DNA of 37,004 nucleotides from positions 1 through 37,004 of the forward strand of contig NZ_PEDL01000024.1 of NCBI RefSeq assembly GCF_002735925.1. The letters run 5' to 3'. Each line of letters begins with the position of its first letter. Within the stretch, counting starts at the first letter, position 1. Shown in pieces: positions 1 to 37,004 of the stretch. A model generated the notes under the pieces. The model had not been told where the DNA came from. It worked only from the letters and a program-made list of their open reading frames with translations, and did not search any database. The stretch comes from Sporanaerobium hydrogeniformans (GTDB lineage Bacteria > Bacillota > Clostridia > Lachnospirales > Cellulosilyticaceae). The position numbers were made by a program, and so were the translations under genes.

Positions 1-66
1 CGGAAGTAGCTGCACTATCTTATCAGCTATACTCCATTTGGCACCTGGCCACTTTAATGCTCCCAA
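1..66 (-). CDS. D12-class DNA adenine methyltransferase, N-terminal fragment cut by window edge
   Basis: Only the first 22 codons are in the window; the rest lies to the left. They read from a TTG at 66, placed about 8 nt after a TAGGGGG ribosome binding site. The peptide has L-K-W-P-G-A-K-W near residues 4-11 followed by I-A-D-K-I. This is the N-terminal signature of D12/Dam-type N6-adenine methyltransferases, where this segment helps bind S-adenosylmethionine. Such genes are common in phage early regions and protect phage DNA from host restriction. It is the last visible gene of the leftward early operon. The assignment rests on a short but characteristic motif; a GTG at 72 is the alternative start but is too close to the binding site. 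Confidence 0.6.
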   Translation of the reverse strand, partial: MGALKWPGAKWSIADKIVQLLP

Positions 67-98
67 ACCCACACCCCCTATCTAATAAATAAGTTATT

Positions 99-905
99 TT
101 AAATGCTTAATTCCTGCTGACCTGCTATAAACTCACTAAATGCCTTTTTAAGGCTCTCTATTGTTAGCCTTGGAATAACATCATTGATAATCTCAAAGCC
201 TTCATCACGATATTTCTGTATCCACCATGCTTCTATATTGTTCATGTACTCTTGGTTCTTCTCATTACTTGAGTAATTCTTATTTACTTCTGTAAGAACT
301 TCAAATACTATGTCGCATATATTACCTTTTGAACCACTTTTAATATGTTCCTGCCATCTAAAGAATGGTAAATACTTTGTTTGCCCTATGTAGTGCTTGT
401 CCTCTTTACGGTTATACATGTGATAGATATATCCAACTATACCTGAAGGGGTTTCTCGCTCCTGGAACTCTCCTTCAATACCTCTCATTTTTGCTTCTAT
501 TTCTCTTTTACAATCATAGCTACAATAGAAATTGTCCTTGCCTGAGAAGTCACCCCAATCAATTCTAGGGAAGTTAGCTGCTGGACCTTTGATATGCTTA
601 TGGCAGCTTATGCAATAGGTATCAACTTGATTGTAAAATCTATCATGCCATCTTTTATCACTATCCATCATTACTGCATATATACCATCTTTACCCTTAC
701 GAGGTTTAGCAAATCTTAAGTCGCTATTATTAAGTCTCTTTTTAACTTCTTCCTTTGCCTTGTCTCTGTCATTCTCTTCAAGCTTTATATAAAACTCATC
801 GAGCATTTCACCTTTACCGCGGTTGCACCAATTATAATCTTCGTTATCATAGTGAGTGTCTCCGTCATGGATCCAGTTAAATACTCTAACCCACCAATAA
901 AACAT
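99..905 (-). CDS. GIY-YIG domain protein with a Cys4 zinc-finger-like segment
   Basis: The protein has 268 residues from the ATG at 905, which follows an AGGTGGTG ribosome binding site; an in-frame start at 932 lacks one. Residues about 155-190 carry GYIYHMYN...HYIGQT followed by F-R-W-Q-E-H. This is the GIY-YIG nuclease fold, in which the two tyrosines and the arginine take part in phosphodiester cleavage. A C-x2-C (98, 101) and C-x3-C (128, 132) pair just before it could bind zinc. GIY-YIG proteins in phages include homing endonucleases and free-standing nucleases. Here the gene lies in line within the early operon between small phage genes, so a phage DNA-processing role is possible. The first 90 residues are not recognised. 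Confidence 0.65.
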   Translation of the reverse strand: MFYWWVRVFNWIHDGDTHYDNEDYNWCNRGKGEMLDEFYIKLEENDRDKAKEEVKKRLNNSDLRFAKPRKGKDGIYAVMMDSDKRWHDRFYNQVDTYCISCHKHIKGPAANFPRIDWGDFSGKDNFYCSYDCKREIEAKMRGIEGEFQERETPSGIVGYIYHMYNRKEDKHYIGQTKYLPFFRWQEHIKSGSKGNICDIVFEVLTEVNKNYSSNEKNQEYMNNIEAWWIQKYRDEGFEIINDVIPRLTIESLKKAFSEFIAGQQELSI

Positions 906-936
906 CACTTCACCACCTGTCACAAAAAACACTTTG

Positions 937-1308
937 TTATCCTATTGAGATTTTAGTACACCATTTGCAAAATGCCGTTAATATTGGCTGTACATTCTTT
1001 GTACTAAGTTCTCCTCCAAATCCTATAAATCCATTACGGTTAAACGATACTGCTTCTCTACGGCTGAAATACGATCCATTTACTTGTATTTGTCCACATA
1101 CAAACTTTCCATCTTCAAACACAACATCATTTTTTCTTATTGAAGCTATTGTCATATCCATTTGAAGAGCTTCCATAGTTCCTTTTTCAAGATAATCAAT
1201 TAATTCAGCTTCTATCATGTTTTGAAGTTTCCTAAGCTGCAATCTAGTTATTTTTGAATAGTCTAGTTGCATATCTTGGAAATGCTTCCTTGCTTCATCA
1301 TTTGTCAT
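937..1308 (-). CDS. Uncharacterised phage early protein
   Basis: 123 residues from the ATG at 1308, chosen because AGGGGTG lies 6 nt upstream; the longer reading from a TTG at 1332 would put that binding site inside the gene. The N-terminal half is helical and charged (T-N-D-E-A-R-K-H-F-Q, then many K, L and E). The C-terminal half is richer in beta-type residues, with G-F-I-G-F-G-G and two late cysteines in C-K-W-C. No family is recognised. It lies between a NUMOD1-like small gene and the GIY-YIG gene in the same leftward operon, with short gaps, so it is almost surely a real phage gene expressed early. Confidence 0.6.
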   Translation of the reverse strand: MTNDEARKHFQDMQLDYSKITRLQLRKLQNMIEAELIDYLEKGTMEALQMDMTIASIRKNDVVFEDGKFVCGQIQVNGSYFSRREAVSFNRNGFIGFGGELSTKNVQPILTAFCKWCTKISIG

Positions 1309-1328
1309 GCTATTCACCCCTAATAAAA

Positions 1329-1520
1329 TCAACTTTTATTTGCATACATAAAGCGTAGTTTCCTAGTGTTCATCTTGCCATTTTTATTATTTATTGCATA
1401 TCTGATTGCGCATGTTGTCGTCCAGTTGTCTGCTGCTGCTTCTGCTAAACTGCTATATACCTCTATCTCTTCATTTGTGTAATAATCAGTTTGTATCACT
1501 TTTTCTTTTTTCCCTCCCAT
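1329..1520 (-). CDS. Small NUMOD1-like DNA-binding protein
   Basis: 63 residues, starting at the ATG at 1520, 8 nt after AGGAG. The middle reads I-E-V-Y-S-S-L-A-E-A-A, then T-T-C-A-I-R-Y-A-I-N-N-K, then K-L-R-F-M-Y. That is the pattern of NUMOD1-type helix-turn-helix modules (v-Y-x-S-x-x-E-A-A ... I-x-x-a-i ... G-x-x-F-r-y), which usually sit at the C-terminus of homing endonucleases as DNA-binding repeats. Here the module stands alone without a nuclease domain. It could be a free DNA-binding protein or a remnant of a homing enzyme; the GIY-YIG gene two genes downstream is a possible partner. Resemblance is by motif only. Confidence 0.5.
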   Translation of the reverse strand: MGGKKEKVIQTDYYTNEEIEVYSSLAEAAADNWTTTCAIRYAINNKNGKMNTRKLRFMYANKS

Positions 1521-1534
1521 TAAGAACACTCCTT

Positions 1535-1957
1535 TTAAAAAAGTTCAGTAAGCGTAACCTCTACTCTTGGATTGTCACTGTAATGCTTCTCTACGGTCAA
1601 TTTAACCACTTGGCTATCGTCTGCATACGCTATATTGTTTAAGCTGTCTAGGATGATTTTAGCCACATTATCAAGGTCAGGTTTTTTAGTAGGATGAAGC
1701 TTACCTTCTTCAATAAGTTTTCTATTTTTCTTTGTCATACTTTTTGGTATAGGATACATGCACACTACCCTAGCCTCTATCTCTCCTTCTAACTTAGGTC
1801 CTCCTATACTGTCTTGATAAATCCACTTAACCAGATTCTCATAGCTGAGTGTATCTTTAGGCGTTATAGCTTGGCTTTTACCTGTATGTTTATTTTGGAA
1901 TATCCTTGGTCTTCCTTTCCCTTTTGGATCCCCAGGAATAATAAATCTTACTGGCAT
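1535..1957 (-). CDS. RusA-family Holliday junction resolvase
   Basis: 140 residues from the ATG at 1957, preceded by AAGGTG; an in-frame ATG at 1978 has no ribosome binding site. RusA enzymes are dimeric, Mg-dependent endonucleases that cut Holliday junctions and branched phage DNA. The family core is present: an N-terminal I-P-G-D-P-K-G-K-G-R-P-R strand-loop, then K-K-P-D-L-D-N-V with the acidic pair at D94 and D96, and Y-A-D-D-S-Q-V with D113/D114, which match the metal-binding aspartates of RusA. Its start overlaps the end of the upstream gene by 10 bp. It follows the replication genes, as is usual in phages of Gram-positive hosts, where it resolves recombination intermediates before packaging. 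Confidence 0.88.
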   Translation of the reverse strand: MPVRFIIPGDPKGKGRPRIFQNKHTGKSQAITPKDTLSYENLVKWIYQDSIGGPKLEGEIEARVVCMYPIPKSMTKKNRKLIEEGKLHPTKKPDLDNVAKIILDSLNNIAYADDSQVVKLTVEKHYSDNPRVEVTLTELF

Positions 1958-2217
1958 CTTAACACCTTCTTCCACCATGGCGTTCTAGCTTGAACAAGTT
2001 CTTCTTTTAGCATAAACTGAATAGCATTACTACCGCTCAACCTAATATTTAACTTTACGTTTTCTTCTTTTAGTTCTCTTATGTACTGTTTTAATTTTAA
2101 GTTCTCTCTAGAAAGTGCTGCTAACTTTGATACAAATAGTCTTCCTATCTGTTTATTTATCTGTTTTGCTGTCTTGCAGTTATGTAGTTGCTTGTTCCTT
2201 TTTACATTCTTTTTCAT
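1948..2217 (-). CDS. Small coiled-coil phage protein, function unknown
   Basis: 89 residues from the ATG at 2217, with a very good AGGAGGG binding site. The first 25 residues are strongly basic (many K, N and Q). Residues about 28-62 form a likely coiled coil with spaced leucines (L-A-A-L-S-R-E-N-L-K-L-K-Q-Y-I-R-E-L). The tail W-W-K-K-V-L is amphipathic. It overlaps the upstream helicase-loader gene by 38 bp and the downstream RusA gene by 10 bp, so the three are probably translationally coupled. No family is recognised; basic coiled-coil proteins at this place may bind DNA or a replication partner, but that is a guess. Confidence 0.55.
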   Translation of the reverse strand: MKKNVKRNKQLHNCKTAKQINKQIGRLFVSKLAALSRENLKLKQYIRELKEENVKLNIRLSGSNAIQFMLKEELVQARTPWWKKVLRCQ

Positions 2218-2821
2218 CCTTAGCCCTCCTAGCTAGATTCTTTAACAATTTGCATTGACCTATATTAAAATCAATATCAGTGTATTCAACCTCTTGTGTT
2301 TCAAGTAATGGTATATCTATTCGTTTATCTTCAAGAGCTAAAGCTGAAAGCAAGCCTACTTTTTCCCTCCTTGTTGTGCGCTCCCTCTGATTAATAGCAG
2401 CCATTGCTTTATTAAATTGACCCCTTATAACGTCTGGCTCTTCACATTGACAAATCATCATGAAACCTCCTACACGTTCTACAGCTTGTCTCACCGTATA
2501 TGGTAGGCTACTCATAGCTTCTTCTGCTCTCATATATCCAAAGTTATTAATTGCTTTTATGACCATCCCCCATCCCTCCGTATCATCAGCTTCTAGTGGA
2601 GCTGCTACTTCACTACAATATTTACTAATGGTTGCTAGATTAGGGGCAAATATCTCATTTAGTAGTATCTTTTCTACGGCTTTCATAAACACTTCATCCT
2701 CTATATGTTTCAATAGTGCATACCACATCTTAGCCATTTCTTTATCATTTGGGTTAAATACACACTTCGTATAATTTTTGCTTAATGCTGCCATACCAGT
2801 ACTAAATGTTTTAGAAGTCAT
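2180..2821 (-). CDS. Replicative helicase loader, G39P-like
   Basis: 213 residues from the ATG at 2821, 8 nt after AGGAGG. Residues about 25-70 have the helical pattern of the G39P family (loader and inhibitor of phage G40P helicase): D-x-x-x-x-M-A-K-M-W-Y-A-L-L, then V-F-M-K-A-V-E-K-I-L, then the conserved F-A-P-N-L-A-T-I-S-K. Such proteins bind the DnaB-type hexameric helicase and deliver it to the origin. The rest of the chain is not recognised; its C-terminus is basic and disordered. It lies just after the DnaD-like initiator, overlapping it by 11 bp, which is the normal order initiator then loader. Whether it loads a host or a phage helicase cannot be seen; no helicase gene is in the window. 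Confidence 0.6.
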   Translation of the reverse strand: MTSKTFSTGMAALSKNYTKCVFNPNDKEMAKMWYALLKHIEDEVFMKAVEKILLNEIFAPNLATISKYCSEVAAPLEADDTEGWGMVIKAINNFGYMRAEEAMSSLPYTVRQAVERVGGFMMICQCEEPDVIRGQFNKAMAAINQRERTTRREKVGLLSALALEDKRIDIPLLETQEVEYTDIDFNIGQCKLLKNLARRAKDEKECKKEQATT

Positions 2822-3647
2822 CTTCCTCACCTCCTAACATATCTGCCATGTTCTTAAAATCATTCATATTTACATTTTTACCTGTATTAGTTGTTTTCTC
2901 TACTTGAAGTGACTTATATTGACTTACTGTATAGATACCATCATTAAGCCAATTTTTAAGCACTCCTTCGGCATATGACATTGATCTTCTATTATTCATG
3001 CAAGCAACTTTTATCGCTTCAATAATAAGATTTGGATCAACTTGTTCGTCCAAATAATATTGGATAATTTCAGATACAGTACCACTCAAAAGACCAATAT
3101 TCTCTTCATATGCAGTTTGAACAAAAGAAAAGTCATTTGAAACACCGTTTCCTTTACTCTTCTTTTCTTTACTCTCCTTTTCTATACTTTCCTCTACTAT
3201 ACTTTTATTTACTTTGGGTGTTTCTGTAGTACATAAACCCTCACTAGTAGAGGTTTCTGTATACATAAACTCGTCTAAAGATGGTTTTTGAGGTAAAGAA
3301 ATACGTCTACGAGCATATAAGTCACTTAAATTATTTACAAAGTTTTGACACCAAACTACTTTATGTTTCCAAAGTTCTCTATCTATTGCTTTAAGTACAG
3401 CTAATTGATTTATTATTTCTAGAGCCTTATTAGCATCTACTTTTGACTTGGCTGCAAAAAACTCTAGGTCCGTATGGTCATTAAAATCTACATAGTGTCC
3501 ATCAGTTACAGCTAATAATTCAAGTAGTTTAAACCACAATGCATACCCATCATTACCGTATTTCTGTTCTAATATAAACACCGTCCTACTATTTCCAGTA
3601 ACAAAATGAGGAAAGTAATCAACTGTACATTTCTTAGGTCTTGCCAA
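2811..3647 (-). CDS. Phage replication initiator with Lin1244-like N-domain and DnaD-like C-domain
   Basis: 278 residues, read from a TTG at 3647 that has an AGGGAGG site 8 nt upstream and no better start nearby. The first 120 residues (A-R-P-K-K, Y-F-P-H-F, Y-G-N-D-G-Y-A-L-W-F-K-L-L-E) match the Lin1244/Lin1753-type domain (DUF4373) found at the front of phage replisome organisers. A low-complexity E/K/S linker follows at about 150-170. The C-terminal part (I-I-Q-Y-Y-L-D ... L-I-I-E-A-I-K-V-A ... Y-A-E-G-V-L-K-N-W) matches the DnaD/DnaB2 helical domain that binds single-stranded DNA and remodels the origin. It sits directly before the helicase loader, so it very probably starts phage DNA replication. 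Confidence 0.82.
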   Translation of the reverse strand: MARPKKCTVDYFPHFVTGNSRTVFILEQKYGNDGYALWFKLLELLAVTDGHYVDFNDHTDLEFFAAKSKVDANKALEIINQLAVLKAIDRELWKHKVVWCQNFVNNLSDLYARRRISLPQKPSLDEFMYTETSTSEGLCTTETPKVNKSIVEESIEKESKEKKSKGNGVSNDFSFVQTAYEENIGLLSGTVSEIIQYYLDEQVDPNLIIEAIKVACMNNRRSMSYAEGVLKNWLNDGIYTVSQYKSLQVEKTTNTGKNVNMNDFKNMADMLGGEEDDF

Positions 3648-3651
3648 TGCC

Positions 3652-3810
3652 TTAGCCTCCCTTCTTTAGCATAATGACTTCTTTTAACTTCATTTTTAAC
3701 TCAACTACCATAAGGCATATCTCGTTAGTAGATTTACAGTCTTTACAGCCTTTACATGGTTCCCTTAAAAAGCTACTTAAATCCTTATACAGCCTATCTA
3801 CGTCAGCCAT
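3652..3810 (-). CDS. Small cysteine-rich phage protein, possible zinc binding
   Basis: 52 residues. It begins at ATG 3810 with AGGTG 6 nt upstream. The core reads E-P-C-K-G-C-K-D-C-K, with a fourth cysteine at residue 32 (E-I-C-L), so four cysteines could form one zinc site. The C-terminal third is an amphipathic helix rich in K, L and M. It fills the gap between the nuclease and initiator genes with a good start signal and no other coding option there, so it is likely real. Similar short Cys4 proteins are frequent in phage early operons, and their role is not known to me. Confidence 0.6.
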   Translation of the reverse strand: MADVDRLYKDLSSFLREPCKGCKDCKSTNEICLMVVELKMKLKEVIMLKKGG

Positions 3811-3819
3811 ATATAACAC

Positions 3820-4632
3820 CTATAATCCTAGACTTTGCATGTACTGACCGATTGTAACTATCTCAGCCTTTTTCTTGCTTCTACAATAATCACACTTCCC
3901 ACACGCTATTGGCTCTTCTACCCCATTTCTAACAGCCATGATGCGTGGCAACCTACCTTTAATCTCTTCTAGCTTGTCCTCTATAAAACTGGTACCCATA
4001 TCAATAATTGCATGGTCTGGTACTTCTTGCTTATCTACTACAATCAAGTAGGGTTCCAAGTATGTATCCATTTCTAGATTTTGACGTAGTATTTCAGCGT
4101 ATATGGCTATTTGTGTGTAGTAGTCATATTTATCTATGAAGGTTTCTCGCCTCTTCTCACGCTCATTGTAGTAACTATCAGATAGATTTCTAGTGGTCTT
4201 AACATCAGCAAAGTAACCTCTCTCAATGTTGAGAATATCTATCTGAATTTTGAAGTCTACACCAGCTATTTTGCCAGTAAATATACGCTCTTTTTCAGCT
4301 CCTTTACGAAATCTCTCTACCAGTTCATCATTCTTAAGAGTGTTAATCATAACGTCACCTAGGGCAAATTTAGCGTAAATAGAACCATCTTTCTTAAACA
4401 TTTCAGGATGCTCAGTAATAAATTCTTTTAGAGTTCCTTCATTCCAAGCATGAACATAACTACCAAGCAAGTAAGCATCATTCTCTTTGTCTTGCCACTC
4501 TCCATTATGCTTAGCTAACTCTCTAGCTTCACAACCACCAGTGTGCAGAATGTCCCATGCTTTGAAGCTAGAGCTACCCATATAGGCAGCCTCTGCTTCT
4601 TTAGAAAAGTAGTTTTTTCTACTTAGCTCCAT
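3820..4632 (-). CDS. PD-(D/E)XK nuclease-like phage protein (DUF3799 type)
   Basis: 270 residues from ATG 4632, following GAGGG; a TTG at 4656 is in frame but lacks a site. The nuclease core is visible: D132 in F-K-I-Q-I-D-I-L, then A-D-V-K-T-T with D143 and K145, then Y-Y-T-Q-I-A-I-Y-A-E with Q174, the order D...D-x-K...Q-x3-Y of RecB-like exonucleases. Near the C-terminus, C-G-K-C-D-Y-C (244, 247, 250) could bind a metal or help form an iron-sulphur cluster as in AddB and Cas4; C33 or C34 is not clearly the fourth ligand. It overlaps the RecT gene by 14 bp. Paired with RecT it probably resects DNA ends to give single strands for annealing, like RecE with RecT. Confidence 0.75.
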   Translation of the reverse strand: MELSRKNYFSKEAEAAYMGSSSFKAWDILHTGGCEARELAKHNGEWQDKENDAYLLGSYVHAWNEGTLKEFITEHPEMFKKDGSIYAKFALGDVMINTLKNDELVERFRKGAEKERIFTGKIAGVDFKIQIDILNIERGYFADVKTTRNLSDSYYNEREKRRETFIDKYDYYTQIAIYAEILRQNLEMDTYLEPYLIVVDKQEVPDHAIIDMGTSFIEDKLEEIKGRLPRIMAVRNGVEEPIACGKCDYCRSKKKAEIVTIGQYMQSLGL

Positions 4633-5437
4633 CCTTTTCACCCTCTTTCTCTCCAAAACTCATTTGACCTGACATTTGATCATCTGAGCTTTCTTCTGTG
4701 AACGAAACATCTACAGCATTAGTGAAAGGATCTTTCGGACTATTATTTTTATTATCCTGTTTGAAATCCATATCAGAAGATTCTTCATAAGTTTTTCCTT
4801 GTTCAATGCTTGCAAAGTCCTTACTAATCTTCTTAGTAAGACGTCTAAGAACTGTTTTCTTATACGCTTCCTCTGGAACCTTAGTCCACATTAAACCGTT
4901 TTTCATCTTTGAAAAGTTTTCTCTAATTCCTTCAATCTGCTTGGTTGACATTTCTTCAAAATCCATGCCCCCATCTTCGTAAAGACAAACTGCAAAACTG
5001 CCAATAATCGAATCATCATTAAATGGTAAAGGCTTAAATGTAACAGTCTGTTTGCCATCCTCTACGCAACTACTATATTCATCCCCTTTTCTTACTACCT
5101 TTGCGTAAATGTCTATAATAGGCCTAGTGCTGTACTTCTTAGCCATCTTAATTTCACCCTTGTAATCTGTTTGAAATTGCAAATCATTACCATAAGGTAT
5201 CGCGTAGCATTCTTTTTGAAAGAAATCTAGTCCAAGGAATGCACCTTTAAGAAGTGTTCTAGCAATACTTACTGGATGACAATTTTCAATCCCCTTAGTA
5301 TCCTGTAATACAGTCATACAGTTTTGTAAAAAGCGCGTTTGATTAAAGTCTTTTGGCATAGCATCCAGCTTTTGAGTGATTAATGAATTTAACTTACTGT
5401 GGGTTTCCTTTAGAACTAACTCTTTTTTGTCAGACAT
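4619..5437 (-). CDS. recT: RecT-family single-strand annealing protein
   Basis: 272 residues from ATG 5437; GGAGG lies about 10 nt upstream. The central part contains the RecT family pattern: L-K-G-A-F-L-G-L-D, then E-C-Y-A-I-P-Y-G-N-D-L-Q-F-Q-T-D-Y-K-G, and later E-E-A-Y-K-K-T-V-L-R-R. These proteins form rings or filaments on single-stranded DNA and anneal complementary strands in phage recombination. The last 60 residues are acidic and low in complexity, typical of a disordered tail that may contact host single-strand binding protein. It lies between the SMC-like ATPase and the nuclease, giving a three-gene recombination cassette with a 2-bp gap on one side and an overlap on the other. Confidence 0.9.
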   Translation of the reverse strand: MSDKKELVLKETHSKLNSLITQKLDAMPKDFNQTRFLQNCMTVLQDTKGIENCHPVSIARTLLKGAFLGLDFFQKECYAIPYGNDLQFQTDYKGEIKMAKKYSTRPIIDIYAKVVRKGDEYSSCVEDGKQTVTFKPLPFNDDSIIGSFAVCLYEDGGMDFEEMSTKQIEGIRENFSKMKNGLMWTKVPEEAYKKTVLRRLTKKISKDFASIEQGKTYEESSDMDFKQDNKNNSPKDPFTNAVDVSFTEESSDDQMSGQMSFGEKEGEKDGAK

Positions 5438-5439
5438 AA

Positions 5440-7056
5440 TTACATAACCTCCAATTCTTTTTCTGCTGTTACTGTTACAAACGCTTGAATATCATTCTCT
5501 TCGCAAATCTTCTCAACCTTTGCCTGTTCACTTGGATTAAGCTTTTCAAATCCATCAAGACACATAACCCTTAATTCTCCCATACGCTGTAATGCTACCT
5601 TGAAGGCAACTTCTAACTTTTCACCATCAGAAAGACCATCTAAAAGTGTTCCATTAATGCGAATTTGACCTTTTTCATCTACAGAAATACCTTCAAGTGG
5701 TAGTTCATGGGTTTTAAGAAGATCACTAGGCTTGGTACGTGCTACCTTAATCTTTTCTGTAAGCTCATTACTATAATTTTGTTTCTCTCGTAAACTTCCA
5801 TTTATAATACCTTGTAGCCTGTCCCACTCTCTGAGATAAGATTGCATATTGGCAACTTCCTCTGCTTCTTTTTGAAGAGGTACAATGTCTATGTACTCAT
5901 GTTCATCTAAATACTCTGCTGCTTTACCAACTCTAGCTTTTTCAGTTTTAATCTTTTCTGCTACCTGTTCATCAATAGCTTTTAATTCAAGTTCTTTTTT
6001 ATCTGCTAAACCTATAACTTCGCTCTCTTTAGCAGCTATTCTTGATTGTTGAATTGAAACAATCTCTTTTTTCTCTTCTAATATATCCTCTGTATCTTTT
6101 TTCAGCATTTCCTTACATTTTGCATACTTCTCTTTGATATCTTGTATTTCTCTCTGCATTTCAAGGTCTACTCTTTCATATGCTGCATTAAGTGCATCAT
6201 CTGAGTTACTAATGAAGTCATTAGCTTCTTTAATCTTTCCTTTTGCTAAATCAATGATGTCTTTAATATCCTGTTCTTCCGTTCTATATTTCAGCTCAAC
6301 TTTTGACTTTTGATTCTCAGCATCAGCCTTAATTGCTGATACTTTATTCTCAATGCCTTCTTTCAATACTTTTGCTTTATCAATAAGTGCATTAATATTC
6401 TGTGCTTCACTAATCTTGTTATAGTACTCCTGTATGTTCTTTTCTCTCCATGCTTCACCATCATAGTTACCAGGTAATTCTTTCTTTATTGCTTCACACT
6501 GCACCTGCAAAACATGTATTTGCCTATTAACTTCCTCACGTTCCTTGTAATACTTCACTTCAATATCTTTAAGCACTTGTAAAATATGTTTTTCAAAGTT
6601 GATACCATCCGGTTCATCACCAAACCATGCAATAATATCTGATACGGACCAGTCAATTTCGATCATGTTTAGGATAATAGAAGTCTGTTCCTTAATGTCC
6701 ATATTTACAAAATCTAAAGGTCTGAATATGTTACCTGCTACAAACTGTCTAAGGAAACCCTCTGTAGAAGCTGTACCTTCACCTTTTACTTTCAAGTAGT
6801 CAGATTTCTCTGTACGAATCCTACGGTCAATCTCGATACCTGTATCAGTTTCAACATAAAGAGTAGCTTCTTCCTCTCCATGCCTTACTACTTCACTTCT
6901 ACGCTTAAGGTTGGTAAATGCTGTCTCAATGGCTTCAAGGATACTTGTTTTCCCTTGCGCCTTTTTACCTTCCAGTACATTAACCCCATTCTTAGGACTC
7001 CAATTAAGTTCCTTAATACCTAAAAAGTTTTTGACTTCTAATCTCTTTATTTTCAT
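5440..7056 (-). CDS. SMC/Rad50-like AAA ATPase of the phage recombination cassette
   Basis: 538 residues from ATG 7056, preceded by AAAGGAG. The N-terminus K-I-K-R-L-E-V-K-N-F-L-G-I-K is the usual opening of SMC/RecF/Rad50 proteins. Walker A is G-K-K-A-Q-G-K-T-S at residues 30-38. A long coiled coil runs from about 165 to 420. The C-terminal lobe has the signature L-S-D-G-E-K and the Walker B strand V-M-C-L-D-G-F-E-K-L; the position after the aspartate, usually the catalytic glutamate, is glycine, with glutamate two residues later. It is shorter than Rad50, with no zinc hook seen. It precedes recT and the nuclease and probably works with them on DNA ends. Weak ATP hydrolysis is possible. Confidence 0.8.
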   Translation of the reverse strand: MKIKRLEVKNFLGIKELNWSPKNGVNVLEGKKAQGKTSILEAIETAFTNLKRRSEVVRHGEEEATLYVETDTGIEIDRRIRTEKSDYLKVKGEGTASTEGFLRQFVAGNIFRPLDFVNMDIKEQTSIILNMIEIDWSVSDIIAWFGDEPDGINFEKHILQVLKDIEVKYYKEREEVNRQIHVLQVQCEAIKKELPGNYDGEAWREKNIQEYYNKISEAQNINALIDKAKVLKEGIENKVSAIKADAENQKSKVELKYRTEEQDIKDIIDLAKGKIKEANDFISNSDDALNAAYERVDLEMQREIQDIKEKYAKCKEMLKKDTEDILEEKKEIVSIQQSRIAAKESEVIGLADKKELELKAIDEQVAEKIKTEKARVGKAAEYLDEHEYIDIVPLQKEAEEVANMQSYLREWDRLQGIINGSLREKQNYSNELTEKIKVARTKPSDLLKTHELPLEGISVDEKGQIRINGTLLDGLSDGEKLEVAFKVALQRMGELRVMCLDGFEKLNPSEQAKVEKICEENDIQAFVTVTAEKELEVM

Positions 7057-7113
7057 TTCTCTTTTTCTCCTTTTGTGCTATAATGCACTTGAAATTAGTT
7101 TTTCTATGCCCCT

Positions 7114-7476
7114 TTACTGATTGGCGTCGGTAGGGGCCTTTTCTAATTGCTCTATTGCCTTTAAAGCAACAGCCTTGACTTGCATAGCTTCATGTATTGT
7201 GAATTCGGCACTGAGACTAATAGCTCTAATCTTTTGTATAATAGTGTCGTAATCAGCATTGTATTTAATATTTTCAAAGAAGTCTCTTATACTGGCATTA
7301 AGTTGTTTTAATGCATCTTCTGTTTCTTCTAACTCCTCAAAAATTACTCCTACAACATCCGAAGGCTCTCTAAAACTTAGTCTATTTTTAATACAATAAT
7401 TAGCTTCATCCTGTGCTATCTTTTTTATCATTTGACTAATGTATAAGTCATGTTCTTCTTTGCTTCCTTGTAGCAT
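7114..7476 (-). CDS. Phage early protein of unknown function
   Basis: 120 residues from ATG 7476, with AGGGAG 5 nt upstream. It is predicted mostly helical: H-D-L-Y-I-S-Q-M-I-K-K-I, then E-E-L-E-E-T-E-D-A-L-K-Q-L, then I-H-E-A-M-Q-V-K-A-V-A-L-K-A-I-E-Q-L. No catalytic motif or family is recognised. It overlaps the upstream gene by 49 bp and lies 57 bp before the SMC-like gene. A short GC-rich inverted repeat (7108-7113 with 7132-7137) spans its stop codon and could slow transcription into the next gene. Confidence 0.6.
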   Translation of the reverse strand: MLQGSKEEHDLYISQMIKKIAQDEANYCIKNRLSFREPSDVVGVIFEELEETEDALKQLNASIRDFFENIKYNADYDTIIQKIRAISLSAEFTIHEAMQVKAVALKAIEQLEKAPTDANQ

Positions 7477-7676
7477 CTAATCTCCCTCTCTTTTGCTTGA
7501 GTTAAAACACACTCGTTTTCTCTATAAGAGCATTTTAGGCATTTTATATACATATCAAAGTTTTTAAGATACTGAACTTTATTGACGGACCAATTTATTC
7601 TCTTTACGTCATTTAGTAGCTTCTTGTTGCTTATTTCATAAAAATATCCATTGCTTAATCTAAATATGTATATCAC
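7428..7676 (-). CDS. Small cysteine-containing phage protein, unknown function
   Basis: 82 residues read from GTG 7676, which has AGGGAAG 7 nt upstream; no ATG is available. The sequence is aromatic and basic at the start (I-Y-I-F-R-L-S-N-G-Y-F-Y), with C-L-K-C and further cysteines in E-N-E-C and I-R-C, so a metal site is possible. It shares its last 49 bp with the start of the next gene in another frame. That is a longer overlap than its neighbours have, so a shorter functional product is possible. No family recognised. Confidence 0.45.
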   Translation of the reverse strand: MIYIFRLSNGYFYEISNKKLLNDVKRINWSVNKVQYLKNFDMYIKCLKCSYRENECVLTQAKEREIRCYKEAKKNMTYTLVK

Positions 7677-7688
7677 TTAATCACTTCC

Positions 7689-7850
7689 CTATAACTTATT
7701 TCTTAGCTGTTTAATCTTCTCATTTGCATCAGCTACACCTTTTAAGTCACCATTAGCAAGCGCTTTTCTCATTTCGATTTGAGTACGTGTAATTTCACTT
7801 TTTACATTAAATCTTGACCTCAACTTTTCTTCCTTGCTTTTCTTTGACAT
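7689..7850 (-). CDS. Small charged helical phage protein
   Basis: 53 residues from ATG 7850, with GAGGAG just upstream. The protein is highly charged and helical: S-K-K-S-K-E-E-K-L-R-S-R at the start, then I-T-R-T-Q-I-E-M-R-K-A-L-A-N-G-D and A-D-A-N-E-K-I-K-Q-L-R. It fits tightly between two other genes of the early operon, with a 1-bp gap to the gene before it. The good ribosome binding site and in-line position support a real gene; the function is unknown. Confidence 0.6.
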   Translation of the reverse strand: MSKKSKEEKLRSRFNVKSEITRTQIEMRKALANGDLKGVADANEKIKQLRNKL

Positions 7851-7851
7851 T

Positions 7852-8043
7852 TCACTCCTCCTCTACATCTACATCTATTTTTCTAAATGCAAAACCTCTT
7901 ACTTTACCACTCCTGTTTTTGCAAAGACTTGACCTTACACAACCACCTGATAACCCTAATTTTTTTGCTAATCCTGCCATTGTATCTTCTACGCATATTG
8001 GTAACTCGTACTTATCTGCTGTTACTGCTAGATAAAGAATCAT
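7852..8043 (-). CDS. Small helix-turn-helix-like phage protein
   Basis: 63 residues from ATG 8043, preceded by AAAGGAGG; a longer in-frame reading to 8133 would run through the upstream gene and has no start signal. The sequence L-P-I-C-V-E-D-T-M-A-G-L-A-K-K-L-G-L-S-G-G-C-V-R-S-S-L looks like a short helix-turn-helix (A-x-x-L-G-x-s-x-x-x-V-x-x-a) followed by a basic segment and F-A-F-R-K-I-D. Small proteins of this form are common in clostridial phage early regions. Its start overlaps the previous stop codon as ATGA. It may bind DNA, but no target is evident. Confidence 0.6.
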   Translation of the reverse strand: MILYLAVTADKYELPICVEDTMAGLAKKLGLSGGCVRSSLCKNRSGKVRGFAFRKIDVDVEEE

Positions 8044-8228
8044 TTCAGTTCCTCCTTTATCAATCTGTAGAATTCTGCAAGCGTCGGTATCCAACCATAA
8101 GCAATAAGTAAGTAAATGGGTACTATTAACCATTCCCCTCCTATAGCAAAATATCCTCTAGTTGGCGCTACTGATATAATTGCAAAGGCTTGTACCATAA
8201 TTACTGGTAGCAATAGTTTTTTGCTCAC
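8040..8228 (-). CDS. Small phage membrane protein with two predicted segments
   Basis: 62 residues from GTG 8228, which has AAGGTG 6 nt upstream; the GTG at 8237 overlaps that site and is less likely. Two hydrophobic stretches are seen: L-L-L-P-V-I-M-V-Q-A-F-A-I-I-S-V-A (about 5-21) and W-L-I-V-P-I-Y-L-L-I-A-Y-G-W-I (about 33-47), joined by a short glycine-rich turn. The C-terminus is charged and probably cytoplasmic. The next gene starts within its stop codon. The role is unknown; small membrane proteins in phage early regions sometimes alter the host envelope or exclude other phages. Confidence 0.55.
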   Translation of the reverse strand: MSKKLLLPVIMVQAFAIISVAPTRGYFAIGGEWLIVPIYLLIAYGWIPTLAEFYRLIKEELK

Positions 8229-8246
8229 TTTTCTCACCTTCTTTAT

Positions 8247-8300
8247 TTGTAATTTTCTAAATTCACCTTTACAATATTGTTATCAGCTTTGCAGAGCTGA
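8247..8300 (+). promoter_or_regulatory. Promoter and overlapping dyad for the plus-strand accessory gene
   Basis: A sigma-A type promoter reads TTGTAA (8247-8252), a 17-bp spacer, then TACAAT (8270-8275). Eight bases further is a perfect dyad, TCAGCT-6 nt-AGCTGA (8283-8300), lying at about +1 to +18, where a bound repressor would block initiation. The promoter faces the gene at 8329 and opposes the early operon. It suggests this gene is switched on separately, perhaps in the lysogen. Confidence 0.6.
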
Positions 8301-8328
8301 AATACTCATGAGAAAGGTGGTGTTGTTT

Positions 8329-8607
8329 ATGAAATATGCCATATCTGTAAAACTAGATACACTTGCTTGTACAAAATTAGAGTTTGAAGAGATATTGAAA
8401 AATATGGGGAGATACATATATGTAAATGACTCTTTGTGGTTTGTTGAATGTACATTGGAATTTGATAAGTCTGCTCAAAATATTTTCTTTAGATATTTTG
8501 AGAACATTACTAATGAAAAAAGTCACATATTAGTTTCTCAAATATCTAATACAAGTTCGTACTATGGCGAATTACCTAATGAAGCCGCATCTTTTCTTGA
8601 TAGTTAA
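8329..8607 (+). CDS. Plus-strand accessory (moron-like) gene, Cas2/SinR-like small protein
   Basis: 92 residues from ATG 8329, with AAGGTGG 8 nt upstream; the reading frame stays open upstream to 8116 but has no start signal there. The chain reads M-K-Y-A-I-S-V-K-L-D, then I-L-K-N-M-G-R-Y-I-Y-V-N-D-S-L-W-F-V-E-C, then H-I-L-V-S-Q-I-S and Y-Y-G-E-L-P. This strand-helix-strand pattern with S-L-W-F-V resembles the short ferredoxin-fold proteins annotated SinR or Cas2-like (typically a-I-S-Y-D-L ... D-S-T-W-l-V ... L-L-V-v-x-V). It is the only plus-strand gene inside the early operon, has its own promoter and overlaps the convergent gene by 36 bp. Function is unknown; a defence or toxin role is speculation. 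Confidence 0.6.
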   Translation: MKYAISVKLDTLACTKLEFEEILKNMGRYIYVNDSLWFVECTLEFDKSAQNIFFRYFENITNEKSHILVSQISNTSSYYGELPNEAASFLDS

Positions 8608-8760
8608 TTTCTCAAGAAGTGCTACTTGCTTTTGTAAGACTTTTGCATCATCAATGCTTAAGTCTTCTTTTTTTAATATGATAAGCATAGTATCTTTAGC
8701 ATCTTGCTCTAGCAAAAATAACTCTGAAAATCTAATTGTATTTTCGTTTGGTCTTGCCAT
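8572..8760 (-). CDS. Small phage early protein, unknown function
   Basis: 62 residues from ATG 8760, 8 nt after GGAGG; an ATG two codons earlier is too close to the site. The protein begins A-R-P-N-E-N-T-I-R-F-S-E-L-F-L-L-E and is otherwise helical, with K-V-L-Q-K-Q-V-A-L-L-E-K-L as a likely coiled-coil helix. It lies downstream of the AntA/AntB antirepressor with a 16-bp gap, and its 3' end overlaps the 3' end of the convergent plus-strand gene by 36 bp. No family recognised. Confidence 0.55.
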   Translation of the reverse strand: MARPNENTIRFSELFLLEQDAKDTMLIILKKEDLSIDDAKVLQKQVALLEKLTIKKRCGFIR

Positions 8761-8776
8761 ATACATTCCCTCCTTC

Positions 8777-9517
8777 CTACGCTACACCGTATTTAATAGC
8801 CATTTCTTTGACGATGGCTATGTACACTTCTCTTAGCCTTGCATCAGCTGCTATCACATCAAGCTTGCTAACCTTGTTTGATTTACTAGTGCTACCAGTT
8901 TCTTCTAGCACCTTACGCTTCATGTTTGTTTGCCTTATTCCTAGCTTTGCCTTGGCCCTGCTGTCCAAAATGTCATAGCTTTCTTTTCTTATGGCTTGGA
9001 TATTTTCATTTCCACCAAGCTTTTGGGCTATACGGTTAACTAGGTTTGTTGTCTCTGTTCTCCATGCTGCTGGATCAAGCGTAACTACATCACGCATAGC
9101 TTGTACCTCTTGTTTAACTTCTAAGGCTGTAGCCTGTGCCTTCTCTGCTTGCTCCCTAGCGTCTTTAAGAGCTTTTGCATTAGCTATGATTAAGTCCTCT
9201 AAGCACATAGGTTGTTTTAACTGTTGTTCACATTCGATAAAGTAGTTACGATATTCATGTGACTTTTCTGTCCTTGCCATCATAGCTATATGTTTAGCAA
9301 ATTCTAAGGTTATGGCAAAATCTTGAACTTCATTACCTTCGACATTATGTCGAACCCCTGTAAAATCGTAATTTTCCTTAAAATACTCATTGTCTTGTAT
9401 ATTTTTCTTATACCACCTACTCCACTGATCTTTAGCTAAACCTAACCCTATGTATAAATCTCTTGCACTTACTAGTTTCTTTCCATCTTGATTCTGAATG
9501 TTAATTAAATTACTCAT
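8777..9517 (-). CDS. AntA/AntB-family phage antirepressor
   Basis: 246 residues from ATG 9517, after AAAGGTGGAG. Residues about 14-85 carry the AntA/AntB domain: L-V-S-A-R-D-L-Y-I-G-L-G, then W-S-R-W, then Y-F-K-E-N-Y-D-F, then the E-F-A-K-H-I-A-M-M-A-R-T helix. A coiled-coil linker runs about 105-140. The C-terminal part (N-L-V-N-R-I-A-Q-K-L-G-G ... S-Y-D-I-L ... K-L-D-V-I-A-A-D) resembles the ORF6C-type DNA-binding end seen on many antirepressors. Such proteins counteract the phage repressor to trigger the lytic cycle. It is the second antirepressor in this operon; the first is at 10002..10775. Its start overlaps the previous stop as ATGA. Confidence 0.82.
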   Translation of the reverse strand: MSNLINIQNQDGKKLVSARDLYIGLGLAKDQWSRWYKKNIQDNEYFKENYDFTGVRHNVEGNEVQDFAITLEFAKHIAMMARTEKSHEYRNYFIECEQQLKQPMCLEDLIIANAKALKDAREQAEKAQATALEVKQEVQAMRDVVTLDPAAWRTETTNLVNRIAQKLGGNENIQAIRKESYDILDSRAKAKLGIRQTNMKRKVLEETGSTSKSNKVSKLDVIAADARLREVYIAIVKEMAIKYGVA

Positions 9518-9774
9518 TCTACTCCACCTTTCAACTTTTCTTTTAAACTTTCCCCTTTAATTTTAATTCCACCTAACTTTACAGTATCAAGTTCTCCTCG
9601 TTCTATCATGTTGTAAACTGCCCTTGGTGTTCTATGTAACATTTCCGATACTTCCCTAACTGTATAAAAGGCTTTTTCAATTTTATTGTTTTCAAATGCT
9701 AATTGAAGCTTTGCGATTGATTTTTCAATCTGATTTATTTTATTTAATAATCGTTCTTCTTCTTTTTTTGTCAT
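9514..9774 (-). CDS. Small MerR/excisionase-type helix-turn-helix protein
   Basis: 86 residues from ATG 9774; the upstream site AAGGGTG is moderate, and the longer reading to 9801 would overlap the previous gene's end. The first 35 residues are a charged coiled coil (E-E-E-R-L-L-N-K-I-N-Q-I-E-K-S-I). Residues about 37-70 form a winged helix-turn-helix of the HTH_17 kind: F-Y-T-V-R-E-V-S-E-M-L-H-R-T-P-R-A-V-Y-N-M-I-E-R-G-E-L. This module is used by phage excisionases and by small regulators. A role as excisionase is possible but the gene is far from the integrase, so regulation of the early operon is as likely. Confidence 0.65.
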   Translation of the reverse strand: MTKKEEERLLNKINQIEKSIAKLQLAFENNKIEKAFYTVREVSEMLHRTPRAVYNMIERGELDTVKLGGIKIKGESLKEKLKGGVE

Positions 9775-9775
9775 T

Positions 9776-9997
9776 TTAGCAACACCCTTCATAATCCTCA
9801 AACTTTATACCTACAACATCAGCAATCTGTTTTTTGCGTTCTGTAGCGACTCTTTTCCCGCTTAAAATGTCATATATGTACATAGGGGTTATACCTATTT
9901 TGCTGGCTAAATCTGTATTGTCCATATCTAAATCAATCATTCTTTTTGCTACTGCTTTTCCAAACGGCGTGTATACTTTTGTGTTACGCTTTGCCAT
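9776..9997 (-). CDS. Cro-like XRE-family regulator
   Basis: 73 residues. The ATG at 9997 is 7 nt after AGGAAG and is preferred over ATG 10000 and an earlier reading to 10015. The helix-turn-helix is clear: M-D-N-T-D-L-A-S-K-I-G-I-T-P-M-Y-I-Y-D-I-L-S-G-K-R at residues about 25-49, followed by a short helix I-A-D-V-V-G-I. Its place just behind the first gene of the leftward early operon, opposite the repressor gene, suits a Cro protein that binds the shared control region and shuts down repressor synthesis. The target sites are probably those near 10829-11005. Confidence 0.75.
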   Translation of the reverse strand: MAKRNTKVYTPFGKAVAKRMIDLDMDNTDLASKIGITPMYIYDILSGKRVATERKKQIADVVGIKFEDYEGCC

Positions 9998-10001
9998 CAT
10001 A

Positions 10002-10775
10002 TCACTTCCTATCATTTAAAAACTTGTTAATGAAATACTGCTGTCCTTTACCTGTAACCTTGGTTGTCTTACTAATACTTACATGTCCATCTGCATGTGT
10101 AATGCTTGTTTCCTTTACTTCGAATAATCCAAGTTCCATGGACTTCTGAGTAGGGCTATTATAATCAGCACCAACTCTTTTTATTAAGTACCCATTTTCT
10201 CTTAGCCAGAAAAATAAACGCTTTGCTCCAATGTCTACACCATTTTGCTTAATTAGCTTGGCTAAATCGCCAATGAGTATAGTTGTATCAGAAACACTTA
10301 CTGCATCAGCAAAAATCACTTTAGGCTTATCTGCTTTAATTTGTTGCTCAGCTTTAACACGTGCTGCTCTTTCTTCTTTTAGCTGAGTGGCTAATTTAAT
10401 TATTAAGTCTGGGTCAGTCAGCACCTTTTCTATCATTTCATCTGTCATATATGTACCGTTCTTTCGAATGCTGGGTAAGACTTCCTCAAACACCCATCTT
10501 TCAAACTGTTCAGCACTAGGTAACTTTGAATGAGTGATGAGTCGATAAACATCTCCTTCATTTATTACATTTGTTTCTCTAAGTTGCCCTCTGGAGTTTT
10601 CAACATCGTGTTTCACGATGTTCACACAATGTCTTAATATAGCATCTGTTGGATTTGAATATCCGAGTGATATTGCAACATCATTTGCAACAAAATGTTC
10701 TTTGCCACCAATTAAAATCACTCTAATGTTCCCAAACTTATCATTTTGAAAAACTTTAACCATTCCTTGATTCAT
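10002..10775 (-). CDS. BRO-N / KilAC domain phage antirepressor
   Basis: 257 residues from ATG 10775, preceded by AAAGGAG. The N-terminal BRO domain spans about 5-110: F-G-N-I-R-V-I-L-I-G-G-K-E-H-F-V-A-N-D-V-A, then L-G-Y-S-N-P-T-D-A-I, then F-E-R-W-V-F-E-E-V-L-P-S-I-R-K-N-G. After a charged linker the C-terminal half is a KilAC (ANT) domain: I-L-I-G-D-L-A-K-L-I-K-Q-N-G, L-F-F-W-L-R-E-N-G-Y-L, and G-K-G-Q-Q-Y-F-I-N-K-F. It is the first gene of the leftward early operon, just across the divergent control region from the repressor. By family it should antagonise the repressor, usually after DNA damage or superinfection. Confidence 0.88.
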   Translation of the reverse strand: MNQGMVKVFQNDKFGNIRVILIGGKEHFVANDVAISLGYSNPTDAILRHCVNIVKHDVENSRGQLRETNVINEGDVYRLITHSKLPSAEQFERWVFEEVLPSIRKNGTYMTDEMIEKVLTDPDLIIKLATQLKEERAARVKAEQQIKADKPKVIFADAVSVSDTTILIGDLAKLIKQNGVDIGAKRLFFWLRENGYLIKRVGADYNSPTQKSMELGLFEVKETSITHADGHVSISKTTKVTGKGQQYFINKFLNDRK

Positions 10776-10822
10776 GTGTATTCTCCTTTCTATAAAAGTG
10801 TTTAATATTTAAGCATAAGCTA

Positions 10823-10851
10823 TTGACAGTTGAATATTATCATTGTATTAT
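10823..10851 (+). promoter_or_regulatory. Repressor promoter (sigma-A type)
   Basis: TTGACA at 10823-10828, a 17-bp spacer, then TATTAT at 10846-10851 gives a near-consensus promoter pointing to the XRE repressor at 11064. The leader is then about 200 nt long, unusual for a phage repressor. A leftward promoter for the antirepressor operon must overlap this stretch; the best match I find (TTCAAT, 16 bp, TAATAT on the minus strand) is weak. Confidence 0.75.
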
Positions 10852-11005
10852 TGTTATTGAAGAAAATATTCATCACTTAAGACATGGTAAATAAACGCTC
10901 GTTGGGGAACGGTGGCATTTTATTTTTACTATATCTTTTATTTACTGTCGTTTTTTGTTGCATTTCCTTTATGCTTAAACACAGTATAGATGAAAATATT
11001 CATCA
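10829..11005. repeat. Three-copy operator-like repeat in the immunity control region
   Basis: GAAAATATTCATCA occurs exactly at 10862-10875 and 10992-11005. A third copy lies in reverse orientation at 10829-10841 (11 of 13 bases), directly after the -35 element of the repressor promoter. The copy at 10989-11004 is extended to a dyad with arms GATGAA and TTCATC. Such spaced, partly symmetric sites between divergent repressor and early genes are where CI/Cro-like proteins bind. Which protein binds which site is unknown. Confidence 0.6.
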
Positions 11006-11063
11006 TGTCAATACTATTTTTGATGTTTTTTCTTCAATTAAAAAAAAGAAAGAGGTCGCCAGT

Positions 11064-11465
11064 ATGACTCTAGTTGATAGAATACAAGAACTATGTAGAA
11101 AAAACACAACTACACAAAGTGCTTTAGAAAGAGATTTGAATTTCGGTAAAGGTACTATTAGCAAGTGGGACAAAAGTTATCCTTCTTCAGATAAGCTTCA
11201 AAAGGTTGCTGATTATTTCCATGTAAGCACAGACTATCTATTAGGTAGGGAAGATAAAGTGCTAGCACTAAACGATAGAAATAGACGTGATGTAGCTAAA
11301 ACTCTTGAGGAAATAATGGACAATATAGACAAAGGGAACGCACTAGCTTATGGTGGCGAGATAAATGAGGAAGATAGAGAGCTTTATAAAATGGCTCTAC
11401 AACATGCTCTAGAGATTGCAAAGCTAAAAAGTAAAGAGAAGTTCACACCGAAAAAATATAAATAG
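11064..11465 (+). CDS. XRE-family phage repressor
   Basis: 133 residues from ATG 11064, chosen for the AGAGGT site 7 nt upstream and because the helix-turn-helix domain begins at once. The frame is open further up to 10884, but that part encodes a hydrophobic stretch with no start signal. The DNA-binding domain covers about 3-65: V-D-R-I-Q-E-L-C-R-K, then T-Q-S-A-L-E-R-D-L-N-F-G-K-G-T-I-S-K-W, then V-A-D-Y-F-H-V-S-T-D-Y-L-L-G-R. The C-terminal half is acidic and helical, without a LexA-like peptidase, so inactivation probably depends on the next gene, an ImmA/IrrE-type protease. It is the likely lysogeny repressor. Confidence 0.85.
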   Translation: MTLVDRIQELCRKNTTTQSALERDLNFGKGTISKWDKSYPSSDKLQKVADYFHVSTDYLLGREDKVLALNDRNRRDVAKTLEEIMDNIDKGNALAYGGEINEEDRELYKMALQHALEIAKLKSKEKFTPKKYK

Positions 11466-11478
11466 AGAGGGATTTCTT

Positions 11479-11913
11479 TTGGACAAAGACTTTATAAATA
11501 GGAAAATTAATGAAATTACCCAACATGGAAAACTTACCAACTTACAAGAAATAGCCAAGGCTAATGATATCTTAATTTATGAAGGCAACTGGGGGACTGA
11601 AACTGCTGGAGCATACCACTATCGATATAGAATTAAAATAATTATGCTCAATACTGCTTTAACATACTATCATATGCAAATCGTACTAGCTCATGAAATA
11701 GCACATGCAATAATTCACCCATACGAAGAAGCTAATTTTTCACTAATTGGGTTAAAAAAAGATAAAAAAGAGAATGAAGCAAACTATTTTGCTTGTAAAC
11801 TTTTAGATGTAGTAGGTTTTTGGGGAAATGAAAATCTTTGCATCTACGAAGATGAACTGTCTAAGGCTGATAGGTGTTTCATTGAAGCATATAGAAAATA
11901 CGTAACTGAATAA
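11479..11913 (+). CDS. ImmA/IrrE-family metallopeptidase
   Basis: 144 residues from a TTG at 11479 with AGAGGG 7-8 nt upstream; no ATG fits. The zinc motif is H-E-I-A-H at residues 72-76 in L-A-H-E-I-A-H-A-I-I-H, and the third ligand is probably the glutamate in K-E-N-E-A-N-Y-F-A about 25 residues on. This is the usual IrrE/ImmA arrangement. In mobile elements such as ICEBs1 the ImmA protease cleaves the ImmR repressor after DNA damage and so induces excision. Here it follows the XRE repressor by 13 bp in one operon, which strongly suggests the same partnership. Confidence 0.85.
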   Translation: MDKDFINRKINEITQHGKLTNLQEIAKANDILIYEGNWGTETAGAYHYRYRIKIIMLNTALTYYHMQIVLAHEIAHAIIHPYEEANFSLIGLKKDKKENEANYFACKLLDVVGFWGNENLCIYEDELSKADRCFIEAYRKYVTE

Positions 11914-11920
11914 AAAGAAA

Positions 11921-11949
11921 AAGCCTTAATGCTATCAACATCAAGGCTT
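11921..11949. other. Hairpin between the repressor-protease operon and the integrase
   Basis: AAGCCTT (11921-11927) pairs with AAGGCTT (11943-11949), extended by an inner ATG/CAT. The run of T needed for an intrinsic terminator is on the minus-strand side (TTTTTCTTTTT), so as a terminator it would act on leftward transcription. It may still weaken read-through from the repressor operon. Its real role is uncertain. Confidence 0.35.
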
Positions 11950-11956
11950 AATAAGA

Positions 11957-12000
11957 GCATAAGTTATGCACTTAATCCACTATTAGTATAACTTATTTGC
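11957..12000 (+). promoter_or_regulatory. Integrase promoter overlapped by two ATAA-S-TTAT dyads
   Basis: A possible promoter reads TTATGC (11964-11969), 17 bp, TATAAC (11987-11992), facing the integrase start at 12030. A near-perfect dyad GCATAA-G-TTATGC (11957-11969) covers the -35, and ATAACTTAT (11988-11996) covers the -10; the 9-bp cores are exact reverse complements. Binding to either site would block transcription, so this looks like the control point for integrase expression. The binding protein is unknown. Confidence 0.5.
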
Positions 12001-12029
12001 TCCTAAATATCAATAAAGGAGTGATTATA

Positions 12030-13199
12030 TTGGCTGGTTATCACAAAAGAGAAGTTCAACGTAAAGATGGATCTACCTATATACGTTGGGAAGGTACTAC
12101 ATTTGAGGGTGGAAAGAGAAAAGTATTCTATGGTAAATCAGAACGTGAAGTAAAGGCTAAAATAAAAGAATATGAAAACGACTTGTTTAATCATGGTACA
12201 ACATTAGAAAAAACTAAGATTAAACTTCAAGACTATGTAAAAGACTATATTTTAAAAAGTCTAAATCAAAGGGTAACAAGTAGCACTGTAGAAAGATATA
12301 TGAGCCTTTACTATTCTCATATAGAAAATAGTACATTAGGCAATAAATATATCCATGAAATAAAGCTTCAAGATATAGAGGATCTTTTTAAAAACAAAAC
12401 CAAACTTTCTAAAAGCAGTATGTCTCTACTCTCATTGCTCCTAAAGCAAACCTTTAGATATGCAATAAGCAATAACATAATACGCGTAAATCCATGTTCT
12501 GATTTTATACTTCCAAAAAGTGAAAAGGGAAGAAGAGAAATTAAAATACTAACTTTAGATGAACAAGAACGTTTTCTGACTGCTGCAAAAGAATCGAGAT
12601 ATTTTCTAGTATACTTCTTCGATTTATGCACTGGACTAAGAGCTGGTGAAATCGAAGCCTTAAGATGGGAAAATGTAGATTTAAAAAATAAAGTGGTAAG
12701 AGTTAGGGAATCAGCTAGATTAGTACGTAAATATGATGATAAGGGCAATACAAACGATATAGTGGAAACTAAAGAGCCTAAGACGAAAGAAAGTATACGT
12801 GACATTCCTTTAAGTGATCAACTTACTGAATTATTAAAGCAGCATCAAAATAAAAGTAAAAGTGAATATGTATTTACAAATATTAAAAATGAAATGCTAA
12901 CACATGATACTCTTGATAAGTCTCTTAAAGTGATATGCAATAAAGCTAAAATAGGGGAACCAATTCAAAGAAGAAGGCATAAAAAAGATGTTCTCGAATA
13001 CTCAGGAATAACATTCCATTGCTTAAGACATACCTTTGCAACAAGGCTAATTGAAAATGGTGTAGATGTAAAAACCGTTTCACAACTTTTAGGTCATACT
13101 AAAACAGAAATCACAATAAATAGATATGTGCATTCAACCGACGATAGTAAAAAGGCTGCAATTAAATCATTAGAAAAAATAACAAGCATACGTATATAA
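12030..13199 (+). CDS. int: Phage tyrosine integrase
   Basis: 389 residues from a TTG at 12030, 8 nt after AAGGAG; a reading from 11997 has no site. The N-terminal ~50 residues (Y-I-R-W-E-G-T-T-F-E-G-G-K-R-K-V-F-Y) form the small arm-type DNA-binding domain of phage integrases, then comes a SAM-like core-binding domain (about 60-160). The catalytic domain shows R204 in T-G-L-R-A-G-E, a lysine near 253, H330-x-x-R333 in H-C-L-R-H-T-F-A-T, H356 in L-L-G-H-T, and the nucleophile Y366 in I-N-R-Y-V-H. All key residues are present. The gene ends about 90 bp from the 3' end of tRNA-Thr, the expected layout for integration into a tRNA gene. Confidence 0.93.
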   Translation: MAGYHKREVQRKDGSTYIRWEGTTFEGGKRKVFYGKSEREVKAKIKEYENDLFNHGTTLEKTKIKLQDYVKDYILKSLNQRVTSSTVERYMSLYYSHIENSTLGNKYIHEIKLQDIEDLFKNKTKLSKSSMSLLSLLLKQTFRYAISNNIIRVNPCSDFILPKSEKGRREIKILTLDEQERFLTAAKESRYFLVYFFDLCTGLRAGEIEALRWENVDLKNKVVRVRESARLVRKYDDKGNTNDIVETKEPKTKESIRDIPLSDQLTELLKQHQNKSKSEYVFTNIKNEMLTHDTLDKSLKVICNKAKIGEPIQRRRHKKDVLEYSGITFHCLRHTFATRLIENGVDVKTVSQLLGHTKTEITINRYVHSTDDSKKAAIKSLEKITSIRI

Positions 13200-13212
13200 C
13201 TTACGTATGCTT
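13184..13212 (+). terminator. Integrase terminator
   Basis: An 11-bp perfect stem, AAGCATACGTA (13184-13194) with TACGTATGCTT (13202-13212), has a 7-nt loop holding the integrase stop codon and is followed by TTATTATTTC. The stem takes in the last codons of the integrase. It should end the integrase transcript before it reaches the opposing tRNA gene. Confidence 0.65.
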
Positions 13213-13246
13213 TATTATTTCATTCTCTTACGTATATTCTTACGTA
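13201..13246. repeat. Three TTACGTA repeats next to the attachment site
   Basis: TTACGTA occurs at 13201-13207, 13228-13234 and 13240-13246, each preceded by C, and the related palindrome ATACGTAT is in the integrase end at 13189-13196. They lie 50-90 bp from the tRNA 3' end, on the phage side of the junction. Short direct repeats at this place are typical of arm-type sites bound by the integrase N-terminal domain. This is inferred from position and repetition only. Confidence 0.45.
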
Positions 13247-13292
13247 CAAGCTTATTTTTTACTTTTGTCAAGTAAGCTTAAGCCTTTGATAG

Positions 13293-13365
13293 AGCCGATA
13301 AAGGGGCTCGAACCCTTGGCTTGCTCATTACGAATGAGCTACTCTACCAACTGAGTTATATCGGC
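13293..13365 (-). tRNA. tRNA-Thr (anticodon CGT), probable prophage attachment site
   Basis: A full cloverleaf can be drawn: acceptor GCCGATA with TATCGGC, D-arm ACTC/GAGT, anticodon stem GCTCA/TGAGC around loop TTCGTAA (anticodon CGT, threonine), and T-stem AAGGG/CCCTT around TTCGAGC. The discriminator base is U and CCA is not encoded. The 3' end faces the integrase gene, so the phage core site probably lies within the 3' half of this gene, with a second copy of that sequence at the far prophage end outside the window. Integration has left the gene intact. Confidence 0.93.
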
Positions 13366-13452
13366 ATTGTGTTTTTTGCACTTGACTAGCTTATCATATT
13401 TTTATTTAATTTTCAAGATTATTATTAAGAATTACATCTGTCCTTTTCAATC

Positions 13453-13533
13453 TAAAAGTAAACTCTGTAAAATGAAACAATTTACAAACTCTTTAATAAA
13501 ATAATTAAGCATCTCATACAGAATTTACTTTTA
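13453..13533. repeat. 81-bp element with 17-bp imperfect terminal inverted repeats
   Basis: TAAAAGTAAACTCTGTA (13453-13469) is the inverted repeat of 13517-13533 with 16 of 17 bases matching; 47 bp of AT-rich, non-coding sequence lie between. It sits in the 222-bp gap after rlmB and before tRNA-Thr. It may be a remnant of a small mobile element or act as a long-range hairpin at the end of the cysE operon. No T-tract or clear target duplication is seen. Confidence 0.4.
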
Positions 13534-13587
13534 AATCTAGAATAAATCCTAGCTCTCTCTACTTCTATTATTATTTGTAATCACTCA

Positions 13588-14482
13588 TTATTTAAAATGT
13601 CTTTGTCTTACAATTTCATATACAAGCACACTAGCTGCTACTGAAGCATTTAAGGAAGTAACTTGTCCGTACATAGGTATACTTACAATATAATCACAGC
13701 TTTCTCGTACAAGCTTAGATACACCTTCTCCTTCACTACCTACCACAAGACCTAACGGACCTGTTAGATTTTCTTCATACATAACTTTACCACCCATATC
13801 TGCACATGCAATCCATAGACCTTTGTCTTTAAGCTCTTTGATTGTTTGAGCAATATTCGTTACTTTTGCTACCTTCATATATTCAATAGCACCTGCTGAA
13901 GCTTTAGCTACTGTTCCTGAAAGGCCTACTGCTCTTCTCTTAGGAATGATGATACCATGTACACCTGCATTATGAGCTGAACGCATTATTGCACCTAAAT
14001 TATGTGGATCTTGAATATTCTCTAGGATAAGAATAAACGGTGCCTCGCCTTTCTTGCTTGCTTCCTCTAAAATATCTTCTACTTCTACATAATCCTGTGC
14101 TGCACTATAGGCAATAACGCCCTGATGCTTTTCTCCTAATACACTCTCATCTAACTTGCTCTTTTCTACTTCTACAACAACAATCCCCTTCTCTTTAGCC
14201 TCTGCAATAATTTTAATAATAGAACCTTCTTTGTCACCTTTTTGAATGAATAGCTTATCAATACTGCGACCTGCTTTTAAGGCTTCGCTAACTGCATTTC
14301 TGCCATAAAGGATATTTTCATCTAGTTCTTTTGGAAGCTCATAGACAGTTTCTTTATAATGATTTACTCTTTCTTCTTTTCTCTTACTTGGAAAGCTGGT
14401 ATGGGTTTCCTTTTTTTTTATTTTTACTATTGTTTTTATTATTTTTTTTGCTATAGTTCATATTGCCCACTTCTTTGGCCAT
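13588..14482 (-). CDS. rlmB: 23S rRNA 2'-O-methyltransferase RlmB/TrmH family, with apparent frameshift
   Basis: RlmB methylates a guanosine ribose in 23S rRNA using S-adenosylmethionine. The SPOUT methylase domain is complete: I-L-E-N-I-Q-D-P-H-N-L-G-A-I-M-R-S-A, then V-V-G-S-E-G-E-G-V, then S-I-P-M-Y-G-Q-V-T-S-L-N-A-S-V-A. An N-terminal substrate-binding domain begins I-L-Y-G-R-N-A-V-S-E-A-L. That frame stays open up to 14457 but has no ATG, GTG or TTG before 13986. The natural start, ATG 14482 after AAGGAG, is in another frame and stops after 32 codons. A one-base shift in the A9 tract at 14411-14419 (or the A8 at 14442-14449) joins the two into about 297 residues. The shift may be a sequencing error, slippage, or a true mutation. 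Confidence 0.82.
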
Positions 14483-14483
14483 T

Positions 14484-16085
14484 TTATTTCTCCTTTTTAT
14501 TTAACATCTCATTTAATTCTTGTTTAGTAAGTGCTCCTACAACAAAGAGCATCATAAGATAAATACTCCCACCTACTGTTACACCTATTAATGTAAGTGT
14601 TGCATTTTGTAAGAGTGTTGCTTCTCCAATAGGATGACGTAACAAGCTATAAGCCCCAAAGGTTACTATACCCATTACTACACTTGAAAGAAGTGGTTTC
14701 ATTACCACTAGGTTCTTATTAAGTTGATAACCTGTATACTTTTTCATAGCAAAATACGTATAAATAGCAAAAATCATATAGGCTATAATAGTCGAAAGGG
14801 CGGCTCCTCCTACCTCTAAAGGTGAAGCTACCAAAACAACAACTAAAACAGCCTTTGTAAGACCTGCTAAAATAATCCCTATCACAGGCTGCCATACTTT
14901 GCCTACTCCTTGCAAAATCCCAATAAAAATCTGGGTAATAATCATAAAAGTTAAACCAATAGCTGATAGTGTTAAGAGAAGGGCACCACTTGGAGCATTG
15001 GCATAAATAAAGCGCATAATGGGCTTAGAGAGTACTGCTAGTCCTACAGATGCTGGAAGTGCTATTAAAATTGCAATACGTATGCCTAATTCTACCTTGG
15101 TCTGTATCTCTTTTTTGTCCTTCCTCGCCACTGCCTCTGCAATAGCGGGAATAAGTCCTGTTACAAGTGCCATTCCGAAGGTAAGAGGTAAGTTAATAAA
15201 GGTAGAAATTTTGCCTAACTGTCCAAAGCTTTGATTAGCCACTTCCACACTCATCCCCTTTTGAGTTAAAGTTTGAATAACAAAAGCTGAGTCTAAAAAA
15301 GTGATAACAGCCATACCTCCTGAACCAATAGCAATAGGAATAGCAAGTTCACATACTTTTTTAACCACTTCACTAAAGCTGAGCCGTACCTTAGAGCTGC
15401 TTTCTTGAATCTCTTTTTTAATAGAAGGCAACTGTTTTTTATAAACTCTCATGAGAAGAATAAGAGCTAAAGCACCACCTACCACTCCTCCAAAGGAAGC
15501 TCCCCCTGCTGCATGTCCCAAATGAGGAAAGAAGAAAAAAGCTAAGCTTAGCCCAACTACCACTCGTCCTGTGTTTTCTAATACTTGCGCAATAGCAATG
15601 GGTAGCATTTCTTGTCTACCTTGAAAATAACCTCTAAATACTCCTAATAGACATACAATGACTGGAATGAGCCCTAGCCCCCATAAAGAATAGATTGTTT
15701 CGGGTGCCCAGCCAAAGAACCGAAGCATCCAAGAGCTTCCTAAAAGAATAGTAGCTGTTAAGACCACCCCCATAACAGCCATAAACTTCAAGGTGTTCTT
15801 GAAAATATCTTGAGCTGCTTCATAGTCACCTAATACTCTTTTTTCTGCCACCATTTTAGCTAGAGTAGCAGGTACACCTGCTGTAGCAATCGTTGTAAGC
15901 AATGTATAAACAGGATAGGCTGACTGATAGTAGCCCATCCCTGTATCACCAATTAAATTCCCCAAAGGAATACGGAAGAAGGCACTTAATATTTTAGCAA
16001 TTAGACCTGCTAAGGACAAAATAAATGCACCCTTTACAAAAGTCTGTGTGACATTCTCTGCCCTCTTATCTTTTTGATTTGCCAC
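14484..16085 (-). CDS. MOP-superfamily flippase, SpoVB/MurJ/YtgP type
   Basis: 533 residues from GTG 16085 with GGAGG 7 nt upstream. It is an integral membrane protein with about 14 hydrophobic segments. The opening T-F-V-K-G-A-F-I-L-S-L-A-G-L-I-A-K-I-L-S-A-F-F-R-I-P-L is the signature of the polysaccharide biosynthesis/SpoVB branch of the MOP (MATE-like) superfamily. Members move lipid-linked oligosaccharides across the membrane; MurJ/YtgP flips lipid II, and SpoVB acts in spore cortex formation. Which of these applies cannot be told from sequence. It lies between mrnC (11 bp) and rlmB (1 bp) in the T-box-led operon, an unusual place for a flippase. Confidence 0.85.
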   Translation of the reverse strand: MANQKDKRAENVTQTFVKGAFILSLAGLIAKILSAFFRIPLGNLIGDTGMGYYQSAYPVYTLLTTIATAGVPATLAKMVAEKRVLGDYEAAQDIFKNTLKFMAVMGVVLTATILLGSSWMLRFFGWAPETIYSLWGLGLIPVIVCLLGVFRGYFQGRQEMLPIAIAQVLENTGRVVVGLSLAFFFFPHLGHAAGGASFGGVVGGALALILLMRVYKKQLPSIKKEIQESSSKVRLSFSEVVKKVCELAIPIAIGSGGMAVITFLDSAFVIQTLTQKGMSVEVANQSFGQLGKISTFINLPLTFGMALVTGLIPAIAEAVARKDKKEIQTKVELGIRIAILIALPASVGLAVLSKPIMRFIYANAPSGALLLTLSAIGLTFMIITQIFIGILQGVGKVWQPVIGIILAGLTKAVLVVVLVASPLEVGGAALSTIIAYMIFAIYTYFAMKKYTGYQLNKNLVVMKPLLSSVVMGIVTFGAYSLLRHPIGEATLLQNATLTLIGVTVGGSIYLMMLFVVGALTKQELNEMLNKKEK

Positions 16086-16096
16086 TTTACTTCCTC

Positions 16097-16531
16097 CTAT
16101 ACTTCATTACTTAGTCCCATTAAACCTAAATTAATCAGTTCATTGATTCTTTCAATTTCTCCTTTAATATAGAGGTAACCAATAAGAGCCTCTAAGCCAG
16201 TTGCATGTCGATACTGCGTCATATCAGCATTCTTAGGCACAGAAATGCTCTTTGCATTGCGTCCTCTTCTTAAAACATTAGTCTCTTCCTCTGTAAGCTG
16301 TTTTTCGATAGAATGATATATTTTAGCTTGCGTTTCTGCACGTACTAGCTCTCTGCTTGCCTTATGCATTTTATTAACAGGCGCATTCCCTTTATTTATT
16401 ACATACGTACGCACAAAAATCTCATAAACGCCATCCCCAATATAGGCTAGTGCCAAAGGAGAATACTCTGTTGCCTTATGATTAAGAATCTCCTTATTAC
16501 ACGCAAGTAGCGCTTGTATATTTTTATTCAT
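16097..16531 (-). CDS. mrnC: Mini-ribonuclease 3
   Basis: 144 residues from ATG 16531, 6 nt after AAGGAG; the ATG at 16546 lies upstream of that site and is rejected. The protein is an RNase III catalytic domain without the double-stranded RNA-binding domain: S-P-L-A-L-A-Y-I-G-D-G-V-Y-E-I-F-V-R with the catalytic D33, then R-G-R-N-A-K, then Y-R-H-A-T-G-L-E-A-L-I-G-Y-L-Y. Mini-III matures 23S rRNA in Gram-positive bacteria. The gene follows cysS by 14 bp, as in Bacillus, where cysE, cysS, mrnC and the RlmB-type gene are also neighbours. Confidence 0.92.
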   Translation of the reverse strand: MNKNIQALLACNKEILNHKATEYSPLALAYIGDGVYEIFVRTYVINKGNAPVNKMHKASRELVRAETQAKIYHSIEKQLTEEETNVLRRGRNAKSISVPKNADMTQYRHATGLEALIGYLYIKGEIERINELINLGLMGLSNEV

Positions 16532-16545
16532 AATAGTCTCCTTCA

Positions 16546-17964
16546 TTAAACACGCTTAAAACGTACACCTTCTCTTGTGTCCTCGATGATTACTTTGTTA
16601 TCACTTAAAAACTGGCGAATAGCATCTGCTTTAGCAAAATCTTTTTCTTTTTTTGCTGCTGCACGTGCTTTGATATACTCTTGAATCTCTTCATCTGATA
16701 GACTGTTTGTATCGCTACTCTTGTTATCATAAAGTATACCCAAAATTCCTGTTAACTCATCAAAAAGGCTGTAGACCTCCTGAATAAAAGCCTTTGAAGC
16801 CCCCTCTTTGGCATAGCTGTTCGCAAATTTTACAAGTTCAAAAATGATACTAATAGCATCTGCTGTATTAAAGTCTTCTGACATAGCTTCATGGAAACGT
16901 CCTTTAAAGTTTGGCAGTTCTTTAAGTAGCTCTTCTTCTCCTGTTGTAAGCTCTAAGCTTATGGCATGCTCTAAAGCAAATTCTAAAGTTGTTTTTGCAT
17001 TTTTAATACGCTCTAAGCTATTTTTAGCTGCCTCCATCAGTTCTGGGCTAAAGTTAAGTGGACTTCTATAATGCGCACTGAGCATAAAAAAGCGTACTGT
17101 ATCATACCCAAAAGCTTCTCCTACTTCACGTAAAGTTTTAAAATTCCCCAAAGACTTAGACATTTTTTTATTATCAATATTTAAAAAACTGTTATGCATC
17201 CAATAATCAGAAAAAGGTGCTCCATTTGCTCCTTCACTTTGAGCAATTTCATTTTCATGGTGCGGAAAAACAAGATCTTCCCCGCCTGCATGAATATCTA
17301 TTGTATCCCCTAAATATTTCTTTGCCATAGCTGAGCATTCAATGTGCCAGCCTGGTCTTCCCTGGCCCCATGGACTTTCCCAGTAAGGCTCTCCTTCCTT
17401 TTTAGGCTTCCAAAGTACGAAGTCCATTTGATTCTTCTTACTATCTGTTAACTTCACACGTTCACTACGTCCTGCTTCTAGCTCTTCTAATACTTTTTTA
17501 GAGAGTTTACCATATGCATTAAAGGCTGCTGTATCATAATAAACTGTGCCACCTACCTCATATGCAAAACCTTTTGCAATCAACTTTTCAATCATTGCAA
17601 TAATAGAGCTCATTTCCTCCGTTACTCTTGGATGATGGGTAGCACGTGATACATTAAGGTTATCTGCATCTTTTAAGGTTTCTTCAATGTAGTAATTTAC
17701 AATTTCGTCTGTTGTTTTACCTTCTTCATTAGCTTTTTTAATAATTTTATCATCTACATCAGTGAAATTTTGTACGTAGTTTACCTTATAGCCCACACTT
17801 TCAAAATAGCGGCGTACTGTGTCAAATACAATATAAGGTCTTGCATTCCCAATATGAATAAGATTATAAACCGTAGGACCACATACATACATGCGTACTT
17901 TGCCTTCCTCAATCGGTTTAAATTCCTCTTTTTGCTTTGTTAACGTGTTGTAAATCTTAATCAT
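16546..17964 (-). CDS. cysS: Cysteinyl-tRNA synthetase
   Basis: 472 residues from ATG 17964, which overlaps the cysE stop as ATGA and follows AGGAGAG. It charges tRNA-Cys with cysteine. The zinc ligand C28 is in [10 protein letters not shown], followed by the HIGH-type motif H-I-G-N at 37-40; the second zinc cysteine is in H-I-E-C-S-A-M-A and the histidine ligand in F-P-H-H-E-N-E. K-M-S-K-S is at 267-271. Length and motifs are normal for the family. Coupling to cysE links cysteine synthesis with its use, under the upstream T-box. Confidence 0.96.
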
Positions 17965-18704
17965 TGGTTTTTTCTCTCCTCTTCTCTATACTCATTACAT
18001 ATTTTTTTATCCATACAGTCTTCATTGGTGCAATGATAAGCATGAGCCTTTTCTAAAGGTATACTTTTTTGTTTTTCTAAAAGAGCTAATTTTTCTTCTA
18101 GCGCTTCTAGCCTATTTTTAAGTCCACACATTTCCATCCGCGTAGGATCAGGCATCTTCACTTGGTCTAATTCACTACAAGGGTCTACTCTTTGTCCTTT
18201 CCGTTTAACCACTTTGCCCGGTATACCTACTACAGTACTATCTGTAGGTACTTCTTGAAGTACTACTGCATTAGCTGCTATTCTTGAATTATCACCAATT
18301 TTAAAAGGTCCTAGTACTTTTGCCCCTGTACTAATCATGACATTATTGCCAATAGTAGGATGTCTTTTGCCATGATCCTTACCGGTACCTCCTAAAGTTA
18401 CACCATGATAAATAGTCACATTATCACCTATTTCACAGGTTTCTCCAATCACTACACCCATGCCATGATCTATAAATAAACCTTTACCTATCACTGCTCC
18501 TGGGTGAATTTCTATCCCTGTTAATCCTCTTGCTAATTGTGAAATAAGTCGTGCTCCAAAAAAACGGTTTTTCTTATAAAGCCAATGACTCCATCTATGA
18601 AATAATAGTGCATAAAAACTTGGATATAAAAAAACTTCAGCACTGCATTTAATAGCAGGATCCCTTTCTTTAATAACGCGTATTTGCTCCTTTATATATC
18701 CCAT
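17961..18704 (-). CDS. cysE: Serine O-acetyltransferase
   Basis: 247 residues from ATG 18704, after AGGGGG. It makes O-acetylserine from serine and acetyl-CoA, the first step of cysteine synthesis. The N-terminal helices ([14 protein letters not shown]) are followed by left-handed beta-helix hexapeptide repeats with the active-site region [11 protein letters not shown] and [10 protein letters not shown]. After about residue 190 there is a coiled coil and then a tail with three or more cysteines ([13 protein letters not shown]), which the enzyme does not need and which could sense metal or redox state. It is the first gene of the operon and lies behind a cysteine T-box. Confidence 0.95.
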
Positions 18705-18733
18705 AAATATTCCCCCTTTTCTGCATACAAAAA

Positions 18734-18960
18734 AACTCTGCCTCTCTTATCAGAGGCAAAGTTACTCGCGGTTCCACTCTGGTTAAAATAAGCCTAAACT
18801 TACTTCATCTCTACGCTCTTTAACGGAAGCTATCCGTGATGCACTACTTTTTTTCGCACATCCAACTCCAGAATGCACTTCTTAATTAAATACTATAAGA
18901 CTCTCCCACCTTATAAGTCTTTCTCTGAAATAGCACTTAATAATACTCTTTCCTTCATTG
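18734..18960 (-). promoter_or_regulatory. T-box leader with cysteine (TGC) specifier
   Basis: On the minus strand the T-box sequence AGAGTGGAACCGCG lies at 18767-18780. It is followed by a terminator stem (AGAGGC/GCCTCT core, 18734-18763) and a run of T. Upstream, in the Stem I region, G-A-A-G-TGC-A places a cysteine codon at 18875-18877 at the expected specifier position, and G-G-A-G follows. Uncharged tRNA-Cys should pair with the specifier and the T-box bulge, form the antiterminator and switch on cysE, cysS and the genes behind them. The structure is a translation-independent riboswitch on the leader RNA. Confidence 0.92.
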
Positions 18961-19070
18961 TCTTTTATCCTAATTAGTTTATCCTTATTCTATTTAATTT
19001 ATTTCTTGTTCTTATTTTATTCATTATAGTATATGATTCATTTGACTCATTTGTCATTCCTACTTCATTT

Positions 19071-19099
19071 ATTATAATATACCCCTTTCTTAGTTGCAA
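19071..19099 (-). promoter_or_regulatory. Promoter of the cysE operon
   Basis: On the minus strand TTGCAA (19094-19099), a 17-bp spacer and TATAAT (19071-19076) form a strong sigma-A promoter. Transcription would begin near 19064, about 100 nt before the recognisable T-box part. A second TATAAT at 19024-19029 lacks a good -35 element. Confidence 0.75.
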
Positions 19100-19153
19100 G
19101 CACTGTCTCCTTTTATTCATTGTCTCTTACTCCCTTATTTGGTTTAAATTCTC

Positions 19154-19182
19154 TTGCAATACTAAAATAAGGGTGCTATAAA
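19154..19182 (+). promoter_or_regulatory. Promoter of the histidine phosphatase gene
   Basis: TTGCAA (19154-19159), 17 bp, TATAAA (19177-19182), then AAGGAGG before the ATG at 19219. It is divergent from the cysE promoter, 55 bp away. Confidence 0.7.
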
Positions 19183-19218
19183 TAATACTATCAACTTTTA
19201 CATATAAAGGAGGCTTCT

Positions 19219-19851
19219 ATGCACACAACTGTCTTACTAATCCGTCATGGTGAAACGGAGTGGAATTTACAAGGTAAAATTCAAGGCACTCAAAATATTC
19301 CTCTCTCTCATCAAGGTAAAGCTCAAGCTCAGCTTCTAGCTAAGCGTCTTCATGGTACTCTTGATTATGTGTATTCCAGCCCTTTAGAACGTGCTTTTCA
19401 AACAGCTCAAATTTTATGTACCTCTACTTCTCTGACCCCTTTACCTTTAGAAAATCTTAAAGAGGTAGATTTCGGAAGTTGGGAAGGTCTTAATTTTAAA
19501 GAAGTGGCTACTACTTATCCAGAAGCCTTTAATCTTTGGCGGACAGATGAGGTACTCGGTCCTCTTATAGATGGTGAAGGTAATCTTAAAAAAGCAAGCC
19601 TTCGTGCTACTTCTTGTGTTTTAGAAGTCGTTCAGAAACATCCAGGTAAGCATATTGCAATGGTGAGTCATGGAGGTCTTATTAAATGTGCTATTATGGG
19701 GTTACTTGATTTAAAAATGACTATGTATCATCATCTAGCTCTGGGCAATACCTGTATCACCACTTTCCAATTTGACGAAAGACTTCATCCTGTATTACTA
19801 GGTATAAATGATACCCATCACTTAAATACAGCTTCTCCTACAGCTGTCTAG
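19219..19851 (+). CDS. Histidine phosphatase family protein (phosphoglycerate mutase-like)
   Basis: 210 residues from ATG 19219, after AAGGAGG. The phosphate-binding motif L-I-R-H-G-E-T-E-W-N has R9 and the phospho-accepting H10; the second arginine is in Y-S-S-P-L-E-R-A-F-Q-T-A and the second histidine in M-V-S-H-G-G. Acidic E-V-D-F-G-S-W-E-G matches the CobC/GpmB-like branch. Members include 2,3-bisphosphoglycerate-related phosphatases, alpha-ribazole phosphatase and broad phosphatases; the natural substrate cannot be read from this sequence, and no cobalamin genes lie nearby. It is a single-gene unit with its own promoter, followed by glnS. Confidence 0.85.
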   Translation: MHTTVLLIRHGETEWNLQGKIQGTQNIPLSHQGKAQAQLLAKRLHGTLDYVYSSPLERAFQTAQILCTSTSLTPLPLENLKEVDFGSWEGLNFKEVATTYPEAFNLWRTDEVLGPLIDGEGNLKKASLRATSCVLEVVQKHPGKHIAMVSHGGLIKCAIMGLLDLKMTMYHHLALGNTCITTFQFDERLHPVLLGINDTHHLNTASPTAV

Positions 19852-20033
19852 TGGTTATCTTTTTTATTCAGACTATTATGTGACTTTTTTTAACTTTTAT
19901 TAAAGTATCCCTTTATTTTTCGTCATGATTAGATTAAAATATAATGATAGCATGGCTACAGGTACTATTCCTTTATAAATTTAACGTTAACAAATTCTTT
20001 TGAAATATATTTTAAGAAGTGAGGTAATGAAAT

Positions 20034-21692
20034 ATGTCAGCAGAAAATACTTCCTCAAACTTCATTAGAAACATTATTGTTTCTGATTTGGAGTCTGGAA
20101 AGCACAAAGAAATTATTACGCGTTTCCCTCCTGAACCTAATGGGTATTTGCATGTAGGACACGCTAAGTCTATTTTATTAAATTTTGGTTTAGCTGAAGA
20201 GTTTAATGGGAAAACAAACTTACGTTTTGATGATACGAATCCTGTTAAAGAAGATACAGAATATGTACAGTCTATTGAGGCTGATGTTAAATGGCTTGGT
20301 GTAACTTGGGACAAGGTACTTTTTGCCTCTGACTATTTTGATGAGATGTACAATTGTGCAGTAAAGCTTATCCAAAAAGGTAAGGCCTATGTCTGTGACT
20401 TAACACCAGATGAAATGAAAGAATACCGTGGTTCTCTGACAGAACCTGGTAAGCCCAGTCCCTATCGTGACCGTAGTGTATCTGAAAACCTAGATCTTTT
20501 CGAGCGCATGAAAAATGGTGAATTCAAAGATGGTGAAAAGGTGCTTCGTGCTAAAATCGATATGTCTTCACCTAATATGAATATGCGAGATCCTATTATC
20601 TATCGTATTGCTCATGCAGAGCATCACAATACAGGCAATAAATGGTGTATCTATCCTATGTACGATTTTGCTCATCCACTTGAAGATGCTATCGAAGGTA
20701 TCACTCATTCTATTTGTACATTGGAATTCGAAGCGCATCGTCCTCTTTATGACTGGGTAGTCGAAGAATGTGAAATGACTTGTAAACCTCGTCAAATTGA
20801 ATTTGCTCGTCTTAACATGACAAATACTGTCATGAGTAAAAGAAAACTTAAGCTTCTTGTAGACGAAGGTGTTGTAGACGGTTGGGATGATCCTCGTATG
20901 CCCACTATTGCTGGTCTTAGACGTCGTGGCTATACACCTGAAGCCATTCGTAATTTCTGTCGTGAAATCGGTGTAGCTAAGGCAGATTCTACAGTAGACA
21001 GTCAAATGCTAGACTACTTCCTTCGTGAAGATCTTCAACCTAAAGCCCCTCTTACTATGGCTGTTTTAAGACCTCTGAAGGTGGTAATTACCAACTACCC
21101 AGAAAATCAGACCGAGATGGTAGAAGTAGAAAACAATGCAAAAGATGAAAGTCAAGGCACACGTATGATACCTTTTTCACGTGAAATCTATATTGAACAA
21201 GAGGATTTCATGGAAGTACCTATCAAAAAATACTTCCGCCTCTTCCCTGGTAATGAAGTACGTTTAAAAGGAGCTTACTTTATCACTTGTACAGATGTCA
21301 TTAAAGATGAAGCTGGTCATGTCATAGAAGTGCATTGTACTTATGACCCTGAAACTAAAAGTGGTTCTGGCTTCACAGGACGTAAAGTTAAATCAACTAT
21401 TCATTGGGTAGATGCTGCTTCTGCTCTTCCTGCAGAGTTTAGACTCTTTGAACCACTCATACTTGATGATGCACCCGAAAATGAAGGGAAACACTTCTTA
21501 GAACAAATTAATCCAAATTCTCTTGAAATCTTACAAGGCTTTATAGAAAATGTAGCTTTCAAGTCTGCTAAACCTCTTGATAAATTCCAATTTGTAAGAA
21601 ATGGTTTCTTTACAGTAGATTCTAAATATACAACAGATGAAAAACTTGTATTTAATAGAATTGTGGCATTAAAAAGTTCTTTCAAATTATAA
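20034..21692 (+). CDS. glnS: Glutaminyl-tRNA synthetase
   Basis: 552 residues from ATG 20034; GAGGT lies 9 nt upstream. It is a class I synthetase that charges tRNA-Gln directly. The HIGH-type motif is H-V-G-H at 40-43 in [14 protein letters not shown], and the KMSKS-type motif is V-M-S-K-R at 266-270. F-P-P-E-P-N-G and C-T-L-E-F and the C-terminal beta-barrel anticodon domains are in normal order, with length like E. coli GlnRS. Many Gram-positive bacteria lack this enzyme and use the amidotransferase GatCAB, so its presence suggests an acquired gene as in some other clostridia. A TATAAT at 19940-19945 may be part of its promoter. Confidence 0.95.
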
Positions 21693-21700
21693 AAATGAAT

Positions 21701-21731
21701 AAAGGGTATCTGAAAAATTCAGATACCCTTT
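21701..21731. terminator. Bidirectional terminator between glnS and the GNAT-like gene
   Basis: A 14-bp perfect stem (21701-21714 with 21718-21731) encloses a 3-nt loop; the arms begin AAAGGGTATC and end ATACCCTTT. It lies 9 bp after the glnS stop and 23 bp from the stop of the convergent gene, so it can serve both. Confidence 0.85.
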
Positions 21732-21753
21732 ACTCATTTAAAATTAAAAGAAC

Positions 21754-22233
21754 TCATCTTTTAGATCGAATCTCCCCCTTGGCTTTCTCGCTAGTCTCAT
21801 CCTTATTGAGTCCTTGCTCCAGCCTTTTTACAACATAGTGCCCATATTCCCCTTCATAAAAAGCATATTCTCTAGCAATAGCATAAAAAGCACTATTATA
21901 CCCATATTTATTGACACAGCTATCGTCTCTTTTTATCCCCAGTTTATCACATATGTGTGCAAGCTTTGGTGTTGTTACAAAAGGCAATATAACGTTATAA
22001 GTATTTTGCTTACTTAAGAATTCCAAAATACGTGTCGTGTAGCCTAGGTTTGTATAACCTTCCTCTACTATAATTTGTCTAATCATGAGGGTCCCATCTT
22101 CCTCCTCCTCATAAATAAGTCTTAAATTTTCATTTATTATAAGCCCTGTTAACTTAAGTAAAAGCTTGCTCCTAGTAGGTATTTCCCTCACTGCAAAGCC
22201 TGCATTTTGCAATAAACTCATTAAATTGTTCAT
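21754..22233 (-). CDS. GNAT-like protein of unknown function
   Basis: 159 residues from ATG 22233, after AGAGGGGG. The middle reads I-R-Q-I-I-V-E-E-G-Y-T-N-L-G-Y-T-T-R-I-L-E-F-L, which resembles motif A of GNAT acetyltransferases (V-x-x-x-y-R-x-x-G-x-g-x-x-L). It is followed by a beta strand, then T-T-P-K-L-A-H-I-C-D-K-L-G-I-K like the C-terminal N-x-x-M-x-x-L-C-x-k-l-G-F segment. The acetyl-CoA loop glycines are partly lost, so it may be a degenerate or non-catalytic member. It lies 162 bp behind the large AAA+ gene on the same strand and may belong with it. Confidence 0.5.
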   Translation of the reverse strand: MNNLMSLLQNAGFAVREIPTRSKLLLKLTGLIINENLRLIYEEEEDGTLMIRQIIVEEGYTNLGYTTRILEFLSKQNTYNVILPFVTTPKLAHICDKLGIKRDDSCVNKYGYNSAFYAIAREYAFYEGEYGHYVVKRLEQGLNKDETSEKAKGEIRSKR

Positions 22234-22395
22234 GTGTATCCCCCTCTTTTTCTCCTACCTATTTATTTCACTTCTATTTCAATAATTAGCATACCATCTT
22301 CAGTTTAAACCTACAATATTCCTTTGTTAACTACTCATTAAATAATACACTACTAACTCTCTATCGGGTTGTAGCTACCCCAGCTCTATTACTAT

Positions 22396-25300
22396 TTACT
22401 GCATGTTTTTTTTAAGAAACTGCTTTTTACTACCTTCTATATCGTTTCTATTTATTACATTGATTTGTTTTTGATTTAACTTTTCATCCCAAACTCTTAT
22501 ACTTTGCTCTCTAATAAGGAAGTCTAGATACTGCTCAATCATAAGTCCATTTTTTAATTTTAATTCTAGAGTATTATCTATCTCAGCGATTGCCCTACTG
22601 AGACACTGTTCTGCTTCTTGAGTTAAAATATATCCTTTTTCTCTTAATATATTCAAAGCTATATCAAAGAGCTGCTCCTTATTATAGTCTTCAAAATCAA
22701 GCCAAATCGGGAATCTATAGCTTAAGGCAGGATGAGATAATACTAGATCTTTCATACCATGTTTTTGTCCAGATAGGATTACAAGAATTCTATTTTTATT
22801 TTTATCTATAAACTTTATGAGCTGTGAAATCATTTGATTTTCTCTTTCTTCTTGTATGCCCAAATCCCAATGATCGATAAACACTACTTTACCTAAGCAT
22901 TTATTAAAAACATCCTCTAAGCTTCCCGCCTGCTCTAATAACACTAGTAATTCACTTTTGTCTAGTTCTACAATCTTCTTAGCTTTTATAATCCCCATAC
23001 TATAAAGCATTTCTGATAGTATATTTAATACAGTTTTTTTCCCTGTTCCTTTTTCTCCTGTAAAAATGATATGGTTGTATTTATTTAAGTCACTACCTAT
23101 ACCTAGCTTTTTTCTTTTTTCCTTTACTTTAATAAGCTTGTACTGATTTCTTAAGAAGGTCTTTGCTGCTTCATTACCAACTAAAGGTTTTAACTTCTGC
23201 TCTAAGTCAAAGTTATTATCATATTCGGTGATATTAATCTTTTCTATATCCTTAATGGTTATCAGATTCATCTCATACTCACTAATATCTTCTTCTGCTA
23301 TTCTTATGCTTTGATTTCTAATGAGATTTTCAACATAATTTCTTACCATCCTACCATTTCCAGATTGTGCATCTGCATTTTCATAAATATCGACAAAACT
23401 CTTTTTAAGGGCTACATAAGCATTTTTAGAAAGCTTAAACCCATTAGCTTCAATCATTTTTATGGCCATGTCTAAAAGTTCATCAGGATTATAATCTTCG
23501 AAGTTAGTCCATAAGGGGAATCTAGATCTAAGACCCACATTAATATCAAAGAAGTCTTCCATCTCTTGCTCATAGCCAGCTAGTATAACGATAACTTCTT
23601 TTGAGTAGTCTTCGATAAGCTTAAGTAATGTCTCTACTGCTTCTCTTCCTAAGGAGTCATTTGCAAGGGTGTAGGCCTCATCAATAAACAAAATACCACC
23701 TATAGCTTCTTTAAACTTTTCTTCTGTCTTCTTGGCAGTTTCCCCTGGAATTTCTGATACAAAATGAGAACGATCCGTCTCGATTAATTGGCCCCCTTTT
23801 AAGAGGCCCATACTATTTAACATCTCAGCCACTACTCTTGCTATACTGGTTTTACCCGTTCCTGGATTGCCCACAAACACCATATTCAAATTTTGGTCTA
23901 CTTTAGTCTTTACACCTACAGATTTTCTTTTTTCCTGTGCCACAATTAACTTATATTGGCTTCTTAAAAGTTTTTTAACTTCTTCAAGCCCTATAATAGA
24001 TTCTAATTTCTTCTCTAAATCGAACTTTGTCTTAGCTTTAAAGTTAAAATTATCTCTCTCCAATAAGTCAATCTGTTTTTCGCTGTTTGCTAAATACTTT
24101 TTAGAAGCATCCATTATGGCATTCTCAATGATATTTCTTACAAACCTCGCGTTACCTAAGTCATTCTTACCCGTAAATTGATTTTTTGTAAATAAGCCTA
24201 TTAGCTCAGCTTTTACATTTTTAGCAATTTTATAACCCTTTGCTTTGGCAATATTAACAGCAATATCATACATTTCTACTGGACTATAGTCCTCAAAATG
24301 AATGCTATTAGGAAATCTAGATTTGAGTCCTTGATTAAAGCTTAAGAAATTTTCCATGTCTTTTTCATAACCTGCTAAAATGACAATTAAATTTTCTCTA
24401 TTATCTTCTATTCCCTTTAACAAGGCATTAACTATTTCTTTTCCAACCTTATCTTCTTCACTTTCACACAGAGAATAAGCTTCATCAATAAATAAAACAC
24501 CCCCTAATGCAGAGCTGATCACTTCATGGGTTCGCTTAGCTGTGTCATTTATATTTTCTGTAACAAAATCTGCTTTGCTTACCTCTTTTAAAATACCCTT
24601 AGACAATATTCCTAAAGCATTTAAATATTCAAAGGTAATTCTAGCAGCATTGGTTTTTCCTGTACCTGCATTACCTGTAAAAATCATATTCATAGACATA
24701 TATGAAGTAGGAAGTCCTAGTCTCTGTCTTATTTGCTGCACCTTGTAATTGTTTTCAATATTGACAATAAAATTTTTGAGCTGCCTCATCCCTATTACAG
24801 TATCTAATTTGTACTTTGCTTCTTCAAGGGTTGGTATTAAATACTCACTTAAATTCAAATGACTCCCATTATATTTGCAAAAAATGTCATTCTCCTCTAC
24901 ATATATAAGTATTTTCTCTTTCTCTTTAATGTTTTCTTTTGTTATAAGGTTAATGATTGGTTTATAAAGCTTATAGGAAATATATTCTCTTACATCAAAA
25001 TAAGTACTTTCTCTAAAGTTTTCTCTTAAGAATACAAAAAGTCCAAAATCGTTTTCTTCCCTTTGATTGTTTTCCATATCCCATAAAATCTTTATACCCA
25101 ATTCCTCTTGTATTTTGCTTAGAGTCTTAAAAATTTCTTTTTTCATAATAATATATTTTTCTTGTTCAGTTAAACTTTTTGTATATAAGGTTTTATCTTT
25201 ATCCTTAAATATATCCACTATAGTTGGGTTCATTCCTGCATCTTTTTCATGATTATAAGTAAATATAAAAAATTTGTTATGGCAAATAAATTCTTTAATC

Positions 25301-25782
25301 TTATATTCATTGTTTACTTTGTCATCGGCTTCTACTAAAAAGTTATTTTTAATAACATATTCATTATTTAGTATTAAACACGTATTAGGATAAAGTTTAG
25401 ATACTAACGTTAGGATTTTTTCACTAGCCTGCTCAATATTTTTGAAAAGAATAGCTGTAGAGCTATTATTAAGCTTTTCATACAAATCTGTTAAAAATGC
25501 CTCATAACCCAAATTAAAGTTATAAGAAGAAAGATCGATTTCTTCTAAGCCAACTTGATCTACTAGTCCTTCCTCTTTAAGCTGTTTAAAAAGTAATCTT
25601 ATACTTAACTTCTTAAAGGTCCCCCCCTCTCCCATTAAAAGTAATGCACCCTTTTCATCTTTTAAAATCTTCCCTTTAAAATAATCACATAGTTCTTGAA
25701 CAAAACGCTCTTGTCCTACTAATTCTTCATTTAATTTCTTTTGTATATTTATCAATCTATTTTGTATTTCTTGTTCTTTCAT
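22396..25782 (-). CDS. Giant AAA+ ATPase with four tandem modules, CbxX/SpoVK-like
   Basis: 1128 residues from ATG 25782. The last three modules are CbxX/CfqX-type and repeat every ~270 residues. Module 2 has G-N-A-G-T-G-K-T near 367-375 and L-F-I-D-E-A-Y; module 3 has G-N-P-G-T-G-K-T near 635-643 and L-F-I-D-E-A-Y. Both have L-A-G-Y and a sensor with S-R-F-P. Module 4 keeps G-E-K-G-T-G-K-K near 905 but its Walker B is F-I-D-H-W-D, losing the glutamate. The first ~300 residues look like a worn ClpB-D2-like module: V-G-Q-E-R, then M-G-E-G-G-T-F-K-K without the P-loop lysine-threonine, then I-L-F-K-N-I-E-Q-A. So two modules look active and two degenerate. SpoVK and CbbX remodel proteins; the target here is unknown. 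The ribosome binding site is weak. Confidence 0.8.
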   Translation of the reverse strand: MKEQEIQNRLINIQKKLNEELVGQERFVQELCDYFKGKILKDEKGALLLMGEGGTFKKLSIRLLFKQLKEEGLVDQVGLEEIDLSSYNFNLGYEAFLTDLYEKLNNSSTAILFKNIEQASEKILTLVSKLYPNTCLILNNEYVIKNNFLVEADDKVNNEYKIKEFICHNKFFIFTYNHEKDAGMNPTIVDIFKDKDKTLYTKSLTEQEKYIIMKKEIFKTLSKIQEELGIKILWDMENNQREENDFGLFVFLRENFRESTYFDVREYISYKLYKPIINLITKENIKEKEKILIYVEENDIFCKYNGSHLNLSEYLIPTLEEAKYKLDTVIGMRQLKNFIVNIENNYKVQQIRQRLGLPTSYMSMNMIFTGNAGTGKTNAARITFEYLNALGILSKGILKEVSKADFVTENINDTAKRTHEVISSALGGVLFIDEAYSLCESEEDKVGKEIVNALLKGIEDNRENLIVILAGYEKDMENFLSFNQGLKSRFPNSIHFEDYSPVEMYDIAVNIAKAKGYKIAKNVKAELIGLFTKNQFTGKNDLGNARFVRNIIENAIMDASKKYLANSEKQIDLLERDNFNFKAKTKFDLEKKLESIIGLEEVKKLLRSQYKLIVAQEKRKSVGVKTKVDQNLNMVFVGNPGTGKTSIARVVAEMLNSMGLLKGGQLIETDRSHFVSEIPGETAKKTEEKFKEAIGGILFIDEAYTLANDSLGREAVETLLKLIEDYSKEVIVILAGYEQEMEDFFDINVGLRSRFPLWTNFEDYNPDELLDMAIKMIEANGFKLSKNAYVALKKSFVDIYENADAQSGNGRMVRNYVENLIRNQSIRIAEEDISEYEMNLITIKDIEKINITEYDNNFDLEQKLKPLVGNEAAKTFLRNQYKLIKVKEKRKKLGIGSDLNKYNHIIFTGEKGTGKKTVLNILSEMLYSMGIIKAKKIVELDKSELLVLLEQAGSLEDVFNKCLGKVVFIDHWDLGIQEERENQMISQLIKFIDKNKNRILVILSGQKHGMKDLVLSHPALSYRFPIWLDFEDYNKEQLFDIALNILREKGYILTQEAEQCLSRAIAEIDNTLELKLKNGLMIEQYLDFLIREQSIRVWDEKLNQKQINVINRNDIEGSKKQFLKKNMQ

Positions 25783-25851
25783 ATAAATTTATTTATCCTT
25801 TCTATCTTAACTACACAAATGCCCTGTATCAGGTTAGTATTTCTATTTTTT

Positions 25852-25881
25852 AGTATAACATACTCAAAAAACTTCATTCAA
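25852..25881 (-). promoter_or_regulatory. Promoter of the AAA+ gene
   Basis: On the minus strand TTGAAT (25876-25881), 18 bp, TATACT (25852-25857), leaving a leader of about 70 nt before ATG 25782. No sporulation sigma-factor pattern was recognised. Confidence 0.5.
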
Positions 25882-25931
25882 AATCATATATAGCCCCCTC
25901 TTTAAATCAACCTATTCGTTGCAAAATAAAA

Positions 25932-25974
25932 ATAGCTAGAGCCTGTATCCTTTGATACTTCAAGCTTTAGCTAT
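25932..25974 (-). terminator. Terminator behind comFB
   Basis: Arms ATAGCTAGAGC (25932-25942) and GCTTTAGCTAT (25964-25974) pair over 11 bp with one G-T, and an inner stem GTATC/GATAC closes a 4-nt loop. On the minus strand it is followed by TTTTTATTTT, so it ends leftward transcripts from comFB. Confidence 0.8.
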
Positions 25975-26031
25975 ATACTCTATACCTTATCGGGAATCAA
26001 ATCTCTACTTTAATCAGGAAAGAATGGTCTT

Positions 26032-26304
26032 CTATGCTTCTATATGACGCACATTTTGTATAACGGTATGAACTGCTTCTGTTGTAACTGTAATCAATTT
26101 AACACGTGCACTTGCATCTAGCATTTCTAGTTTAGTAAAAGCTTCTCCCTCTAATGAGGTTACATATTTAGCCGGTAAGAGGTTAAGAGCATATGCATAC
26201 ATATCTCTTTTACACTGTGGACATTTACAACACTCATAGCGCTTTAATACCTCATCTAATTGCTTCTTTACTAGATGCTCCATGTAATTATATACACCAT
26301 CCAT
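26032..26304 (-). CDS. comFB: ComFB-family late competence protein
   Basis: 90 residues from ATG 26304, with AAGGAG 6 nt upstream. It has the ComFB layout: N-Y-M-E-H-L-V-K-K-Q-L-D-E-V-L, a four-cysteine cluster C-C-K-C-P-Q-C (25, 26, 28, 31) likely to bind zinc, then R-D-M-Y-A-Y-A-L-N-L-L-P-A-K-Y-V-T. In Bacillus comFB sits in the comF operon but is not needed for transformation; in cyanobacteria related proteins bind cyclic nucleotides. Here it follows murI by 43 bp and is not near other competence genes, so a competence role is not supported by context. Confidence 0.85.
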   Translation of the reverse strand: MDGVYNYMEHLVKKQLDEVLKRYECCKCPQCKRDMYAYALNLLPAKYVTSLEGEAFTKLEMLDASARVKLITVTTEAVHTVIQNVRHIEA

Positions 26305-26347
26305 AACCTTCTCCTTCGTTTGATACCCCTTCTTACTATTTATTCAG

Positions 26348-27100
26348 TCATTTTATTTTTTTCATATAACTCTCTAAAATATTAGGTGCCTCTTTACCTG
26401 AATAATAAAACGTTACCTGACCTTTTTTAGAATGATCTATTATCTCTTTTTCACTAATAACTTCCTTAAGATGCTGAATAGTCCCTTCATTTCCATCAAA
26501 AACCTTTACATATGAAGGTAGTATCTTTTTAAAAATATCTTTATAATAAACAAAATGGGTACATCCTAGTACAATACCACTGAATTGTATCCAGTCATAG
26601 GGTGCTAGCATCTCTTTTAAATAATCAACTACTATCTGATCTTCAAAGATTCCTTGTTCAGCATAGGTTACTAAATGAGCTAATGGCAGTGACTCTACTC
26701 GTCCCTCTTGATCGACACGACTTATAAGCTGTTTATATTTTTCCTCTTTAAGGGTAAGGGAAGTTGCTGTCACTAGAATCTTTCCCTTATTTAAAGAGTC
26801 TACTGCTAATTTTACAGCAGGTTCCATTCCAATAATCGGTATGTTATATTTCTCTCTTAGATTATGAGCTGCTATACTTGTAGCTGTGTTACAAGCAATT
26901 ACAACAACTTCTACTCCTTTACTAAGCAAAAATTCCATTACTTCATTTACATAGCCTGCTACTTCCTCCTTCAGTTTAGTCCCATAAGGAACATGGAGGT
27001 TATCGGAATAATAAATATAGTCTACACCTGGCAACTTTTCTACTGCCTTTTTAAGAACAGTGATGCCTCCTACACCTGAATCAAATATACCTACTTTCAT
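26348..27100 (-). CDS. murI: Glutamate racemase
   Basis: 250 residues from ATG 27100. It makes D-glutamate for peptidoglycan by a two-cysteine mechanism. The N-terminus F-D-S-G-V-G-G-I-T-V gives D7 and S8; the first catalytic cysteine is C70 in I-A-C-N-T-A-T-S and the second is C180 in L-G-C-T-H-F. Motif V-P-Y-G is also present. Length is normal. The ribosome binding site is short (AAAGAG). It forms a probable two-gene unit with comFB. Confidence 0.95.
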   Translation of the reverse strand: MKVGIFDSGVGGITVLKKAVEKLPGVDYIYYSDNLHVPYGTKLKEEVAGYVNEVMEFLLSKGVEVVVIACNTATSIAAHNLREKYNIPIIGMEPAVKLAVDSLNKGKILVTATSLTLKEEKYKQLISRVDQEGRVESLPLAHLVTYAEQGIFEDQIVVDYLKEMLAPYDWIQFSGIVLGCTHFVYYKDIFKKILPSYVKVFDGNEGTIQHLKEVISEKEIIDHSKKGQVTFYYSGKEAPNILESYMKKIK

Positions 27101-27180
27101 TTTATCACTCTTTCATCCACTTGGCTATCAATTTATAGAAAATTATTTATTTTTAATAAAAATAAAATCGATTTTTATTG

Positions 27181-27209
27181 TATTTACATACAAAGGATTA
27201 TAACTGCAA
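27181..27209 (-). promoter_or_regulatory. Possible murI promoter
   Basis: On the minus strand TTGCAG (27204-27209), 17 bp, TAAATA (27181-27186). It abuts the tRNA-operon terminator and would give an 80-nt leader. Confidence 0.4.
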
Positions 27210-27210
27210 A

Positions 27211-27246
27211 AAAATCTAGTATAATCCAATGATTATCCTAGATTTT
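27211..27246 (-). terminator. Terminator of the 5S-tRNA operon
   Basis: AAAATCTAG...ATAATC (27211-27226) pairs with GATTAT...CTAGATTTT (27231-27246) around a 4-nt loop with one internal mismatch; on the minus strand a run of seven T follows. It lies directly behind tRNA-Phe. Confidence 0.85.
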
Positions 27247-27251
27247 AGCCA

Positions 27252-27324
<73 letters not shown>

Positions 27325-27351
27325 AAATATAATATGTATAAGGTATACAAG

Positions 27352-27424
27352 AGCGCGAGACGGGACTCGAACCCGCGACCCTCTCCTTGGCAAGGAGATG
27401 CTCTACCAACTGAGCCACTCGCGC
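27352..27424 (-). tRNA. tRNA-Gly (anticodon GCC)
   Basis: Acceptor GCGCGAG with CTCGCGC, anticodon stem CTCCT/AGGAG around TTGCCAA (GCC), T-arm GCGGG/CCCGT with TTCGAGT. Discriminator is U; CCA is not encoded. Confidence 0.95.
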
Positions 27425-27488
27425 CTAAACTACCTACTTAGTATAGCTTATTTATTGTCTCATGTCAATCTTTTTTAGTAGTTAAAGA

Positions 27489-27561
27489 TGAGCCACCCGG
27501 GAATCGAACCCGGGACAACTTGATTAAAAGTCAAGTGCTCTACCGACTGAGCTAGTGACCC
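27489..27561 (-). tRNA. tRNA-Lys (anticodon TTT)
   Basis: Anticodon stem CTTGA/TCAAG around CTTTTAA (TTT), T-arm CCGGG/CCCGG. The acceptor GGGTCAC/GTGGCTC includes two G-U pairs, at positions 2 and 4, which is unusual but pairable. CCA is not encoded. Confidence 0.93.
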
Positions 27562-27578
27562 ATAGAATAAATAACCAG

Positions 27579-27653
27579 TCGGGGTGACAGGACTCGAACC
27601 TGCGGCCTCCTGAACCCAAATCAGGCGCTCTAGCCAAACTGAGCCACACCCCG
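27579..27653 (-). tRNA. tRNA-Pro (anticodon TGG)
   Basis: Acceptor CGGGGTG with CACCCCG, anticodon stem CCTGA/TCAGG around TTTGGGT (TGG), T-arm GCAGG/CCTGT. Discriminator A, no encoded CCA. Confidence 0.95.
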
Positions 27654-27673
27654 TTAAGAGCTATTCATTCTAA

Positions 27674-27745
27674 TGACCCATAGGAGAATCGAACTCCTGT
27701 TACCGCCGTGAAAGGGCGGTGTCTTAACCGCTTGACCAATGGGCC
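27674..27745 (-). tRNA. tRNA-Glu (anticodon TTC)
   Basis: Acceptor GGCCCAT with ATGGGTC (one G-U), anticodon stem CCGCC/GGCGG around CTTTCAC (TTC), T-arm AGGAG/CTCCT. Discriminator A. It is the first tRNA after the 5S gene. Confidence 0.95.
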
Positions 27746-27755
27746 TTACATAACT

Positions 27756-27870
27756 CTGGCAGCCACCTACTCTCCCAGCTCGTCTCCAAGCAAGTACCAT
27801 CGGCCGCTTAGGTCTTAACCGACGTGTTCGGTATGGGAACGGGTGTTTCCCCTAAGCGCATCACCACCAG
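27756..27870 (-). rRNA. rrf: 5S ribosomal RNA
   Basis: On the minus strand the gene starts CTGGTGGTGATGCGCTTAGG and ends with the complementary CTGCCAG; the middle has the universal CCGAACACG loop and C-C-C-A-T-A-C-C. Length is about 115 nt. No 23S or 16S gene lies upstream; instead there is a promoter 33-60 bp away. It heads an operon of five tRNAs. Confidence 0.95.
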
Positions 27871-27902
27871 AAATTTGTCGTTTATTGCTTACGACTTTTA
27901 CA

Positions 27903-27931
27903 ATGATACACTAATACATTATATATGTCAA
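27903..27931 (-). promoter_or_regulatory. Promoter of the 5S-tRNA operon
   Basis: On the minus strand TTGACA (27926-27931), 17 bp, TATCAT (27903-27908): a near-consensus promoter with a start about 25 nt before the 5S gene. It shows that the 5S gene is not the tail of a larger rRNA operon here. Confidence 0.8.
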
Positions 27932-28102
27932 CTACTTTTTTATAATAATTTGTCTTTCTCTTTCATTCCTCTTTATTCTTATTAGGAATACTCTTAAAAA
28001 GTACTTATCTATCAAGTGTTTCACCTATTTGAGATACAAGACTTATTCTTGCACTTTTTCGTCAAAAATATACCGTCTCTTTTTAAGAAATAAACCGTTT
28101 AT

Positions 28103-28258
28103 TTAAAGCAAATGGATAGGTAAAGTTTGATTGGTTGTTTTCTCTTTTTCTTCTTTTTTCATCACTTCCTCTTTAGGTGCCGTAATAACTAATTTTTTTG
28201 TGTTTTCATTATGATTAGCCCTATTAATACGACTTATACTTTTTTTACTTACTGACAT
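28103..28258 (-). CDS. Small lysine-rich ORF overlapping the end of the ParA gene
   Basis: 51 codons from ATG 28258, inside the last codons of the ParA-like gene, with AAGGAG about 11 nt upstream. The peptide begins S-V-S-K-K-S-I-S-R-I-N-R-A-N and is rich in K, E, N and T, probably disordered. It stands where a ParB-type partner would be, but no ParB motif is seen. It may be a short adaptor that stimulates the ATPase with a basic N-terminus, or the remnant of a longer gene. Coding status is uncertain. Confidence 0.4.
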   Translation of the reverse strand: MSVSKKSISRINRANHNENTKKLVITAPKEEVMKKEEKEKTTNQTLPIHLL

Positions 28259-29034
28259 CTTATAGCCATCTCCTTTGCAAGTGCAAGATATTCTGCTGCG
28301 CTCCTACTATTTTTCTTATGAACCAAGACAGGCTTACTTGCTTCTTGAGCCCACTCTATAGCACTGTCTACATGAATATAGTTCTTAAAGACATATGTAC
28401 TTTCCAGGTCTTTTAAAGCTTCTAGAGTTTGCTTTAGATAAGCCTTGCGCTCATCTGCTTTCGTAACCACCACCCCTAGCACCTGAAGCTGAGGGGCTAT
28501 TTGCTTGCTTGCCTCTAAAAACTCAAATAAATTAGCAATACCAAAAAGTCCCCAAGGACTAGCTTCCACTGGGATAAGTAAATAATCTGCTGCACATAAA
28601 ATATTCATTACCCATCCTCCTAAAGTGGGTGGTGAGTCAATCAATATGTAATCATAGTGCTCACTTTTTACAAGCTCTTGCATAGCGTTTTTTAAAATAT
28701 ATTCTCTCTGCCATCTTGTTAAAAGCTCATATTCTATCCCACTCATTAATGAAGAAGAAGCGATTAAATCTACATTAGGATAAGCAGTAGAACTAATCTT
28801 TTCTTGTATCGTTCCTTTGTTTTTGATAACGTCATAAATATTTTTATCCCCCATTGCTAGTGCTAAAACTGTTTCCTCTGGGAAATAGGAAAGGGTAAGA
28901 TTCATCTGCATATCAGCGTCAATTAAAAGCACCTTATAGCCTTGCTCAGCTAAGGCATAGCCTACATTACAACATGTGGTTGTTTTACCACAACCCCCTT
29001 TATTATTTAAAAAACAAATGGTTTTTGTCTTCAT
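28249..29034 (-). CDS. ParA-family ATPase
   Basis: 261 residues from ATG 29034, after AGGGG. The deviant Walker A reads N-K-G-G-C-G-K-T-T with signature lysine K12 and K17; then L-L-I-D-A-D-M-Q-M-N-L-T (switch I) and Y-I-L-I-D-S-P-P-T-L-G (Walker B). ParA/Soj-type ATPases position chromosomes, plasmids or protein cargo using ATP-dependent binding to DNA or membrane. No ParB gene or parS-like repeat is visible next to it, so it may serve another cargo. A small ORF overlaps its end. Confidence 0.88.
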   Translation of the reverse strand: MKTKTICFLNNKGGCGKTTTCCNVGYALAEQGYKVLLIDADMQMNLTLSYFPEETVLALAMGDKNIYDVIKNKGTIQEKISSTAYPNVDLIASSSLMSGIEYELLTRWQREYILKNAMQELVKSEHYDYILIDSPPTLGGWVMNILCAADYLLIPVEASPWGLFGIANLFEFLEASKQIAPQLQVLGVVVTKADERKAYLKQTLEALKDLESTYVFKNYIHVDSAIEWAQEASKPVLVHKKNSRSAAEYLALAKEMAIRCQ

Positions 29035-29136
29035 TTCTTACCCCTTTCATTAAATGCTTTTTTAGCTATTAAGTATATTTTACTATAAATTTTTACATAA
29101 GTGGACAAAATCTCTAACTTCTTTTTAATTTTTTTT

Positions 29137-29186
29137 AAAATAAAAAGCGAGAACTAGTTTTTCATCTAGATCCCGCTTTTTATTTT
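29137..29186. terminator. Terminator of the ABC transporter operon
   Basis: AAAATAAAAAGCG (29137-29149) pairs with CGCTTTTTATTTT (29174-29186); the stem continues inward through CTAG/CTAG with two mismatches. The permease stop codon lies in its right arm. On the minus strand a T-rich tail follows. Confidence 0.85.
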
Positions 29187-30003
29187 ATTCTTTGACTGCA
29201 CCAGAAGTCATACCACTCACAATGTAACGTTGTCCAAGTAAGTAAACAATAATAACTGGTAAACAGGTTAATACAATATCTGCAAATACATAATTCCAAT
29301 ACTGCTGATTTTTACCAAAGAAATTGTATACTGCTAAATTCATAGGCCATGTGGCACTTTTACTTGATAAGTAAAGAGGTGTCATAAAGTCACTCCATAC
29401 TGCCATAAACTCTAGGATAAAAGCAGTTACTAAAATCGGTTTTAATAAAGGAATAATAATTGAGAAAAATAAGCTAACCGGTCCTGCTCCATCTATCACT
29501 CCTGCTTCATCTAATTCTACCGGAATAGATACCATAAAATTTCGAATAGTAAACGTACAAAATGGAATCATGCTACTTGTAAAAGCAATAATCATTCCTA
29601 GACGTGTATCTGCTAACCCAAAGCCTTTTAAAACAGCTGCCAAGGTCACATAGTTAATAGGTACAAATAAACCACATAATATAAAGTAATACACAAATTG
29701 ATTGAATTTTGTTTTACGTCTACTGATAATATAGGCTGCCATAGCACAACCTAATATCGCAATAACTGTAGCAACTACCGCATAAAGTAAACTGTTCGAA
29801 AAACCTCTTAATAGTTTCCCTTTTTCAATCACTTGAATATAGTTGTCAAATACCCATTCTGTAGGTAAACGTAGGCTCATACGTGCCGCTTCTCCTTTTG
29901 TTTTAAAGGAGTTAATAACCACCATATAAAAGGGTGCAATAACAATAAGGCTTAAAAAGATACAAACAATTTGCTTAATAATATTTTGGAGTGTTTTTTT
30001 CAT
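29185..30003 (-). CDS. Sugar ABC transporter permease, MalG-type
   Basis: 272 residues from ATG 30003, directly after the stop of the partner permease and behind AGGAGGTG. It has about six membrane segments and the cytoplasmic EAA loop E-L-D-E-A-G-V-I-D-G-A-G...I-I-P-L-L-K-P that docks the ATPase. It belongs to the CUT1 group of carbohydrate importers, with the binding protein and MalF-type permease upstream. No ATPase gene is in the cluster; such systems often share a common MsiK-like ATPase encoded elsewhere. Confidence 0.9.
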   Translation of the reverse strand: MKKTLQNIIKQIVCIFLSLIVIAPFYMVVINSFKTKGEAARMSLRLPTEWVFDNYIQVIEKGKLLRGFSNSLLYAVVATVIAILGCAMAAYIISRRKTKFNQFVYYFILCGLFVPINYVTLAAVLKGFGLADTRLGMIIAFTSSMIPFCTFTIRNFMVSIPVELDEAGVIDGAGPVSLFFSIIIPLLKPILVTAFILEFMAVWSDFMTPLYLSSKSATWPMNLAVYNFFGKNQQYWNYVFADIVLTCLPVIIVYLLGQRYIVSGMTSGAVKE

Positions 30004-30882
30004 CTATTGTTGCACCTCCTGTTTACTCATATATCTAACAACGCAAACTCCTATAACTGTTGTAATAGCAAATAAAATCGTATTAAGTGCTGTGGACATG
30101 CCATAATAACCATTGGCATAAAGCTGATAAGAGTAGGTAGTGATAACCTCTGTTTCATGCCCTGGTCCACCATTAGTTAGTACATAAATAATATCAAATA
30201 CTTTTAATCCATAGGTTAGACCAAATACAAGATTAATTGTGATTGCACCTGAAAGCATAGGTAAAGTAATATATTTGAGCTTATGGAAGAAATTTGCGCC
30301 ATCAATGGATGCTGCTTCATAATAGGATTTAGGTATAGAATTGAGTCCAGCTAAAAAAATCGTCATACAATACCCGATTCCTCGCCAAGCATCTACTCCA
30401 TATATAGATTTCCAAACTACATTTAAATCAGACAACCATTTTTGTTTCATAAAATCTAAATGCAAAGCATCTAAAACAGTGTTTAATAAACCATTGTTGT
30501 AGTTTAAAATAGATGTAAAAGTAAGACCTATAATAAGGAAGGGTAATACAGAAGGTAAGTAAAAAATAGTACGATACCAATTACGCCCTTTCAGTCCCTC
30601 TTGTAACATAATAGCGAGTAAAAGTGCTGGAATCAGCTTTACAATATTTGAAACAACCGTAAACTTTAAGGTATTTAAAATACCTTCTGTATAGTTCTTA
30701 TTTGATGTAAATATTTCAATATAATTTTTTAAACCTATAAAGTTAAGTTCTCCTTTACTTCTTACATTCCAATCTGTGAAAGAATATAAAATCCCCATTA
30801 TGCTTGGTAATAGAAAAAACACAATATATAATGCAAGAGGTAAAATCAAAAACCATTGTGGATATATTTTTTTCTTATTCAT
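30004..30882 (-). CDS. Sugar ABC transporter permease, MalF-type
   Basis: 292 residues from ATG 30882; a GTG at 30894 is in frame but sits on top of the AAAGGAG site. Six membrane segments start with W-F-L-I-L-P-L-A-L-Y-I-V-F-F-L-L-P. The EAA loop is E-A-A-S-I-D-G-A-N-F-F-H...I-T-L-P-M-L. It pairs with the MalG-type permease to form the CUT1 channel. A strong hairpin between it and the upstream binding-protein gene probably lowers its level relative to the binding protein. Confidence 0.9.
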   Translation of the reverse strand: MNKKKIYPQWFLILPLALYIVFFLLPSIMGILYSFTDWNVRSKGELNFIGLKNYIEIFTSNKNYTEGILNTLKFTVVSNIVKLIPALLLAIMLQEGLKGRNWYRTIFYLPSVLPFLIIGLTFTSILNYNNGLLNTVLDALHLDFMKQKWLSDLNVVWKSIYGVDAWRGIGYCMTIFLAGLNSIPKSYYEAASIDGANFFHKLKYITLPMLSGAITINLVFGLTYGLKVFDIIYVLTNGGPGHETEVITTYSYQLYANGYYGMSTALNTILFAITTVIGVCVVRYMSKQEVQQ

Positions 30883-30934
30883 TTTATGTCTCACTCTCCT
30901 TTTTATATTTCGTACTGCCTGATTTTATTTTCAA

Positions 30935-30966
30935 AAATAGCCGGGATAATACTATCCCGGCTATTT
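30935..30966 (-). terminator. Intra-operon hairpin between binding protein and permeases
   Basis: A perfect 14-bp stem, AAATAGCCGGGATA with its complement, closes a 4-nt loop and is followed on the minus strand by TTTTTG. It lies 18 bp after the binding-protein stop. Such partial terminators give excess binding protein over permease and protect its mRNA 3' end. Confidence 0.85.
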
Positions 30967-30983
30967 AATCATTTAATTTATTT

Positions 30984-32372
30984 TTATTGCCAGTTAGGAT
31001 CTTTTTGAAGTGCAGCTGTTTTTGCTCTATTGTCATCCATATTTTTAAGTACTGTATTTGCATCCATTTTGCCTAAACAATAAGCTACCATATCTGCACC
31101 AAAATCCATCCAGTAATCATTAGTATATTTAGTACCATTTTGAAGAACAGATACATTCATCTTGTTTTGATCAATTGTCTTCATGAACTCTTCTTCTGCT
31201 GGTAACCAATTCTGTTTAACATCATTATTGTTTACATGAATGTTAGTGTAAGCTGGTGAATTATCTAAAATCTCTTGTAAGCTTTCTGTTTGACTAACAA
31301 AATCAAAGAAAGTTTTTACTAATTCTTCATTCTTAGTTTCCTTATACCCAAACATAGTAGGACCTGCTGGACTGGTTGGGAACCAAGTATTATCACCTAA
31401 TGGAATAAGGAATAATCCAAATTCATCTGTTGATTGTGTCTCATCTTGGATTTGTTTTACAAAACTTGAATTTGCCATAGCCATAGCAATTTTTCTATCA
31501 GCAAAATCATTAGCCATATTGGTGCTATCTGTACCAATCCAGTCTTCTCCAAAATATCCTTTGTCAGATAACTCTTTAAATTGTTCTAATACTTGTAACA
31601 TCTTTTCATTTCCTGCAAAGGTAGCTTTGTTCGTATTTAAAGCCTCATATAAACCAGGTTGTGCTTCTTCATATACACCACCTATTTGGAAAAAGGCAAG
31701 CTGATGTTGCCAGCCATCTGCTCCTGGTAAAAACCATGGTGTAATACCTTTTGCTGCAATGGTTTCACATGCTTTTAAAAGCTCATCATATGTTTTAGGT
31801 GTAGATGTTATTCCTAATTCATTAAAAAGTGTCTTATTATATACCATGACATATTCTGGTGAATTATGCCATAATTGCATACCATACAGTTTATCTCCTA
31901 CCTTACAAGATTTTAACCTTGCTTCTGGGACAACTGACTCCCAGCTTGCCCCTGTAAAATCAATACAATATGCTTCAGGATCTACAATAACAGATTCGAT
32001 CGCAAAGGGGTTGGATTGAATCCAGAAAACATCTGCACAAGTTCCACTTGTTAATTTCGCCTGTAGTACATCACTATATTGTTCTGCTGGGATTGTTTGA
32101 AGGTCTACTGTTACACCATATGTATCTTCAAAACGTGAAAGAGTTTGATCATAACGATTATCCATCCATCCTGCTGATACTAAAATGCTTAAAGTCTCCC
32201 CTGCAAATTTATCATTTTTTTCTGTTTCTGCCTTTGCTTCTGTTTCTGCTGAAGCAGCTGGTGTACTACTTGAACTTGCAGGCGCTTGTTCTGCTGTTTT
32301 ACCACCACAACCTGCCAAAAGCATACTTCCAACACCCAAAGCTAATAAACCACTCATCCATTTCTTTTTCAT
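30984..32372 (-). CDS. Extracellular solute-binding lipoprotein of a sugar ABC transporter
   Basis: 462 residues from ATG 32372, after GGGAGGG. The signal peptide K-K-K-W-M-S-G-L-L-A-L-G-V-G-S-M-L-L-A-G-C ends in a lipobox, with C22 as the lipidated residue; a low-complexity A/S/T/E linker follows to about residue 55. The rest has the fold pattern of family 1 binding proteins (V-D-L-Q-T-I-P, D-V-F-W-I-Q-S-N, P-K-T-Y-D-E-L-L-K-A, G-I-T-P-W-F-L-P). It captures the solute outside the membrane for the two permeases. The substrate is not evident; a glycan or oligosaccharide is likely by family. Confidence 0.92.
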   Translation of the reverse strand: MKKKWMSGLLALGVGSMLLAGCGGKTAEQAPASSSSTPAASAETEAKAETEKNDKFAGETLSILVSAGWMDNRYDQTLSRFEDTYGVTVDLQTIPAEQYSDVLQAKLTSGTCADVFWIQSNPFAIESVIVDPEAYCIDFTGASWESVVPEARLKSCKVGDKLYGMQLWHNSPEYVMVYNKTLFNELGITSTPKTYDELLKACETIAAKGITPWFLPGADGWQHQLAFFQIGGVYEEAQPGLYEALNTNKATFAGNEKMLQVLEQFKELSDKGYFGEDWIGTDSTNMANDFADRKIAMAMANSSFVKQIQDETQSTDEFGLFLIPLGDNTWFPTSPAGPTMFGYKETKNEELVKTFFDFVSQTESLQEILDNSPAYTNIHVNNNDVKQNWLPAEEEFMKTIDQNKMNVSVLQNGTKYTNDYWMDFGADMVAYCLGKMDANTVLKNMDDNRAKTAALQKDPNWQ

Positions 32373-32427
32373 ACTTCTTACCCTCCCTTAGAATAGACTA
32401 ACTGATACCTTGTTCATTTATACTTTT

Positions 32428-32486
32428 ATTTTACTCCCTAGAACTTTCTGAATCTATGCACTTTTATGTACTGTTTTTGCACTTTT
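32428..32486 (-). promoter_or_regulatory. Promoter of the ABC operon with AraC-type tandem site
   Basis: On the minus strand TAGATT (32451-32456), 17 bp, TAAAAT (32428-32433) is a weak promoter needing an activator. Directly upstream are two exact copies of AAAAGTGCA (32457-32465 and 32478-32486), 21 bp apart, which is two helical turns. This is the classic arrangement of AraC-family class II activation, and the YesN-like regulator at 35762 is the obvious candidate. Confidence 0.6.
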
Positions 32487-32624
32487 TTAACAGTTATATC
32501 ATTTTTTATAGAACTCATTTATAATTTGTGTCTAATTTAAATTTTTCAAACGGACTAGACCACGTTATATTATCCTACTACCTATTCTAATCTCATTAAA
32601 TTTTAGACATATTTGCCTAATCCC

Positions 32625-33818
32625 TTAAAGTGTATCCTCGAAACTTCCTCTCACATCACTCCAGTTGGCATCTGCATAAGCTAATAGAGTCTCTGCTTGT
32701 TCCAATGACATTTCAGGAAAATGTATGAATAAGCTGTGTGAGCCATAACGTTTCACTATACGGTCTACATTTTGAATCCAATCTTCAAATTCTCCAGAAT
32801 AAACCTTTACCCATAAAGATTTACCAGCAGCTCTTGCTTTATCATAAATTTGATACCATTCTTCATAGGTACCATCTGGGCCATAATCACCACTGGTCCA
32901 TTGAAGAGCATCAATCTCATCTATTTCCATAATAGCGTCTAGGTGCCTAATACAATCCGGTCCATCTAAGTGATAAAGCACACAATCAAGCTTTTTTGCT
33001 TGTTCACGAAGGGGTTCTAAAATAAATTCTCTATATTGGGCGGGCGACATCATAGCTGCAAAGTCACATTGTAATTTTGCAGTTTTTCCTGGACCCCAAA
33101 TTTGGAAAACAGTATAGCAAGAGCCTTGATCCTGTTCATTCTTTATAAGTTCATAAAAACGATTATAATATTCAAAGTAAATAGTACTTACCTGTCTAAT
33201 ACGTTCCTTTACTTCTTCTGGTTCATCCATCATATCAAAGATAGTGTTTTGTGCTCCTCTTAAAGATGCTAGAACATCAATATTTTCCATGAGGTCAGGC
33301 ATGCCTATATAAAAATCATCTTGTACCAGTTCTTTAACTGCCTTTACAAGTTCATAATGCTTTTTCCACCATTTATTTTCCGGATCAAAGACAAGAGGAG
33401 AAGTGTTTTCCCAATCTTCAACACATTCTTCAAACCAAACAGTATCATCGTTAAACACAATATCAGAACCAATATAGCTAGCTATAGAACCAGGACCAAA
33501 ATCCACATTAATATTGGGAAAACTTTCTGCCAAAAACAGATGATTTTCACAAAAATGACGATATCTAGCTACCATACGTTCTGCATTTTGATACTTATCT
33601 TCCATATCCACATACATAAGTTCATCTGGCAACGTATAGTCATTTCCTTGACATACAGCTGCATAGGTCTTCTTATTGTTTTTAATGGTCTCATTATAAG
33701 CTTCTTCTATTTCTGGTTTTCTTGCCACAATACTCATAAGTGGTCTTCCTACATTTTGATGTTTCCAATAATTCTCCCACTTCTTTTTAGCCTCTTCCCA
33801 ATCTGGTTTATACTTCAT
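32625..33818 (-). CDS. URO-D-superfamily protein, probable methyltransferase-like
   Basis: 397 residues from ATG 33818, after GAGGAGGG. The fold pattern is that of uroporphyrinogen decarboxylase-like and corrinoid methyltransferase proteins: F-G-P-G-S-I-A, then I-G-M-P-D-L-M-E-N-I-D-V-L-A-S-L-R-G, then V-F-Q-I-W-G-P-G-K-T-A-K-L-Q-C-D, then L-Y-H-L-D-G-P-D-C, then I-D-A-L-Q-W. It is not a true HemE: it lacks the N-terminal substrate motif, and the H-x-C zinc pair of MtaA/CmuA is replaced by H-L-D. Related genes often lie beside sugar ABC transporters in clostridia, with unknown roles. The YesMN regulator is divergent from it, which ties it to the uptake system. Confidence 0.6.
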   Translation of the reverse strand: MKYKPDWEEAKKKWENYWKHQNVGRPLMSIVARKPEIEEAYNETIKNNKKTYAAVCQGNDYTLPDELMYVDMEDKYQNAERMVARYRHFCENHLFLAESFPNINVDFGPGSIASYIGSDIVFNDDTVWFEECVEDWENTSPLVFDPENKWWKKHYELVKAVKELVQDDFYIGMPDLMENIDVLASLRGAQNTIFDMMDEPEEVKERIRQVSTIYFEYYNRFYELIKNEQDQGSCYTVFQIWGPGKTAKLQCDFAAMMSPAQYREFILEPLREQAKKLDCVLYHLDGPDCIRHLDAIMEIDEIDALQWTSGDYGPDGTYEEWYQIYDKARAAGKSLWVKVYSGEFEDWIQNVDRIVKRYGSHSLFIHFPEMSLEQAETLLAYADANWSDVRGSFEDTL

Positions 33819-33867
33819 TTTGAGTCCCTCCTCAAACAGCTTATTTAAATTTACTCTTATTATATAC

Positions 33868-33896
33868 TTGATTTATCTTTGAGGCCTATGTATTAT
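33868..33896 (+). promoter_or_regulatory. Promoter of the yesMN-like operon
   Basis: TTGATT (33868-33873), 17 bp, TATTAT (33891-33896), with transcription starting about 40 nt before ATG 33943. The divergent URO-D-like gene has only a TATAAT (33858-33863 on the minus strand) without a good -35, as expected for an activated promoter. Confidence 0.65.
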
Positions 33897-33942
33897 TAAA
33901 GCAAGAATTTAGACTTTTTTCACACTAGAAAGGATTTTCTTC

Positions 33943-35739
33943 ATGTTTTTCCATAAAAAATGCAGTATACAATTTCAATTCTTTTTAACATATTTGTGCA
34001 TTTCTATCATTGTTATAGGTATATTTTCCTCTTTCTTTTATTACTACATATCTGATATTCTCATCGAAAGGGAGACAGCTGCTTTTCATACTATTGCTTC
34101 AAGCTTTATGACTCAGACAGACAATGCTCTTCGCACAATGGATAAAGTTTCCATCAATATTGGTTATAGTAATCTTATCAAAGATACTATTAATGACTAC
34201 TTTAATTTTACCTCACCCACTCATGATGAGTTTTCTTCTCTAGTCGGACTCTTTGTAGCTATTAATGGAGCAGATTATCAAGTTTTTCATATCAATCTCT
34301 ATGACAAGCAAGGCCAAGTGATCCGAGTGGGTACTACGGCTACACGTAGCACAGTTAATTTAAACGCCTTAGACTGGATTGAAAAAGCTGATAAGTTAAA
34401 AGGACATAAATTACTTAGTAAACCTTATAGCACCAGTTCTATGTCCAATACTTCTACAAGTAGTCCTTATTTTATTTCTCTTTATCGTACTTATTATGAT
34501 AAGTACAAAAAACCTATAGGTTATATCGAAACCATTCAAAAATGTAAAACTATTTTTAATGATATCATTTCTTATTGTAAAAAAAATACAGATACTATTT
34601 CTGTTTATGTATTCGATGCTGGGGGTGCTTTAGTTTATCCTTTTGAACCTTCCTCTTTTAATAATGATACATTGTATACCCATTATTATGATATTGTTAA
34701 AAATAATGCCTCACTCTCTACTTATGAAAATCCTTTGACTGCAAAAAAAGAATTAGTAACTTATGAAACTTCTGATTATAGTCAATGGACTTATATCTGT
34801 GTTCAACCTGAAGCTATTATTTTAGCCCCTGTTAAAAGCTTTACCCATATTTTATATATTGTAATAGCTATCGTGTTTATATTAATTATCTTATTGTCTT
34901 ATACCATGAGCAAAAGTCTTACCAGGCCTATTAATCAATTAGTAGATACTATTGAACAAACTAAACTCGATACCTTAGGATATATGGAAAAAGATAAGCT
35001 CCATACACCTTTTAATGAATTTGATTTACTTAATGAAGCATTTCATAGCATGCAGACTAATCTGAAAATCTCTATGGACGAACTTATTGAAACCAGGCAA
35101 CAGGAGCTCAAATCTAGAAGCCTTGCTTTACAGTCTCAAATGAACCCTCATTTCTACTATAACTCCTTATCGAGTATTATGATTTTAGCTGAGAATGGTC
35201 AGTGTAATGATGTTGTAAAGCTTTGTAAAAACCTGAGTCATATTATGCGTTACATCACTAAAGGTAGTGCTAATCAAGTGCTCATTAACGAGGAGATTGA
35301 CTATGTCAGTAAATACCTTTACTGCATGAAAGTACGTTATCAATCCAGCCTTAATTACACCATTGATGTAGCTCCTGAACTCCTTGATCTTTATGTTCCT
35401 AAGCTTATTATTCAGCCTTTAGTAGAAAACGCTTTGAAATACGGCATTAATGCTATTCCTCTCTGGCAAATTGATATCACAAGTAAAGTAACAGATACCT
35501 ACTGGGAAATTTCTGTTGCCGATTCTGGCCCTGGCTTTTCAGAGGAGGCACTAGCTCTTATTCAAACACGCATTAAAGAAGCTGATACCCATATTGGGAT
35601 GCCTACTATCGAAATAAATGGTATGGGACTTCTTAACGTTTATTCCAGATGGAAATTATATTGTAAAACAGATTTTATCTTTACGTACGCTAACAAAGAA
35701 AATGGTGGCAGCATCGTTACTATAGGTCGATACTTTTAA
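33943..35739 (+). CDS. YesM-type sensor histidine kinase
   Basis: 598 residues from ATG 33943, after AAAGGA. The first membrane segment is about residues 11-36 and the second about 298-320, enclosing a ~260-residue extracellular sensor of Cache type. A HAMP linker follows, then the His_kinase domain L-Q-S-Q-M-N-P-H-F-Y-Y-N-S-L with phospho-acceptor H403, and an ATPase domain with Q-P-L-V-E-N-A-L-K-Y-G and D-S-G-P-G-F. This LytS/YesM layout is typical of kinases paired with AraC-type regulators that control carbohydrate uptake in Gram-positive bacteria. Only 22 bp separate it from the regulator. Confidence 0.93.
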   Translation: MFFHKKCSIQFQFFLTYLCISIIVIGIFSSFFYYYISDILIERETAAFHTIASSFMTQTDNALRTMDKVSINIGYSNLIKDTINDYFNFTSPTHDEFSSLVGLFVAINGADYQVFHINLYDKQGQVIRVGTTATRSTVNLNALDWIEKADKLKGHKLLSKPYSTSSMSNTSTSSPYFISLYRTYYDKYKKPIGYIETIQKCKTIFNDIISYCKKNTDTISVYVFDAGGALVYPFEPSSFNNDTLYTHYYDIVKNNASLSTYENPLTAKKELVTYETSDYSQWTYICVQPEAIILAPVKSFTHILYIVIAIVFILIILLSYTMSKSLTRPINQLVDTIEQTKLDTLGYMEKDKLHTPFNEFDLLNEAFHSMQTNLKISMDELIETRQQELKSRSLALQSQMNPHFYYNSLSSIMILAENGQCNDVVKLCKNLSHIMRYITKGSANQVLINEEIDYVSKYLYCMKVRYQSSLNYTIDVAPELLDLYVPKLIIQPLVENALKYGINAIPLWQIDITSKVTDTYWEISVADSGPGFSEEALALIQTRIKEADTHIGMPTIEINGMGLLNVYSRWKLYCKTDFIFTYANKENGGSIVTIGRYF

Positions 35740-35761
35740 ATAAAAGAAGGGGGATAAAAAA

Positions 35762-36529
35762 ATGAGCCAATTCACTTACTCTGTTATTGTTGCAGAAGAT
35801 GAGGAACTTCTACTTACAAATTTAGTTCAAAAAATTCAAAATACCCAATTAGGTTTTGAAGTACTTGGTACTGCCCAGACAGGTAAAAAAGCACTTGAAT
35901 TAGTAAAAATGCATTCACCTGATTTAGTCATTACTGATATAAAGATGCCTATTATGGATGGTATTGAACTTTTAGATGCCATTCACCTGACTTTTCCTAC
36001 TATACGTTTTATTATTATAAGTGGCTTCTCCGATTTTGATTATGCTAAGCAAGCTATCCGTCTTAAAGTTAATGATTACCTCTTAAAGCCTATAGATAGT
36101 GAAGAACTCTATACTTCCTTATTAAAGATAAAAACAGATTTAGATTTAGAAAGAAGTTCTTATGAAACATTTTTTAGTTTAAGTTCACTAAACACTAGCA
36201 AAGAACATATTGCCGAAATGCTTAAAGAATATATCGTTCACCATTACACCTCCGAAATTAACTTAAACCTTATTGCCAGTAGTATGAATTATAGCTCTAG
36301 TTATTTGACCAAGCTTTTTGTTCAACACTACAATTGTACCCCATCTAAATATATCATTACCCTTCGTCTTCAAAAAGCTCGCCACCTTCTTTTGCATCAT
36401 CCTGAGCTTTCTATTCGTCAAATTGGGGAGCTAGTTGGTTATCAAGATCAAGGATATTTTAGCCGCATCTTTAAAAAGCAACAAGGTGTAAGTCCTTTTG
36501 ATTATCGTGAGCAAAGTGTAAATGCTTAA
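35762..36529 (+). CDS. YesN-type response regulator with AraC DNA-binding domain
   Basis: 255 residues from ATG 35762, after AAGGGGG. The receiver domain spans about 8-125, with the acidic pair E-D-E near 16-18, phospho-acceptor D59 in V-I-T-D-I-K-M-P, and K in Y-L-L-K-P. The C-terminal 100 residues are an AraC-type double helix-turn-helix (I-A-S-S-M-N-Y-S-S-S-Y-L-T-K-L-F and I-G-E-L-V-G-Y-Q-D-Q-G-Y-F-S-R-I-F-K-K). The linker is short compared with the 350-530-residue YesN proteins. It should activate the divergent uptake genes when phosphorylated by the kinase before it. Confidence 0.93.
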   Translation: MSQFTYSVIVAEDEELLLTNLVQKIQNTQLGFEVLGTAQTGKKALELVKMHSPDLVITDIKMPIMDGIELLDAIHLTFPTIRFIIISGFSDFDYAKQAIRLKVNDYLLKPIDSEELYTSLLKIKTDLDLERSSYETFFSLSSLNTSKEHIAEMLKEYIVHHYTSEINLNLIASSMNYSSSYLTKLFVQHYNCTPSKYIITLRLQKARHLLLHHPELSIRQIGELVGYQDQGYFSRIFKKQQGVSPFDYREQSVNA

Positions 36530-36640
36530 ATTAGAGATGAAGCTCATTTCAAATCATGAACGAAAGATAAATTTTAGTTTATCGAGGTATCTTACACATT
36601 AGACTACTAAAAGGAAAGGATAGGGGTGTTCTCTGGGATC

Positions 36641-36833
36641 GCAAGTAAGGGAGCTCTTCTCCAGCTTCTCGGTCCCCGGATGGGTAAAATCTAAGTTCAG
36701 TCCAATAGGCTAACGGTCCTACCTATCACAAGAAAGGCACTTGTGATAACGTCCCTAAAAGCAGCCTATAGGACTTCTCTAAGATTTTACATCCATCCTG
36801 TGGAGGAAGCTTGCGAAGAACTCCCTTACTTGC
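36641..36833. repeat. 193-bp imperfect long inverted repeat
   Basis: The outer arms GCAAGTAAGGGAG (36641-36653) and 36821-36833 pair perfectly over 13 bp. Further in, TCTTC (36655-36659) pairs with 36815-36819 and AGCTTC (36663-36668) with 36806-36811. GGATGG pairs with CCATCC and 36685-36711 pairs with 36763-36789 at 22 of 27 positions. The centre is a separate hairpin, TATCACAAG (36724-36732) with CTTGTGATA (36740-36748). No ORF of note lies inside. It could be a MITE-like element or a structured RNA. It is 111 bp after the YesN-like gene. Confidence 0.7.
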
Positions 36834-37004
36834 TAGCCAAAGCTTTATTCTGTTCCAATTTCTTATTTTTTCTTAATTTCCTACTACAGTGATCATGCTA
36901 TACAGTAAGGCATCCCCATACACCATCCCATCCTTTGGGACTCTTAATAATAATTCATGGGTATTGATTTGTTACTCATGTCTTTAAGAAGGAATATAAA
37001 AAAT
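36834..37004. other. Non-coding stretch at the window end
   Basis: No gene is seen here. The sequence is AT-rich, with one GC-rich patch near 36910-36940. The last bases, AAGGAATATAAAAAAT, look like a ribosome binding site followed by the first two bases of an ATG, so a plus-strand gene may begin at the window edge. Confidence 0.3.

Follow-up and report, generated by a model that had tools for sequence, protein, structure and literature searches.

A four-module AAA+ protein of Clostridia with two complete and two incomplete ATPase sites

Most AAA+ machines are understood to work as hexamers that thread their substrates. A stretch of 37,004 nucleotides from Sporanaerobium hydrogeniformans (the window) encodes a protein with four AAA+ modules in one chain, and the question raised by this locus is which of these modules could hydrolyze ATP, how they might be arranged, and what kind of work such a chain could perform. 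The protein (P0001) and its parts are located as follows.

22396..25782, minus strand: whole ORF of the four-module AAA+ protein P0001, 1128 aa, ATG start; PF00004, AAA_lid_6, TIGR02881
24856..25782, minus strand: module 1, residues 1-309, ClpB-D2-like pseudo-ATPase (HMM range, fold match, weak profile matches to Clp-type ORFs)
25609..25632, minus strand: module 1 degenerate P-loop, residues 51-58, G-E-G-G-T-F-K-K; Gly51 and Lys57 kept, Gly-6 and Thr-8 lost
25438..25446, minus strand: module 1 dead Walker B, residues 113-115, F-K-N in place of h-D-E
24067..24831, minus strand: module 2, residues 318-572, SpoVK-type, ATPase motifs intact
24538..24576, minus strand: module 2 pore-loop region, residues 403-415, aromatic-x-Gly lost
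23239..24027, minus strand: module 3, residues 586-848, SpoVK-type, ATPase motifs intact; CbbX fold, Z 25.9
23734..23772, minus strand: module 3 pore-loop region, residues 671-683, I-P-G, with Ile for the aromatic and Gly kept
22450..23217, minus strand: module 4, residues 856-1111, SpoVK-type pseudo-ATPase, perhaps a copy of module 3
23035..23058, minus strand: module 4 P-loop, residues 909-916, G-E-K-G-T-G-K-K, with Lys for Thr-8
22870..22884, minus strand: module 4 Walker B, residues 967-971, His for Glu
22714..22716, minus strand: module 4 arginine finger, Arg1023, kept in 17/17 sequences

Architecture and ATPase sites

Pfam places three PF00004 stretches and AAA_lid_6 in the protein, and NCBIfam places three TIGR02881 stretches in it. 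The strength of the PF00004 match (E=1.2e-43), together with orthologues at 53-79% identity, indicates that this architecture is not a product of chance. SpoVK-type P-loops lie at residues 370, 638 and 909, spacings of 268 and 271 residues that agree with the preliminary description of a ClpB-D2-like module followed by three CbxX/SpoVK modules at intervals of about 270 residues. Module 1 fell below the cut-off in a single-sequence Pfam search; its family profile (A2) weakly matches ClpB-like ORFs (for instance L138, where the match of E 1.9e-14 falls at the ORF's C-terminal end), three of the 20 weak Clp-type matches having been identified. The AF2 model of residues 1-310 matches the second nucleotide domains (NBD2) of ClpA, ClpB, ClpC, Hsp104 and Skd3 (Z 17.9-20.7 over 255-276 residues, among the matches listed), which predicts a Clp NBD2-type AAA+ fold in the first 300 residues, where a lack of any such fold would have contradicted the description.

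Among the orthologues of the window protein (window-type sequences), modules 2 and 3 retain Walker A and B, as had been proposed, and their ATPase sites are complete in 15/15 and 16/16 cases, respectively; none of the 17 copies of module 4 is complete. The GY signature at sensor 1 that characterizes the SpoVK-CbbX-EccA clade follows the same division (module 2, 15/15; module 3, 16/16; module 4, 0/17), and both the Asn and the second arginine (sensor 2) of modules 2 and 3 are invariant (each 15/15 and 17/17). The published position is four residues upstream; in these proteins that fourth position holds Lys in module 2 and Arg in module 3, and the arginine taken to be the finger is the sixth.

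The two remaining modules have lost different residues. Module 4 keeps the P-loop Gly/Gly/Lys and the arginine finger in all 17 sequences, with Thr-8, the sensor-1 Tyr and the sensor-2 Arg kept in 0/17, 0/17 and 0/16, and its Walker-B glutamate, correctly described as missing, is absent from 16 of the 17. Module 1 had been thought to lack the P-loop lysine, which proved wrong, Gly51 and Lys57 being kept in 14/14; a working Walker A and B is nevertheless missing from all 14 sequences, in which the Gly before the lysine (Gly-6) is replaced by F, A or S, the Thr/Ser after it (Thr-8) by K, and the two Walker-B acids by K, S or T and then N. Replacement of the Mg-binding Thr by Lys thus occurs in both dead modules (14/14 in module 1, 13/17 in module 4). 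Judged by these residues, the pattern of two putatively live and two hydrolysis-deficient modules holds across the clade.

Distribution, evolution and gene neighborhood

Orthologues at 53-69% identity occur in Clostridium, Romboutsia and Dethiosulfatibacter, and a second family within the order of S. hydrogeniformans has others at 73% and 79%. Window-type proteins form a clade of their own that is scattered in Clostridia. It should be noted that L157 lies on the same contig as L013 and was excluded from the counts, and that L017, L018, L020 and L036 are partial; the four incomplete window-type sequences among the 17 are L018 and L020, which are cut by contig ends, L017, which has a C-terminal frame break, and the remnant in G018. 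A mobile or viral setting was rejected: tblastn matched 268 plasmid records and 11 from phages, none of which reached 60% identity, and gave no window-type member, nor did an IMG/VR scan, in which none of 77 loci had a module 1 match among the ORFs scanned. The four-module protein was absent from the papers found by our literature search, and the tree figure or supplement of PMC10659427 may show tandem forms.

The closest comparison is with an unnamed sister family (L037-L039, L041, L160-L166), whose members likewise begin with a ClpB-D2-like pseudo-module followed by SpoVK modules, the first of which groups with module 2 of the window-type proteins (tree support 100/99). They differ in having an N-terminal extension ahead of module 1 and, at 8/11 loci, two conserved small downstream membrane-type partner genes, and they offer a natural series of one to four SpoVK modules within one family. 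All 28 sister SpoVK modules are catalytically complete and carry the pore-loop motif. Homologues with intact sites in every module, which would have spoken against the preliminary description, were therefore found for the SpoVK part only: in the four sister proteins aligned, Walker B of the ClpB-like module reads F-E-N or F-K-N.

Judged by tree lengths from 13 of the 17 window-type sequences, modules 1 and 4 are the faster-evolving ones, by a factor of 2.6-4.1 over modules 2 and 3. Their dN/dS of 0.08-0.25 in three close pairs shows purifying selection, and because of these values they look like maintained pseudo-ATPases. The earlier label of worn-out sites is misleading for such modules. In a module tree computed without L017_S3, L036frag, L040, L042, L052 and L053, module 4 groups with module 3 on a long branch (1.38), and this kinship may be an artefact of that branch.

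Neighboring genes provide no partner common to the genera. When the GNAT-like gene behind the ORF, previously put forward as a candidate (159 aa, 21754-22233, 162 bp downstream), was compared with the ORFs at 27 further window-type and sister loci, no relative appeared at E<=1e-8; it gave no Pfam, NCBIfam, PHROG or PADLOC match, only chance-level PDB matches, and found only itself in its own genome. The 17 window-type loci have no neighbor that recurs across genera except ABC-transporter components, which recur between the window and L036, and between L018, L034 and sister loci, and were taken to be generic paralogues. An upstream methyltransferase gene (PF13679) is present in five Clostridium loci (L012, L014-L017), whose synteny is largely shared, and at no other locus compared, and was attributed to that synteny. 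The sister-type membrane partner A5 had no match in 13/14 window-type genomes; it was matched only in G657, a genome that carries a sister-type gene as well, and was rejected as a partner. Upstream gaps measure 93-331 bp in the 11 window-type loci examined, and in the 10 window-type loci that have a downstream neighbor, this gene either runs in the opposite direction or is separated by 64 bp or more, though gaps of 64-331 bp may still allow read-through from a neighbor.

Pore loops and arrangement of the modules

An aromatic-x-Gly pore loop 1 is the motif of threading AAA+ unfoldases. It is found in 28/28 sister modules (27 with Tyr, one with His) and 17/19 single or other modules, and in none of the 48 window-type SpoVK modules. 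Similarly, no Clp-type G-Y/F-V/I-G pore motif was seen in the N-terminal part of the nine proteins checked. Since the pore aromatic is gone from modules 2-4 and no Clp-type motif was found in module 1, window-type proteins probably do not thread a substrate in the usual hand-over-hand way. Loss of the aromatic is no proof that threading is lost, because 12/16 module-3 loops retain Ile/Val/Leu-x-Gly and aliphatic pore loops are used by some threading AAA+ rings. One branch has thus lost the pore aromatic from every SpoVK module while exactly two of its ATP sites are complete.

Considering the architecture, the complete and incomplete sites, the missing pore aromatic, the purifying selection and the absence of any gene partner common to the genera, all of them read from sequence, we tentatively favor a dedicated remodelling ATPase that stands alone and belongs to the SpoVK/CbbX/EccA clade, in which modules 2 and 3 are live, modules 1 and 4 are kept as caps or docking surfaces, and the tiers are stacked and probably non-threading. 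What we infer is that the tiers stack, that substrate is not threaded and that the protein is dedicated to a single client. In this mechanism the SpoVK-type modules 2 and 3 would supply the power, and the ClpB-D2-like module 1 and module 4 would not hydrolyze ATP and would serve structurally, possibly ATP-clamped, as caps or docking surfaces. Several copies of the chain would most likely come together in a homo-oligomer whose modules form p97/NSF-like stacked tiers, part of these tiers being inactive, and one client would be remodelled or released as ATP drives the rings to move. Characterized members of the SpoVK clade are dedicated chaperones according to PMC10659427.

Alternatively, the modules of one chain could lie side by side and make up a lateral ring in cis of the kind known from dynein, Rea1 and RNF213, with the finger of module 3 completing site 2 and that of module 4 completing site 3, so that modules 2-3-4 of two chains make a six-module ring and module 1 stays outside. 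We regard this arrangement as rather unlikely, although several observations suit it. Arg1023 is retained throughout in a fast-evolving module with only 30/257 invariant columns, which is at least as compatible with a lateral 3-to-4 interface as with stacking; RNF213 likewise has two competent modules and one that holds ATP without catalytic residues as a 'molecular glue' (PMC7311170); and the lost pore aromatic would suit a non-threading ring. Against it, module 2 retains its finger as well (15/15), even though this finger would serve a dead site, and sister proteins carry one, two, three or four SpoVK modules, whereas four does not divide six; such a series is more easily accommodated by a tiered or beaded design than by a closed six-module ring. 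Furthermore, in the AF2 models modules 3-4 resemble stacked D1-D2 pairs at low confidence, aligning over 447-479 residues with those of Cdc48, p97, NSF, NVL and DRG1. This fit is loose (most two-module rows have an rmsd of 6.9-9.7, and four have about 13.4), and pTM values of 0.42 for the full protein and 0.50 for modules 3-4 leave module placement unsure. Such models speak only weakly against the pseudo-hexamer of few chains suggested in the preliminary description. Placement was judged through the VIA-align rows; the Foldseek rows against dynein and RNF213, at rmsd 32-36, are meaningless for it. Overall, stacked rings appear slightly favored over a single lateral ring.

A more elaborate form of the lateral ring would make the protein a bacterial counterpart of RNF213 or dynein, namely a concatenated non-threading engine built from two chains, with two ATP sites, a dead module 4 lending its finger to site 3, and a Clp-type pseudo-module as docking platform. 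This is unlikely in our estimation; if true, the Thr-to-Lys change in both dead modules would represent convergent nucleotide binding without hydrolysis.

Relation to known AAA+ proteins

It is more doubtful still that the protein replaces SpoVK in sporulation, activating MurG or another spore-envelope enzyme at the forespore. Its TIGR02881 score summed over the three stretches (606.5) exceeds the SpoVK cut-off of 422.95, and its own genome has no other match to the SpoVK model above 33 bits; single modules, however, reach only 259, 240 and 136 bits. Annotation pipelines may accordingly call such proteins SpoVK or EccA as sub-threshold modules add up. A spoIVA gene accompanies the protein in 11/12 window-type genomes tested (one of them, G018, with only the target remnant), but spore formers are common among Clostridia, so this co-occurrence is weak evidence, and Dethiosulfatibacter (L019) has the protein without a spoIVA match. 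A sporulation promoter was rejected: 14 upstream regions displayed no enrichment of sigma-E/K/F/G-like sites, and sigma-A-like sites were enriched (6/14 versus 2.1 in shuffles). A general promoter scan of the region stayed at chance level (24 found, 22.9 expected). According to PMC10659427, SpoVK of B. subtilis activates MurG, which favors the replacement, and SpoVK is restricted to sporulating Firmicutes.

A role as an IetA-like anti-phage defence ATPase is very unlikely. IetA is the best PADLOC match (43.7 bits, with 101 bits for a sister protein), but the match spans AAA+ motifs only and the loci have no recurrent partner gene. Finally, a decaying gene whose modules 1 and 4 are relics on their way out is highly improbable, since the faster evolution of these modules and the broken remnant in the same family (G018) are countered by their low dN/dS and by complete ORFs in 13/17 window-type sequences.

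The series of one to four SpoVK modules, with one branch that has lost the pore aromatic and kept two complete ATP sites, makes it directly testable how AAA+ chaperones could act without conventional threading and which role dead modules play. NSF has an inactive tier. Compared with known systems, the protein may share with p97/Cdc48 and NSF the stacked two-tier AAA+ arrangement, to which modelled modules 3-4 align, although those proteins have two modules and another N-terminal part. SpoVK shares the AAA+ core with AAA_lid_6 and, with modules 2 and 3, the GY sensor 1 and arginine finger; it has one module where the window protein has four, a ClpB-like N-terminal module and no pore aromatic. 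CbbX, the red-type Rubisco activase (3syk, 3syl, 3zuh), resembles module 3 in fold (3syk, Z 25.9, rmsd 4.8, 270 residues) but also has one module, and the TIGR02880 score of 430.7 summed over three stretches stays below the CbbX cut-off of 459.25 bits. EccA of Type VII secretion (TIGR03922; 9lur) belongs to the same clade, with a score of 477.2 summed over three stretches against a cut-off of 466.65, the best stretch covering positions 268-532 of the 557 in the model (the AAA+ half); the window protein differs from it in its four modules and ClpB-like N-terminal module. A two-module AAA+ protein of a defence operon also has tandem modules, one without Walker A/B, but it ends in a C-terminal LRR and beta-barrel, in contrast to four modules and no fixed operon here. 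RNF213, dynein and Rea1 likewise concatenate AAA+ modules, few of which are competent in RNF213 while others are kept without hydrolysis; as described in PMC7311170, PMC4047620 and PMC11603028, these are eukaryotic proteins with large extra domains and six modules per chain, compared with the four of the window protein.

Identity, surroundings and distribution of the gene

The protein under study (the target) consists of a Clp-type module 1 (residues 1-309) followed by the SpoVK-type modules 2, 3 and 4 (318-572, 586-848 and 856-1111). It is encoded by a single ORF in the window, listed here with features in its vicinity:

22396-25782, minus strand: four-module AAA+ ORF, 1128 aa, ATG start
26032-26304, minus strand: ComFB-domain protein (PF10719, E 2.6e-21), 249 bp upstream of the target gene
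27251-27871, minus strand: cluster of five tRNA genes and 5S rRNA, upstream of a glutamate-racemase-like gene, the ComFB gene and the target gene
18749-18967, minus strand: T-box leader upstream of a serine-acetyltransferase-like gene (17961-18704)

The latter gene is followed by a cysteinyl-tRNA-synthetase-like gene, both names coming from reading of the sequence.

Pfam recognises three AAA stretches and AAA_lid_6 in the target, and NCBIfam assigns three stretches to SpoVK, which together score 606.5 and pass that model's cut-off; the summed EccA score barely exceeds its cut-off (477.2 vs 466.65) and the CbbX score falls below its own. The SpoVK name would be an artefact of summing, since in a module-wise search of the genome no single module (259, 240 and 136 bits) reaches the cut-off of 423. 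P-loops occur at residues 370, 638 and 909; in sequence, CbbX and EccA1 are the nearest chains of known structure.

A related-locus search gave 11 loci, in Clostridium, Romboutsia and Dethiosulfatibacter, to which genome searches added loci L034 (79%), L035 (73%), L158 and L159 and a remnant in genome G018 (L036), yielding a window-type set of 17 sequences including the window, 13 of them complete. The distribution of this type is patchy. Module 1 was matched in 1 of 24 genomes of the window's own family (the window genome only) and in 31/391 genomes of the class at E<=1e-8 (11 at E<=1e-18, belonging to the window-type or sister families, and 20 weak). At phylum level 3/398 genomes gave a match at E<=1e-25. 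Whole-protein matches at E<=1e-60 were found in 12 of the order's 295 genomes: G000, G043 and G056 have window-type proteins, G018 has the remnant, and the remaining eight encode related SpoVK proteins of tandem or single form. The remnant (L036, 8898-9953) is a broken target retaining part of module 3 together with module 4, and G018 is, besides the window genome, the one member of the window's family among the order-level matches listed. Searches of plasmid, phage and IMG/VR sequences found no window-type member.

Gaps of 93-331 bp separate the target gene from its upstream neighbour in the 11 window-type loci examined; in 10 of these the downstream neighbour lies on the opposite strand (6) or on the same strand (4), the latter at 162 bp in the window, 64 bp in L019, 299 bp in L034 and 142 bp in L035. 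The preliminary description had put forward the downstream GNAT-like gene (21754-22233) as a partner, a proposal that found no support. In the 17 window-type loci, ABC-transporter components (window and L036; L018 and L034) are the only neighbours to recur in more than one genus. Recurrence of an upstream methyltransferase is confined to one Clostridium group, two neighbour genes are shared by L034 and L035 only, of the same genus, and two downstream genes are common to both Dethiosulfatibacter loci. Sporulation-sigma sites are not enriched in 14 upstream regions; sigma-A-like sites occur in 6 of the 14, vs 2.1 in shuffles (1 of 200 as high), a weak hint of vegetative expression. The sporulation gene spoIVA is present in 11/12 window-type genomes tested, with no match in Dethiosulfatibacter.

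Catalytic sites and pore loops of the SpoVK-type modules

The full catalytic set (Walker A, Walker B, GY, finger and sensor 2) is present in module 2 of 15/15 and module 3 of 16/16 window-type proteins, and in module 4 of 0/17. Module 4 retains the P-loop G/G/K and the arginine finger Arg1023 in all 17; P-loop Thr-8 (0/17), sensor-1 Tyr (0/17) and sensor-2 Arg (0/16) are gone, and the Walker-B Glu and Asp persist in 1/17 and 11/17. Invariant columns number 41/310, 108/255, 143/263 and 30/257 in modules 1 to 4, with tree lengths of 6.0, 2.0, 1.5 and 5.2 (13 taxa). Purifying selection acts on the dead modules 1 and 4, as judged from three close pairs in which module 1 has a dN/dS of 0.08-0.25 and module 4 one of 0.10-0.13, compared with 0.02-0.08 in modules 2 and 3, the window-L034 pair being near saturation at synonymous sites.

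The most distinctive trait of the window-type clade, absent from the preliminary description, is loss of the pore aromatic. An aromatic-x-Gly after strand 2, which we take to be pore loop 1, is a trait of the SpoVK clade, found in 28/28 modules of the sister family (27 Tyr, and one His scored as aromatic) and in 17/19 single or other modules. It occurs in none of the window-type modules 2 (0/15), 3 (0/16) or 4 (0/17). In the module 3 loop, Gly persists in 14/16 and is combined with an aliphatic residue in 12/16, which suggests that some grip may remain there. Nine window-type and sister proteins were checked for a G-Y/F-V/I-G motif in their N-terminal part, and none has one.

Module 1 and the sister family

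Residues 1-317 gave no Pfam match above cut-off in a single-sequence search, and three lines of evidence identify module 1 as an AAA+ module resembling the second domain of Clp proteins. First, in the AF2 model of the target (mean pLDDT 76.8, pTM 0.42), module 1 aligns over 255-276 residues with NBD2 of ClpA, ClpB, ClpC, Hsp104 and Skd3 (Z 17.9-20.7, among matches listed). Second, profile A2, built from 13 relatives, weakly matches ORFs of 764-879 aa in 20 genomes; in the three that were checked, the top NCBIfam match was ClpB, at a score below cut-off because the locus truncates the ORF. Third, module 1 of one sister protein matches AAA_2 (E 8.2e-8). The P-loop lysine of window-type module 1, previously described as lost, is in fact retained with Gly51 in 14/14 (Lys57); what has changed is Gly-6 (to F/A/S) and Thr-8 (to K in 14/14), and Walker B reads K/S/T followed by N (N in 14/14). 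The corresponding Walker B is F-E-N or F-K-N in four aligned sister proteins (L037, L038, L039 and L041), which points to module 1 having probably been inactive before the two families split; the P-loop is still complete in L039.

The 11 sister proteins carry one (L041, L165), two (L038, L039), three (L037, L161-L164, L166) or four (L160) SpoVK modules; in L166 the module-counting HMM scan recognised no module 1, and A2 gave a partial-length match. Both types coexist in genome G657 (L158 window-type, L162 sister). The module tree (83 rows) groups window module 2 with the sister first module (support 100/99) and places modules 3 and 4 together, separate from the rest (98/88), and, joined by the sister middle modules, in a group with 100/99 support. 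This grouping suggests that module 4 arose by duplication of module 3, a reading to be taken with caution given the long stem of module 4.

Two conserved small genes follow the ATPase gene in 8/11 sister loci (L037-L039, L160-L164). This conserved, uncharacterised operon encodes the tandem SpoVK ATPase, a hydrophobic membrane-type protein of ~150 aa and a protein of ~220 aa that has a single apparent membrane helix and the conserved stretch W-D-Y-A-x-E-D-x-D-Y-V; in L037, L160 and L161 a DUF4236 protein is encoded upstream. Neither small protein of L161 matched Pfam or NCBIfam, and the second gene had no match in 13/14 window-type genomes, the exception being G657. Elsewhere, L043 (7429-9828) fuses a single SpoVK module to a NERD nuclease-related domain, and L042 (8117-10993) encodes a different tandem SpoVK protein. 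Its first module has the P-loop G-Q-R-G-S-G-K-K, with Lys for Thr, and no Walker-B acids, making it one more Thr-to-Lys case in a dead module.

Assembly and relation to known systems

An arginine finger works on the site of the adjacent module (PMC4047620, PMC7311170), and two arrangements of the modules are compatible with the evidence. Stacked rings account for fingers 2 and 3, and the role of finger 4 would then be to stabilise bound ATP. If the modules instead form a lateral chain, live site 3 would be served by the retained module 4 finger, but the finger retained in module 2 would face a dead site. The AF2 model of modules 3-4 (pLDDT 83.0, pTM 0.50) aligns over both modules with Cdc48/p97, NSF, NVL and DRG1 at Z 17.6-18.8, with rmsd of 6.9-9.7 in most alignments and ~13.4 in four; module 3 aligns with CbbX at Z 26.4. 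We lean weakly towards stacked tiers for the target.

No description of a four-module SpoVK-clade member without the pore aromatic was found in the literature searched. SpoVK itself is described as a dedicated chaperone of MurG, and members of its clade as having narrow targets (PMC10659427); CoCoNuT systems are reported to include tandem SpoVK ATPases in which one module is inactive (PMC11090510). Concatenated AAA+ proteins such as Rea1, dynein and RNF213 are presented as a special subclass (PMC11603028), and RNF213 combines two competent modules with one non-hydrolysing, ATP-holding module in a working design (PMC7311170).
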